Source: Leptotrichia sp. oral taxon 879 str. F0557 (GTDB lineage Bacteria > Fusobacteriota > Fusobacteriia > Fusobacteriales > Leptotrichiaceae). From it: a stretch of DNA of 53,423 bases. The DNA is taken from assembly GCF_000469385.1 (NCBI RefSeq), contig NZ_KI271289.1, forward strand, positions 89,680 through 143,102, in the 5' to 3' direction. The notes beneath the pieces were generated by a model that saw only the letters and a list, made by a program, of their open reading frames with translations, was not told where the DNA came from and ran no database searches. The translations under genes were made by a program, and so were the position numbers. Shown one piece after another: positions 1 through 53,423 of this stretch; position 1 is the first letter of the stretch, and the number at the start of each line of letters is the position of its first letter.

Positions 1-30
1 GACCACCCCGATATCGAAGGGGACTAAAAC
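1..30 (+). CRISPR. Type VI-A CRISPR direct repeat (cut by window edge)
   Basis: The first 30 bases are a repeat with a CCCC...GGGG hairpin and the ending GGACTAAAAC. They match the copy at 1714-1743 except for G instead of A at base 10. The full repeat is 36 nt at 1708-1743, so six bases lie outside the window. I recall the same core as the Leptotrichia shahii Cas13a direct repeat. What follows (31-60) could be a last spacer, but no repeat closes it; instead a -10-like TATAAT at 42-47 leads into the gene at 136. Most of the array and cas13a are presumably upstream of the window. Confidence 0.85.
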
Positions 31-135
31 ATAAGGTATGATATAATAAAGTACATCGTTTTTTATACTTTAATTAGAATAATTAAATTTAATGTATAAA
101 AAATAACTCATAAATACTAAAAAAGGAGTTTAGAA

Positions 136-546
136 ATGAGTTTGTTAGATAAATCAAATCAAAATTTCGAGATAGCAGAGGATGCGGCTAAAAAAGGCTA
201 TTTTGATACAGCGGTTAGCAGATTATATTACAGCAGTTTTCAAAGAATGAACAATTTTATAGATCAAAGAAAAAGCAATAATGTACAAAAAATAACAACA
301 TCAGATAATCAAATATTAGGGATATTGGGAAAAGGGAATATAAATCAGCTCGGAAGTCACGAAAAAAAGTTTTTAGAATTGTGTCAATATGATAATAGTA
401 TGATAAGTATAATGAGTTATATCATTAATATGAAAATACAGAGAAAAATAGCAGATTACAAAGAGCAACATATTATAGAACAAGAATATCAAAATATAAA
501 AATACAAGCAGAGTTTATCAATAATTATATAGATAATAATTTATAA
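136..546 (+). CDS. HEPN-domain protein, possible toxin of a three-gene cassette
   Basis: A 136-residue all-helical protein of the HEPN superfamily. The first helical pair carries the typical FDTAVSRLYYSSF pattern (residues 23-35) and the last helices carry RKIADY (103-108) followed by a heptad-like tail. These are hallmarks of small HEPN proteins, many of which are RNases or partners of nucleotidyltransferases. The classical RX4-6H catalytic motif is not clear: the nearest His after Arg103 is His112. RNase activity is therefore uncertain. The start has a good AAAAAGGAG site. It is the first of three co-directional genes that sit between two CRISPR repeats; the next gene starts 24 nt after its stop. 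Confidence 0.75.
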   Translation: MSLLDKSNQNFEIAEDAAKKGYFDTAVSRLYYSSFQRMNNFIDQRKSNNVQKITTSDNQILGILGKGNINQLGSHEKKFLELCQYDNSMISIMSYIINMKIQRKIADYKEQHIIEQEYQNIKIQAEFINNYIDNNL

Positions 547-570
547 TATAAAATTTAGGAGGAGTTTGAA

Positions 571-1104
571 ATGGATGTAAAAGGAGTGTTTGAGAAGTTT
601 AAAAAGCAAATAAAAATATCTTATCCAGATATTTTGGTAGGTTTCGAAGAAATAGAGGAATATTACAGGGTTTATTATTATTTAAAAGGCTTTAATATTA
701 AAGATATGAATTTTCATAAAATAATGGGTACTGCTATATTAGAAACTTTTTATGAAAACGGGATTTTTAATTTAGGTCAGACTTTTATCAGCTTGGAAGA
801 AGCCAAAAAAGTTTTTCCAGAGTTAAATAAAGAAATAATAATTTCGCGAATGGATTTAACTAAAGAATATAGAAGAGAATTAAAAATGATGGTTGCAATT
901 GAAGAAAAGATGAAAATAGAACTTGAAAAAATAAGGGATAAAGAAAGAATTATAAAAGAATTTGAAATTGAAAAAAATACAAATGAATTTAATAATGAAA
1001 TCAAAAAATTTATAAATAAATTGAATATTACAAATGCAGAAAAATATCTAGAAAGCTTAAGTTGGGACAATAAAAAAGTTTCTGGATTATCTTCGGCAGC
1101 TTAG
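571..1104 (+). CDS. Unknown protein, middle gene of HEPN/SecB-like cassette
   Basis: I do not recognise this 177-residue protein. The N-terminal half (about 1-85) looks compact and is rich in Tyr and Phe. Residues about 100-150 are a charged Lys/Glu helix, likely a coiled coil. The last 20 residues form a separate uncharged tail that contains SLSW and ends GLSSAA. The site TTAGGAGGAG precedes the ATG. It lies between a HEPN gene and a SecB-like gene. By analogy with toxin-antitoxin-chaperone systems, it could be the antitoxin whose C-terminal tail is held by the chaperone. That role is inference only. Confidence 0.6.
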   Translation: MDVKGVFEKFKKQIKISYPDILVGFEEIEEYYRVYYYLKGFNIKDMNFHKIMGTAILETFYENGIFNLGQTFISLEEAKKVFPELNKEIIISRMDLTKEYRRELKMMVAIEEKMKIELEKIRDKERIIKEFEIEKNTNEFNNEIKKFINKLNITNAEKYLESLSWDNKKVSGLSSAA

Positions 1105-1117
1105 AAAGGACAAGAAA

Positions 1118-1585
1118 ATGGATAAAAATAGAGGCGAGAGAAATATAATGGAACAAAAAAATAATCCTAAAATTTCTTTTGAAAATTATAGAATAAATAA
1201 ATTGCTATTAAGAGATTTAGAAGAGGGGGAAAAAGAAGGGCAAATTGGAATATCTATTGGTTTGAATGATAAAAAAAATCAAGTAAAGCTTGGCATAGAC
1301 ATAACGACAAAAACTAGATTTGTAGAAATAGAAATGCTAGGGGTATTTGAATTTGATGAAAAAACACCAGAAGATGAAAAAGAAAAATTTTTAGAAATAA
1401 ACGGAGCAGCAATACTTTACCCTTATATTAGAGCATATATTTCGACTATAACCTCGTTTAATAAAGAGGGAAACGCTTTAATAATACCAACTATAAATTT
1501 CCAAAGTTTGTATGAAGAACGAGTAAAAAAGCAAAAAGAAAAATCTAAAACAAATACAAAAAAGACAAATACTAAAGCAAAATAG
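1118..1585 (+). CDS. SecB-like chaperone
   Basis: A 155-residue protein of the SecB fold. After a beta-rich N-terminal part it has GAAILYPYIRAYIST (residues 96-110) and LIIPTINF (121-128). These correspond to the conserved SecB helix and the following PxxF/LPxINF strand. The C-terminus is a Lys/Thr-rich tail. SecB is a holdase for export in Proteobacteria, but SecB-like proteins elsewhere often serve as chaperones of toxin-antitoxin pairs. SecA in this window lacks the zinc tail that binds SecB, and the gene sits 13 nt behind an unknown small gene, so the second role is more likely. GAAAGGAC precedes the ATG. A second ATG lies at codon 11. Confidence 0.75.
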   Translation: MDKNRGERNIMEQKNNPKISFENYRINKLLLRDLEEGEKEGQIGISIGLNDKKNQVKLGIDITTKTRFVEIEMLGVFEFDEKTPEDEKEKFLEINGAAILYPYIRAYISTITSFNKEGNALIIPTINFQSLYEERVKKQKEKSKTNTKKTNTKAK

Positions 1586-1606
1586 AGCCTAATGATTCTT
1601 TTTTCT

Positions 1607-1634
1607 TTGAAATTTCTTTCAAATGAGGTATAAT
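1607..1634 (+). promoter_or_regulatory. Promoter of the 15-codon mini-ORF
   Basis: TTGAAA (1607-1612), a 16-bp spacer and TATAAT (1629-1634). A palindrome, TTTGAAA-4-TTTCAAA, covers 1606-1623 from the -35 into the spacer and could be an operator. Confidence 0.5.
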
Positions 1635-1661
1635 ATATTAAAAATTTAAAGGAGTTGAAAA

Positions 1662-1709
1662 ATGGCAGCATTTATTGTTATATTAAGTATCTTTTTTGGG
1701 ATAATATGA
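1662..1709 (+). CDS. 15-codon hydrophobic mini-ORF ending at CRISPR repeat
   Basis: The ATG follows AAAGGAG at a spacing of 7 and its own promoter. It encodes MAAFIVILSIFFGII and stops at a TGA (1707-1709) that overlaps the first bases of the 36-nt repeat at 1708. It is either a tiny membrane peptide of the type I toxin kind or the start of a membrane-protein gene cut off by the array. The strong signals are visible; expression and function are inference. Confidence 0.35.
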   Translation: MAAFIVILSIFFGII

Positions 1710-1809
1710 TATAGACCACCCCAATATCGAAGGGGACTAAAACATATAGTTTGTCCTATGCCTTTTAAAGGTTGATACAGACCACCCCAATATCAAAAAC
1801 TGAAAAAAA
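1708..1809 (+). CRISPR. Repeat - 30-nt spacer - degenerate terminal repeat (type VI-A)
   Basis: A full 36-nt repeat (1708-1743, GATATAGACC...GGACTAAAAC) is followed by a 30-nt spacer (1744-1773). A second repeat copy (1774-1809) keeps its first 21 bases nearly intact (one change, GATACAG) but has lost the 3' half that closes the hairpin. Loss of the 3' half is usual at the trailer end, so the array is read left to right. It is separated from the copy at 1-30 by 1.7 kb of genes. Confidence 0.85.
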
Positions 1810-1869
1810 TAGATTTTATTTATAGGGTTAATTTTGGTTTACAAATATAAAAAAATGGAGGAAACCAAA

Positions 1870-2055
1870 ATGAAAAAAATTTTTGTGATTTTGACATTGG
1901 TATTTGTTAGTGTAAATACATTTTCAGAAACATTGAATTTCAAGAATTGTAAGGAAGCACGTGCAAAAGGCTACAAAAATATAAAAAAAGGCGAACCAGG
2001 ATATGCAAAACATTTAGACAGGGATAAAGATGGTATAGCTTGTGAAAGTAAATAA
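1870..2055 (+). CDS. Secreted Excalibur-domain peptide
   Basis: A 61-residue protein with an N-terminal signal peptide (about 1-20, ending VNTFS) and then an Excalibur calcium-binding domain. That domain shows NFKNCKEARAKG, then GEPGYAKHLDRDKDGIACE. The two Cys and the DxDxDG loop are all present. The family is extracellular and resembles an EF-hand loop held by a disulfide. I chose the ATG at 1870 because GGAGG sits 8 nt before it; an in-frame ATG upstream at 1834 has no such site. It is followed by its own terminator and has no operon partner. Confidence 0.88.
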   Translation: MKKIFVILTLVFVSVNTFSETLNFKNCKEARAKGYKNIKKGEPGYAKHLDRDKDGIACESK

Positions 2056-2064
2056 ATTAAATGT

Positions 2065-2098
2065 AGAGTTGTTTCTTGATTGAGATAACTCTTTTTTT
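2065..2098 (+). terminator. Terminator after Excalibur gene
   Basis: AGAGTT...AACTCT stem with an inner TTTC/GAGA extension, followed by seven T. Confidence 0.8.
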
Positions 2099-2233
2099 GA
2101 AATTAGCAGATGATTGGAATGAAACAGATAAACTATTAAATATAAAAAATTGAAAGGAACATTTTTTTAATATATTTTTGTAACAAATGTTTGACATCTA
2201 TACACATCTATACAAAAGAAATTAAATATTAAA

Positions 2234-2262
2234 TTGACAAATTGAAAAAATTATGTTATTAT
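2234..2262 (+). promoter_or_regulatory. tRNA-Lys promoter
   Basis: Consensus TTGACA (2234-2239), a 17-bp spacer, then TATTAT (2257-2262), about 30 nt before the tRNA. Confidence 0.8.
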
Positions 2263-2292
2263 ACTTGAGGATTGTTAAATTAGTTATATAAT

Positions 2293-2369
2293 GGGACTGT
2301 AGCTCAACTGGTCAGAGCAACCGACTCTTAATCGGTAGGTTGTGGGTTCGATCCCCACCAGTCCCACCA
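2293..2369 (+). tRNA. tRNA-Lys (CTT)
   Basis: A complete cloverleaf. The acceptor arm is GGGACTG/CAGTCCC and the anticodon stem ACCGA/TCGGT encloses loop CTCTTAA with anticodon CTT. The T arm is GTGGG-TTCGATC-CCCAC. The 3' CCA is encoded. It reads AAG codons, which are rare in this AT-rich genome next to AAA. Confidence 0.97.
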
Positions 2370-2401
2370 TCATCTTCTATAAAATAAAATATTAATGTGT
2401 G

Positions 2402-2430
2402 ATAAGAGTTTTTAGGCTCTTATTTTTTTT
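2402..2430 (+). terminator. tRNA terminator
   Basis: Stem ATAAGAG/CTCTTAT (2402-2408 with 2417-2423) followed by a run of T. Confidence 0.85.
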
Positions 2431-2554
2431 TAAAATCTTGCTTAACAAGTGATACAACAGAACTGATTATAAATTTACATAAAAAAATTAAATTTTTCTC
2501 AGCTATTGCAAAACACCTTGAGAAAAGCATCGAATATAGAATAAGATTTATTGG

Positions 2555-2593
2555 AATCACAGTTATTAATTTAGCTGTGATTTTTGTTTTTTA
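2555..2593 (+). terminator. Rho-independent terminator without an obvious gene
   Basis: Stem AATCACAG/CTGTGATT (2555-2562 with 2575-2582) and a T-rich tail. No convincing gene lies between this and the tRNA terminator, so it may end a small RNA or be the relic of a lost gene. Confidence 0.6.
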
Positions 2594-2603
2594 AATGAAA
2601 AGT

Positions 2604-2879
2604 GTGATATAATTTATTAAATTAAAGTATGTTTATATTAAATACCATTTAAGAAATAAAAAAGCATTATTAAACATAATATTTTTAAATAAAGCTAAAA
2701 AAGCCTTTAAGGTCGGTATTTAATAATAAAATTTAATTAAAAGATATTTTAACAGTTAATAGCATAGTCTTGTAAAAAAATAACTTTAATTTCATGAATT
2801 TTTTGATTTCTACTGTTTAAATGGGAAATAGTATCAGGTATTCAATTTAAGAGAAAAAATTTTAAAAGGAGCTTCATTT
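2604..2879 (+). other. Non-coding region with a long-range 11-bp inverted repeat
   Basis: The 510-nt stretch between tRNA-Lys and the lipoprotein gene holds no good ORF. A -10-like GATATAAT lies near 2605. TATTAAATACC at 2636-2646 pairs perfectly with GGTATTTAATA at 2715-2725, and 68 nt lie inside. The arms could close a structured RNA or leader. The rest, up to AAAAGGAG before 2880, shows nothing else I can name. Confidence 0.4.
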
Positions 2880-3893
2880 ATGAAAAAATTTATTTTAAAA
2901 ATAACAATATTGTTAATGATAGTAATTATGGCGGCTTGCGGAAAGAATGGAGATAAAGATGTAAAAATGGAAAATAAAAAGCAAAAGCAAAATGAAAGTG
3001 AAAGTATTGCTGAAAAGCCTAAAAATCAATATGTAGCAGATAAAGGGAAAGTGTATTATGATGGAAAAGTTGTAAAAGGGGCTAAGGCTGGTACGTTTGA
3101 ATGGATTGAAGGGACTTGGTACGGAAAAGATGAGAATAATGTCTATTTTGAAGGGAAGAAAATTGGAAAATTAGAAGGCAAGCCGATTGAGAGAGTAAAT
3201 AATTATTTGGTAAAGTCGGGGAATGCCCTTTATTATTTTTATTGGAAAATTGATAATTTGAAAAACAGTAAGATTGAAATAATTGCGAATAAGGAAGACG
3301 GAGCTGAATATTATATTAAAGATGGGAAAAATGTTTACTTTTTAGAAAGAAATATTAATTTTCCTGAATTTGACGGGAAATTAATTTTACTAAGGAATAT
3401 TGAATATAATACATTTGAAGTGATTAATAAAAAATATTTTAGATATGTAAAAGACAAAACAGGAATTTATTATGTTGCAAATGGGAAGGCGGATGAATTG
3501 AAAGGACTGGATAAAAATAGTTTTAAAATCATTGATTTTGTCTTTTCTGCGGATAAGAATAGGGTGTACTATAGGGGAATTAAGCTGGAAAAGATTTTAT
3601 CTAATGGATTTGAAGTTGTGGGAAATGTTTATGATGTGAGTTATTATCTGAAAGATAGAGACAAGGTGTATTTTTTGAACGAAGTATCCGAATTAAGTGT
3701 TGTAGAAAAGGCAGATTCAAAGACTTTTTCGTTGATAGACGATTTGTATTCAAAGGATAAAAATAATATTTTTTGCGATGGAAAGATTTTGGAAGGAGCT
3801 GATGTCAAGAGTTTTAAAGTATTTTATGATTCAGATGTAGAAACAGCGAAAGATAGCAAGCATGGATATGATAACTGTTATTCTGTGAGATAG
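2880..3893 (+). CDS. DKNYY-family lipoprotein
   Basis: A 337-residue lipoprotein. A hydrophobic signal is followed by lipobox MAAC with the acylated Cys at residue 20. The mature part is built of repeats of about 35-50 residues, each with a DKN-x-V/I-Y-Y/F type core (for example KDENNVYFEGKKI, KDKTGIYYVANGK, ADKNRVYYRG, KDKNNIFCDGKIL). This is the DKNYY family, which is common in Fusobacteria and of unknown function. It is anchored to the envelope. It ends CYSVR, much like the next gene (CRIVK), which starts 26 nt later, so the two form a tandem paralogue pair and probably one operon. Confidence 0.88.
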   Translation: MKKFILKITILLMIVIMAACGKNGDKDVKMENKKQKQNESESIAEKPKNQYVADKGKVYYDGKVVKGAKAGTFEWIEGTWYGKDENNVYFEGKKIGKLEGKPIERVNNYLVKSGNALYYFYWKIDNLKNSKIEIIANKEDGAEYYIKDGKNVYFLERNINFPEFDGKLILLRNIEYNTFEVINKKYFRYVKDKTGIYYVANGKADELKGLDKNSFKIIDFVFSADKNRVYYRGIKLEKILSNGFEVVGNVYDVSYYLKDRDKVYFLNEVSELSVVEKADSKTFSLIDDLYSKDKNNIFCDGKILEGADVKSFKVFYDSDVETAKDSKHGYDNCYSVR

Positions 3894-3919
3894 TTAAAAG
3901 TGAAAAAAGGAGAATTTTT

Positions 3920-5290
3920 ATGAGAAGCACTGTTTTAAGAATATTAGGTTTGTTAATTTTAATAGGAAATGCGGGATTTTCTGAATACATTATTGAAAAT
4001 GGTAAAATTTATTATAATGAGGATTATCATAAAACTTTGGTTGTAAAGCGGATAAATGATGAAAAAAGTGAAAAATATTTAACAAAAAGTCCCGATTTAA
4101 AGAGTTTTAAAATTTTGAATGAGAATTTTGCGAAAGATAAGGATACTATTTATTATAAGGAATATGATATTTTGGAGGCAGATATAAATAGTTTTGAAAT
4201 ATTGGATGAAGATACCGGAAAAGACAAAAATTATATTTATTTATATGGGCAGACTGTACGGTATGAAAATAGTGGCGAGCCGATAGATTTGAAAAAAGTT
4301 AATTTTTATGAGAATTCTAAGGGTAAAATGGATTATTTTAGAAATAAAAATGGCATCTATGTTTTGCAAGGAATGTATGCAGAAAAAGTTGACAACGTGG
4401 ATAAAAGGACTTTTGAAGATTTAGGTGGAGGCTTTGGGAGAGATAAAAACTGGATTTATTCTGGGAAAATGAAATTAAGAAATATAGACAGGGAAAGTTT
4501 TGAAAATATTGGTGATGGATATATAAAGGATAAGAATGGTATTTATAGAGATACAGAAGTAATTTTTTATGATAGTGATGATTTCTATAATATTTCAAGG
4601 TTGGAAAATGTTGATAAAGAGAGCTTTGAGAATATTGGAGAGGGATATTCAAAAGACAAAAATAACATTTACTACAATAATGAAAAATTTAAGAATATAG
4701 ATGTAAAAACTTTTCAATTAATGGGTAATGGTTTTTCAAAGGATAAAAATAATGTTTATTTTGAAAAAAATAAAATTGAAGGAGCAGAAGCAAAAACTTT
4801 TCAAATAGTGGATAATTTCTTTGAAAAAGATAAAAGTAATGTTTTTTACAAAGAATATAAATTAAAAAACATAAGCCCAATTGAATTTCAGACACTATAT
4901 ATGAGTAAAAATGCTAATGTTGCATATGCAATATTTTTTAAAAATAAGGATGGAGTATTTAAGCTGTTAATTGAAGATCCGTTTGATTTGACGAAAAATA
5001 AGATTGTAAAATTGAATGTAGATAAGGATAGTGTAAAAATACTTAGTAAAAATTATTATAAAGATAGAAATAATGTTTATTGTAATGACAAAGTGCTAAA
5101 AGGTGCTGATGTAAAAACTTTTGAAATGATAGGAAATGATAAGGATGAAGCAATGGATGAATTTATAGATGCTTTGGAAAATATTTTTGATGATTCTGGT
5201 TCACTAGAAAAAAGCAATGAAATTAAAAATAGCTCAATTACAGCACAGGACAAAAATCATAAATATGAATATTGTAGAATTGTGAAATAA
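3920..5290 (+). CDS. DKNYY-family secreted protein
   Basis: A 456-residue paralogue of the preceding lipoprotein, but with an ordinary signal peptide (cleavage near GNAGFSEY) and no lipobox Cys. Its repeats follow the pattern 'D-SFxxLxxxFxKDKNNVYYxxxKL' at least eight times. Typical cores are SKDKNNIYYNNEK, SKDKNNVYFEKNK and EKDKSNVFYKEYK. A beta-propeller-like or stacked beta structure is plausible. Function unknown. AAAAGGAG precedes the ATG. Confidence 0.87.
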   Translation: MRSTVLRILGLLILIGNAGFSEYIIENGKIYYNEDYHKTLVVKRINDEKSEKYLTKSPDLKSFKILNENFAKDKDTIYYKEYDILEADINSFEILDEDTGKDKNYIYLYGQTVRYENSGEPIDLKKVNFYENSKGKMDYFRNKNGIYVLQGMYAEKVDNVDKRTFEDLGGGFGRDKNWIYSGKMKLRNIDRESFENIGDGYIKDKNGIYRDTEVIFYDSDDFYNISRLENVDKESFENIGEGYSKDKNNIYYNNEKFKNIDVKTFQLMGNGFSKDKNNVYFEKNKIEGAEAKTFQIVDNFFEKDKSNVFYKEYKLKNISPIEFQTLYMSKNANVAYAIFFKNKDGVFKLLIEDPFDLTKNKIVKLNVDKDSVKILSKNYYKDRNNVYCNDKVLKGADVKTFEMIGNDKDEAMDEFIDALENIFDDSGSLEKSNEIKNSSITAQDKNHKYEYCRIVK

Positions 5291-5363
5291 ACTTCAATTT
5301 TTTTAAAATTAAAATTTTAATTTATAAAATTTGTTATAAAAATGATTTAATTACAAAAATATC

Positions 5364-5392
5364 TTGACATGAAAATAAATTAATGATAATAT
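5364..5392 (+). promoter_or_regulatory. Promoter of the symporter gene
   Basis: TTGACA (5364-5369), a 17-bp spacer and TAATAT (5387-5392), 50 nt before the ATG. Confidence 0.65.
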
Positions 5393-5442
5393 TTGTATAT
5401 GAAAATTTTAAGAATGAATTTTAAATAAAATTAGGAGGGAAA

Positions 5443-6816
5443 ATGACAGCGATAGTATTTTCAAGTATATGGATAGTGATTTTGATTTTACTGTTCTTTT
5501 TATTGATTCATATAAATGTGAATTTAAAGAAAAAATTTAAGTTTTCTACAAGGATAATAATTTCTACAGTATTGGGATTTGCTGTGGGAATTGTATTTCA
5601 ATCAACGTTAGGATTAGTGGGAGCGGCTGAGCATGAGGTTGTTATAAAGAATGTGACAAATGCAGCTTCGTTAGTAGGGAGAGGATTTACGAGCCTTTTA
5701 AAAATGATAGTTATTCCGTTAGTTGGGCTATCTGTTTATAATTCGATAATTAATTCTAAAAATAATGAGAATTTGAAGAAACTGACCATAAAATCAGTAA
5801 TTTATTATACAGCGACTGTAGCTATTTCGGCGATTATTGGAATTGTAGTTGCAATGACATTTAAGCTGGGAGTTGGAATGAAATTGCCTGAAGGAATGGA
5901 AGCATGGGCTGGAAAAGGGGAATATAAAGGTCTTGTTGATGTTGTAGTCTCGTTTATACCGTCAAATATTTTTAAGGCTATGACAGAAACAAGTGTTATT
6001 GGAGTAGTGATATTTACAGCGTTTTTAGGATTTGCAACAAACCGAGTTGGATTAAAAAATCCTGAGAAAATAAAACCTTTGAAGGACGTAACAGAAGCAT
6101 TGTTTTCAGTAATGACAAGCGTTACGATTACAATAATAAAAATAATTCCGTATGGAGTTGCGGCATTGATGTTTGATTTGACAGCTTCTTATGGGCTTGA
6201 AGTATTTAAAAATCTTGTTACATATCTGATTGTAATGTTTATTTCATTAGGACTGGTTGTAATAATGCAATCTTTAAATCTTGCAATACACGGTGTAAAT
6301 CCACTAAGATATTACAAGAAAGTAACAGCACCGTTAGTTCTATCATTTACAACAACTTCAAGCATGGGAACTTTACCTGTAACAATTGAAACATTGGAAA
6401 AAGAAGTAGGAGTAAGTTCACCAACAGCAAACTTTACGGCAACACTAGGGACAACAATAGGAATGAATGGTTGTGCAGGAGTATTTCCGGCAGTAATAGC
6501 AATAATGATTGCCAATATGAACGGCATTGCAATTACTCCAGTATTTCTAATAAGCCTTATAACAGTAATCGCATTAGGATCGTTTGGTATGGCAGGAGTA
6601 CCAGGAACAGCCTATATTGCAGCGACAGTCGTACTAGGTGGAATGGGATTACCTTTTGCTCCAGTAGCTTTAGTACTGCCAATTGACTCAATAATAGATA
6701 TGGGACGTACAGCAATAAATGTAAACGGTGCAATGGTAGTTTCGACTGTTGTAGACAAAGAAATGGGAACTTTTAATGAAGAAGTTTTTAAAGGGGAAAG
6801 AATAAGTGAAGCATAA
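5443..6816 (+). CDS. Dicarboxylate/amino acid:cation symporter (cystine-type)
   Basis: A 457-residue transporter of the DAACS/SDF family with about eight membrane segments and two re-entrant loops. The substrate signature is clear: SFTTTSSMGTLPVTIETL (the serine-rich HP1 loop), GTTIGMNGCAGVFPA (TM7) and GMAGVPGTAY (HP2). The N-terminal membrane segment followed by NVNLKKKFKFSTR, and the length, fit the TcyP L-cystine subgroup of Bacillus better than GltP. Substrate assignment is inference. It is monocistronic, with TTAGGAGGG before the ATG and a terminator after it. Confidence 0.9.
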   Translation: MTAIVFSSIWIVILILLFFLLIHINVNLKKKFKFSTRIIISTVLGFAVGIVFQSTLGLVGAAEHEVVIKNVTNAASLVGRGFTSLLKMIVIPLVGLSVYNSIINSKNNENLKKLTIKSVIYYTATVAISAIIGIVVAMTFKLGVGMKLPEGMEAWAGKGEYKGLVDVVVSFIPSNIFKAMTETSVIGVVIFTAFLGFATNRVGLKNPEKIKPLKDVTEALFSVMTSVTITIIKIIPYGVAALMFDLTASYGLEVFKNLVTYLIVMFISLGLVVIMQSLNLAIHGVNPLRYYKKVTAPLVLSFTTTSSMGTLPVTIETLEKEVGVSSPTANFTATLGTTIGMNGCAGVFPAVIAIMIANMNGIAITPVFLISLITVIALGSFGMAGVPGTAYIAATVVLGGMGLPFAPVALVLPIDSIIDMGRTAINVNGAMVVSTVVDKEMGTFNEEVFKGERISEA

Positions 6817-6917
6817 TAAAATTTTTAAAGCAGTAAATTTATAGTTGCTCCTAAAATTTTTGCTTTGTCTATGTTATTAATAAATCTGTAATTAGATAAG
6901 TAATTTAATGGGTTAAT

Positions 6918-6966
6918 AAGGATTGATTCCTGTGTAAAACAGGAGTTGATCCTTTTAATTTTTCTA
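6918..6966 (+). terminator. Terminator after symporter
   Basis: Stem AAGGAT...CCTGT gtaaa ACAGG...ATCCTT followed by TTTTAATTTTT. Confidence 0.75.
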
Positions 6967-6985
6967 AAAATAAAAATTAAATATA

Positions 6986-7013
6986 TTGACTAAAATTTAA
7001 TACAAGGTATAAT
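6986..7013 (+). promoter_or_regulatory. Promoter of YARHG gene
   Basis: TTGACT (6986-6991), a 16-bp spacer, TATAAT (7008-7013). Confidence 0.65.
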
Positions 7014-7055
7014 TTATAATGAAAAACAAAAAAATAGAAAATAGGAGTGGTTGCT

Positions 7056-8231
7056 ATGAAAAAAATTAGAGTACTTTTATTATTTTGCTTAATGTTTATT
7101 TTTGGTACAAATGTATTAGCAAATGACTGGGAATTTGGTTCGGAAGGTGGACATATTGTTCCAATGAATGTGTCTAATATTGCGATAAAAAGTGAGAAAC
7201 TTCATTTTAAGCTGGAAAAAGTTAAGGGGGAGTATGGACCAGTAAATGAAATGGCGGTAACTGTAAAATTTGTGTTTGACAGTCCTGAGGCTGGGGAGAA
7301 ATACATTGGATTTATTACGCCTGAAGGTGGAAATGAGGAATGGGATGAAGTTAATCATTTTAAAAATTTTAGAACTGTTGTAAATGGGAAGAGTGTAAAT
7401 ACAGTTTCTTACAGGCTAACCGATTTTGTTCCAAAGGATGTAAAGAAACTTGAAGAAGTGAAAAAATATTTTAAGGAATACGACGAAGAAAAGGCAAAAG
7501 AGGAAGCCGACTATTATAAAAGAAGCTATGTTTATTATTTTAAAGCAAACTTTAAAAAGGGAGAAAATGTAATTGAGCATAGCTATCGTTACGATGGAAG
7601 TGGAGGTGTCGGATATAACGACTTTAATTATGTCTGGTCTACTATTTCAAAATGGAAAAATCAAAAAGTGGATGACTTTGAAGTAATTGTTGAGCCTGGA
7701 AATGCTTTGATTGCAATACCTGAAATAAAGATGAAGAATGGAAAATATATAGACTGGAAATTAGCTGGAGAAGGAAATATTGATTATGGATATAGAAATT
7801 ATTACGATAGAGACGGACAATATAAAGTTCTTTATGCAAAATTAAAAAAAGGATATTTACATTTTAAAACAAAGAATTTTAGTCCTGAAGATGAATTTAA
7901 CTTATCAGAAATAGCATATCTGAACGGTAATTATTCTTTCTCTGAAAAGACTGAAAAAGGCTTTAAATATAGAGATGAATTAACAAAAGCGGCTTACATT
8001 TCAGAATATTTAACACCAGATGAATTAAAGGAACTTTCTAATGAAGATTTGAAAATAATGAAAAACTACCCTTATGCAGTCGCAGGTTATGATTTTTCTG
8101 ATAAAAAATTAAAAGATTATTTCTCAAAATTCTTATGGTATATTCCAATTGGAAAAAATGTGGAATTAACAAAAGATGACTATGAAGTTATTAATAATGT
8201 GGATAAGATTATAAAAAGCAGGGGAAAATAG
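7056..8231 (+). CDS. Secreted YARHG-domain protein
   Basis: A 391-residue exported protein with a signal peptide ending near NVLANDW. Residues about 20-310 form a large beta-rich region with a DUF4424-like look (GYNDFNYVWSTISKWKN). The last 70 residues, beginning LTPDELKELSNEDLKIMKN and continuing to the FLWY segment, match the YARHG domain, although the namesake motif itself is altered (YPYAVAGYDF). YARHG is an extracellular domain of unknown function. Start choice: AGGAG at 7043-7047 is 8 nt before the ATG at 7056; the in-frame GTG at 7047 overlaps it. A terminator follows. Confidence 0.82.
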   Translation: MKKIRVLLLFCLMFIFGTNVLANDWEFGSEGGHIVPMNVSNIAIKSEKLHFKLEKVKGEYGPVNEMAVTVKFVFDSPEAGEKYIGFITPEGGNEEWDEVNHFKNFRTVVNGKSVNTVSYRLTDFVPKDVKKLEEVKKYFKEYDEEKAKEEADYYKRSYVYYFKANFKKGENVIEHSYRYDGSGGVGYNDFNYVWSTISKWKNQKVDDFEVIVEPGNALIAIPEIKMKNGKYIDWKLAGEGNIDYGYRNYYDRDGQYKVLYAKLKKGYLHFKTKNFSPEDEFNLSEIAYLNGNYSFSEKTEKGFKYRDELTKAAYISEYLTPDELKELSNEDLKIMKNYPYAVAGYDFSDKKLKDYFSKFLWYIPIGKNVELTKDDYEVINNVDKIIKSRGK

Positions 8232-8245
8232 ACGGTAAAAGAAGA

Positions 8246-8275
8246 GGTTACAATGAAAGTTGTAGCCTTTTTTGT
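8246..8275 (+). terminator. Terminator after YARHG gene
   Basis: Stem GGTTACAA/TTGTAGCC (8246-8253 with 8260-8267) and then a T-rich run. Confidence 0.8.
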
Positions 8276-8332
8276 TTTGATAAAAGATGTTATAATAAGT
8301 TTAAAATAAAAATTGGAAAGTGAAAAGAGAAA

Positions 8333-8467
8333 TTGAAAAACATTAATTTAGTGCTGGAAAAAATATTGAATACGGATTTTAAGCCTAAGATGGAAATATT
8401 CCTGTATTTAGAATATGAATGTTGGTTACTGGATTGTCCACAACATTTGGTAATTGAAGAAATATGA
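8333..8467 (+). pseudogene. C-terminal fragment of a paralogue of the next TPR protein
   Basis: A 44-codon frame from a TTG at 8333 to a TGA at 8465. Its end, ILNTDFKPKM...YECWLLDCPQH, resembles the last 40 residues of the adjacent TPR protein (IMNSNYKPQN...YKTCYLVDCPMH). It therefore looks like the remains of a duplicated gene whose N-terminal part was deleted. A TTGATA/TATAAT-like promoter (about 8277-8296) stands in front, but the site before the TTG is weak. It may be untranslated. Confidence 0.5.
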
Positions 8468-8480
8468 AAGGAATAAAATT

Positions 8481-9617
8481 ATGGAACGAACACAAAAAGA
8501 ATGGGCAAGATATATTCAGGATGAAATCAAAAAAAATGATAGTTACGATAATTATAGGCATGCCTTTATTGAATATAAGGATTATTTGGAGAAATGTCTT
8601 TTGAAAAATCCACGAGATGTAGAAAAGGTTTGTCAATTAGCGATAGCTTATTTTACAGTATATCAAGATGGAAAAACGAGTGTGAATGTATTAGAGGAGT
8701 TTTTGAAAAAATATTCAAAAGATTTAAATGATGATGAGAAGGCTGTTATTTATCAGGATTTGGCTGATTTATATGAAAAAGATGCTTATGATGATAAAAA
8801 GTGTAAGTATTATTTGACAAAATTAATTGAAATTGGGAAACAATCGGCGGTTGTATGGGAAGTATTGGGAGAATATTATTTAAAAAGAAAAAAATATAAA
8901 AAGGCACTTGAATGTTTTCAGGAAATGGAAAAATTTTCAGATGAGAAGGAAATAGAAGATGATTATAATTATGGGATAACGTTGTTTTATTGTGGTTATT
9001 TTGAAAAAGCGAAAGAAATGCTATTGAGATGTTATGAAAAGGAACCTAAAAGTGTAGGAATTTTATATGCATTGGCACTGTGCTTACATTATACCGATGA
9101 TAAAAAATTGGCTGAGCCAATTCTGGATAAATTGTTAGAGAAAGTGTCGTTAGAGAAATATTATTATGACGAGCAAATTTTATTTGAAGAACTTATAGAC
9201 TTATATTATTTATTTGAAGAATACGATAGGTGTGTCTTGGTTTTTGAAAAAGAGATAGATGAACTTGACTGGGAAGAATATTTTTATTATAATATGCGTT
9301 TTTCATTTTATTTTTACAGTTTAAAAAAATTAGGAAATTTTAAGAAAGCAGAAAACAAATTGTCAGAATTGATTCAAAAACATAATAAGTACATTGAAAA
9401 GATTAAAATTGGAGAAATTTATGACAAAAAATACTGGAATGAAGAAGAGATTGGTGAATTTATTGAAGAAGAAAAGAATGAAATAAAAAAGGTTTTGGAG
9501 ATATATAAAAAGATAATGAATAGTAATTATAAGCCTCAAAATACAAAAATAAATTTAGAAAAAATGTATAAAACTTGCTATTTAGTTGATTGTCCAATGC
9601 ATCAGAAATTAGATTAG
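8481..9617 (+). CDS. TPR-repeat protein
   Basis: A 378-residue cytoplasmic protein without a signal peptide. Several TPR-like helix pairs are visible, for example AVVWEVLGEYYLKRKKYKKALECFQEME and the segment DDYNYGITLFYCGYFEKAKEMLLR (written here in pieces of a 34-residue rhythm). The C-terminus ends with CYLVDCPMHQ. It probably acts as a protein-protein scaffold; no target is evident. The ATG at 8481 has AAAGGA 8 nt before it; an upstream in-frame ATG at 8454 overlaps the fragment before it and lacks a site. The next gene starts 9 nt after the stop, so they form an operon. Confidence 0.8.
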   Translation: MERTQKEWARYIQDEIKKNDSYDNYRHAFIEYKDYLEKCLLKNPRDVEKVCQLAIAYFTVYQDGKTSVNVLEEFLKKYSKDLNDDEKAVIYQDLADLYEKDAYDDKKCKYYLTKLIEIGKQSAVVWEVLGEYYLKRKKYKKALECFQEMEKFSDEKEIEDDYNYGITLFYCGYFEKAKEMLLRCYEKEPKSVGILYALALCLHYTDDKKLAEPILDKLLEKVSLEKYYYDEQILFEELIDLYYLFEEYDRCVLVFEKEIDELDWEEYFYYNMRFSFYFYSLKKLGNFKKAENKLSELIQKHNKYIEKIKIGEIYDKKYWNEEEIGEFIEEEKNEIKKVLEIYKKIMNSNYKPQNTKINLEKMYKTCYLVDCPMHQKLD

Positions 9618-9626
9618 GAGGAGGAA

Positions 9627-10142
9627 ATGATAATTTTATTAATGGGAGCTTCTCATACGGGAGAAACAAAACTGGCACAAAAATTACTTGAAAAATATAA
9701 GTATCCGTATTTATCAATTGATCATTTAAAAATGGGGCTTATCCGAAGTGGACATACCGAATTGACGGCTATGAGCAGTGATGAGGAATTAACAGATTTG
9801 TTATGGCCAATTGTTTCAGAAATGATAAAAACGGCTATTGAAAATAAGCAGAATCTTATTGTCGAGGGATGTTATATTTCGTTTGACTGGAAAAAAGATT
9901 TTGAAAAAGAATATTTAGAAAATATAAGATGTATTTGTTTGGTTATGAGTGAAAATTACATTAATAAGAATTTTAATGATATAAAAAAATATGCAAATGT
10001 TGTTGAAAGTAGAATAGATGATAGCTATTGCACATTGGAAAGTGTTTTGAGAGAAAATGATAGAGTGCTAAAATTGTGTCAAAGTTATAATATTGATTAT
10101 ATGCTTATTGATGATGAGTATAAATTTGAGATTGAACTGTAA
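9627..10142 (+). CDS. P-loop kinase-like protein with altered Walker A
   Basis: A 171-residue protein of the adenylate-kinase-like P-loop fold. It begins MIILLMGASHTGETKLAQKL. The Walker A GxxxxGK[ST] is altered to GASHTGET: the phosphate-binding Lys is Glu (residue 13). IVEGCYI (near 80) may be the Walker-B-like strand. Relatives I recall read GxSHTGKT, so this copy may have lost ATP binding or be a recent mutation. It is the second gene behind the TPR gene, with TTAGGAGGAGG before the ATG. Confidence 0.7.
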   Translation: MIILLMGASHTGETKLAQKLLEKYKYPYLSIDHLKMGLIRSGHTELTAMSSDEELTDLLWPIVSEMIKTAIENKQNLIVEGCYISFDWKKDFEKEYLENIRCICLVMSENYINKNFNDIKKYANVVESRIDDSYCTLESVLRENDRVLKLCQSYNIDYMLIDDEYKFEIEL

Positions 10143-10183
10143 AAATAAAAGTTGTAAAATTAAATTTGGAAGGAGAATAAATT

Positions 10184-10696
10184 ATGGGAAAAATTAGAAT
10201 TTGTACAACAGAAGATATTGAGAAATTGATGGAAATTGGGAAAAAGACGTTTAGGGAAACGTTTGAAGGGGAGAATACGCAGGAGGATATGGAGAATTAT
10301 TGCAGGGAAAATTTTAACTATGAAAAGATTTCTTTGGAAATTAATGATAAAAATTCAAGATATTTTGTTTTTGAAGAAGGAAACCAAGTGGCTGGGTATA
10401 TGAAGGTTAATTTTTTTGGAAGCCAGACGGAAGATGGGTATGAAAATTCATTGGAATTACAGCGGATTTATGTTTTGAAAAGTTACAAAGGTAAAGGAAT
10501 TGGGAAAAAGTTTATGGAGGCTGCCATAAATTTGGCTCGTGAAAATAATTTGGAATACGTGTGGCTTGGGGTTTGGAAGCATAATTACAAGGCGATTGAG
10601 TTTTATAAGAAAAAGGGGTTTGAGAAGTTTGGAGAGCATGTGTTTGTACTAGGGAAAGATGAGCAGGTGGATTATTTGATGAAATTGGAGATATAA
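10184..10696 (+). CDS. GNAT acetyltransferase, PaiA-like
   Basis: A 170-residue GNAT enzyme that transfers acetyl from acetyl-CoA. Motif A is ELQRIYVLKSYKGKGIGKKFMEAA (given as pieces: IYVL, then KGKGIGKK, the CoA pyrophosphate loop). Motif B is YVWLGVWKHNYKAIEFYKKKGF. The pattern and length match Bacillus PaiA, a spermidine/spermine N-acetyltransferase, including FRETF near the start and LGVWE/K-N-AIxFYKKxGF. Polyamine as the substrate is inference. GGAGGAG precedes the ATG. It lies 41 nt after the P-loop gene. Confidence 0.88.
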   Translation: MGKIRICTTEDIEKLMEIGKKTFRETFEGENTQEDMENYCRENFNYEKISLEINDKNSRYFVFEEGNQVAGYMKVNFFGSQTEDGYENSLELQRIYVLKSYKGKGIGKKFMEAAINLARENNLEYVWLGVWKHNYKAIEFYKKKGFEKFGEHVFVLGKDEQVDYLMKLEI

Positions 10697-10823
10697 AATG
10701 AGTATAGATTAAAAATTTTTCGGACTTTTGCATTTAATATTACAGGAAAATGTGATAAAATATATTCAAGAAATATAAGGAAACAAGGTAGTTAGAAATG
10801 TAGAAGTTCTGAAGGAGGAAATG

Positions 10824-12092
10824 ATGAAAATATTAATTGTGGGTGCTGGTGGAAGAGAGCATGCGATTGCTTGGAAACTTTCTCAAAATGAAAAGGTGGA
10901 GAAGATTTTTATAGCTCCAGGAAATGCCTGTGTAGAAATGTTACCAAATGCTGAAAGTGCGAATTTAGGATCAATTGATGAGTATGTCTCATTTGCAAAA
11001 GACAATAATGTTGAATTGACAGTTGTGGGAAGTGAAGAATTGCTTGTTCAGGGGATTGTGGATGAATTTCATAAAAATGGACTGAAAATATTTGGGCCTG
11101 ATAAAAAGGCTGCGATTCTTGAGGGAAGTAAGGCTTATTCTAAGGATTTTATGAAAAAATACGGGATAAAGACAGCAGTTTATGAAATTTTTGATGATTC
11201 GGAAAAAGCTAAGGAATTTTTGAATAACTGGAAAGATTTTCCTGTAGTTATAAAGGCTAGCGGGCTTGCAGCAGGAAAGGGAGTTATTATTGCTCAAAAT
11301 CTGGATGAGACGATTAAGGCTGTGGAAGATATAATGGTTGATGAGAAATTTGGAAATGCTGGAAGTCAAGTTGTAATTGAAGAATTTTTGGATGGAGTAG
11401 AGGCTTCGATTTTATCGTTTACAGACAGTAAGGTAATTGTACCGCTATTGTCGGCAAAGGATCATAAAAAGATAGGGGAAGATGAAACAGGCTTAAATAC
11501 AGGAGGAATGGGAGTTATCAGTCCAAATCCTTTTGTTACGGATGAAATTTTTGGAAAATTTAAGTCAGATATAATGGAGCCAACTTTGAAAGGAATGCAG
11601 GCTGAAGGAATGGATTTTGCGGGAGTAATTTTCTTTGGACTTATGATTACTAAAAAAGGTGTTTACCTGCTTGAATACAATATGAGAATGGGAGATCCAG
11701 AAACTCAGGCGGTATTACCGCTTCTGGAAAATGACTTGCTTGAGTTAATAGAAAAATCTTTTGAAAAAAAATTATCGGAAGTTAAAGTTAATTGGAAACC
11801 ATTACATTCATGTTGCGTAGTAGCCGCTGCAGGAGGTTATCCAGAAAGTTATAAAAAAGGCGATGAAATTACAGGAGTTCTTGACTTTAAAGAAACTAAC
11901 GATAACAAAGTATTTATCTGTGGAGCAAAAGTTGAAAATGGAAAATTGTTGACTAATGGCGGAAGAGTATTAAATGCTGTAGCTCTTGGGAATACACTGG
12001 AAGAAGCACAAAAAAAAGCGTATGAACTTTTGAAAACTATAAATTTTGAAGGAATGTATTTTAGAAAAGATATTGGCGGAAGGTTTTATTAA
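10824..12092 (+). CDS. purD: Phosphoribosylamine-glycine ligase
   Basis: A 422-residue PurD, the second step of purine synthesis (phosphoribosylamine + glycine + ATP to GAR). The N-terminal Rossmann motif is ILIVGAGGREHAIAWKL. The ATP-grasp centre shows VVIKASGLAAGKGV, the Mg-binding EYNMRMGDPETQ and the tail LNAVALG. The length is usual. No other pur gene is in the window, so it stands apart from the usual cluster. Start: AGGAGG at 10813-10818 gives 5 nt to the ATG at 10824 and only 2 nt to the ATG at 10821. Confidence 0.97.
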   Translation: MKILIVGAGGREHAIAWKLSQNEKVEKIFIAPGNACVEMLPNAESANLGSIDEYVSFAKDNNVELTVVGSEELLVQGIVDEFHKNGLKIFGPDKKAAILEGSKAYSKDFMKKYGIKTAVYEIFDDSEKAKEFLNNWKDFPVVIKASGLAAGKGVIIAQNLDETIKAVEDIMVDEKFGNAGSQVVIEEFLDGVEASILSFTDSKVIVPLLSAKDHKKIGEDETGLNTGGMGVISPNPFVTDEIFGKFKSDIMEPTLKGMQAEGMDFAGVIFFGLMITKKGVYLLEYNMRMGDPETQAVLPLLENDLLELIEKSFEKKLSEVKVNWKPLHSCCVVAAAGGYPESYKKGDEITGVLDFKETNDNKVFICGAKVENGKLLTNGGRVLNAVALGNTLEEAQKKAYELLKTINFEGMYFRKDIGGRFY

Positions 12093-12107
12093 AAAATAAA
12101 TAGTAAT

Positions 12108-12137
12108 AAAAAAGACTGTTTTGAATTTTAAACAGCC
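12108..12137. terminator. Bidirectional terminator purD / secreted protein
   Basis: AAAAAG-CTGTTT...AAACAG-CTTTTTTT with A-run and T-run on the two sides. It can end both the + strand purD and the minus strand gene. Confidence 0.8.
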
Positions 12138-12152
12138 TTTTTTTATTTTTAT

Positions 12153-12647
12153 TTATCTTCTTGGACTCCAAGTTTTGATAGCTTTTGCTAATTGTTTCTG
12201 ATATTCACGTTCTCCTTCCTGAGCAATGTAATAGATATTTCCGTTAGCTTCAATATAGTACATTATTAATACACTTCCATCATCATATTCTATTGCCACT
12301 TGTTCTCCCTCATAACCATTTATGTTAACGCTGCCTTCAAAAATGTTATCTTCAGGAGTCCCTAGATTAATATATTTTTGAATGATTACTTCAGCTGCTC
12401 TTTTTGCAGTACCTCTTCCGTTAGTTGCAACAATATCTAAAGTTATAATATTTGTGTTATCTATTGATACTTGTTTGGCTGTAGGTGAAGCATCGGGATC
12501 TCCAAATTCATACCAGTTTGTAGGAACAGTTATATATCCAACTCTAGGACTTCCGAATCTTATACTTGAACCTGAATTTCCTTTTGCAAATGTAAATACT
12601 GACATCACAACAAATAGTGATAGTATAATTTTTCTTAAACTTTTCAT
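12153..12647 (-). CDS. Secreted protein, unknown
   Basis: A 164-residue exported protein. The signal peptide ends near VFTFAKG. The mature part is a single beta/alpha domain: GYITVPTNWYEFGD, then an amphipathic helix (GTAKRAAEVIIQKYINL), beta strands with NGYEGEQVAIEYDDG and MYYIEANGNIYYIAQEG, and a last helix ending IKTWSPRR. The 'VPxxW...G.iYYi...G....w..aI.TW' pattern recalls DcrB/PsbP-like stress-response proteins; that is a fold guess. It lies behind the small lipoprotein on the same strand (43-nt gap) and may share its transcript. Confidence 0.75.
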   Translation of the reverse strand: MKSLRKIILSLFVVMSVFTFAKGNSGSSIRFGSPRVGYITVPTNWYEFGDPDASPTAKQVSIDNTNIITLDIVATNGRGTAKRAAEVIIQKYINLGTPEDNIFEGSVNINGYEGEQVAIEYDDGSVLIMYYIEANGNIYYIAQEGEREYQKQLAKAIKTWSPRR

Positions 12648-12690
12648 TTTAAAACCTTCTTTCTCTTTTCATTTTTAATTAAAATAAATA

Positions 12691-12888
12691 TTAGTTACGT
12701 TTTCTCCATTCTAAGCATTCTCCAGTAGAAACTTTTGAGACAGCACAATAACGTTTTGATTCTTCAATAGTATGACCACGTAGCTCTCGATCGGCCTTTT
12801 CACTTCCTGCAAGTGCCATTAAGCTTGTACAGCTGCTAAATGATGACATTGCCAGAATAATTGTTAAAAGTTTAAATTTTTTTTTCAT
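12691..12888 (-). CDS. Small lipoprotein (KRxC-CLxW family)
   Basis: A 65-residue lipoprotein. The signal has Cys at residue 20 (SFSSC). The C-terminus carries KRYCAVSKVSTGECLEWRKRN. The same C-terminal motif (KR-x-C-x-A-x-S ... G ... CLxW) recurs in the two small lipoproteins at 19420-19925, so these are paralogues. The two Cys could form a disulfide. The start at 12888 has AAAGGA 10 nt upstream; upstream in-frame ATG codons overlap the site. Its promoter and leader are also copied at 19.3 kb. Confidence 0.78.
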   Translation of the reverse strand: MKKKFKLLTIILAMSSFSSCTSLMALAGSEKADRELRGHTIEESKRYCAVSKVSTGECLEWRKRN

Positions 12889-12942
12889 AATAATCATTTC
12901 CTTTCTATCTTCTATCAACGGTAATTATTTTTCTGCAATAAA

Positions 12943-12971
12943 ATTATACAATAACTTTTTAAAAAAGTCAA
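12943..12971 (-). promoter_or_regulatory. Promoter of the small lipoprotein, copied at 19324
   Basis: Read on the minus strand: TTGACT, a 17-bp spacer that begins TTTTTAAAAAG, and TATAAT. The leader that follows contains AATTACCGT and then AGAAAGGAA-TGATT before the ATG. The same elements in the same order precede the lipoprotein at 19420. Confidence 0.8.
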
Positions 12972-13203
12972 CATTTTATTTCTAAAAATTATATAATTTT
13001 TTATAGTAACTAATAAACCGTATTTTGTTTAGCGAAAATTAGATTAGTAGATAAATATTTAATTTGCAATTTAAAAAATGTATGATATAATTAGTAAAAG
13101 CTATATATGCTTGAATGAACTTTAAAATTCAGATGTGATTATTTTAATTTTAGAGTTGAAAAAATTTTACAGATATAAAAATTGAAAATAAAAGGTGAAT
13201 GCT
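12972..13203 (+). other. Intergenic region between divergent genes
   Basis: No gene seen. It holds an AT-rich stretch, a -10-like GATATAAT near 13084 for the lipocalin gene, and a 12-bp near-perfect inverted repeat: AACTTTAAAATT (13118-13129) with AATTTTAGAGTT (13146-13157). The hairpin lies about 35 nt before the ribosome binding site and may be part of its leader. Confidence 0.4.
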
Positions 13204-14271
13204 TTGAATAGACAGAGAATTAATCAATACAGAAATATAAAAATGTATATTGCGGCATGCTTCTGGATATTTTCATTATCAGTCCTAGCTAATGGGAGCA
13301 AAACTTCTAGTAATGGGAATAAGGTTGAAGATGATGCTGTTAAAATTGATATTATTATTAATAAAAATAATATGAATGATTTTGAGAATGAAAACGATAG
13401 TATGCAAGATGAAAATAGTGAAGAAGGAGATTTGATTTTCCTGGATCAGATTCGAGATGAGGAAGAGGAGGAAAAGAAGAAAAAGCAAGAGAAAATCAAT
13501 AAGCTTGAGAGATTTATAAGAAAAATTGATGAGAAGGTAAATCCGATAATAAGATTTCAAATTTCAAAAAGTTATGGAAGATGGTATTTGATAAAAAGTA
13601 ACGATATTTCAGAAACTATGCTTGAAAATATTCGATATGATTTTATACAAGAAGAAAACGGATATCAAATTGTAAAAAGTTATTTCGATCCAAAGACAGA
13701 TACGTGGCAGCAAGATAAACGGAGAGGATGGATTGAAGAGAAAAAAGGGCATGTTTATTTAGATATTGAAAAAAAATATTTTAAAAATAATAGAAGTGAG
13801 ATACTATTTTTTGATAAAAATTACCATTATATGATAATAAGATTTAGTGATGGATTTATAAGAGTGCTTTCACGTTATCCTAATAACGAAGAAATTTCAC
13901 TGGAAAATGAAGAGTTGGCTGAATTTATTAATTTTGTCTCAAATATAAACAATATGAGAGATATTCACTACAATACAAATATAAAAAGTATTAGAGAAAT
14001 GGAGAGTGACAGAAAGAAGGATAAACTTCGTAAAAAAACAGAATATCTGGAAAGAAAACTAAGTGAAGATCCTACTTCTGTATTTCAAATTGATACAATT
14101 GGTGCTAAAAGATATCATGAAAGACAATTAAGAAAACAAAAAGTACCAACTCTAGAAAAAAATAATAGTACTAAAAGCGTGGAAGTAATTGAACTTAACA
14201 ATAAAGATTTAAAAAATGAAACTGAAATAAAAAGTAACAGTAATAATATAGAAATAAATAAGGAATATTAA
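13204..14271 (+). CDS. Exported protein with lipocalin-like domain
   Basis: A protein of about 355 residues with an N-terminal signal/anchor segment (MYIAACFWIFSLSVLANG). Next comes a long acidic, Asn-rich linker with a charged coiled coil (EEEEEKKKKQEK). Residues about 125-240 look like a bacterial lipocalin. GRWYLIKS is the GxW motif; the later strands read GYQIVKSYFDPKTDTWQ, RGWIEEKKGHVYL and DGFIRVLSRYP, as in Blc. The tail is Lys/Asn-rich. It may bind a hydrophobic ligand in the envelope (inference). Start: AAAGGTG lies 6 nt before the TTG at 13204; an in-frame GTG at 13195 overlaps that site. Confidence 0.72.
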   Translation: MNRQRINQYRNIKMYIAACFWIFSLSVLANGSKTSSNGNKVEDDAVKIDIIINKNNMNDFENENDSMQDENSEEGDLIFLDQIRDEEEEEKKKKQEKINKLERFIRKIDEKVNPIIRFQISKSYGRWYLIKSNDISETMLENIRYDFIQEENGYQIVKSYFDPKTDTWQQDKRRGWIEEKKGHVYLDIEKKYFKNNRSEILFFDKNYHYMIIRFSDGFIRVLSRYPNNEEISLENEELAEFINFVSNINNMRDIHYNTNIKSIREMESDRKKDKLRKKTEYLERKLSEDPTSVFQIDTIGAKRYHERQLRKQKVPTLEKNNSTKSVEVIELNNKDLKNETEIKSNSNNIEINKEY

Positions 14272-14409
14272 TTAAAATAATTCTATTAATTTAATTAATA
14301 TTACTAAACTTAATCTAAAATTAAGAAATAATGAAGTAAGAGAATACGGATTTATTAGATTTTGAAATTATATTAATACTATAAATATTGAATATTTAGG
14401 AGATCAAAA

Positions 14410-15360
14410 ATGAAAAATACACTAAAAGTTATTTATGTTGTAATTTTTTTTGTATTATTTATGTGTCTGATATTTTTTTATAATTTTTTTGTTGCAAAAA
14501 AAGAATATAGAAATGTTAACATAAATATAAAAAAAGGAACAACATTTTCACAAATTTATAAGGAACTAAAATTACATTACGGAATTACCGACAGAGCTTA
14601 TTTAAAACTAAATGGCGGAAATATAAAATTAAAAGTAGGAACTTATAAATTTAATGGAAAATTTTCAAAATATGAAATTATAAAAAAAATTAAGAGTAGT
14701 GAAACTAATGGAGTTAGATTGACAATACCTGAAGGATTTACTTCAAAGCAAGTATTTGCAAGAATGGAAGCATTAGAACTGGGGAACAGAGAAGAAATAA
14801 ACAAAGTCCTTAGTGAAATGGATTTTCCATATCCGCATGAAAATAATAATTTTGAAGGATATTTTTATCCTGAAACTTATATTTTTTCTGAAAATGTTAC
14901 AACCAAACAGGTTATCCAAACTATTTTAGGTGAATTTTTGAAAAAATTTCCACCTGAAAAATATCCTGATAAACAAAAGTTTTATGATAATTTAAAAATG
15001 GCTTCAATAGTGGAAGCGGAAGTGTCTGATGCTGTAGATAAGCCAAAAGTTGCGGGAATATTTTTGAAAAGATTGGAAATTGGAATGAAATTGGAATCAG
15101 ATGCAACTTTGAAATATGAACTGGGAAGACAAGCATCAAGAAATGAGTTAAAATCTCAAAATACACCATATAATTCATATAAAGTCAAAGGGTTGCCGCC
15201 AACACCGATTGGAAATCCACCAATAGAAACTTTCAAGGCAGTTTTAAATGCAGAAAAGACAGATAATCTATTTTTCTTTACATATAAAGGAAAAACATAT
15301 TATTCAAAAACACATGAGGAACATTTAAAAAAACGTCGTGAAAGCGGACAGTTAAAATAA
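14410..15360 (+). CDS. mltG: Endolytic murein transglycosylase
   Basis: A 316-residue MltG that cuts nascent peptidoglycan strands at the membrane. It has an N-terminal membrane anchor (about 7-29), a LysM-like segment (IKKGTTFSQIYKELK), and the YceG catalytic domain. That domain shows NFEGYFYPETY, ASIVEAEV with the catalytic Glu at residue 202, KVAGIFLKRL, LESDATLKYELG and GLPPTPIGNP. The C-terminal FFFTYKGKTYYSKTHEEHL is also typical. AGGAG precedes the ATG. It leads a cell-wall and tRNA operon with tilS and ftsH. Confidence 0.96.
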   Translation: MKNTLKVIYVVIFFVLFMCLIFFYNFFVAKKEYRNVNINIKKGTTFSQIYKELKLHYGITDRAYLKLNGGNIKLKVGTYKFNGKFSKYEIIKKIKSSETNGVRLTIPEGFTSKQVFARMEALELGNREEINKVLSEMDFPYPHENNNFEGYFYPETYIFSENVTTKQVIQTILGEFLKKFPPEKYPDKQKFYDNLKMASIVEAEVSDAVDKPKVAGIFLKRLEIGMKLESDATLKYELGRQASRNELKSQNTPYNSYKVKGLPPTPIGNPPIETFKAVLNAEKTDNLFFFTYKGKTYYSKTHEEHLKKRRESGQLK

Positions 15361-15390
15361 AATTGAAAATCAAGATTAGGAATAAAATTG

Positions 15391-16881
15391 ATGGAAAAAG
15401 TAAAAAAAATTGAAAAAAAAATATTAAAAAAATTAGAGGAAGTTATAAAGGAAGGGCTGATATCTGAAAAAGACAAGATTCTTATTGCCTTTTCTGGAGG
15501 ACCTGATTCAGTTTTTCTTTATCATTTTCTTAATTTACTAAAAAATATAATTTCAATAGAGGTTTCGATAGTTTATATTAATCATAACTTACGTCATGAT
15601 ATTGAAAACGACTTGAAATTTATAAATGAATTTTCAAATTCCAATAATGTTAACTATTATATCGAAAGTGTTGATGTAAAAAAGTATGCAACAAAAAATA
15701 AAAAGTCAATAGAATTGGCAGCAAGGGAATTGAGATATGAGGCTATTGAGACTATTAGAAAAAAGATAGGATATAACAAGATTGCTACAGGCCATAACTT
15801 GGATGATAATGTAGAGACCTTTATTTTCCGTCTTTTAAGGGGTACATCAGTAACAGGATTAAAAAGTATTCCGAAAATAAGAGAAAATATAGTAAGACCA
15901 ATTTTAGATTTTGAAAAAAGTGAAATTTTATCTTTTTTAAAAAATAAAAATTACAAATACATAATTGATTATACTAATAATAAAAATGACTATACAAGAA
16001 ACTTTATCCGAAATAAAATTTTTCCTGATTTCGAAAATATTAACCCTAATTTTAGGCAAAAAATAGATTCTCTGATAAAAGAAATTAATGAAAAAGAAAA
16101 TTGTAAATTGACATTTTCTAATGTTTATGAGAAGACTATAAATCATAAAGATGAATTAATTCAACTTCTGAAGCAAAATAATGTAGAAATCTCAAGAGAA
16201 AAAATTAATCAGATTTACAAAAGTCTTTTTTTGGAAAATGGGAAATTACAAAATGAAGGTTCAAAAGAATTTTATTTAGGTAAAAATAAAGTTTTGCAAA
16301 ATATATATGGGGAATTAAAAATTATTAATACTTTAGATAATAAAGTAGAAAAAAGCGATAAAAATAGTAAAATCTTTGATAAAATCAAAATTTTAAAGGA
16401 AAATCAAAGTATTGAATGGTATAATTACGAGATAATCTTATATGAAAATATTCAGGATTTTAAAACTTATTTTATAAACAAAAAAAATGTAAACTATACT
16501 TTTTATAAATTTGATGATGAAAAAATAAAAGATAGAAAAATTATTGTCAGAAGTCGAAAAGATGGGGATAGAATTTTTCTGAAAAATTTGGGACATAAAA
16601 AAGTTAAAAAAATTCTTATTGATGAAAAGATTATGAAATGGGAGAGGGATTTTATTCCCATTGTAGAGATTGAAGATGTTCAAGTTTTGGAAAATTTAGA
16701 AACTGAAATTAGTGAAATAGAAATTGATAAGAATAAAAAAATAAAAGAAATATTAGCAATTTCAGATATAAAGTTTTCAAAATTTTTGGAAAAAATCTCA
16801 AATAAAGATATTGAAAATTTAGAAAATAGCAATAAAAGTAAACTATTAATAATAGGGAGGAAAAATGGCAGAAAGAGATAA
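15391..16881 (+). CDS. tilS: tRNA(Ile)-lysidine synthetase
   Basis: A 496-residue TilS that makes lysidine at C34 of tRNA-Ile(CAU), so that it reads AUA. The N-terminal PP-loop is AFSGGPDS (33-40), followed by YINHNLRHD, ATGHNLDDNVETFIFRLLRGT and the DYTNNKNDYTRNFIRNKIFP signature. The C-terminal TilS domain has IVRSRKDGDRI and KKILIDEKI. AUA is frequent in this AT-rich genome. The ATG at 15391 follows TTAGGA; a TTG at 15388 is an alternative. It overlaps ftsH by 17 nt, the common tilS-ftsH order. Confidence 0.95.
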   Translation: MEKVKKIEKKILKKLEEVIKEGLISEKDKILIAFSGGPDSVFLYHFLNLLKNIISIEVSIVYINHNLRHDIENDLKFINEFSNSNNVNYYIESVDVKKYATKNKKSIELAARELRYEAIETIRKKIGYNKIATGHNLDDNVETFIFRLLRGTSVTGLKSIPKIRENIVRPILDFEKSEILSFLKNKNYKYIIDYTNNKNDYTRNFIRNKIFPDFENINPNFRQKIDSLIKEINEKENCKLTFSNVYEKTINHKDELIQLLKQNNVEISREKINQIYKSLFLENGKLQNEGSKEFYLGKNKVLQNIYGELKIINTLDNKVEKSDKNSKIFDKIKILKENQSIEWYNYEIILYENIQDFKTYFINKKNVNYTFYKFDDEKIKDRKIIVRSRKDGDRIFLKNLGHKKVKKILIDEKIMKWERDFIPIVEIEDVQVLENLETEISEIEIDKNKKIKEILAISDIKFSKFLEKISNKDIENLENSNKSKLLIIGRKNGRKR

Positions 16882-19183
16882 AAACGATATTAGAAAACGA
16901 CTGGAAGAATTACGAAAAGATAATAATAGAAAAAATAATAGACAGGATAATGGAGATAAACCGCCATTTTCAGGGTTTCTTTTTTTTGTTTTTGTAGTAC
17001 TGCTGGTAGTTTTTACAGCGATATTCCATCGTGATATACAAACTGCTTTTCAAAATAAAAAGGAAATTTCTTATACAGAATTTGTAGGTAAGACACAAAA
17101 AGGTGATTTTACTGAAATCAACGAAAAAGATGATAAGTTAATTGCACAAGTAAAGGAAGATGGCAAGGATGTACTTTATTTTACAAAAAAAATAACAGAT
17201 AGAGTTGGAAATGAGCCAATAATTATTAATGCAATTGCACAGAAACGTGTTAAGTTAAATTCATTGCAACCTTCTGGTGGAAACTTTTTCTTGCTGTTAT
17301 TAGGTCAATTTTTACCAATGATTATAATGATTGGGCTTATGGTGTATCTTGCTAGAAAGATGGTTGGCGGATCTCAAGGTGGAGGACCTGGAAATATCTT
17401 TGGGTTTGGAAAATCAAGAGTGAATAAGATTGATAAAAAACCAGATGTAAAATTTGATGATGTTGCAGGAGTTGATGGAGCAAAAGAAGAGCTGAAAGAA
17501 GTTGTTGACTTTCTTAAAAATCCTGAGAAATATACAAAGGCTGGGGCAAGAGTTCCAAAAGGAGTACTTTTGCTAGGTAGACCGGGAACAGGTAAAACAT
17601 TACTTGCAAAAGCAGTAGCAGGAGAATCTGGAGCATCATTCTTTAGTATTCCGGGTTCAGAATTTGTAGAAATGTTTGTTGGTGTTGGAGCATCACGTGT
17701 AAGGGATTTGTTTGAAAAAGCAAAGGAATCAAGTCCTTCAATCATATTTATAGATGAAATTGATGCCATTGGTAGAAGAAGAAGCGTTGGAAAAAATAGC
17801 GGAAGTAATGATGAACGTGAGCAAACGCTAAATCAATTGTTAGTTGAAATGGATGGATTTGAAACAGATACAAAAGTTATCGTGCTTGCAGCAACAAATA
17901 GAGAAGATGTATTAGATCCTGCATTATTGCGTGCTGGACGTTTTGACAGACGTGTTACTGTTGATGCTCCTGATTTGCAAGGGCGTGTTGCAATATTGAA
18001 AGTTCATTCAAGAAATAAAAAACTTGATAGCGATGTAAGACTTGAAGATATTGCTAAAATTACACCAGGATTTGTTGGAGCTGATTTAGCAAACTTATTA
18101 AATGAAGCGGCAATCTTAGCAGCAAGAAGAGCAAGTGACACGATAAAAATGGCTGATTTAGATGAAGCTGTGGATAAAATTGGAATGGGACTTGGTCAAA
18201 AAGGTAAAATTATTAAACCAGAAGAGAAAAAACTATTAGCTTACCATGAAGCTGGTCACGCTATTATGACGGAATTGACACCAGGAGCTGACCCTGTTCA
18301 TAAAGTAACAATAATTCCTAGGGGAGATGCTGGTGGATTTATGATGCCGCTTCCTGAAGAAAAGTTAGTAACTACAAGCAGACAAATGCTAGCTGAGATA
18401 AAGGTGTTATTTGGTGGACGTGCAGCTGAGGAAATTGGACTTGATGACATAAGCACAGGAGCTTATTCTGATATAAAACGTGCTACAAAAGTAGCAAGAG
18501 CTTATGTTGAAAGTGTGGGGATGAGTAAGAAATTAGGACCAATTAACTTTGAAAACTCAGATGATGAATATTCATTTGCTCCAAATAAAAGTGATGAAAC
18601 AGTTAGAGAAATTGATCTTGAAATAAGAAAAATTTTAACAGAAGAGTATTTAAATACTTTAAACACTTTACAGGATAACTGGAGTAAACTAGAAGAAGTA
18701 GTAAAATTATTACTCAAAAAAGAAACAATTACTGGAGATGAAGTTAGAAGAATTATTAAAGGAGAGACTTCAGAGCAAATTTTGAAAGCTTCTGAAAATA
18801 TTGAAGAAGATAATAATAATTCGAATATTGAAGAAGAAAAAAAAGCTGAAGAAGAAGATACAGAAAAGGTATCAGAAGAAAAGTTGATAGAAAAAGTTGA
18901 AGAGCTAGAAGAAAAAATTAAAACCGAAAAATTAGCGGAAGCTGCAAGTGAGATTGTTAGAAAAACCGATGAAGTACTAGTTAATGAAAATCAAAATACT
19001 TCTGAAAGTGAACTGGAAAAAGTTACAGAAACTAAAGATAAAAAAGATAATGATGATAATTCAAATGATTCTTCAGAAAACAACGATAATGATTCTGATT
19101 CAGGAAATGAAGATATAAATGAAAAATCTGAAAATAGTGAAAAGAAAAAAAGTAATTTTAAATTACCAAGTTTTATGGAATAA
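16865..19183 (+). CDS. ftsH: ATP-dependent zinc metalloprotease FtsH
   Basis: A 772-residue membrane protease. Two membrane segments (about 36-55 and 140-160) flank a periplasmic part. The AAA domain has Walker A GRPGTGKT (about 237), Walker B IIFIDEIDAIG (about 295) and the second region of homology with DPALLRAGRFDRRV. The protease site is HEAGHA (near 460). After about residue 640 there is an extra tail of roughly 130 residues, almost all Glu, Lys, Asp, Asn and Ser, which ordinary FtsH lacks. AGGGAGG precedes the ATG inside tilS. Confidence 0.97.
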   Translation: MAERDKNDIRKRLEELRKDNNRKNNRQDNGDKPPFSGFLFFVFVVLLVVFTAIFHRDIQTAFQNKKEISYTEFVGKTQKGDFTEINEKDDKLIAQVKEDGKDVLYFTKKITDRVGNEPIIINAIAQKRVKLNSLQPSGGNFFLLLLGQFLPMIIMIGLMVYLARKMVGGSQGGGPGNIFGFGKSRVNKIDKKPDVKFDDVAGVDGAKEELKEVVDFLKNPEKYTKAGARVPKGVLLLGRPGTGKTLLAKAVAGESGASFFSIPGSEFVEMFVGVGASRVRDLFEKAKESSPSIIFIDEIDAIGRRRSVGKNSGSNDEREQTLNQLLVEMDGFETDTKVIVLAATNREDVLDPALLRAGRFDRRVTVDAPDLQGRVAILKVHSRNKKLDSDVRLEDIAKITPGFVGADLANLLNEAAILAARRASDTIKMADLDEAVDKIGMGLGQKGKIIKPEEKKLLAYHEAGHAIMTELTPGADPVHKVTIIPRGDAGGFMMPLPEEKLVTTSRQMLAEIKVLFGGRAAEEIGLDDISTGAYSDIKRATKVARAYVESVGMSKKLGPINFENSDDEYSFAPNKSDETVREIDLEIRKILTEEYLNTLNTLQDNWSKLEEVVKLLLKKETITGDEVRRIIKGETSEQILKASENIEEDNNNSNIEEEKKAEEEDTEKVSEEKLIEKVEELEEKIKTEKLAEAASEIVRKTDEVLVNENQNTSESELEKVTETKDKKDNDDNSNDSSENNDNDSDSGNEDINEKSENSEKKKSNFKLPSFME

Positions 19184-19323
19184 AATATAAAAATTAATTT
19201 GTATATTTAAATAGAAAGTTGACATTAATTTTAAATTTTTGTTATCTTTCTATTTTTTTATCCAAAAATAACAGTTAATATATTACTATAAAAATAAACA
19301 TAAATATAATTTTAAAAAATGTG

Positions 19324-19352
19324 TTGACTTTTTTAAAAAGATGTTGTATAAT
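19324..19352 (+). promoter_or_regulatory. Promoter of the tandem small lipoproteins
   Basis: TTGACT (19324-19329), a 17-bp spacer and TATAAT (19347-19352). It is nearly identical, including the AATTACCGT leader box and the ribosome binding site region, to the minus strand promoter at 12943-12971. Confidence 0.85.
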
Positions 19353-19419
19353 TTGATTGTAAAATAAAAGAGAAAATTAATTACCGTAAAAATTTAAGAG
19401 TTAGAAAGGAATGATTCTT

Positions 19420-19653
19420 ATGAAACGTAAAATGAAAGTCGGAATTGTAATTTTGGTAATGATATTTGGAGTAAATAGTTGTAGTACTAGCAATGTGGCT
19501 CTTGGCGTACTTGGTGGATTGGCAGTTTTAACAGCGATGAACTCAAAAGGATCATCTAACTATAAAGGAACGAAAAGAGTGTGTACAGCTTATTCTCCTA
19601 GTAACGGTGGAGTGAGACAATGCCTTGATTGGAAAGATGTACCAATTGAATAA
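19420..19653 (+). CDS. Small lipoprotein (KRxC-CLxW family)
   Basis: A 77-residue lipoprotein with Cys21 in VNSC as the acyl site, a Gly/Ala-rich hydrophobic stretch (VALGVLGGLAVLTAM) and the C-terminal box YKGTKRVCTAYSPSNGGVRQ followed by CLDW. The box is shared almost word for word with the next gene and more loosely with the lipoprotein at 12691. Function unknown. The start is the ATG at 19420, with AAAGGA 9 nt upstream; the ATG at 19411 abuts the site. Confidence 0.82.
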   Translation: MKRKMKVGIVILVMIFGVNSCSTSNVALGVLGGLAVLTAMNSKGSSNYKGTKRVCTAYSPSNGGVRQCLDWKDVPIE

Positions 19654-19679
19654 TAAAAATAATAATGGAGGAAATAATT

Positions 19680-19925
19680 ATGAATAAAAAAACAAAAACT
19701 TTAGTAATAATAGCAACATTTCTATCACTTCAAAGCTGTACATTGTTTTACAATGCAATGACAGTTGGATTAGTTGGAGTCGCTGGAGCAGCTGCGTGGG
19801 CAGATAAAAAAAGTGGAAAAACCAAAACATATAAAGGAACAAAAAGGGTATGTACTGCATATTCTGATAGCAACGGTGGTGTAAGACAATGTCTTAATTG
19901 GTCAAATGAACCAGTTTATGAATAA
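19680..19925 (+). CDS. Small lipoprotein (KRxC-CLxW family)
   Basis: An 81-residue tandem paralogue of the gene before it, 26 nt downstream and likely co-transcribed. The acylated Cys is at residue 20 (LQSC). A Gly/Ala-rich segment (VGLVGVAGAAAWAD) is followed by KTYKGTKRVCTAYSDSNGG and CLNW. The two Cys of the C-terminal box are kept. GGAGG lies before the ATG at 19680; an in-frame ATG at 19665 overlaps that site. Confidence 0.82.
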   Translation: MNKKTKTLVIIATFLSLQSCTLFYNAMTVGLVGVAGAAAWADKKSGKTKTYKGTKRVCTAYSDSNGGVRQCLNWSNEPVYE

Positions 19926-19964
19926 ACGAAAGTTATATGTGAATATTTCTTTTGATAAATTGTG

Positions 19965-19973
19965 TGGTATAAT
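19965..19973 (+). promoter_or_regulatory. Extended -10 promoter
   Basis: TGG-TATAAT, without a clear -35, about 60 nt before the gene at 20036. Confidence 0.45.
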
Positions 19974-20035
19974 ATTAATGTAGAGAATAGAAATTGTAAG
20001 ATAAAAATTAAAAATAATAAATGGAGGAGATTTAT

Positions 20036-20404
20036 ATGAAAAAGATATTATTAATAGCAACATTGTTGATAGGAGCAATAAATTACGCTGCAGAAGGAAT
20101 GAATTTACCTTTTACAACTGATGGAAAGCTGCATGAAGAAAAATTGATAAATAGAAATATTCATTCGGAAGATACGGATATCAGAATAAAAAAGATAGGT
20201 AAAGAAAAATATGAAATTACAGGTTATTACGAATCTCAAGATGAAGATTTTGGTAAAGTGGAAACTTCAGTAATAGTAAGAGAAGCAACTTTGAAAAAAA
20301 ATGTAATTTGTGATGAGAATGTTTGTATTGGATATGATACAAAATTAAAGAAAGCAGTATTTTTGGATAAGGATGATATGAGAATAATTTACCCTGAATG
20401 GTAA
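20036..20404 (+). CDS. Secreted LPFT-type protein, unknown
   Basis: A 122-residue exported protein. A signal peptide ending near NYAAEG precedes MNLPFTTDGKLHEEKLINR. It is a paralogue of the protein at 23354 (NLPFTSDRKLHEE...), and both share EDTDIRIKKI / DDTSIEIKKL and, near the end, NVICDENVCIGYDTKLK / NVLCDKYICVGYDTKLK. The two conserved Cys probably form a disulfide outside the cell. The fold is likely all-beta; function unknown. GGAGGAG is 8 nt before the ATG at 20036, so I use it rather than 20021. Confidence 0.8.
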   Translation: MKKILLIATLLIGAINYAAEGMNLPFTTDGKLHEEKLINRNIHSEDTDIRIKKIGKEKYEITGYYESQDEDFGKVETSVIVREATLKKNVICDENVCIGYDTKLKKAVFLDKDDMRIIYPEW

Positions 20405-20471
20405 AAAAAGTGTATTTAAAAAGGAGTAAGAAGAAATAAAAGTTTGGAATGGTTAAAAAAGGAGTATGGCA

Positions 20472-21455
20472 ATGAATAAGAAAAAAATAGCTGTATTAAC
20501 AATAATGGTTGGGGTAATGTCGTATGCGGCTTATCAGACTGGGAAAAATAAAACTGGATCAAAAAATGAAAAATCTGTTGAAGTGAATATGACGTCGTCT
20601 GTTAAAGATAATCGAAAATTCGACTACTATTCTGAAAATGAAATGAGAAATGAATTGCAAAAGGCGGGAGTCGATAAAAAGTCAATAGAAACATTTTTAT
20701 TAGCCAATAGAACAGCTTTAAGCGGAGACATACCGTTGCAACAGAAAAAAGATATGTTTATGAAGGCTGTTAAAGAGGACAGTAAAAATTATTTGGCGGT
20801 AGCAGCTTTGGGAAAAGTTGCATTTGCACAGGATGAACGTTCTACAGCGATAAGTTATTATAAAAAATCAATAGAAATAAATCCAAAATTCCAAAAAGGA
20901 TATGAAAATCTCATAAGAAGATACAGAGATTATGAAGATTATGAAAATTTGAAAATAACAGCAGAGCAGTTGATAAAACTTTATCCTGAAAATCCTGTAA
21001 GCTATGATGGACTTTATCATTATTTCAAATATAAAAAAGATTATAAAAAAGCAATCGAAGCTGGGAAAAAGGCAATAGAACTATATTTAAAAGGAGAGCC
21101 GAAATACTATAATTATGAGTTTGCAACAACAGATTTGATTCATAGAATAGCAAAAGATTTGGGACAAAAGCCTGAAGAAACTGAACTGACAAATGACTAT
21201 GAAGGGCGAAATTTTCAATTATATATTCTTGATGCTTATATTGAACAAGGTAATGACAAAGAAACTTTTGATTACTTTTTCAATAATTATCAAAAACTTA
21301 AGGATAATATTAAATATATGGGAGATATGGATTACGAGTACAAAGAATGGATAGATGAATATATTGATTCACTAAAGAAAATAAATGATAAGTATAAAAA
21401 TAAAGATAAAAGGTTTTATGAAGAAAATTTGAAAAAATTTAAAGCATTGAAGTAA
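20472..21455 (+). CDS. Membrane-anchored TPR protein
   Basis: A 327-residue protein with an N-terminal signal or anchor (KKIAVLTIMVGVMSYAAY) and TPR repeats from about residue 75 on. The clearest are AVAALGKVAFAQDERSTAIS with YYKKSIEINPKFQKGY, then LKITAEQLIKLYPENP and KKDYKKAIEAGKKAIELY. It probably acts as an envelope scaffold. It stands in the middle of the run of small exported proteins. AAGGAG is 7 nt before the ATG at 20472; the ATG at 20466 is too close. Confidence 0.8.
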   Translation: MNKKKIAVLTIMVGVMSYAAYQTGKNKTGSKNEKSVEVNMTSSVKDNRKFDYYSENEMRNELQKAGVDKKSIETFLLANRTALSGDIPLQQKKDMFMKAVKEDSKNYLAVAALGKVAFAQDERSTAISYYKKSIEINPKFQKGYENLIRRYRDYEDYENLKITAEQLIKLYPENPVSYDGLYHYFKYKKDYKKAIEAGKKAIELYLKGEPKYYNYEFATTDLIHRIAKDLGQKPEETELTNDYEGRNFQLYILDAYIEQGNDKETFDYFFNNYQKLKDNIKYMGDMDYEYKEWIDEYIDSLKKINDKYKNKDKRFYEENLKKFKALK

Positions 21456-21498
21456 TACTGTAAAATATTGCAAAATATAAATAAGAAGGTGGATTAAA

Positions 21499-22014
21499 AT
21501 GAAAAAATTAATAATAATATTAACACTATCAGTTGGAATTATTGGATGTTCAAAATCTTCAGAAAATAAATCATTTGAGAAAAAAATTGATGATAAACAG
21601 ACAGTTTTCAATATTTCTGAAAATAATGTACAAAATCAGAATAGCAATAAGAACTATGAAACAAGCCTAAAAAAAAGAATAGAGGATATCCAAAAAGAGG
21701 TTCAGCCAGGACTGGATAGCGGTGTAACAGCAGAAATGAATAATGCGGTTTCAAAACAGGAAGAACTTTTGGAAGCAGAAATGAAAAAAGTTTATGGATT
21801 GCTTGAAGCAAAATTATCTGATAGTGAAAAGGCAAGATTGAAAAAGGAGCAGGAAGATTGGAAGAAAGAAGTAGAAAAGAATGCTGAAGAAGCTACCAAA
21901 GAAGCAGAAGGTGGAACAATATCAGGAGTTATGGGAGGAAACACTTGGGTAAGCAAAATGGAGGAAAGAGCTTTGGAACTTGCAAAAAGATATGATCAGT
22001 TAAATAATAAATAA
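21499..22014 (+). CDS. LprI-like lipoprotein
   Basis: A 171-residue lipoprotein (IIGCSKSS, Cys17). After an Asn/Ser-rich linker the region 50-171 is helical and matches the LprI-type (DUF1311) pattern: GVTAEMNNAVSKQEELLEAEM, then KVYGLLEAKLSDSEKARLKK and EQEDWKKEVEKNAEE. It is a paralogue of the two proteins at 24633 and 25098. LprI of mycobacteria inhibits lysozyme; whether that applies here is unknown. The ATG follows AAGAAGGTGG. Confidence 0.8.
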   Translation: MKKLIIILTLSVGIIGCSKSSENKSFEKKIDDKQTVFNISENNVQNQNSNKNYETSLKKRIEDIQKEVQPGLDSGVTAEMNNAVSKQEELLEAEMKKVYGLLEAKLSDSEKARLKKEQEDWKKEVEKNAEEATKEAEGGTISGVMGGNTWVSKMEERALELAKRYDQLNNK

Positions 22015-22058
22015 TATTTTTAATTTGATTAAAAATTAACAAAGGGTTGGTATTTGAT

Positions 22059-23255
22059 ATGAAAAACAAAATTTTTAAAATATTTGTAATTATGATTTTA
22101 GCGGTAAATGTAAGTTATGCAGGAAGTAATACAAAAATAGATAAAGCAACATTTCAGGAAATAGATGCTACATATTCAAAAGATAAAAATGGAGTTTATG
22201 TTTGGGAAAATAGAGGATGGAAAAAATTAGAAGAGCTAGATCCAATTACTTTTCAAATTATAAATGTTAGCGGAAGTGTACGTCAATATCTAAAAGATAA
22301 AAATGGAATTTATTTTATTGATGGAGATAGCGATAATTTGGTACTGGAAAAATTGCCATATGATAGTCAAACTTTTGAAGTGATAAACAAATTATATACG
22401 AGAGATAAAAATAATATTTATTACTCAGGTAGAAAAATAATAGGAGCAGATTTATCTACATTCCAAATAGGAAGTGACGGTTTTTCAAAAGATAAAAATA
22501 ATATTTATTTGGAAGGTAAGAGGATATTGGGTATTGATAAAGATACTGTTAAGATAATAGAACTTCCTTATATAGAGGATAAAAATAATGTTTATTATAG
22601 AAATAAAAAAATAGAAGGAGCAGATAAAAACACATTTGAATTAACATATGATTTTAAATCTGTAGTAAATAATTATTATTCAAAAGATAAAAACAATGTC
22701 TATTATGAAAACAAGAAATTAAAAGGTATAGATGTAAAGACATTTAAGAAAATAAACAGATTAGTTGATAATTTTCTTATAGAAGATAAAAATGGATTTT
22801 ACATTGTTGAGAAAGATGGAAGTATAGCTCCAATAGATGGTAAGGAAGTGGATATTGAAAATCTTTCACAGTTAGCAATCAAAACTAACTTGTATCATGA
22901 TAAGGACAGTATGTATTTTGTAAAAAATCATAAACTTGTAAAAATAAAAGACGCTCCTAAGGTTGATCCATATAATTTATCAACATACAATGAAAAATAT
23001 ATAAATAAATATGATGTAGTTTATTACTTAGACACAGATGAAGGTGCATTTAAAAAACTTGAAAAAGCAGAAAGCCATGAGTTTCGTGCATATGGCGATA
23101 CGGAATATGCAAAAGGAAGAAGAAATGTCTATTTTAAAGGTAAAGTTCTGACAGGTGCTGATTATGCAAGTTTTGATATGAAATATAATCATGAAAAAGA
23201 TGTGTATGAAATAAGAGATAAAAATAAAATTTATGAAACAGTAAAAATAGACTAG
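22059..23255 (+). CDS. DKNYY-family secreted protein
   Basis: A 398-residue secreted protein. The signal peptide ends near NVSYAGSN. The body holds about seven repeats of the DKNYY type (SKDKNGVYVWEN, TRDKNNIYYSGRKI, SKDKNNIYLEGKRI, EDKNNVYYRNKKI, SKDKNNVYYENKKL). It is the third member of this family in the window, after the pair at 2880-5290, but it sits among different small exported genes and lacks a lipobox. Start: the ATG at 22059, with AAAGGG upstream; a TTG at 22047 touches the site. Confidence 0.85.
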   Translation: MKNKIFKIFVIMILAVNVSYAGSNTKIDKATFQEIDATYSKDKNGVYVWENRGWKKLEELDPITFQIINVSGSVRQYLKDKNGIYFIDGDSDNLVLEKLPYDSQTFEVINKLYTRDKNNIYYSGRKIIGADLSTFQIGSDGFSKDKNNIYLEGKRILGIDKDTVKIIELPYIEDKNNVYYRNKKIEGADKNTFELTYDFKSVVNNYYSKDKNNVYYENKKLKGIDVKTFKKINRLVDNFLIEDKNGFYIVEKDGSIAPIDGKEVDIENLSQLAIKTNLYHDKDSMYFVKNHKLVKIKDAPKVDPYNLSTYNEKYINKYDVVYYLDTDEGAFKKLEKAESHEFRAYGDTEYAKGRRNVYFKGKVLTGADYASFDMKYNHEKDVYEIRDKNKIYETVKID

Positions 23256-23353
23256 AAAAACAGAAAAACTCTCATTTTTCTTTAATAAAATTATGATATA
23301 TTATTAGTGTAAAAATAGACAAAGAAGAAAAATAGAAAGCGGAGGAAATGAAA

Positions 23354-23830
23354 ATGAAAAAAATTATTATGGCATTATTGCTGTTAATTGGAATTATTGG
23401 ATTTTCAGATGAAGAAGCTGGTTATAAAGGTTATAATTTGCCTTTTACAAGTGATAGAAAACTGCATGAGGAAATATTGCTAAAAAGAACAATAACAGCA
23501 GATGATACTTCAATAGAAATAAAAAAATTGAAGAATGGAAAATACCAGTTCTGGGATTATGCTATGTATGATGCAGATGATACTGAAGTTCCAAGAATAA
23601 GTGATGCTGTTGTGGAAAAAAACGTACTTTGTGATAAGTATATCTGTGTGGGATATGATACAAAATTAAAAGATCCAGTAATTTTAAATAGAAAGACAAA
23701 AAGAATAATTAGTATTGTACGTAAAGAAGGTGATAATCAAATGGATGATCCTGAAACTTTGAGAAGATTCCCTGAGGATAATCCTGAAATGTATAAATTA
23801 TATCGTGATTATTATAAATTGTACAAATAA
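23354..23830 (+). CDS. Secreted LPFT-type protein, unknown
   Basis: A 158-residue exported paralogue of the protein at 20036. The signal peptide (about 1-19, IIGFSDEE) is followed by YNLPFTSDRKLHEE, DDTSIEIKKL and NVLCDKYICVGYDTKLKDP. It has about 35 additional C-terminal residues rich in Asp, Pro, Tyr and Lys (ending YRDYYKLYK). The paired Cys are kept. GGAGG is 8 nt before the ATG at 23354; the ATG at 23348 is only 2 nt from it. Confidence 0.8.
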   Translation: MKKIIMALLLLIGIIGFSDEEAGYKGYNLPFTSDRKLHEEILLKRTITADDTSIEIKKLKNGKYQFWDYAMYDADDTEVPRISDAVVEKNVLCDKYICVGYDTKLKDPVILNRKTKRIISIVRKEGDNQMDDPETLRRFPEDNPEMYKLYRDYYKLYK

Positions 23831-23895
23831 ATTGTGATTAAAAAATGAAAAAATTATAAATGATAAATTTAAATAGAAAGAGCAGGTAAAAAATT

Positions 23896-24540
23896 ATGAA
23901 AAAGATATTATTTTTAATTATGGTATTAGTTGCAATACCAGCATTTGCAGTAAAGGTTACGACAGATGGAAAACATAATTTGGAGAAGGCAGCGGGGAAA
24001 TATGAAAATGTTGAAATATTCCAAAAAAATGGAAAATGGTATGCGACACGAACATTTGGGGATTATGAAACAGATACAGCTCCAATACTTTTAGGAAAAA
24101 ATGGAAAATTTTCAGCAGATTATCAAAATACTGATAAAGAAACTTATGCTTACGATACGAAAATGAAAACTTTGGTAATACTTGCTAAAAATGATACAGA
24201 TCAGATACTTACTATTCAACTGCCTGAAGGAAAAAAAACAAAGGTGACAGTAGATACAAACTTTAATATGAATAAAGTGAAAGGATATTGGTGTGATCAA
24301 CTGTTTGAAATTGTTCAAAAAAATGGAAAGTGGTATTTCCAAGGTGAAGATGATGGAGGATGGGAAGCACCTATAACTACTGTAACAAAAAATGGTTTTA
24401 CTACTGGATCTGGAGATGCTGAACATATTAGAAGATATACATTTGATACAAGATTTCAGACATTAGTTGAATATGACAAGGATGGAAATATAGTTGATAC
24501 ATTTATATTAAAGGATTATTGTCCAACAGGATATAATTAA
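23896..24540 (+). CDS. Secreted protein with two internal repeats, unknown
   Basis: A 214-residue exported protein (signal ending PAFAVK). The mature part is two copies of one domain: residues about 20-105 and 108-205. Each has VT(T/V)D ... an EIxQKNGKWY strand (EIFQKNGKWYATR; EIVQKNGKWYFQG), then a KNG turn and an ending YxxDTxxxTLVxxxKD. The pattern 'YDTKMKTLVILAK' also resembles 'GYDTKLKKAVFLDK' of the LPFT-type proteins, so it may be a distant relative. Function unknown. Confidence 0.78.
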   Translation: MKKILFLIMVLVAIPAFAVKVTTDGKHNLEKAAGKYENVEIFQKNGKWYATRTFGDYETDTAPILLGKNGKFSADYQNTDKETYAYDTKMKTLVILAKNDTDQILTIQLPEGKKTKVTVDTNFNMNKVKGYWCDQLFEIVQKNGKWYFQGEDDGGWEAPITTVTKNGFTTGSGDAEHIRRYTFDTRFQTLVEYDKDGNIVDTFILKDYCPTGYN

Positions 24541-24565
24541 TATCTGAATTTTATTTAAAATTAAG

Positions 24566-24594
24566 TTGACTAAAAAAAGAGTTTATGATTTAAT
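24566..24594 (+). promoter_or_regulatory. Promoter of LprI-like pair
   Basis: TTGACT (24566-24571), 17 bp, TTTAAT (24589-24594), 39 nt before the ATG at 24633. Confidence 0.65.
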
Positions 24595-24632
24595 ACAAAA
24601 TATAAAAAAATAAAAATAGGAGTTGATAAAAA

Positions 24633-25064
24633 ATGAGAAAATTACTAATAGCGGGATTATTACTTTTAGGAGCAACTGTATTTGCAGGAAATTATGAAAA
24701 TGAATTGACAGAAAGAATGAAAGCTGCGGAAGAAAAAGCACAGACTGGATGGGATAGCGGAGTAAGAGCCGATATGGTTAATGCTTCACTGGATTTGGAT
24801 AAAGAATGGGAAAAAGAAATGAATAAAGTTTATGATTTGATTATAAAAAAACTGTCAGCAAAGGAAAAGACAAAATTTAAGGATGAACAGAATAAATGGC
24901 TAAAAGACAGGGAAGTTAAAGTTCAGAAAGCATACGAAAAATATACAGAAGAAGAAGGGCCAAGAATGGCTGGAGAATTAGCTGCTAACGAGAGATTAGA
25001 TATAACAAAGAATAGAGTTTTGGAACTGGCTAAAAAATACGATGGATTAAATAAAAGTAAATAA
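24633..25064 (+). CDS. LprI-like secreted protein
   Basis: A 143-residue exported protein (signal ending TVFAGNYE). The helical domain reads GVRADMVNASLDLDKEWEKE, MNKVYDLIIKKLSAKEKTKF and EQNKWLKDREVKVQKAY, which fits the LprI/DUF1311 pattern of an L-N-x-x-Y-x-x-L core and Q-x-x-W-x-x-R-D. The C-terminus is LELAKKYDGL, shared with its neighbours. The next paralogue starts 33 nt downstream. Unlike the copy at 21499 it has no lipobox. Confidence 0.82.
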   Translation: MRKLLIAGLLLLGATVFAGNYENELTERMKAAEEKAQTGWDSGVRADMVNASLDLDKEWEKEMNKVYDLIIKKLSAKEKTKFKDEQNKWLKDREVKVQKAYEKYTEEEGPRMAGELAANERLDITKNRVLELAKKYDGLNKSK

Positions 25065-25097
25065 AATATAACATTTGTACTTTAGGAGGAGAAATTT

Positions 25098-25517
25098 ATG
25101 AAAAAAATATTATTAATAGTAGGAATGTTGCTTGTAGGAGCAGTTGCATTTGCGGGAAAATATGAAGATGGGTTAAAGGAACGTATGAAAGTTGCGGAAG
25201 AAAAACTTGAATCAAAGTTTGAAGGAACAACAGCAGATATGTTGAATGCCAGCTCTGAATTAACAGATGAATGGGAAAAAGAAATGAACAAAGTGTATGA
25301 TTTAATTTTGAAAAAATTACCAGCAAAAGAACAGTCGAAATTTAAGGCTGAACAGACAAAATGGCTAAATGATAGGAAAGCGGCTATAAAAAAGGCATTA
25401 GCTGATGAAGAGGATGGACCTAAAATGGCTGTGTTTGAAGCGGCTGGAACTGGACTTTCTATGACAGAAGAAAGAGCTTTGAAGCTTGCAAAAAGATACG
25501 ACGATCTTTCTAAATAG
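25098..25517 (+). CDS. LprI-like secreted protein
   Basis: A 139-residue tandem paralogue of the preceding gene with a cleavable signal (AVAFAGKYE). It keeps TADMLNASSELTDEWEKEMN, KVYDLILKKLPAKEQSKF, EQTKWLNDRKAAIKKA and ALKLAKRYDDL. The tail between these differs from its neighbour, as expected for duplicated genes under different pressures. TTAGGAGGAG precedes the ATG. It closes the run of small exported genes; 474 nt without a gene follow. Confidence 0.82.
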   Translation: MKKILLIVGMLLVGAVAFAGKYEDGLKERMKVAEEKLESKFEGTTADMLNASSELTDEWEKEMNKVYDLILKKLPAKEQSKFKAEQTKWLNDRKAAIKKALADEEDGPKMAVFEAAGTGLSMTEERALKLAKRYDDLSK

Positions 25518-25991
25518 TATTTAGAATATTAGGTTAAATTAAAAATGGATTTTGATTTATTGTAAAAAAGTTGATTAAAATGAAATAAATAAATAGTTAT
25601 GGAATAAATACACAACAAAATAACTTTGAGGAGTTTAATGTTAAAGAGAGTTAGGTATATTTCATAACTATTTTTATTTATTCATAGTAAAATTTGCTTA
25701 AAATCGAACTTAAAAAATATGAGTATTTTACTAAAGCCTTTAATTCATATAATTTTTATTAGTTAAATTTTAAATAAGTTTGAGTACAATTTAAAAATTA
25801 AGTATTAATACTAATACTATTAGAAAATATATGCGATTCAAAATTTGTTAAACGTATACTATAAAAAGTAATTCTGCAAAATTATTATAAATTTAGCAAA
25901 AAATATAAAAGAATAAAAAAATGTGTAAAATAGGAAAAAGTGTTTGCACTTTTCAAATGATATGGTATAATATTATTAGTGAGGTATAAAA
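25518..25991 (+). repeat. Gene-free region with long imperfect inverted repeat
   Basis: No gene seen. AATAAATAAATAGTTATG at 25584-25601 faces CATAACTATT-TT-TATTTATT at 25663-25682 (one 2-nt bulge), with 61 nt between. The insert contains GAGGAGTTTAATG and a 9-codon frame. A 12-bp palindrome, AGTATTAATACT, lies at 25801-25812. It may be a hairpin RNA, a long terminator-like structure or the relic of a small mobile element; nothing decides between them. Confidence 0.45.
25944..25971 (+). promoter_or_regulatory. Promoter of the ankyrin gene
   Basis: TTGCAC (25944-25949), 16 bp ending in the extended TGG, then TATAAT (25966-25971), 20 nt before the start codon. Confidence 0.7.
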
Positions 25992-26756
25992 GTGAAAAAG
26001 TTTTTTTTAATAAAAAAAAATAAAATGATTTTTATTATGATTTTGGTAACTTTCAGTCATATAGTGTTTCCTTTAAATTTTAAATACAATACTGGAGAAA
26101 ATCTTGTGACAAAAAAAAGGGAGGCAGATGAAAAAGAAAGACATCTAAAATCAGTACTTGATGCTATACGCGGGCATAACAATAAATATGTACAGTTTTT
26201 TCTTGCAACAGAAAGAAATATTGCAAATCGCAAAAGAGTGGCAGATGAGATTGTAAATAGGCCTGTGGGAGTATATGGAGTTAATATAGATAAATCATTA
26301 TTATTTGAAGGTGGAGGAAAACTGATTGATGTCAATGCAAAGAGTCAGGATGGGTATACTCCAATTATTGTCGCTATTGAAGCAAAGAATCAGGAAATTT
26401 TAAAACTTCTAATAGAAAATGGCGCGAATCTTTATGAAACACATCCAATTTTTAACAGAACAACTCTTGGAACAGCTGCATACTACGAAAATGAAGAAGC
26501 TGTGGAAATTTTGCTAAAAAAAGATTCGAGACTTGTAAATATTGGAAGTACTATTGATGGGTGGACTCCACTTGAGGATGCGACATTGAAGGCAAATGCA
26601 AAAATTGTAAAAATGCTGCTACAATACGGTGCAAATCCTACAATTACTGATAAACATGGAGGAACTCCAATGGATATGGCAACAAAATTTGGAAAAGGTG
26701 AAATTGTTAAGATATTGAGGGATCATATAAAGGCTAATCGAAGTAAATATTATTAG
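25992..26756 (+). CDS. Exported ankyrin-repeat protein
   Basis: A 254-residue protein with an N-terminal hydrophobic signal or anchor (MIFIMILVTFSHIVFPLN). About four ankyrin repeats cover residues 110-250: DGYTPIIVAIEAKNQEILKL-LIENGANL, TTLGTAAYYENEEAVEILLK, DGWTPLEDATLKANAKIVKM-LLQYGANP and HGGTPMDMATKFGKGEIVKI. It is probably a protein-binding factor in the periplasm. The start is a GTG with GAGG upstream. It is monocistronic. Confidence 0.85.
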   Translation: MKKFFLIKKNKMIFIMILVTFSHIVFPLNFKYNTGENLVTKKREADEKERHLKSVLDAIRGHNNKYVQFFLATERNIANRKRVADEIVNRPVGVYGVNIDKSLLFEGGGKLIDVNAKSQDGYTPIIVAIEAKNQEILKLLIENGANLYETHPIFNRTTLGTAAYYENEEAVEILLKKDSRLVNIGSTIDGWTPLEDATLKANAKIVKMLLQYGANPTITDKHGGTPMDMATKFGKGEIVKILRDHIKANRSKYY

Positions 26757-26845
26757 TTATGAAATATTTCAAATATAAAAAAATATATGAGAAGCCACTT
26801 TAAATTTATTTGTAATAAAAAAAATTATATATAGAGGAGAAAAAA

Positions 26846-28549
26846 ATGAAACGAATGACAGGAATTGGTGCTTCAGAAGGAGTATCTATAGGTAAAGTAT
26901 TACTTTTTATCGCAGAGGAAATTGTTATCCCAGAAACTAAAGCTGAGAATTCAACAATTGAGGCTGAATTAGCAAAATTGAGAGATGGATTGAAACAATC
27001 TAAAATACAATTAATTGCAATTAGAGAAAAAGTAAAGGAAAAAATGGGAGAAGATAAAGCAGCAATTTTCGATGGTCATATTATGCTTCTTGAAGATGAA
27101 GATTTAATTATGGAAGTTGAGGATAAGATTAAAGGGGAAGGACTTCCTGCTGCAAAAGCACTGCACGATGGAATTAATGAATATTGTGATATGATTTCAC
27201 AATTGGATGATCCGTATTTAAGAGAAAGAGCTGCTGATTTACAAGATATTGGTAAAAGATGGCTTAAAAACTTGTTAGGTATGAAAATTCACGACTTGAG
27301 TAACTTGGAGCCAGGAACAATCGTTGTAACTGAGGACTTGACGCCATCTGATACAGCACAATTAGATTTGCAAAATTGTATAGGATTTATTACAGAAATT
27401 GGAGGGAAAACAGCTCATTCTGCAATTATGGCAAGATCACTTGAATTACCAGCAGTAGTTGGAGTAAAAGGGATTCTTAGCGAAGTTAAGGATGGAGAGG
27501 TTGTTGTTATGGATGGAGAAACAGGTGAATTATACTTGAATCCATCAGAAGATTTAGTAAACAACTATATCAAAAAACAAGAAGAATTGAAAAAAGAAAA
27601 AGAGGAATTGAAAAAATTAATTCATGAAGATGCAATTACTCTTGATGGTAGAAAAGTTGATATTTGGGGGAATATCGGTAGTCCTAATGATGTTGACGCT
27701 GTAATTGAATCTGGAGCAACAGGAATTGGATTATATAGAACAGAATTCCTATTTATGAACTCTGATCACTTCCCAACAGAAGAAGAACAATATCAAGCAT
27801 ACAGAGTAGTTGCTGAAAAAATGCAAGGAAAACCTGTAACGATAAGAACAATGGATATTGGTGGAGATAAAGAATTACCGTATCTAGATTTACCAAAAGA
27901 ATTAAATCCATTCTTAGGATATAGAGCAATTAGAATTTCGCTAGAAAATAAAGATATGTTCAAAACTCAATTAAAAGCTATCTTAAGAGCTTCTCAATAT
28001 GGACAAATTAAAATTATGTATCCAATGATAAGTTCAGTTAATGAAATCAGAAAAGCAAATGCTATTTTGGAAGAATGTAAGAGAGAACTTGATGAAATTG
28101 GAAAAATTTATGATAGAAATATAAAAGTGGGAATAATGATTGAAACTCCTTCAACAGCAATTATTGCCTATAAATTTGCAAAAGAAGTTGACTTCTTCTC
28201 AATAGGAACTAATGATTTGACACAATATTTCCTAGCTGTAGATAGAGGAAATGAAATGGTTGCAAACTTATATAATTCATTCAATCCTGCAGTATTAGAA
28301 GCTATCCAAAAAGTAATTGATGCAGCACATGGAGCTAATATAAATGTTAGTATGTGTGGAGAGTTTGCTGGAGATAAAAGAGCAACTAAATTATTACTAG
28401 GAATGGGACTTGATTCATTCAGTATGAGTGCATCATCAGGATTGACTATCAAAAAGATAATTAGAAATAGTAATTATGCAGATGCAAAAAAATTCAGAGA
28501 TTTAATTTTACAACAAGATACACCTGAAGATGTTGTAGAAAAATTATAA
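26846..28549 (+). CDS. ptsI: Phosphoenolpyruvate-protein phosphotransferase (enzyme I)
   Basis: A 567-residue EI that takes phosphate from PEP and passes it to HPr, the first step of all PTS sugar uptake. The active His is residue 191 in GGKTAHSAIMARS. The PEP-binding barrel has GIGLYRTEFLFM, TIRTMDIGGDKELPY, GIMIETPSTAI, FFSIGTNDLTQY and the Cys of SMCGEFAGD. The N-terminus is MTGIGASEGVSIGK. ptsH (HPr), usually just upstream, is absent here. AGAGGAG precedes the ATG; a terminator follows. Confidence 0.97.
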   Translation: MKRMTGIGASEGVSIGKVLLFIAEEIVIPETKAENSTIEAELAKLRDGLKQSKIQLIAIREKVKEKMGEDKAAIFDGHIMLLEDEDLIMEVEDKIKGEGLPAAKALHDGINEYCDMISQLDDPYLRERAADLQDIGKRWLKNLLGMKIHDLSNLEPGTIVVTEDLTPSDTAQLDLQNCIGFITEIGGKTAHSAIMARSLELPAVVGVKGILSEVKDGEVVVMDGETGELYLNPSEDLVNNYIKKQEELKKEKEELKKLIHEDAITLDGRKVDIWGNIGSPNDVDAVIESGATGIGLYRTEFLFMNSDHFPTEEEQYQAYRVVAEKMQGKPVTIRTMDIGGDKELPYLDLPKELNPFLGYRAIRISLENKDMFKTQLKAILRASQYGQIKIMYPMISSVNEIRKANAILEECKRELDEIGKIYDRNIKVGIMIETPSTAIIAYKFAKEVDFFSIGTNDLTQYFLAVDRGNEMVANLYNSFNPAVLEAIQKVIDAAHGANINVSMCGEFAGDKRATKLLLGMGLDSFSMSASSGLTIKKIIRNSNYADAKKFRDLILQQDTPEDVVEKL

Positions 28550-28556
28550 TAAATTA

Positions 28557-28591
28557 TGAAAAAAGGCTAGTTAGTTTTATTAGCCTTTTTT
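28557..28591 (+). terminator. ptsI terminator
   Basis: AAAAGGCTA ... TTAGCCTTTTTT stem-loop right after the stop codon. Confidence 0.85.
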
Positions 28592-28683
28592 GCTCTAAAA
28601 ATAAGTTGATTTTTGAATTAATATTAATGTTCAGTTTTTTTAAAATTAATAATGATTTTACTATAGTTAAGGAGTGAATAAAT

Positions 28684-29244
28684 ATGGAAAATAAAAAAGT
28701 GGCAGTATTTCTAGTAGATGGATTTGAAGAGATTGAGGCGGTTACACCAATTGACTTGCTTCAAAGAGCAGGAATTACTGTAGATACAATTTCAATTACA
28801 AAAGATAATCTTGTAGAAAGTGCAAGAAAAATGAAAATATTGACAGATAAGATAATTGATGAAATTAATTTTTCTGAATATGATATGTTGATATTACCTG
28901 GCGGGCCTGGAGTTAAAAATTATTTTAATTCTCAGATACTTTTAGATAATATACTAAAATTTTCAAAAGATGATGAAAACAAAAAAATTGCAGCTATATG
29001 TGCAGCTCCAACTGTATTAGCAAGTCTTAAAATATTAGAGGGAAAAAAAGCAGTATGTTTTCCAGCTTGTGAAGAGGATTTGCTAAAGGGTAAGGCTATC
29101 TTGGTAAAAGAAAGAACAGTTACAGATGGAAATATTATAACAGGTAGAAGTGCTGGAACAGCAATGGACTTTTCACTTATGATTATTAGTGAATTTTTAG
29201 GGAGAGAAATAGCAGAAAAAATTGCAAAGGAAATAGTACTTTAA
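28684..29244 (+). CDS. DJ-1/PfpI family protein
   Basis: A 186-residue protein of the DJ-1/YajL/ThiJ group. The reactive Cys is at residue 106 in AAICAAPTVLA, the nucleophile elbow. The partner acid is Glu15 or Glu16 in DGFEEIEAVTPIDLL. LILPGGPGV and the C-terminal RSAGTAMDFSL also match. Proteins of this family act against glyoxal damage or as stress-related chaperones; the exact activity is open. GGAGTG precedes the ATG. It stands alone between ptsI and rsmH. Confidence 0.93.
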   Translation: MENKKVAVFLVDGFEEIEAVTPIDLLQRAGITVDTISITKDNLVESARKMKILTDKIIDEINFSEYDMLILPGGPGVKNYFNSQILLDNILKFSKDDENKKIAAICAAPTVLASLKILEGKKAVCFPACEEDLLKGKAILVKERTVTDGNIITGRSAGTAMDFSLMIISEFLGREIAEKIAKEIVL

Positions 29245-29477
29245 AAAAATTTGTAAATAAAAATGTAAAATTTAAAAAGTTATATGGAAAAAATAAGAAA
29301 AGTGTGGTAAAATGTTTCAGTAATTATGAAATAAATAAAATGATTTGATAATTAACAAAATTAAACTATTGATTTAGTCGAATTATATTAATAATAAAGT
29401 CAAAATTTTAGAATCAATTTTAAGAAGTTTTGTACAAAATTAAACTTCATAATTAAAGATGTTTAAAGGAGAATTTT

Positions 29478-30404
29478 ATGGAATACCATAAACCTGTGTT
29501 GTTTGATGAAGTGATAGACAATATAATAACAGATAATGATGCAGTTTATGTTGACTGTACACTTGGTGGTGGTGGGCATACAGAAGGTATCCTAAAAAAA
29601 TCTTCTGAAAATTCAAAAGTTATTGCAATTGATCAGGATATACAGGCAATTGAATTTGCTAAAAAAAGACTTGAACAATATGGAAACAAACTCCAGATAT
29701 TTCAAGATAATTTTAGAAATATCGACACGGCTGTTTACCTAGGAGGTTTTGAAAAAGTAGACAGGATATTGATGGATATAGGAGTTTCCTCAAATCAATT
29801 GGATAATGCTAAAAGAGGGTTTTCATATAGGTTTGAAGCAAAGTTGGATATGCGGATGGATGGTAACTTGGAAATAAGTGCTTATGAAGTTGTTAACAAT
29901 TTTTCTGAAAAGGAAATAGCTGATATTATTTATAAATATGGTGAAGAGCCAAAATCACGAAAGATTGCTAAAAAAATTGTAGAATATAGAAAAAAGAAGC
30001 CGATTGAAACTACAACAGAGCTTGCAGATATTGTTATAAAATCAATAGGAAAAAGTATGAAGCGACATCCTGCCAAAAGAACATTTCAGGCTATCAGGAT
30101 TTTTGTAAATAAAGAACTTGAAGTTTTAAATGAAACATTGGATAAAGCAGTAAAACTGCTTAATAAAAATGGCAGGCTTTTAGTAATTACTTTTCACTCG
30201 CTGGAAGATAGAATTGTGAAGGAAAAATTTCGTGAATATGAAAATCCATGTACTTGTCCAAAAGACATACCAATATGTGTATGCAACAAAAAAAGTCTAG
30301 GAAAGATAATTACAAGAAAGCCAATTGTTGCTAAAGAATCAGAGTTAGAAGAAAATAACAGAGCACATTCAGCAAAATTAAGAATTTTTGAAAGGAGTGA
30401 ATAA
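29478..30404 (+). CDS. rsmH: 16S rRNA (cytosine(1402)-N4)-methyltransferase
   Basis: A 308-residue RsmH (MraW) that methylates C1402 in the decoding centre. It shows YHKPVLFDEVID, DCTLGGGGHTEGIL (SAM loop), DRILMDIGVSSNQLD, GFSYRFEAKLDMRMD, then HPAKRTFQAIRIFVNKEL and LLVITFHSLEDRIVKEKF, and the Cys cluster CTCPKDIPICVC. AAAGGAG precedes the ATG. As in the dcw cluster it is followed at once by an FtsL-like gene, but mraZ and ftsI are not adjacent. Confidence 0.97.
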   Translation: MEYHKPVLFDEVIDNIITDNDAVYVDCTLGGGGHTEGILKKSSENSKVIAIDQDIQAIEFAKKRLEQYGNKLQIFQDNFRNIDTAVYLGGFEKVDRILMDIGVSSNQLDNAKRGFSYRFEAKLDMRMDGNLEISAYEVVNNFSEKEIADIIYKYGEEPKSRKIAKKIVEYRKKKPIETTTELADIVIKSIGKSMKRHPAKRTFQAIRIFVNKELEVLNETLDKAVKLLNKNGRLLVITFHSLEDRIVKEKFREYENPCTCPKDIPICVCNKKSLGKIITRKPIVAKESELEENNRAHSAKLRIFERSE

Positions 30405-30409
30405 AAATT

Positions 30410-30829
30410 ATGAATGGTGTTTCAAAAAACAAAAAAATGCAAATGGAAATACTTGATGTTCCAAAAATTACAAATACAGCAAGATCACATGAAGATGCAA
30501 GAAGAGAAAGAATAGTAGCTCCTAAGGAAGTGAGAAAACAGCTTTCCAGAACTGCAGGATTAGATAAGAAGGCTATAAAGACAGTTATGGTATACGTTAT
30601 AATTGTAACGATGGTAGCGCTTCTACGATCTTTTGTTGCATATAATATTGCTGATTTAGGTAAGGAAAAGGTTAAAAAGGAAAGAGAACTTCTGGAATTA
30701 AAAAAAGAGGTTGCAAGGCTTGATGATGAATTTATCGGCAATAATGACTCGAAACGTATGGAAGAGTTAGCAAGGGAAGATGGGATTAATGTTCCAAATT
30801 CACCTGAATATATAGATTTGAATAAATAA
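30410..30829 (+). CDS. FtsL-like cell-division membrane protein
   Basis: A 139-residue bitopic protein. A basic cytoplasmic N-terminus of about 55 residues is followed by one membrane helix (VMVYVIIVTMVALLRSFVAY) and a short extracytoplasmic coiled coil (LGKEKVKKERELLELKKEVA), ending near IDLNK. The topology, the coiled coil and the place right behind rsmH are those of FtsL/DivIC. Sequence is poorly conserved in this family, so the call rests mostly on context. AAAGGAGTG, within the end of rsmH, serves as its site. Confidence 0.75.
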   Translation: MNGVSKNKKMQMEILDVPKITNTARSHEDARRERIVAPKEVRKQLSRTAGLDKKAIKTVMVYVIIVTMVALLRSFVAYNIADLGKEKVKKERELLELKKEVARLDDEFIGNNDSKRMEELAREDGINVPNSPEYIDLNK

Positions 30830-30836
30830 AAACAAG

Positions 30837-30872
30837 AAATATAACATAAAAATAAGTGTTATATTTTTTTTG
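30837..30872 (+). terminator. Terminator after FtsL-like gene
   Basis: AAATATAACA ... TGTTATATTTTTTTT hairpin and T-run. Confidence 0.85.
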
Positions 30873-30933
30873 TATTTAGAGTTTTATTCAGATTTTAACA
30901 TAAAAAACTTCATAAAACAGAATGGAAAAATTC

Positions 30934-30962
30934 TTGACAATAGCTAAAAAAACTGATAACAT
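30934..30962 (+). promoter_or_regulatory. V-ATPase operon promoter
   Basis: TTGACA (30934-30939), 17 bp, TAACAT (30957-30962), about 105 nt before the first start codon. The intervening leader is unusually long for this genome. Confidence 0.7.
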
Positions 30963-31066
30963 AATATATATAATGACTAATAAGTCAATTTGTTTTTTGT
31001 GTTTTTATTTATAAAAAAATAAAGCATTTGGTAATAGTAAAAATAATTTACGAAGGAGGTTATATC

Positions 31067-31378
31067 TTGGCAAAAGAAGTTTTAGAAAAAATAAAAAAGG
31101 CTGAAAGTGAATCAGATAGAATTATTGCTGAAGCAAATGAAAAAGCAAAAGATATTTTGAAAAATATTGAGCAAAAGATAAAAGATGACAACGATAAAAT
31201 AATTTCTGAAGCCACTATTGAAGCTGAAAATCTAAAAAACCAGTCAATAGAGAATGCTGAAAAAAAAGTAAACTCCCTCTTGAATAGCGAAGAGGAGGAT
31301 GTAAACAGGATTCTTAATATTGATGAAAAGAGAATAGATGAAGTTGTTAATTTATTAGCGGAGAGGATTGTGAAATAA
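31067..31378 (+). CDS. ntpF: V-type ATPase subunit F/H (peripheral stalk)
   Basis: A 103-residue, highly charged helical protein (AEANEKAKDILKNIEQKIKD, ending VNLLAERIVK) of the V/A-type ATPase G/H stalk family. It pairs with subunit E to form the peripheral stalk. I set the start at the TTG at 31067 because AAGGAGG (31053-31059) lies 7 nt upstream; a longer frame from 31028 would translate through that site. It overlaps the next gene by one base (TAATG). It is the first gene of a nine-gene operon in the order of Enterococcus hirae ntpFIKECGABD. Confidence 0.88.
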   Translation: MAKEVLEKIKKAESESDRIIAEANEKAKDILKNIEQKIKDDNDKIISEATIEAENLKNQSIENAEKKVNSLLNSEEEDVNRILNIDEKRIDEVVNLLAERIVK

Positions 31379-33351
31379 TGGCAATAGTTAAAATGAGTAA
31401 ATTTGAATTAGTTGTTTTCGCAGAACAAAGAGCTAAAATATTGAAGGCACTTCAAAAATTCAAGGAAGTAAATTTTGTCGATATTAAACTACATGATGAA
31501 AATGGAGAAATAGACAAGGATGCAGTTGAAGGTGTTACAAAATATGTGAACAACGAAGAATTAACACATATTGACGAAAGACTTTATCAGTTGAATAATG
31601 CAATTTCTCTTATTAAAAAGTATGACGAGAGAAAAACACGTTTAAGAGATATTATTCACGGAAATGAAAATTATACTTTTGATACGTTGTCTAAAAAGGC
31701 ATTGGATTATGACTGGAAAAAAGTTTCTTCAGAATTGAATTCGATTGGAGTGCAGTATTCACAGATAAAATCAGAAATTTCAAAAAAATATGCACACTAT
31801 GATGAAATAGAGTTGTGGGAACGGCTAGATGTAAATCCTAAAGAGTTAAAAAGTCTGAAAAAGGTAAATACATTTTTAGGAACAATACCAATAAAGCTCA
31901 AAGGTAATTTTATTGAAGGGATTTCTGAACTTGATAAGACTTATTATGAGGAACTAAGAATTTCTAAAGATGAAGTCTATTATCTTGTAATTTCAAGTAA
32001 TGACGAAAATGAAAAGGAGAAATTATCTGAAATTTTTAGAAATAATAGTTTTAGTGTGGAAAACCTTGATATTGATGAAGTTCCACGTGAATATAAAGTT
32101 AAGTTGCAAAAAGAAATAGAAGAGCTGAAAAAACAAAAACGTAAATTAAAATCTCAAATTAAAACTTATAGTGAAGATTTGAACGATTTACAAGCAGTTT
32201 ATGAATATTTACAAAATAAAAAACTGCGTATTGTGGAATCAGAAAAATTAGCACAAACTGAAAATACTGTTTTAATAAAGGGATGGATTCCAGAAGAAAA
32301 AATAGAGGAATTTGAAAAAATTGTAAAAAGTGAAGCAGATAACAATTATTATTTAAAAGTTAAAGAAGCAGATAAAAATGACGAGACAGTACCGATTAAG
32401 TTAAAAAATGGAAAGGTTGCAACTGTATTTGAAAATTTGACAGGGATGTACGCTTATCCAAGATATAATGAAATTGATCCAACGCCTTTATTTACACCAT
32501 TTTATATTTTATTCTTTGGGATGATGGGGGCAGATGTAGGTTATGGACTTGTATTACTGCTTGCAACAATATTTGTTTTGAAAGTAGTTAATTTAAGTTC
32601 TCAAATGAGAAAATCTGTTAAATTTTTCTTTTATTTAAGTTTTTCTGTTATTTTCTGGGGAATTTTGTATGGTTCGTATTTTGGTGCAGAAATAAATGGC
32701 GTATGGCGACTTGTAAATCCTGCAAAACAATATAACAGCTTATTAATAGGCTCAATTATATTTGGTGTAGTTCATATATTTATTGGGCTTGGAATAAAAG
32801 CATATTTATTGATTAGAGATGGAAAATCGCTGGATGCAGTTTATGATGTGCTATTCTGGTATATGGCACTTATGGGCGGAATGGTATATTTAATATTCAA
32901 ATTGATGAATTTATCACCTATTGTAACAAGTATTTCGATGTGGATTATGATTGCTGGAATGGTCGGAATAGTACTTACTGGTGGACGTGAGGCTAAAGGA
33001 GTTGGTGCAAAATTAGGCGGAGGACTTTACAGCCTTTACGGAATTTCAAGTTATGTAGGTGATTTTGTATCATATTCAAGACTTATGGCTTTAGGTCTTT
33101 CTGGTGGATTTATTGCATCGGCCATAAATATGATTGCTGGAATGATTAGCGGAAATTGGTTTGGAATGATATTTGTGCCAGTAATATTAATAGGTGGGCA
33201 TCTATTTAATATGTTCTTATCTTTCTTAGGAGCTTATGTCCATACTTCAAGACTTATGTATGTTGAATATTTTGGTAAGTTCTATGAAGGTGGAGGAAAA
33301 CCATTTAAGGACTTTAGAACAGAAAGTAAATATATAAACATGGATGATTAA
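31378..33351 (+). CDS. ntpI: V-type ATPase subunit I
   Basis: A 657-residue subunit I (a), the stator that holds the half-channels next to the K ring. The N-terminal 340 residues are soluble, with long coiled coils (KEIEELKKQKRKLKSQIK). Seven or eight membrane segments follow. Key parts: PLFTPFYILFFGMMGADVGYG (split: PLFTPFY, MMGADVGYG), WGILYGSYFGAE, and DFVSYSRLMALGLSGGFIA with the essential Arg in TM7. The last is NMFLSFLGAYVHTSRLMYVEYFGKFYEGGG. It is translationally coupled to ntpF. Confidence 0.96.
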   Translation: MAIVKMSKFELVVFAEQRAKILKALQKFKEVNFVDIKLHDENGEIDKDAVEGVTKYVNNEELTHIDERLYQLNNAISLIKKYDERKTRLRDIIHGNENYTFDTLSKKALDYDWKKVSSELNSIGVQYSQIKSEISKKYAHYDEIELWERLDVNPKELKSLKKVNTFLGTIPIKLKGNFIEGISELDKTYYEELRISKDEVYYLVISSNDENEKEKLSEIFRNNSFSVENLDIDEVPREYKVKLQKEIEELKKQKRKLKSQIKTYSEDLNDLQAVYEYLQNKKLRIVESEKLAQTENTVLIKGWIPEEKIEEFEKIVKSEADNNYYLKVKEADKNDETVPIKLKNGKVATVFENLTGMYAYPRYNEIDPTPLFTPFYILFFGMMGADVGYGLVLLLATIFVLKVVNLSSQMRKSVKFFFYLSFSVIFWGILYGSYFGAEINGVWRLVNPAKQYNSLLIGSIIFGVVHIFIGLGIKAYLLIRDGKSLDAVYDVLFWYMALMGGMVYLIFKLMNLSPIVTSISMWIMIAGMVGIVLTGGREAKGVGAKLGGGLYSLYGISSYVGDFVSYSRLMALGLSGGFIASAINMIAGMISGNWFGMIFVPVILIGGHLFNMFLSFLGAYVHTSRLMYVEYFGKFYEGGGKPFKDFRTESKYINMDD

Positions 33352-33427
33352 TTTAATAATGAATTTATTTCAATTGAATAAATTTTGTTTGTGAAAAATA
33401 AAAAATTAAGTTAAATTGTTAAAATAA

Positions 33428-33928
<501 letters not shown>

Positions 33929-33992
33929 TTTTATTTTATAAAATAAACAGACAGAGTGTAAATATGACATAAAAAACGGAAAAGGAGTAAAT

Positions 33993-34544
33993 ATGTCTAA
34001 TTTAGATAATTTAACATCAAAAATAATAACTGATGCTAAATCGAAAGCAGATGGAATCATAAAAGATGCTAAAGAAAAAGCAAAGCAAAAATATGATTTG
34101 GAAATAAAAAAAGTTGATGCGAAAAAGCAAACATTACTTGAAAATGCAAGAAGAGAACGTGAACTGCTTTCAGATAGAATTAAGTCAAGCGCAAACTTAA
34201 AGTCTAGAAATGAAAAATTGAAGGCAAAACAGACAGTAATTAACAAAGTTATAGATAAATTAAAAGCAAAACTTGTTAATATGAATGAGAATGACTACAT
34301 CAATTATTTGAATCAGAATATTGATAAAAATTCTATAGCTGGAAAAGAGTTAATTGTAAAAAAAGAATTTGTAGATAAAGTGAAACAAGAGTTTTCAACT
34401 GCAAAAGTTAAGGAAAATGAGTTTGTAAGTTCAGGATTTATCATTGAAGAAAATGGAATTCAGGAAAACTATACTTTTGAAGTAAAATTGGATTTTATGA
34501 GAGATGAACTGGAAGTCGAAATTTCCAGACTTCTTTTTTCATAA
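33993..34544 (+). CDS. ntpE: V-type ATPase subunit E
   Basis: A 183-residue subunit of the peripheral stalk. The first 100 residues are a long charged helix (SKADGIIKDAKEKAKQKYDL, then ARRERELLSDRIKSSANLKS) that would pair with NtpF. The C-terminal globular part ends DFMRDELEVEISRLLFS, the head-binding helix common to the family (R-x-x-LE-x-EI-x-x-LLF). AAAGGAG precedes the ATG. It lies between K and C as in E. hirae. Confidence 0.92.
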   Translation: MSNLDNLTSKIITDAKSKADGIIKDAKEKAKQKYDLEIKKVDAKKQTLLENARRERELLSDRIKSSANLKSRNEKLKAKQTVINKVIDKLKAKLVNMNENDYINYLNQNIDKNSIAGKELIVKKEFVDKVKQEFSTAKVKENEFVSSGFIIEENGIQENYTFEVKLDFMRDELEVEISRLLFS

Positions 34545-34638
34545 TTTAAATAAAATTTATAAAAATTTAAGTTTTATGATTGTTTTTATAAAATAAATTT
34601 TATAATTAACTGGAATTTGTAATTAAAGGGAGAAAAAA

Positions 34639-35637
34639 ATGGATAGAATGGATTACGGACAAAGTGTCGTAACTATTAGAATACTGGAAAAAAGGCTTTT
34701 GACTAGAAATAGGCTGGAACGAATGATAGAAGCCCAGACTCCCGAAGAAGTGCTAAAATTACTGGGAGAAACAGAATATTCTCAAGATATGGCTGATATT
34801 CATGGAAGCCAGGATTATGAAATAATCTTAAAAAGAGAAACAGAACGTGTGTTTTCAATTGTAAGAAATATGATAAAAAATACTGGAATTGTTGATGTTT
34901 TATCTCTTAAATATGATTATCATAATTTAAAAGTGTTGTTAAAAAGCAAAATAACAGGAAAAGATTTTTCAAGTTTGCTTATGCAGGCTGGAACGATTGA
35001 CGCTAGTAAATTTAAGGTGAAATTTGAAACACAAAGCAATGACTTGCCACAGGAAATAATGGAGGCAATTGATGAAGTTCAGAAGGATTTTGAAGAAAAT
35101 CATAATCCTCAGAGAATTGATATAATTGTAGATAAACATTATTTTAGAAATCTATCAAGGCTTGCAAAGGATATCGACGTAAAAGTGATTACTGATTATG
35201 TAGAAGGATTAATAGATTTTCAAAATATGATAACTCTATTTAGAGTTCAGAAGCAAAAGCGTGATGCAAGATTTCTCGAAACTGTTATTTTTGAAGGCGG
35301 GACAATTTCAAAAAATAAAATTGTTGCATCAATAAATGACAATACAGACACTATCTTGAATAAATTTAAGAAAGAAAAACTGGGGACATATCTAGTAAAA
35401 GGATTAGAAGCATTTAGTGAAACCAAAAGATTGTCAGAACTTGAAAAAATTTCAGATAATTACCTGATGGAATTAAATAAAGAATCAAAATATGTTGTAT
35501 TTGGACCAGAGCCATTATTCACATATCTAGTTGCAAAAGAGCGTGAAATCAATGCAGTTAGAATGATAATGGTAAGCAAGATAAACAACATAAGTTCAGA
35601 TAAAATAAGGGAAAGGTTGCGTGAAACTTATGCATAA
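34639..35637 (+). CDS. ntpC: V-type ATPase subunit C (d)
   Basis: A 332-residue subunit C/d that sits on the K ring and links it to the central stalk. It begins MDYGQSVVTIRILEKRLLTR, and the family marks LKYDYHNLKVLLKSK, then GPEPLFTYLVAKEREINAVRMIMVSKIN are clear (shown in two parts: GPEPLFTYLVAKE and NAVRMIMVSK). Length matches. Its last eight bases overlap the next gene. AAAGGGAG precedes the ATG at 34639. Confidence 0.95.
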   Translation: MDRMDYGQSVVTIRILEKRLLTRNRLERMIEAQTPEEVLKLLGETEYSQDMADIHGSQDYEIILKRETERVFSIVRNMIKNTGIVDVLSLKYDYHNLKVLLKSKITGKDFSSLLMQAGTIDASKFKVKFETQSNDLPQEIMEAIDEVQKDFEENHNPQRIDIIVDKHYFRNLSRLAKDIDVKVITDYVEGLIDFQNMITLFRVQKQKRDARFLETVIFEGGTISKNKIVASINDNTDTILNKFKKEKLGTYLVKGLEAFSETKRLSELEKISDNYLMELNKESKYVVFGPEPLFTYLVAKEREINAVRMIMVSKINNISSDKIRERLRETYA

Positions 35638-35938
35638 AATAGGTGTAGTTGGAGATAAGGATTCTATTTTATCGTTTAAGGCACTAGGAATTGATGTGTA
35701 TCCTGTTGTTACAAAGGAAGAGGCAAGAAACACGATTGATGAGATGGCAAGTAATGACTATGGTATTATCTTTGTGACAGAACAAATTGCCACATTAATT
35801 GAAAATACCATTGAAAGATACAACCGTGAAGTGCTTCCAGCTGTTATTTTGATTCCTAATAATCAGGGAAGTTTGGGAATTGGGCTTAAAAAGATAGATG
35901 AGTATGTTGAAAAAGCGATAGGATCTAATATATTTTAG
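35630..35938 (+). CDS. ntpG: V-type ATPase subunit F (NtpG)
   Basis: A 102-residue central-stalk subunit. It starts [20 protein letters not shown], close to E. hirae NtpG ([11 protein letters not shown]). [10 protein letters not shown] and [15 protein letters not shown] complete the Rossmann-like fold. I prefer the ATG at 35630, which matches the family start; a GTG at 35621 is closer to the AAAGG site and could also be used. The gene overlaps the end of ntpC. Confidence 0.92.
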
Positions 35939-35955
35939 ACGAAAGGAGAAATTCA

Positions 35956-37731
35956 TTGAAAACAGGAAGAATAATAAAAGTTTCTGGACCTCTTGTTGTT
36001 GCAGAAGGTATGGAAAATGCCAATGTATATGATGTGGTAAGAGTTTCGGAGAAAAAATTGATAGGTGAAATTATTGAAATGAGAGGCGATCAGGCTTCTA
36101 TTCAAGTATATGAAGAAACATCAGGAATTGGGCCAGGAGAAGAGGTTTTCACAACTGGAGAGCCTTTGAGTGTTGAATTGGGGCCTGGACTTATTGAAGC
36201 GATGTTTGATGGAATTCAGCGTCCACTAAAGGAATATCAGGAAATAGCAGGAGACTTTTTGGAAAAAGGGATAGAAGTAAATCCTTTAAATAGAGATAAA
36301 AAATGGGAATTTGAGCCTGTTTTATCTACTGGAGCAGAAGTTGAAACTGGAGATATTCTTGGAACTGTTCAGGAAACTTCTGTTGTAAGCCATAAAATTA
36401 TGGTTCCAGCAGGAATTAAAGGAACTTTGAAAACTATTAAAAGTGGAAGCTACACAGTAGTTGATACAATTGCAGTTATTGAAACAGAAAAAGGTGAATT
36501 GGTAGAAGTTCAAATGATGCAAAAATGGCCAGTAAGACGTGGAAGAAAATACAAGCAGAAATTAAACCCAGAGGCTCCGTTAATTACAGGACAAAGAGTA
36601 ATTGACACATTCTTTCCTGTAACTAAAGGTGGGACTGCATGTGTACCAGGACCTTTTGGATCTGGAAAAACAGTTGTACAGCACCAAATGGCTAAATGGG
36701 CAGATGCTGAAATTATAGTTTATGTAGGATGTGGAGAACGTGGAAATGAGATGACGGACGTTCTTATGGAATTTCCAGAAATTATAGATCCAAAAACTGG
36801 ACAATCATTAATGAAAAGAACTGTACTTATAGCAAATACTTCAAATATGCCAGTTGCAGCCAGAGAAGCTAGTATTTATACTGGAATTACAATTGCAGAA
36901 TATTTTAGGGATATGGGATATTCAGTGGCAATAATGGCGGATTCTACTTCGAGATGGGCAGAAGCTCTTAGGGAAATGTCTGGACGGCTTGAAGAAATGC
37001 CAGGGGATGAAGGATACCCAGCTTATCTAGGTTCAAGAGCCGCTGAATTTTATGAAAGAGCAGGAAAAGTAATTTGTCTTGGACAAGATGGAAGAGAAGG
37101 GGCGTTAACAGTTATCGGAGCGGTTTCTCCTCCAGGTGGAGATATTTCAGAGCCAGTATCTCAGGCTACACTTCGTATTGTTAAAGTATTCTGGGGATTA
37201 GATGCCAATTTGGCATATAGACGTCATTTCCCAGCAATTAACTGGTTAAATTCATATTCATTGTATCAAGGAAAAGTTGATAACTGGATGGATCAGAATG
37301 TAGGGCCTAAATTTTCTAAAAATAGAGCACGTGCAATTTCATTACTACAAGAAGAAAATAGCCTACAGGAAATTGTTAGGCTGGTTGGTAAGGATACTTT
37401 GTCAGAAAAAGATCAGCTTAAACTGGAAATTGCAAAATCTATAAGGGAAGATTACTTGCAGCAAAATGCGTTTATGGAGTCAGATACTTATACTTCGCTT
37501 GAAAAACAGGATAAAATGCTTGATATAGTATTGAAATTCTATGATGAGGGATTAAGAGGGCTTGAAAATGGAGCTTATTTAAATGAAATCGTTGCAATGC
37601 CTGTAAGAGAAAGAATTGCAAGAGCAAAATATTTACCTGAGGCAGAGTTAGGCAAAATTGAGGAAATAGCAAAAGAATTGGAAGAAGAAATTGACGAACT
37701 TGTAAATAAAGGAGGTGTAGCAAATGCTTAA
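35956..37731 (+). CDS. ntpA: V-type ATPase catalytic subunit A
   Basis: A 591-residue catalytic subunit. It has the A-type non-homologous insert (about residues 110-195) and Walker [12 protein letters not shown] (about 232), [13 protein letters not shown] with the catalytic Glu, and [18 protein letters not shown]. The start is a TTG with AAAGGAG 8 nt upstream; no ATG lies near. Use of TTG is notable in the most abundant subunit, and may tune its level. It overlaps ntpB by 8 nt. Confidence 0.97.
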
Positions 37732-39103
37732 GGAATACAAAACTATTAAGGAAATAGTAGGGCCACTTATGGTTGTTGAAGGTGTTGAAGGAATAAAGTA
37801 TGAGGAACTTGTTGAAATTGAAACACAAAATGGAGAACTTCGTCGTGGGCGTGTACTTGAAGTAAATGGCGATAAGGCAGTAGTACAACTATTTGAGAAT
37901 TCAGCTGGAATTAATTTAAAGGATTCAAAAGTAAGATTTTTGGGCAGACCTTTGTCGCTTGGAGTATCGGAAGATATGATAGGGCGCGTATTTGATGGAT
38001 TGGGACGACCAAAAGATAATGGACCAAAAATAATTCCTGAAAAGACATTGGATATAAATGGAACGGCTATAAATCCAGTTGCACGTGATTATCCGTCAGA
38101 ATTTATTCAAACAGGAGTTTCTGCGATTGACGGCTTGAATACTCTTGTTAGAGGGCAAAAATTACCAATTTTCTCTGGTTCAGGGCTTCCACATGCAGAA
38201 CTAGCACTTCAAATTGCAAGGCAGGCAAAAGTTTTGGGAACAGATTCAAAATTTGCGGTGGTATTTGGAGCGATTGGGATTACATTTGAAGAAGCTCAGA
38301 CATTTACGGAAGATTTTGTAAAAACAGGAGCGATTGACAGGGCAGTATTGTTTATGAACTTGGCTGATGATCCTGCAATTGAACGTTTGTCTACACCAAA
38401 AATGGCACTTACTTGTGCAGAATACTTGGCATTTGAAAAAGGAATGCACGTACTTGTAATTTTGACTGACCTAACTAACTATTGTGAAGCGTTAAGGGAA
38501 GTTTCGGCGGCAAGAAAAGAAGTTCCTGGAAGAAGAGGATACCCTGGATACTTGTATACTGACTTATCTACAATTTATGAAAGAGCAGGAAGAATTAAAG
38601 GGCGTGAAGGATCAATTACGCAAATACCAATTTTGACAATGCCAGAAGATGATAAGACACATCCGATTCCAGATTTGACTGGATATATTACAGAGGGGCA
38701 AATAATCTTATCAAGAGATTTATACAAACAGAACTTAATGCCTCCAATAAATGTTTTACCATCACTTTCAAGATTGAAGGATAAAGGGATTGGAAAAGGA
38801 AAAACTAGAGAAGATCATGCAGATACAATGAACCAATTATTTGCAGCCTATGCAACAGGTAAGGAAGCGAAGGAGCTGGCTGTAATTCTAGGGGAATCAG
38901 CATTATCTGAAACTGATAAGGCGTTTGTTAAATTTACAACTGCATTTGAGGAACAATATGTAGCTCAAGGGTTTGATAATAACAGAACTATTGAAGACAC
39001 TTTAAATTTAGGATGGGATTTACTAAAAATATTACCAAGAACAGAGTTGAAAAGAATTAGAGACGAATATTTGGAAAAATATTTGCCTGCAGGAGATGAA
39101 TAG
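37724..39103 (+). CDS. ntpB: V-type ATPase subunit B
   Basis: A 459-residue non-catalytic nucleotide-site subunit. It has a degenerate P-loop region ([20 protein letters not shown]) as the family does, [21 protein letters not shown] (in two parts), and [20 protein letters not shown]. The start ATG lies within the end of ntpA behind GGAGGTG. The end KYLPAGDE is typical. Together with A it forms the A3B3 head. Confidence 0.97.
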
Positions 39104-39106
39104 ACT

Positions 39107-39745
39107 ATGGCAAGATTAAATGTAAATCCTACAAGAATGGAACTAAGCCGTTTAAAGATACGTCTAAAAACTGCTAAAAGTGGACATAAACTGTTAAAGG
39201 ACAAGCAAGACGAACTTATGCGTCAATTTATTATTTTAATAAAACAAAATAGAAAATTGCGTGAAGAAGTGGAAGGAAAATTACAAAATTCATTTAAGGA
39301 TTTTTTACTTGCAAGAGGAGTAATGTCTGATGAAATGCTTGAAAATGCTATTGCATATTCGGAAGATAAACTTTTGGCAAATATAAAAACTAAAAATGTA
39401 ATGAGTGTAATTGTACCAACAATGACTTTTAATAGAGATATGGAAAATGCAGAAGTATCTTATCCTTACGGATATGCTCAAACATCTGCTGATTTAGATG
39501 ATGCTGTTGATGGCTTGAATCGAGTAATGAAAGACTTGCTGGAACTTGCAGAAATCGAAAAGGCATGTCAGCTTATGGCAGATGAAGTAGAGAAAACAAG
39601 ACGGCGTGTAAATGCATTGGAATACATGACAATTCCACAGCTTGAAGAAACAATTCGTTATATTCAGATGAAACTTGATGAAAATGAAAGATCAAGCATC
39701 ACAAGGCTTATGAAAGTTAAGGATATGATGGCTGAAAAAGCATAA
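39107..39745 (+). CDS. ntpD: V-type ATPase subunit D (rotor shaft)
   Basis: A 212-residue central shaft. It begins [20 protein letters not shown] with the long N-terminal helix, [16 protein letters not shown], and the C-terminal helix [20 protein letters not shown] (the 'RRVNALE' signature). It starts 4 nt after ntpB. Genes ntpH and ntpJ, which follow in E. hirae, are missing; a terminator comes next. Confidence 0.96.
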
Positions 39746-39772
39746 ATTTATAAGAATTTTGTTTAAAAAATT

Positions 39773-39797
39773 GAGTCGCAATTAAGCGACTCTTTTT
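39773..39797. terminator. Bidirectional terminator ntpD / secA
   Basis: Perfect GAGTCGC-AATTAA-GCGACTC stem with TTTTT after it and AAAAAATT before it, so it works for both converging genes. Confidence 0.9.
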
Positions 39798-39853
39798 ATA
39801 TGTTTATTTATTATTGTAAAATATAAATCGGTAAAGTTTTTGATTTTTTAAAA

Positions 39854-42517
39854 TTAAACATTTCTTCTTTCAAGTTCTCTTCTCTCTCTTCTTGAAAGTG
39901 GACGAGATCTGTTATTGTTTGATGGATTGTTTGAGATATCATCACCAATCATATCATTTTCATCATGTTCATATCTTACATTTGAAACTTCTTCATGTGT
40001 AAGGTTGCTTGTATCTTCTTCGCCTCGCACTCTTAATTTTAAGATGAACGAACTCGTTTCACGCTTTATTGCATCAATCATTTCGTTATAAATGTCATAA
40101 GCTACAATTTTATAATCGTGAATAGGATTTCTTTGACCGTATGAACGAAGACGTATTCCTTCACGTAGTTCTGTTAAATCTTTTAGATGCTGTCTCCACT
40201 TGGAGTCTAGTACTTCCAGCATGATATATCTTTCAATTCTTCTGAATACTTCTTCTCCAATTGCCTCTTCTTTTTCATCATAAATTCTTACTAAATCTTC
40301 ATAAATTTTATTTGAAATTTCTTCTGCACTTGAGTTTTTTAAGTCTTCTGAAATTTCATATTCAAAAGTTTCCATAAGTTTATCTGACAGAAGGTTAAAG
40401 TCTTTTTCACCATTTCCTTCACCTACATAGGCAGAATTTACAATATCATCTACAGTATCTGAAATCATATTTGTTATCAGTTCTTTTAGGTTCTCATTTT
40501 TCAGGATAGCATCACGTTGCTCATAGACAACTTCTCTTTGAGTATTATTTACATCATCATACTCGATAAGACTTTTTCTTGATGAAAAGTTTCTGCTTTC
40601 AATACGTTTTTGAGCATTTTCTACTGATTTACTAATTTGTTTATGTCTAATTTCTTCATCTTCATCAATTTTTAGCATTTTCATCATTGTTTTAAGCCTG
40701 TCTCCACCAAACAATCTCATGAGATCGTCATCCAATGATAAGTAGAATTCTGATGTTCCTGGATCTCCTTGACGTCCCGCACGTCCTCTTAACTGATTGT
40801 CAATACGTCTACTTTCGTGTCTTTCTGTTCCAAGAATGAATAATCCTCCAGCAGCAAGAACTTTTTTCTTATCCTCTTCACATTCCCTCACGTATGTTTT
40901 ATAAACATCTTCATATTCAGGAGTTCCTTTTACAGCTACTTTTGTTGCAAAGGATTCTGCATCTCCTCCCAATTTAATATCTGTTCCACGTCCAGCCATA
41001 TTTGTTGCAATTGTAACTGTTTTGAAACGTCCAGCCTGAGCAATTATTTCAGCTTCACGTTCATGATGTTTAGCATTTAATATTTCATGCGGTATTTTTG
41101 CCTTTTTTAGTAATGCTGAAACTTCTTCTGAATGCTGGATTGAAGCTGTACCGACAAGAACTGGCTGACCTTTTTCATAAAGTTCTTCTATTTTTTTTGC
41201 GATTGCTTTATATTTGGCCTTCTTGTTCATATAAATTACATCTGCGAGATCAACTCTAGCAACTGGTCTGTTTGTAGGAACAACAATAACTTTCAAGTTG
41301 TAAATTTGTTTAAATTCATCTTCTTCAGTTTTTGCCGTACCTGTCATTCCTGAAAGTTTTTCGTACATTCTGAAATAATTTTGTAACGTAATTGTAGCAA
41401 GAGTCTGATTTTCTCCGGCGACTTCTAGTTTTTCTTTTGCCTCAATGGCTTGATGGAGTCCATCTGAATAACGTCTTCCTTCCATAAGACGTCCAGTAAA
41501 TTCATCTACTATGATAACTTCATTATCATCATTTATTATATAGTCTCTATCTAGCTTGAAAAGTTCCTTTGCTTTCAATGCTTGTGTCAGGAAATGTGTA
41601 AGTTCCACATACTCAGGTGAATATAGATTGTCAATTTTTAATATTCTTTCAACATTTTTAATTCCCTTATCAGTAATTGTAACAGTATGGGATTTTTCAT
41701 CGACTTCATAATCTTCCCAGTCTTCATCTGGAATTACAGTATTTTTCTTGTCTTTAATTTCTTCAGTTTTATAACTTCTTTTAAGTTTTTTTGCAACTTC
41801 TGCAAAAGTGTTGTACCATTCTGTTGTTTCTTCTGCTGCTCCTGAAATAATAAGTGGTGTTCTTGCTTCATCAATCAGAATTGAGTCAATCTCATCGACA
41901 ATTACATAGTTATGTCCACGTTGAACTTTTTCATCCAGTTCCCCAACCATGTTGTCTCTCAAATAGTCAAATCCAAATTCATTATTTGTTCCGTAAGTAA
42001 TATCACAGTTGTAAGCATCTTTTCTTTGTTCAGGTGTAATATTTCCCACAATTACTCCTGAAGTAAGCCCTAGAAACTCAAAAAGTCCCGCCATTATATC
42101 TCTATCTCTTTTTGCAAGATAGTCATTAACTGTTACAACATGTACACCTTTTCCAGTTAACGCATTTAAATAAATTGGAAGTGTCGCCATCAGGGTTTTT
42201 CCTTCTCCTGTCTTCATTTCTGCAATGCTTCCTTTGTGAAGAATCATTCCACCGATAAGTTGAACATCATAGTGCCGCATTCCCATTAGCCTTTTTGCCG
42301 CTTCTCTCACAGTTGCAAATGCTTCTACGAGTATATCGTCAAGTGTTTCTTTTTCAAGCCTTTTTTTAAATTCAGCAGTTTTATTTTGTAATTGTTCATC
42401 TGTTAATTTTTGAAAAAGAGGTTCCACTTCATTAATTTTGTTAACTAGCTTTTGCATTTTTTTTATTTCTCTCTCATCTGAAGTACCAAATATTTTTTCT
42501 CCTATTTTTTTTAACAT
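39854..42517 (-). CDS. secA: Preprotein translocase ATPase SecA
   Basis: An 887-residue motor that drives proteins through SecYEG. Walker A is [13 protein letters not shown] (101-113). [15 protein letters not shown], the [15 protein letters not shown] signature, [14 protein letters not shown] and [12 protein letters not shown] are all present. The protein ends in a basic [11 protein letters not shown] tail and has no CxCxSGxxxxxCHG zinc motif, the piece that binds SecB in Proteobacteria. It lies opposite the V-ATPase operon and is preceded by a small membrane protein. Confidence 0.97.
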
Positions 42518-42576
42518 TTTTTATTTTTCCTTTCGTATATTTTTTATTAAAAATTTAGATTTGAAACATTTGGTTT

Positions 42577-42975
42577 CTATTCTCTTGTTCTAAGATTATT
42601 TTCATCTTTTTTCATCAGAAATATACTGCTGTTTCGAGTATTTTTAGAAATTTCAATAAAATTATCATAAAAATAATTATTTTGTTTTTCTCCAAAAACA
42701 AAAAATGTACTATTCTTACGATTTTCTTTTTCTTTACGTTTTCCAATTTTTTTCAATTCTTGTGTTAATCGTCTGTTACTTGCACTTTCGATTTGATTAA
42801 TCTTAACAATCAAATCTCTTATATCTTCATGGCTTAGATTATTTTCATCTACAAAGACACTTAATTTATGACTAAAACTAGGTGTTCCAAGCAGACTTGA
42901 ATAAGTCATCATAAAAATAATACAAGTCATGACAAGCATAATACTTTTTCTTTTATTTATAATTATTTTTCTCAC
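42577..42975 (-). CDS. Small membrane-anchored protein before secA, unknown
   Basis: About 132 residues. It has an N-terminal membrane segment or signal (SIMLVMTCIIFMMTYSSLLG), then a charged helical part (HEDIRDLIVKINQIESASNR) and a C-terminal region rich in Asn and Arg. I do not recognise the family. The start is unclear: the GTG at 42975 touches the AGGAG site, and the first ATG is 36 nt further in (42939). It reads in the same direction as secA, 59 nt upstream, and may share its mRNA. Confidence 0.6.
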   Translation of the reverse strand: MRKIIINKRKSIMLVMTCIIFMMTYSSLLGTPSFSHKLSVFVDENNLSHEDIRDLIVKINQIESASNRRLTQELKKIGKRKEKENRKNSTFFVFGEKQNNYFYDNFIEISKNTRNSSIFLMKKDENNLRTRE

Positions 42976-43091
42976 TCCTAAAATTTATTATTTAAAGTTG
43001 TTAAAACTCCGTTTATTATACCATTTATTACGATTTTTGTCTATTAAAAAACTGTACTTGTATTTTCAAATAGTATTTTTTTATATAATTG

Positions 43092-43120
43092 TTGAATATT
43101 TATTTAAATTAATGTATACT
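43092..43120 (+). promoter_or_regulatory. Promoter of Cof-type HAD gene
   Basis: TTGAAT (43092-43097), 17 bp, TATACT (43115-43120). A second TATAAT lies at 43123-43128. Confidence 0.5.
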
Positions 43121-43215
43121 AGTATAATAAAATTGCTCTGAAAAAGGGCTAAAAAGCTACATTATTTTGTCTGATTCTAAAAAAATATAAGATATATGAA
43201 AGAAAGGATGGAAAC

Positions 43216-44040
43216 ATGGTAAAACTAATTGCAATTGATATGGATGGAACTTTATTGAATGAGAATAAACATATTGACAAGGCACAGAAGGAGGCGATTC
43301 ACGATGCAATAGAAGCTGGAATAAAAATTGTGCTCTGTACAGGAAGGCCTTTGTATGGTATTTTGCCATTTTATAAGGAACTTGGACTTCATGAACTTGA
43401 TATGGAAGGATATGTAATTTTAAATAATGGATGTTCGATTCACAAGACGAAAAACTGGGAGTTGATTGATTGGGTAGAGATTACATCTGATGATATTGAT
43501 TACTTGTATAAATTTTCTGAAGAACATGATATAAACTTTACTTTGGTTGATGATATACATTATTTCAACATAGGTAGAAAACCTACAGATGAACTTGTTA
43601 TAGATGCAAAATTTGTTTTTTCAGACATTACAGAAATAAGTCTTGAAGAGGCGAAAAGTGGAAAATACAAGATAATTAAGGCAATGTATATCGGAAATCC
43701 TGAAGAAATGGAAAGTTTCCATAAAAAATATGAAAATATACTAAAAGATAAATATAGCGAGGTACTAAGCCAGCCATATGTGTATGAAATACTGCCAAAA
43801 GGGAACAATAAAGGAACAGGGTTAAAAAAACTTGCAGATAAGTTAGGAATAAAGCAGGAAGAAGTAATGGCAATTGGTGATGGAAATAATGACATTGAAA
43901 TGTTTGAATATGCCAATTATAGTGTTGCAATGGAAAATGCAACAGAACTTGCAGCAAAAGCAGCCAAATACAGGACTGACAGCAATATGAACGATGGAGT
44001 GGCAAAAGCAATTAGAAAGTATGCTCTTAATAAAATTTGA
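43216..44040 (+). CDS. Cof-type HAD hydrolase
   Basis: A 274-residue sugar-phosphate phosphatase of the Cof/YidA subfamily (HAD-IIB). Motif I is IAIDMDGTLLNEN with the two Asp. Motif II is VLCTGRPLYG, the Lys of motif III lies near KGTGLKKLADK, and motif IV is AIGDGNNDIEMFEYA. The C2-type cap lies between. Substrate unknown; relatives act on sugar phosphates, FMN or PLP. GAAAGGATGG precedes the ATG. Monocistronic. Confidence 0.93.
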   Translation: MVKLIAIDMDGTLLNENKHIDKAQKEAIHDAIEAGIKIVLCTGRPLYGILPFYKELGLHELDMEGYVILNNGCSIHKTKNWELIDWVEITSDDIDYLYKFSEEHDINFTLVDDIHYFNIGRKPTDELVIDAKFVFSDITEISLEEAKSGKYKIIKAMYIGNPEEMESFHKKYENILKDKYSEVLSQPYVYEILPKGNNKGTGLKKLADKLGIKQEEVMAIGDGNNDIEMFEYANYSVAMENATELAAKAAKYRTDSNMNDGVAKAIRKYALNKI

Positions 44041-44050
44041 ATATAAATAA

Positions 44051-44096
44051 AAAATAATCTCTATCTTAGTATTTTCTAGGAAAAGAGATTATTTTT
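44051..44096 (+). terminator. Terminator after Cof-type HAD gene
   Basis: AAAATAATCTCT ... AGAGATTATTTTT stem with a long loop. Confidence 0.75.
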
Positions 44097-44188
44097 AATA
44101 TAATTTACTTACAAAAATTTTCCAAAGTTCAAAAATGTTTTTATATTTCTGTTATGTTTTAAAATTTCTAAAATTCTAATCTATAAAA

Positions 44189-44626
44189 TTAGGCTTCCTG
44201 TGTTGCATATCCACCTTCAATTGCCACTTCCTTCACCTTTTCCTTCTTCTGTTTTATTTTTAGTGAAAAAGTTCCAGTTCCAGCCTGATTTCCATATTCT
44301 TCAATATAATCAACTACAAATACGTTTGTCATGTCGATTTTTCTTACCATCTGTCCTGCTGAAATTATTTCAAGACTGGCTTGTCTGTAGGCATCGCTTG
44401 CTTCTGATGGTACTAATGACCATTGTGCTACTTTTCTTGTGTCATCTTCTGTATCGCCATTTGCCGCTGCCAGTATTTTTCCACGAATTTCCAAGATTAC
44501 TCCTAAGTCCGTTGCTCTTGCATTAGAGTCATCGGGCGTTTCAGAAATGTATTTTACATCCAGTATACTTTCCTTATCAAGTAAAATTTCGTTTTCCTGA
44601 CCTTTTACACTCAATCTGAATCCCAT
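44189..44626 (-). CDS. Conserved beta-rich protein, perhaps tail-tube/Hcp-like
   Basis: A 145-residue protein without a signal peptide. It begins MGFRLSVKGQENEILLDKES. Alternating beta strands follow (GVILEIRGKILAA, RKIDMTNVFVVDYIEEYG, GTGTFSLKIKQKKEKV) around one helix (SEASDAYRQASLEIISA). The closing 'VxxYxExxG..GxFxLxIxQ' pattern is like that of Hcp or phage tail-tube proteins, which form hexameric rings. No other tail or secretion gene is near, so this remains a fold guess. GGGGGA precedes the ATG. It stands alone on the minus strand. Confidence 0.6.
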   Translation of the reverse strand: MGFRLSVKGQENEILLDKESILDVKYISETPDDSNARATDLGVILEIRGKILAAANGDTEDDTRKVAQWSLVPSEASDAYRQASLEIISAGQMVRKIDMTNVFVVDYIEEYGNQAGTGTFSLKIKQKKEKVKEVAIEGGYATQEA

Positions 44627-44760
44627 AATTATTCCCCCTGTTTTATTTTTGACAATTAAATAATAGTACTATTTTTTAAATTAATTTAATTTTAATTATC
44701 TACTATTATTTTACATCAAAAACATTCATTTGTCAATATTATTTTTTAATTTTTTATTAA

Positions 44761-45405
44761 TTAATCTACAAGATAAATTTTAAGAGCTATCTCCTCATCA
44801 TAAGGAATCGGTACTGCAATAAACTTTTTCCCAGCATCAATCATTCTTGCAATAATTTCACTTTGGTTTTTCGGCAAATATCCAACTTTTTCCTTTTTGG
44901 AATTATACATGGCGACTGCATTTAGCGAAATGCCGTTAAATTCACGAAATAAATCCAATTGAACTTCATCTTTAATTTTAATTGCAAAATTTCTGATATA
45001 TTTAGCTCCTTCCAAATAAGTATCCAGTAAAAAGAGCCTTTTTGATTTTTTTGTATATTTATCAATTAATGTTTTGGCATATTCAAACATCATTTCCTTG
45101 CCAAGCCTAATTTTTTCCTCACGTCCATTATTTTTCTGAATAACAAGCATTCCATTCCCGAAATTAAACTCATTTATCATATAATTACTTTGATTTTTCA
45201 AAAGTTCAAAATAATCCATCATTTCCTCAAAAATCATAATTTCCTTCTGATTGATCTGGAAAGAACCTTTTTTTAGCTCAACTGAAGTATTTTCAATATA
45301 TGAATAATAAAATCTTCCATCAGGAAAAATTTCAATTTCATAATTTCCTCCATAATAAAGTCCATCAAACTCAAGTTTTATCCCGCTAAAATTATTTATT
45401 AACAT
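44761..45405 (-). CDS. HIRAN-domain protein
   Basis: A 214-residue protein. The N-terminal 120 residues form a beta-rich domain I do not recognise (GGNYEIEIFPDGRFYYSYIE). The C-terminal 70 residues look like a HIRAN domain: LFREFNGISLNAVAMYNSKK, VGYLPKNQSEIIARMIDAGK and LKIYLVD. HIRAN domains bind DNA 3' ends in HLTF-type helicases, and occur alone in bacteria. No helicase is fused here. GAGGTG precedes the ATG. Single gene. Confidence 0.7.
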   Translation of the reverse strand: MLINNFSGIKLEFDGLYYGGNYEIEIFPDGRFYYSYIENTSVELKKGSFQINQKEIMIFEEMMDYFELLKNQSNYMINEFNFGNGMLVIQKNNGREEKIRLGKEMMFEYAKTLIDKYTKKSKRLFLLDTYLEGAKYIRNFAIKIKDEVQLDLFREFNGISLNAVAMYNSKKEKVGYLPKNQSEIIARMIDAGKKFIAVPIPYDEEIALKIYLVD

Positions 45406-45512
45406 TTATCTTTCACCTCTTTCACCTTTCTAGTAAAATTTTTTTGTAAAAAGCATTTCTTAAAATATTAGTCTAGTACAAAATTTTCTGTAATATTTTT
45501 GAAAAATTTTCC

Positions 45513-46493
45513 CTATTTTAAGCCTTCTAGCTTTCCTTCAAGAAACAATTTTAAATTTTTCTCAACATCGTCCATCAGCTTTATCATGCTTTTTTCAGAT
45601 TTCCAAGCAATATGAGGTGTAATTAAAATATTATCCAGCTCAAATAATTTAGAATTTTTTTCAATTGGCTCAACACTTGTAACATCAACAGCTGCTGATT
45701 TTATTATTTTATTTTTTAGTGCAAAATACAAATCTTCCTGATTTATTACAGGCCCTCTTGCAAGATTCAAAATTACCGCACTTTTCTTCATTTTTTTCAT
45801 TTTTTCAAGATTTATAAGATTTCGTGTTGAATCAGTCAGCGGGACATGAAGTGTCAAAATATCACATTTTTCAAGCACTTCATCCAAATCATAACGTAAA
45901 AATCCATCTTTTTCAATTACAGAGCCAGTTTTTGCATTATCTTTTTCAGTATTCTTCGCAACCATCACTTCCATTCCCAATATCTCTGTGACTTGAGCGA
46001 CTCTCTTACCAATATTTCCAAATCCTACAATTCCTAATATTTTTCCATTCACATCGTCTATCGGATATTTCTGATAATCAGGAACAGTAATATCCATCCA
46101 TTTTCCATCCTTAACTTCATCATAATATCTATTAACAGGTGTCAATCCGTTCAATAAAAAAGTAATCGCAAGCTGTGCCACAGAATTAGTCGAATACCCC
46201 GAAACATTTGCCACTTTTATCCCAAACTCATTTGCACTTTTCACATCAATATGATTAAATCCTGTCGCTGTAATAAGTATCAATTTAAGTTTTTCAGCCT
46301 TCTCAAATTGCTTTTTCCCCAATTTTATCCGAGTCGTTATTACAACATCCACATCCTTTATTCTTTCGTCAATTTCGCTAGAATCAGTATCTTCATACTC
46401 AATGTATTTACCGTATTTAGAAAATTTTTCTTTCAAATCAATAGGCCCTGCCGTAATTCTGTCTAAATAAACTATCTTTAAATTTTTATCCAT
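45513..46493 (-). CDS. D-2-hydroxyacid dehydrogenase
   Basis: A 326-residue NAD-dependent dehydrogenase of the D-isomer-specific 2-hydroxyacid family. The NAD loop is GKILGIVGFGNIGKRVAQ. Catalytic residues are the Arg of ILNLARGPVINQ, the Glu of VTSVEPIE and the His of ITPHIAW. It could reduce glycerate, hydroxypyruvate or a 2-ketoacid; the sequence gives no substrate. The ATG at 46493 leaves a better distance from AAGAGAG than the ATG at 46502. Confidence 0.93.
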   Translation of the reverse strand: MDKNLKIVYLDRITAGPIDLKEKFSKYGKYIEYEDTDSSEIDERIKDVDVVITTRIKLGKKQFEKAEKLKLILITATGFNHIDVKSANEFGIKVANVSGYSTNSVAQLAITFLLNGLTPVNRYYDEVKDGKWMDITVPDYQKYPIDDVNGKILGIVGFGNIGKRVAQVTEILGMEVMVAKNTEKDNAKTGSVIEKDGFLRYDLDEVLEKCDILTLHVPLTDSTRNLINLEKMKKMKKSAVILNLARGPVINQEDLYFALKNKIIKSAAVDVTSVEPIEKNSKLFELDNILITPHIAWKSEKSMIKLMDDVEKNLKLFLEGKLEGLK

Positions 46494-46596
46494 AATTATC
46501 ATCTCTCTTTAGTTAATTTAATTTTTACATATTTATAAAAAATTTTTTTATCAAATTATATTTTTTGATTGAAAAATATATTCGTTTAATGTCAAT

Positions 46597-47325
46597 TTAT
46601 ATAATATCCACATCCGCCTTCAGTTTATAAATAACATCTTTTCTTTCTACAACAATCATAACTTTTTCTTTCAGTTCCTTATCCCGTTTTATTTTCTGCA
46701 ATAATTTTTTAGCAGGATTTATGGCAATGGCGTTCCCTACGTTTTTAAACATTGTCAGATCGCCTGTCGTATCTCCGTAAGCATACGATTTTGTCAAATC
46801 TATTTCGTACATTTTACAAAAATCTGCTATTGCCTTCTGTTTGCTCTTGGCATCCCACATTGGAGTTACTTTCCCTGTGAAAATACCATCTTCATTAACT
46901 TCATAAATAGAAGCCCTGTAATCTTTGACTCCATATCTTTCAGCCATTTTGCTTACAAGAAAGTCTGGACTTCCAGAAATAATTATAACTTTATGATTTT
47001 TTTCCTTATGATATTTAAGCCTTTCACGTGTATATCTGTAAACTTTGTCTCCTTTTAGTTTCATTACCCTTTTAGCAATAAAATCCATATCCTCCTTGCT
47101 AAAATTCTTTAATGCCTCCATATAAGTCTGAACAAGCTCATCTAGATAATCATCATAATCCCCAGTCCTGTTTTCCCACTTGGAAAATTTTTCTTTAACT
47201 TTCCCTTCCCAAGTCATCATATCAATATATTCATACTGTACAAGCATCTTAAAATGCTCAATTAGTAAAGAATCTCTATAAATTGTTCCATCTATGTCAA
47301 AAAATGCCGCTACATTTTTATTCAT
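46597..47325 (-). CDS. HAD-IB family phosphatase
   Basis: A 242-residue phosphatase of the SerB/CicA-like HAD-IB group. Motif I is AAFFDIDGTIYRDSLL, motif II IIISGSPDFLV, the Lys of motif III lies in SKQKAIADF, and motif IV is YAYGDTTGDLTMF. The helical C1 cap follows motif I. It may act on phosphoserine, a nucleotide or a lipid-linked phosphate. Start: AGGGGGA is 7 nt from the ATG at 47325 and too near the one at 47331. Head to head with the RNA repair gene. Confidence 0.92.
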   Translation of the reverse strand: MNKNVAAFFDIDGTIYRDSLLIEHFKMLVQYEYIDMMTWEGKVKEKFSKWENRTGDYDDYLDELVQTYMEALKNFSKEDMDFIAKRVMKLKGDKVYRYTRERLKYHKEKNHKVIIISGSPDFLVSKMAERYGVKDYRASIYEVNEDGIFTGKVTPMWDAKSKQKAIADFCKMYEIDLTKSYAYGDTTGDLTMFKNVGNAIAINPAKKLLQKIKRDKELKEKVMIVVERKDVIYKLKADVDII

Positions 47326-47449
47326 CCGCATTCCCCCTTATTTAGTTTCAATATTTTTTATTATTGTTATATTTTAACCTATTTTTCTTAGAATTTCAAA
47401 TAAATAGAGGAAATAAATTCGTGTTTTGAAATATTAGTCTAATTTTTAT

Positions 47450-47477
47450 TTGACTTATAATTAAAATATAGTAAAAT
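47450..47477 (+). promoter_or_regulatory. Promoter of RNA repair gene
   Basis: TTGACT (47450-47455), 16 bp, TAAAAT (47472-47477), about 45 nt before the ATG. Confidence 0.55.
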
Positions 47478-47522
47478 TATAGTATATTTATTTAAATAGA
47501 ATTTTGAAGGGAGTGAAGAAGA

Positions 47523-49712
47523 ATGAGAACGTTATTATTGTTACGGGGAACAGTTGGAAGTGGGAAAAGCACTTTTGTTAAAGAAAATAATTTGGAGCCA
47601 TATACTCTAGAAGCAGATAAATTCAGGCTTCTACTTTCTAATCCGAAATTAACAAAATTTGGAGATTTTGAGATTTCGCAGAAAAATGACAGGTTGGCTT
47701 GGGAAATGCTTTTTAACTGTCTGGAAGAAAGAATGAAAAGAGGGGAATTTACCGTTGTTGATGCGACACATACTACAAAAAGAGCGATGAATTCTTATAA
47801 GACTCTTGCGGATAAGTATAAATATACAATTTATTATTATCAGTTGGATACGCCACTTGAAGAGTGTATTGAAAATAATAAAAAGAGAGAAAGCTATAAG
47901 CAGGTTGACGAAAATGTTATAAGCAGAATGTTTAGAAATATTCAGAATGAAAAGATTTCGGGAAGTTTTAAGAGAATATTTGATATAAATGAAATTATAA
48001 ATTTTTATGTTGATGATGTAACAGAAAAATATGATAAAGTTCGGATAATTGGGGATATTCATTCGTGCTTTACAGCGATTTCTGAAATTGTGAAGGATTT
48101 TGACAAAAATATCTTGTATGTATTTTTAGGAGATTTTTTGGACAGGGGAATTGAACATAAACAGACACTTTTTTTAATGCTGGATTTATATAAAAAGGAA
48201 AATGTTATAATGATTGAAGGAAATCATGAAATTCACTTGGAAAATTTTGCCAATGATTTTAAAATTAACTCAAAGGAATTTTTAAATGTAACTTTGCCAG
48301 CAATTTTGGAAAATGAAAAAAATATAGATAGTTTTAAAAGGGAAATTCGTAAATTTTATAAAAAATTAAGACAATGTTATGCTTTTAAATTTCACAATAA
48401 TAAAATTCTTTGTACACATGCAGGGCTGTCTTTTGTACCTGATTTGGCACTTGTATCGACTAACAAAATGATAAACGGCGTTGGAAGCTTTGAAACCGAA
48501 ATTGGAGAACTTTATGAGGAAAATTATTTGAAGGGAAAATGTCAGGATTTTGTGCAGGTTCATGGGCATAGAGGTGTAAATTCGACTGAACATTCAATTT
48601 GTCTGGAAGGGGAAGTTGAGTATGGTGGGGAATTGAAATATTTGGATGTAATGCCAGATAAAATTTTGCAAAAATCAGTTATAAACACTGTTTACGATAG
48701 AGATTATTTACAACACGAACTGGAAAAGGCAAAAGAAAACAAGCAGATAAATTTGACAGCGAATGAAGATGTGAATAAATTGATTGTAAGTAAACTAATC
48801 AGTGTTAAAAAGACAAAACCAAACTTGTATTCATTAAATTTTGGAAGAAACGTGTTTCGGAAAAAATTGTGGAATGACTCGACAATTAAGGCACGTGGAC
48901 TTTTTGTGGATGCAGAAACTGGAAAAGTGAAAATAAGAAGCTATAACAAATTCTTTAATTACGGAGAAAATAAATATTCTACAAGAGAATATCTTGAAAA
49001 TAACATAGTTTACCCAGTTACAGCCTACGAAAAATACAACGGATTTTTAGGAATACTTTCAGTTATTGATGAAAAACTTGTATTTGCAACAAAAAGTGTA
49101 ACAAATGGAACACATGTCAAATATTTTGAAACTCTTTTTGAAAAAGCAAGTGAAAAGATGAAAGATGAAATTTTTAGAATTTGCAGTGAAAATGATGTTT
49201 CTATAGTGTTTGAAGTGGTTTCAAATGAAGACAGACATATAGTTGATTATTTTGGAAAGGAACATCTTTTTATCTTAGATGTTATTGATAATAGCCTGTT
49301 TATAAATGGTGTACATGTGGATAACAATTTTAGTAAAAGATTTTTAAAAGAGATAAATTTTGATGATGATGTTATTAAAATGAAAAAGGAAATCAAAAAA
49401 TGCAATAACTTTGACGAAATAATTGACTTGATGGAAAATTATGATAATTTTGAAAATGCTGAAGGTATTGTATTTTGTGCTGAAAATGGACTTATGTTTA
49501 AATACAAGGCAAAGCACTATAGTCTTTGGAAAAAACGGCGTGGAATTCTGGAATTTTATAGAAAAGATTTCAATAGAGCAAAACTTGCTGGAAGATATAA
49601 GGACGAGCAGGAGTTTATTGAATGGCTTACTGAACTTGATAATGATAAAGCTGAAAATGCTCATATTATTGATTTGATGAATGAATATGAGATTAAGAAA
49701 AACAATTTATAG
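47523..49712 (+). CDS. Kinase-phosphatase-ligase RNA repair protein (Pnkp/Rnl1-like)
   Basis: A 729-residue three-domain protein. Residues 1-165: polynucleotide-kinase P-loop, RGTVGSGKST (8-17), VVDATHTTKR and an Arg-rich lid. Residues 170-400: calcineurin-type phosphoesterase with GDIHSCF, FLGDFLDRG, EGNHE, THAGLS and VHGHRG. Residues 430-729: nucleotidyltransferase/RNA ligase with ARGLFVDAETGKV, the AMP-acceptor Lys504 in YEKYNG, IVFEVV, EGIVFCAENG and FKYKAKHY. It could heal (5' kinase, 2',3'-phosphate removal) and seal broken RNA in one chain. The ligase part resembles T4 Rnl1 more than the C. thermocellum Pnkp ligase, and no Hen1 methyltransferase is adjacent. GAAGGGAG precedes the ATG. 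Confidence 0.88.
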   Translation: MRTLLLLRGTVGSGKSTFVKENNLEPYTLEADKFRLLLSNPKLTKFGDFEISQKNDRLAWEMLFNCLEERMKRGEFTVVDATHTTKRAMNSYKTLADKYKYTIYYYQLDTPLEECIENNKKRESYKQVDENVISRMFRNIQNEKISGSFKRIFDINEIINFYVDDVTEKYDKVRIIGDIHSCFTAISEIVKDFDKNILYVFLGDFLDRGIEHKQTLFLMLDLYKKENVIMIEGNHEIHLENFANDFKINSKEFLNVTLPAILENEKNIDSFKREIRKFYKKLRQCYAFKFHNNKILCTHAGLSFVPDLALVSTNKMINGVGSFETEIGELYEENYLKGKCQDFVQVHGHRGVNSTEHSICLEGEVEYGGELKYLDVMPDKILQKSVINTVYDRDYLQHELEKAKENKQINLTANEDVNKLIVSKLISVKKTKPNLYSLNFGRNVFRKKLWNDSTIKARGLFVDAETGKVKIRSYNKFFNYGENKYSTREYLENNIVYPVTAYEKYNGFLGILSVIDEKLVFATKSVTNGTHVKYFETLFEKASEKMKDEIFRICSENDVSIVFEVVSNEDRHIVDYFGKEHLFILDVIDNSLFINGVHVDNNFSKRFLKEINFDDDVIKMKKEIKKCNNFDEIIDLMENYDNFENAEGIVFCAENGLMFKYKAKHYSLWKKRRGILEFYRKDFNRAKLAGRYKDEQEFIEWLTELDNDKAENAHIIDLMNEYEIKKNNL

Positions 49713-49855
49713 AATAAAACATAAATAAAGAATAAAAATATCAAAAAAAGAAAATAAACTCCTTGAACAATTTAACAAATTGAAGTAAAATATAATAAGT
49801 AAAAACTTTTTAGAAGAAATAAAAATAATTATAAAAAATTTAGGAGGTAATGAAA

Positions 49856-50566
49856 ATGGGAACGCCGCATATTGGAGCAAATAGAGGAGATATTGCAGAA
49901 ACTATACTATTGCCAGGAGATCCGCTTAGAGCAAAATATATAGCAGAAACATTTTTAGAAGACGTTGTTCAGTATAATAATGTTAGAGGAATGCTAGGAT
50001 TTACTGGGACTTATAAAGGGAAAAAAATATCTGTTCAAGGAACTGGAATGGGAGTGCCTTCAATTGGGATTTATTCACATGAACTGATAACTGAATTTGG
50101 AGTAAAGAACTTGATTAGAATCGGTACAGCTGGTTCTTATCAAGAAGATGTGAAAGTTAGAGATGTTGTTATCGCAATGTCAGCTTCGACTGATTCTGCT
50201 ATTAACAAATTAAGATTTAATGGAGCAGACTATGCGCCTACAGCAAGTTCAGATTTAGTTTTCAAGGCTTATGAAATTGCTAAGGCAAAAGGATTGAATG
50301 TAAAGGCTGGAAATGTATTTACAAGTGACACTTTCTATGGAGATGACCCTAATGCTTGGAAAAAATGGGCTGAATTTGGAGTATTATGTGTGGAAATGGA
50401 AACAGCACAACTTTATACAACAGCGGCAAAATTAGGAGTAAATGCATTAACTTTACTTACAATAAGTGATTCATTCATTACTCACGAAGTTACAAGTGCT
50501 GAAGAAAGACAGACAACTTTTAATGAAATGATAGAAGTGGCCTTAGAAACAGCATTACAGCTTTAA
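49856..50566 (+). CDS. deoD: Purine-nucleoside phosphorylase (DeoD type)
   Basis: A 236-residue hexameric PNP that splits (deoxy)adenosine, inosine and guanosine with phosphate. It begins [20 protein letters not shown], then [58 protein letters not shown] and the catalytic Asp of [10 protein letters not shown]. The length agrees with E. coli DeoD. AGGAGG lies 8 nt before the ATG at 49856 and only 2 nt before the ATG at 49850. The 49-codon gene follows in the same direction. Confidence 0.97.
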
Positions 50567-50603
50567 AATAATTAAAGAAAATAACTAAAGGGAGAAAAAA
50601 TTA

Positions 50604-50753
50604 GTGGAATTTTATAAAAGATTAGTTATAAAAATTTTAGAACGTAGTTCAGTTGGTTCTGAAAATAGAATTTTGAAAAAGTTAAAAAGCGGATATGACT
50701 TGACACAGAGAGAAATGTCAGAGCTTGAAGAGTTACTGGAAAATATTTTATAA
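50604..50753 (+). CDS. 49-residue protein downstream of deoD, unknown
   Basis: A short gene with a GTG start and an AAAGGGAG site 9 nt upstream (50588-50594). It encodes a charged, helical 49-residue protein: MEFYKRLVIKILERSSVGSE, NRILKKLKSGYDLTQREMSE, LEELLENIL. The LTQREMSELEELL stretch looks helical. It starts 38 nt after the deoD stop and is probably co-transcribed. The good site, Leu/Glu/Lys composition without low complexity, and clean reading frame support coding. Confidence 0.6.
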   Translation: MEFYKRLVIKILERSSVGSENRILKKLKSGYDLTQREMSELEELLENIL

Positions 50754-50782
50754 ATAAAGATATTTAAGAAATTTTTATCTTT

Positions 50783-50815
50783 GAGGCAAGGGGATTATTC
50801 CCTTGTTGTTAATTT
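50783..50815 (+). terminator. Weak terminator after the deoD unit
   Basis: CAAGGG (50787-50792) with CCCTTG (50800-50805), followed by a broken T-run TTGTTAATTT. Confidence 0.5.
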
Positions 50816-50838
50816 AAACTAAAAGAAAGGAAAATAAA

Positions 50839-52323
50839 ATGAAAATAGAAAATTTATATCCTGAAAAAGTTTTTCACTATTTTAGTGAAATTTCAAAAAT
50901 ACCAAGAGGTTCAAGAAAAGAAAAAAAGATTAGTGACTGGATTGTAGAATTTGTGAAGGAAAGAAATCTGGAAGTTATTCAGGACAAGGCATTAAATGTA
51001 TTAATAAGAAAGCCTGCAACAGCTGGATACGAGGAATATTCACCACTTATCCTGCAAGGACATATGGATATGGTTTGGGAAAAAAATAAAAATACACAAT
51101 TTGATTTTGAAACACAAGGAATTGAACTCGTTGTGGAAGATGGATACTTAAAGGCAAATGGAACAACACTTGGGGCAGATAATGGAATTGCTGTAGCTTA
51201 TGCACTTGCGATACTTGACAGCAATGACTTGAAACATCCGGCACTTGAAATTATCATCACAACTGATGAAGAAGACGGAATGAGCGGAGTTAATAACCTT
51301 GACTTTGGAATTTTTTCTGGAAAGACACTTATAAATTTGGATACTGAAGAATACGGACAAGTTTATGTGAGTAGTGCAGGTGGTGCGAGAATCCTTAATG
51401 AGTTTAATTTTGATGCTGAAAAATTAGAAGAAGACGATACTGTAATAAGTGTTGATGTGAAAGGGCTTCTAGGTGGGCATTCAGGTGCTGAAATTCATTT
51501 AGGATTAGGAAATTCAAATAAAATTTTGGCAGAAGTTCTGAATCATTTAAATAAAAAATACACTCTTGCAATAATGGATATTGACGGTGGAGAAAAAACT
51601 AATGCAATACCGAGAGAGGCTGTGGCGTTACTAGCTGTGAAACTTGAGGATGAAAAAGTCAGTGATTTTGAAAAATTAGCAAACCTTGCTTTTGAAAATA
51701 TAATAAAGGATTTTAAAATTATTGATAAAAATCCAGTTATTGAAGTGAAGGAAGTTAAGAAAGAGGAATTGAAAAATCAAGGGAAATTATCAATTTCCAA
51801 CACAAATGCCGTTATTTCATTTTTCCACGAATTTCCAAATGGAGTTATCTCAATGAGCAAAGATATCGAAGGACTTGTGGAAACTTCAATAAATCTTGGA
51901 GTTATAAAAACTGAAAATAAAGATGGAAAAATTGTTATAAAAATTCAGGCATTACCAAGAAGTTCAGTAAATAAATCACTTGAAAAATTACTAAATGATG
52001 TGAAGGAACTTTCTGAAAAATACGAAGTGGCAGTAAAAATAAATTCTCCATATCCATCTTGGGAATACCGAAAAGATTCAAAGATTCGTGAAATAGTTGT
52101 AAACTCATTTAAAAAAATAACAGGAAAAGATCCTGAAATTAAGGCAATTCACGCTGGACTTGAATGCGGAATTTTTGATAACAATATGGAAAACGTTGAT
52201 ATTGTTTCAATCGGGCCTAATATTTACGGTGCTCACACTCCTGAAGAGAGAATGGAAATAGAGTCAGTTGGTAAAACTTGGGAATTATTGCTAAAAGTTA
52301 TGGAAGATTATAACATTAAATAA
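50839..52323 (+). CDS. pepD: Aminoacyl-histidine dipeptidase (PepD, M20C)
   Basis: A 494-residue zinc dipeptidase. Metal ligands and catalytic residues are in LQGHMDMVWEK (His, Asp), TTLGADNGIAVAYAL (bridging Asp), TTDEEDGMSGV (catalytic Glu and metal Glu), INLDTEEYG and, near the end, GPNIYGAHTPEE (His). The central lid domain has GLLGGHSGAEIH. It splits Xaa-His and other dipeptides. GAAAGGA precedes the ATG. RNase M5 follows 26 nt downstream. Confidence 0.95.
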   Translation: MKIENLYPEKVFHYFSEISKIPRGSRKEKKISDWIVEFVKERNLEVIQDKALNVLIRKPATAGYEEYSPLILQGHMDMVWEKNKNTQFDFETQGIELVVEDGYLKANGTTLGADNGIAVAYALAILDSNDLKHPALEIIITTDEEDGMSGVNNLDFGIFSGKTLINLDTEEYGQVYVSSAGGARILNEFNFDAEKLEEDDTVISVDVKGLLGGHSGAEIHLGLGNSNKILAEVLNHLNKKYTLAIMDIDGGEKTNAIPREAVALLAVKLEDEKVSDFEKLANLAFENIIKDFKIIDKNPVIEVKEVKKEELKNQGKLSISNTNAVISFFHEFPNGVISMSKDIEGLVETSINLGVIKTENKDGKIVIKIQALPRSSVNKSLEKLLNDVKELSEKYEVAVKINSPYPSWEYRKDSKIREIVVNSFKKITGKDPEIKAIHAGLECGIFDNNMENVDIVSIGPNIYGAHTPEERMEIESVGKTWELLLKVMEDYNIK

Positions 52324-52349
52324 AAAATAAAAACAAAAGGGAATATTAA

Positions 52350-52937
52350 ATGAAAAAAGAGCTAAATAAACAAAAAGAAAAACTAAAAATAAACGAAATT
52401 ATAGTAGTCGAAGGGCGAGATGACATAACAGCCATAAAACGAGTTGTAGATGCACATATTATCGCCTTAAACGGCTTCTCCGCATTATCTAAAAAAACAA
52501 TAAATAAAATGATTCAATTGTCAAAAACTAATGATTTAATTTTATTTACAGATCCTGATTTTGCAGGAAAAAAAATTCGTGATACATTAAAAAGATATAT
52601 TCCGAACATAAAGCATGCTTTTGTAAGTCAAAAGGATGCAACTAAAAATGATAATATAGGAGTTGAAAATGCCAATGACAAAGTAATTTTAGAGGCTTTG
52701 AAAAATGTTATTACAGCTAATCAAGATATTGAAAATAGGTTTGATATTAGTGACTTGATTGATAATGGATTTATTTCTGGAAGTAATGCAAAAGAACGTA
52801 GAATAATGCTTGGAGATATTTTAAAAATTGGCTATTATAATGCAAAACAGCTTTTAAAGGCTCTTAATTCATTTAATATTTCAAAAGAACAGTTTGAGGA
52901 AGCTGTTGAAGAGATAAATAAGGCTGGTGTAGAATAA
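52350..52937 (+). CDS. rnmV: Ribonuclease M5
   Basis: A 195-residue RNase M5, which trims 5S rRNA precursors. The N-terminal TOPRIM domain has IIVVEGRDDITAIKRVV (catalytic Glu of EGRDD) and ILFTDPDFAGKKIRDTLK (DxD). KHAFVSQKDA and the helical C-terminal domain with NGFISGSNAKERRIMLGDIL and YYNAKQLLKALN match the family. AAAAGGG lies before the ATG. 5S rRNA itself is not in the window. Confidence 0.94.
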   Translation: MKKELNKQKEKLKINEIIVVEGRDDITAIKRVVDAHIIALNGFSALSKKTINKMIQLSKTNDLILFTDPDFAGKKIRDTLKRYIPNIKHAFVSQKDATKNDNIGVENANDKVILEALKNVITANQDIENRFDISDLIDNGFISGSNAKERRIMLGDILKIGYYNAKQLLKALNSFNISKEQFEEAVEEINKAGVE

Positions 52938-53022
52938 AAATTTAAAAAAAAACTGTGTTTGAGGTTGTAATTTGTTAATTGGAAAAAATACAAGTTTAAA
53001 TAATAAAAAAAGGATATAAAAA

Positions 53023-53423
53023 ATGTTTAAGATTAATGATGAACTATATGGAGAATACTATGTAGATGATGTTATTTATGAAATAATAAATACAAAAATT
53101 TTTAAAAGATTAAAAAATATCTATCAGTCTGGTGGTGGATATCTGGTTAATGACCTATGGAATGTAAATAGATATGAACATTCAATAGGAACAATGATAT
53201 TATCTTTAAAATTTAATGGAAATATTGAAGAACAGATAAAAGCGCTTTTACATGATATTTCACATACGGCTTTTTCCCATGTAATTGATTATGTTTTAAA
53301 AAATGAAAATGAGGATTATCATGAGAAAATTCAAGAAGATTTTCTAAATGATGAAGAACTGTTAAGTATTTTAGAAAAATATAATTTAAATATCATAAAT
53401 TGCAATATTAATTGCGACATTTT
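53023..53423 (+). CDS. HD-domain phosphohydrolase (3' end outside window)
   Basis: The first 133 codons of a gene cut by the window end. The protein starts MFKINDELYGEYYVDDVIYE and carries the HD-domain metal motif in NRYEHSIGTMIL and ALLHDISHTAFSHVIDY. The R-x-x-H...HD-x-x-H-x-x-F-S-H pattern is that of dGTPase/SAMHD1-like HD hydrolases. Substrate unknown. AAAAGGA is 9 nt before the ATG. It lies 85 nt after RNase M5. Confidence 0.85.
   Translation, partial: MFKINDELYGEYYVDDVIYEIINTKIFKRLKNIYQSGGGYLVNDLWNVNRYEHSIGTMILSLKFNGNIEEQIKALLHDISHTAFSHVIDYVLKNENEDYHEKIQEDFLNDEELLSILEKYNLNIINCNINCDI

Follow-up and report, generated by a model that had tools for sequence, protein, structure and literature searches.

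The window, i.e. the whole stretch of 53,423 nucleotides analysed here, contains on its plus strand a reading frame that starts with ATG, extends exactly from position 47523 to position 49712 and encodes a kinase-phosphatase-ligase (KPL) of 729 amino acids. The gene and its features are as follows.

47450-47477, plus strand: promoter-like pair TTGACT-16-TAAAAT, 10/12 match, about 45 nt 5' of the KPL start codon
47509-47513, plus strand: GGGAG, likely Shine-Dalgarno sequence of KPL, read from the sequence
47523-49712, plus strand: KPL, 729 aa, PHROG 8238 type (reading frame, Pfam, PHROG)
47523-47951, plus strand: predicted 5'-OH polynucleotide kinase domain, aa 1-143, with P-loop G9..K15-S16, D32, R35 and R122 (Pfam AAA_33, structure match)
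48039-48590, plus strand: metallophosphoesterase domain, aa 173-356, with D178, H180, D204, N234, H235, H299 and H349 (Pfam, Foldseek)
48819-49709, plus strand: RNA ligase domain and C-terminal helical part, aa 433-729, Rnl1/Trl1 class (Pfam, profile and fold matches)
49032-49034, plus strand: codon of Lys504, the nucleotidyl-accepting lysine of KxxG (84/84 relatives; aligns with the active-site lysine of Trl1)

A HAD-type gene adjoins KPL on one side and the purine nucleoside phosphorylase gene deoD on the other, and deoD or a Cof-type HAD gene is likewise found next to KPL in five related genomes, again without evident phage genes nearby; no gene for an RNA-damage sensor or a ribotoxin adjoins the host copy. 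The promoter-like pair weakly suggests that KPL may be transcribed on its own, such matches being common in AT-rich DNA. KPL does not represent a chance reading frame, since a copy with 63% identity occurs in another genus and full-length homologues are encoded by phages.

Domains, catalytic residues and related repair enzymes

Pfam placed an AAA_33 kinase at aa 4-139 (E 3e-19), a calcineurin-like phosphoesterase (Metallophos) at aa 173-356 (E 5e-15) and an RNA_lig_T4_1 ligase at aa 456-665 (E 1e-28; 100.8 bits compared with a gathering score of 28.3), all above the gathering scores, which bears out the suggestion of a preliminary description of this DNA that a kinase, a metallophosphoesterase and an Rnl1-like ligase are united in one chain. 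The AlphaFold2 model of KPL had a mean pLDDT of 91 and a pTM of 0.62, so that the folds are confident and the placement of the domains is less so. The nearest structures of the kinase domain were those of C. thermocellum Pnkp, Foldseek searches with the model likewise identified the C. thermocellum Pnkp phosphatase (4j6o) as closest to the phosphatase domain, and the solved structure nearest to the ligase domain was fungal Trl1 (E 1e-14), followed by T4 Rnl1 (E 5e-12). In line with this order, a profile search with the ligase domain scored Trl1 at 4e-35 and T4 Rnl1 at 3e-19.

When 84 full-length KPL relatives were aligned, the kinase residues were found to be kept in 81 to 82 of them (82 for K15, D32, R35 and a Ser or Thr at position 16), D178, D204, N234, H235 and H349 of the phosphatase in all 84 and H299 in 83, and position 180 was His in 76 and Gln in eight, three myxococcal copies being among the latter. 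In the ligase domain K476, K504, N506, G507, K524, E564, H572, E647, G648 and K660 are invariant, and R458, K662 and R673 each differ in one of the 84 rows. Lys504, which lies within KYNG, is the nucleotidyl lysine of the ligase, as had been recognized earlier, and both this residue and the other catalytic residues of the ligase are intact. All seven KPL copies of the Fusobacteriota are intact as well, a stop reported inside one of them (G072) being its natural end.

KPL shares with C. thermocellum Pnkp (TIGR04075) the order of kinase, metallophosphoesterase and ligase in a single chain and finds there the nearest structural relatives of its first two domains, but its ligase is of the Rnl1 class instead. 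The NCBIfam Pnkp model TIGR04075 covered only aa 3-303 of KPL with 99 bits compared with a cut-off of 750, and no match to Hen1 above the TIGR04074 cut-off was obtained in the 33 genomes of the family, including that of the host, the weak matches resembling generic methyltransferases. The earlier observation that Hen1 is missing here, unlike in Pnkp-Hen1 systems, was thus confirmed, and KPL was rejected as the Pnkp of such a system given its low score, its ligase class and the absence of Hen1. Similarly, T4 Pnkp and T4 Rnl1 have the three activities and the ligase class in common with KPL, and R54, K75, F77, K99, G102 and K119 of T4 Rnl1 have sequence counterparts in KPL. However, the T4 activities reside in two chains with a HAD phosphatase (PMC3400036), whereas KPL is one chain with a metallophosphoesterase. 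Among the profile and fold matches of the KPL ligase domain, that to fungal Trl1 is the best and includes the C-terminal part, but the domain order of Trl1 (ligase-kinase-CPDase) is the reverse of that in KPL, and Trl1 has a 2H cyclic phosphodiesterase in contrast to the metallophosphoesterase of KPL. Likewise, Pnkp1-Rnl-Hen1 of Capnocytophaga gingivalis is a bacterial system for RNA end healing and sealing, as predicted for KPL, but unlike KPL it consists of three separate proteins, a T4-like Pnkp1, a Pnkp-type ligase and an obligatory Hen1 (PMC4411300).

Phage relatives and chromosomal copies

The PHROG 8238 profile "RNA ligase" matched KPL with 588.6 bits (aa 1-727 to profile positions 1-734 of 737), and both the family and its architecture are already represented in public family libraries. 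Using tblastn, 113 phage records were found to cover at least 80% of KPL, with identities of 47-48% for Fusobacterium phages, followed by SPbeta-like Bacillus, Brochothrix, Staphylococcus, Alicyclobacillus and Lactobacillus phages, and 170 candidate contigs in IMG/VR encode a KPL relative. Cellular copies are fewer and were found in Veillonella parvula SKV38, Fusobacterium vincentii SB055, Lachnospiraceae, Myxococcota and others, in searches that mostly covered one genome per species and included several incomplete MAGs among the carriers; genome contigs gave matches when scanned with an alignment and none when scanned with a single sequence. The RNA ligases of PHROG 8238 from Fusobacterium phage Fnu1 (QBJ04057.1), Brochothrix phage A9 (gp147), Staphylococcus Twortvirinae and SPbeta-like Bacillus phages have the same domains, domain order and catalytic residues as the host KPL at 26-48% identity over the full length. 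Unlike these phage copies, the host KPL is a lone chromosomal gene that is under purifying selection and has no evident phage genes nearby.

In Pseudomonas phage Pyxpy02 (L234 467-2807) a calcineurin-like phosphoesterase (identified by the annotation of the record), an RNA ligase and a polynucleotide kinase are encoded by separate adjoining genes, followed by a PRPP synthetase gene, and this set corresponds to KPL in unfused form. In Brochothrix phage A9 and in Alicyclobacillus phage KKP_3916, genes for a PRPP-synthetase-like protein and a nicotinamide phosphoribosyltransferase (NAMPT) are located directly 5' of KPL, and NAMPT is also encoded near KPL in Staphylococcus phage Clo6 (L050 1418-6196; L052 1357-6238; L053). 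Such NAD+ salvage and RNA repair genes may constitute a counter-defence block in these phages, but NAD+-salvage neighbours were rejected as a rule for phage KPL, with NAMPT nearby in only four of 109 loci.

Among 98 Fusobacteriota genomes KPL was present in seven, the genome of the window (G000), G069, G070, G072, G076, G078 and G084, a count that leaves out two further partial matches (E 1e-4). Six of these carriers form one clade of the same genus, and G084 lies outside this genus. In a KPL tree, which was built with a quick method and SH-aLRT support only and does not settle the order of transfers, the host clade is joined first by G084 and next by the Fusobacterium phages Fnu1 and phiKSUM together with the V. 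parvula and F. vincentii copies. KPL is a lone gene among housekeeping genes in all seven Fusobacteriota carriers including G084 and likewise in V. parvula and F. vincentii, and no phage genes were evident around the host, F. vincentii, V. parvula and G084 copies when the reading frames were inspected directly rather than by a prophage caller, so that residence of KPL in a prophage was rejected for these four copies. One genome of the genus, G071, lacks KPL without any remnant; it groups as the sister of G000 (97.3% over 2784 bases of three genes) with low support, whereas its place inside the carrier clade is well supported.

The predominance of phages in the family, together with the patchy presence in Fusobacteriota and the clean absence from G071, could indicate that KPL is a captured phage gene without any role in the host. 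However, the gene is intact in 7/7 genomes, its surroundings are without evident prophage genes, and the dN/dS of the chromosomal copies within the genus amounts to 0.055-0.088, which indicates strong purifying selection on the protein; inert cargo is therefore an extremely improbable explanation. In our reading anaerobes of several unrelated lineages would have retained a phage-type tRNA-repair enzyme as a stable part of their chromosomes. No description of chromosomal KPL copies under selection or of the co-occurrence with KptA reported below was found in the literature searched, mostly outside subscription journals, and biochemical work may exist.

Cas13a and other RNA-cutting systems

The host had been described as carrying two RNA-cutting defences, Cas13a and a HEPN protein at position 136 of the window, the latter being part of the following set.

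136-1585: three-gene set of a HEPN-like protein, an unknown 177-aa protein and a SecB-like chaperone

The protein at 136-546 matched PF05168 only with E 0.11, below the cut-off, and lacks the RX4-6H RNase motif; as this motif is missing, the protein adds no RNA-cutting system, and its earlier designation as an RNA-cutting defence could not be upheld. Since it is followed by the unknown reading frame and by the SecB-like protein, which matches PADLOC PD-T4-9_C (E 1.7e-19), the set probably represents, as judged by sequence, a toxin-antitoxin-chaperone defence module similar to the triads CmdTAC and MqsRAC (PMC9519451).

Cas13a, in contrast, is indeed encoded in the host genome, by a single gene (1392-aa frame, 463.5 bits) that is located outside the window on contig C40, i.e. 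on another contig than KPL. LshCas13a from L. shahii was shown to cut tRNA anticodons, and the same paper suggested that tRNA ligases might counteract type VI CRISPR (PMC11042736), an idea that would suit the phage copies of KPL no less than the host copy. The presence of Cas13a and its reported tRNA cutting are consistent with the earlier proposal that KPL might mend tRNAs cut by the host's own Cas13a, after which the cell would leave dormancy, but the distribution of the two genes argues against this specific link. Cas13a was detected above the cut-off in five Fusobacteriota genomes, three of which also carry KPL (G000, G069, G072), whereas four of the seven KPL carriers are without Cas13a (G070, G076, G078, G084) and G074 and G085 represent the reverse case, the Cas13a of G074 being about 95% identical to that of the host in the best aligned block. 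Within the genus there was no significant association (Fisher p = 0.27), and the phylum-wide value (p = 0.002) results from six of the seven carriers sharing one clade, so that KPL and Cas13a are not associated beyond phylogeny. In addition, the two genes are unlinked, the nearest relatives of KPL are found in Veillonella and in phages, most members of the family belong to phages with hosts that are not dependent on Cas13a, and a defence of this type would be weakened by constant repair. A dedicated role of KPL in the repair of Cas13a damage is therefore very unlikely. One of the carriers, G072, has a second, different Cas13a gene, which lies on another contig than the first (L012, L016).

Other RNA-cutting partners were tested family by family. 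PrrC/RloC-type anticodon nucleases were rejected as partners, with no KPL carrier but one non-carrier (G088) above the cut-off, and so were Abi_2 HEPN abortive-infection proteins, which are common with or without KPL and show no association with it in the genus (p = 0.56). The distribution of KPL is hence independent of Cas13a, PrrC-type nucleases and Abi_2 HEPN proteins alike, an outcome that the preliminary description had itself named as one that would refute its proposal.

Predicted repair reaction and co-occurrence with KptA

In view of these results KPL is likely to be a self-contained enzyme for the repair of RNA breaks, which belongs to a mostly phage-encoded family, has become a resident chromosomal gene in one clade of the genus and serves general repair rather than Cas13a. 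The ends that result from cleavage by metal-independent ribotoxins are a 2',3'-cyclic phosphate and a 5'-OH (PMC4411300). At such a break the metallophosphoesterase domain of KPL would first free the 3' end of its phosphate, the P-loop kinase would then phosphorylate the 5'-OH, and the ligase would finally adenylylate Lys504, transfer AMP to the 5'-phosphate and seal the break. T4 Pnkp and Rnl1 restore tRNA that was cut with the same type of ends (PMC3400036), and by analogy the substrate of KPL would most likely be anticodon-cleaved tRNA. The host enzyme would then most likely shield translation from those anticodon nucleases that the cell meets, such as toxin-antitoxin, abortive-infection or contact-delivered toxins, and the family might have passed between phages and anaerobes and been retained in the host as a general repair enzyme. 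The view, also taken in the preliminary description, that RNA, probably tRNA, is what KPL is likely to repair was thus supported. By sequence, neither the kinase fold nor the phosphatase fold is specific for RNA, and both could accept DNA ends or other phosphoesters as well, and nothing in the content of the locus names a substrate, which would be compatible with rRNA, mRNA, intron-type RNA or DNA ends as substrates; since characterised ligases of the Rnl1/Trl1 class mend or splice tRNA, however, we consider this unlikely. RtcB was found neither in the genus nor in G084, so that among the RNA ligase families tested KPL alone is represented in the genus.

The relationship of the ligase domain to Trl1 raises the question of what KPL leaves at the sealed junction. 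Like Trl1, KPL might leave or require a 2'-phosphate at this position, which would be removed with NAD+ by KptA/Tpt1 (PF01885), encoded in the host as follows.

G000:C9:10157-10675 (locus L249, about 6146-6706): host kptA

Within the genus KptA was found in 6/6 KPL carriers compared with 0/7 of the other genomes, and across all 98 Fusobacteriota genomes in 7/7 carriers, including G084, compared with 14/91 non-carriers (naive p 8e-6). Both genes are missing in G071, which is nested in the carrier clade, although they are unlinked and lie 127 kb apart in G000, and in the F. vincentii carrier KPL is again accompanied by KptA. The higher scores of the ligase domain to Trl1 than to T4 Rnl1 point in the same direction, and so does the phosphate pocket. 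In Trl1 a sulfate is held by N150, H227, R334 and R337 (PMC6592678). These residues align with N506, H572, K670 and R673 of KPL, of which N506, H572 and a Lys or Arg at 670 occur in 84/84 relatives and R673 in 83/84. T4 Rnl1 has Asp101 at the position of N506.

However, the pocket may hold another phosphate of the substrate, and few independent events underlie the co-occurrence, as six of the seven carriers belong to one clade. The joint loss in G071 may be accidental, because the kptA locus lies at the breakpoint of a rearrangement that has separated its flanks. Moreover, KptA is absent from the KPL carrier V. parvula SKV38 and from all nine KPL phages examined and was found in only 4/14 of the other KPL carrier genomes, so that it was rejected as a universal partner of KPL; it never adjoins KPL in the phage or bacterial flanks examined, and the phages with KptA, among those listed, belong to other groups than the KPL phages. 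In addition, H180 corresponds to the histidine of C. thermocellum Pnkp that favours full phosphate removal, and by this analogy a 2'-OH at the junction is more likely than a 2'-PO4. On balance we regard the removal of a KPL-derived 2'-phosphate by KptA as rather unlikely. If true, it would provide a natural source of RNA 2'-PO4 for bacterial Tpt1, the endogenous substrate of which has been called a longstanding conundrum (PMC6333775), and a genus whose close relatives have both KPL and KptA or neither offers a concrete test of the role of bacterial KptA. If KPL leaves no 2'-phosphate, the co-occurrence of the two genes needs another reason.

H180, the His of the GDxH motif of the metallophosphoesterase, is replaced by Gln in L056, L066, L067, L068, L069, L158, L187 and L200, including the myxococcal copies, and this exchange possibly changes the outcome of the phosphatase reaction. 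KptA is present in two of the three genomes with these myxococcal copies.
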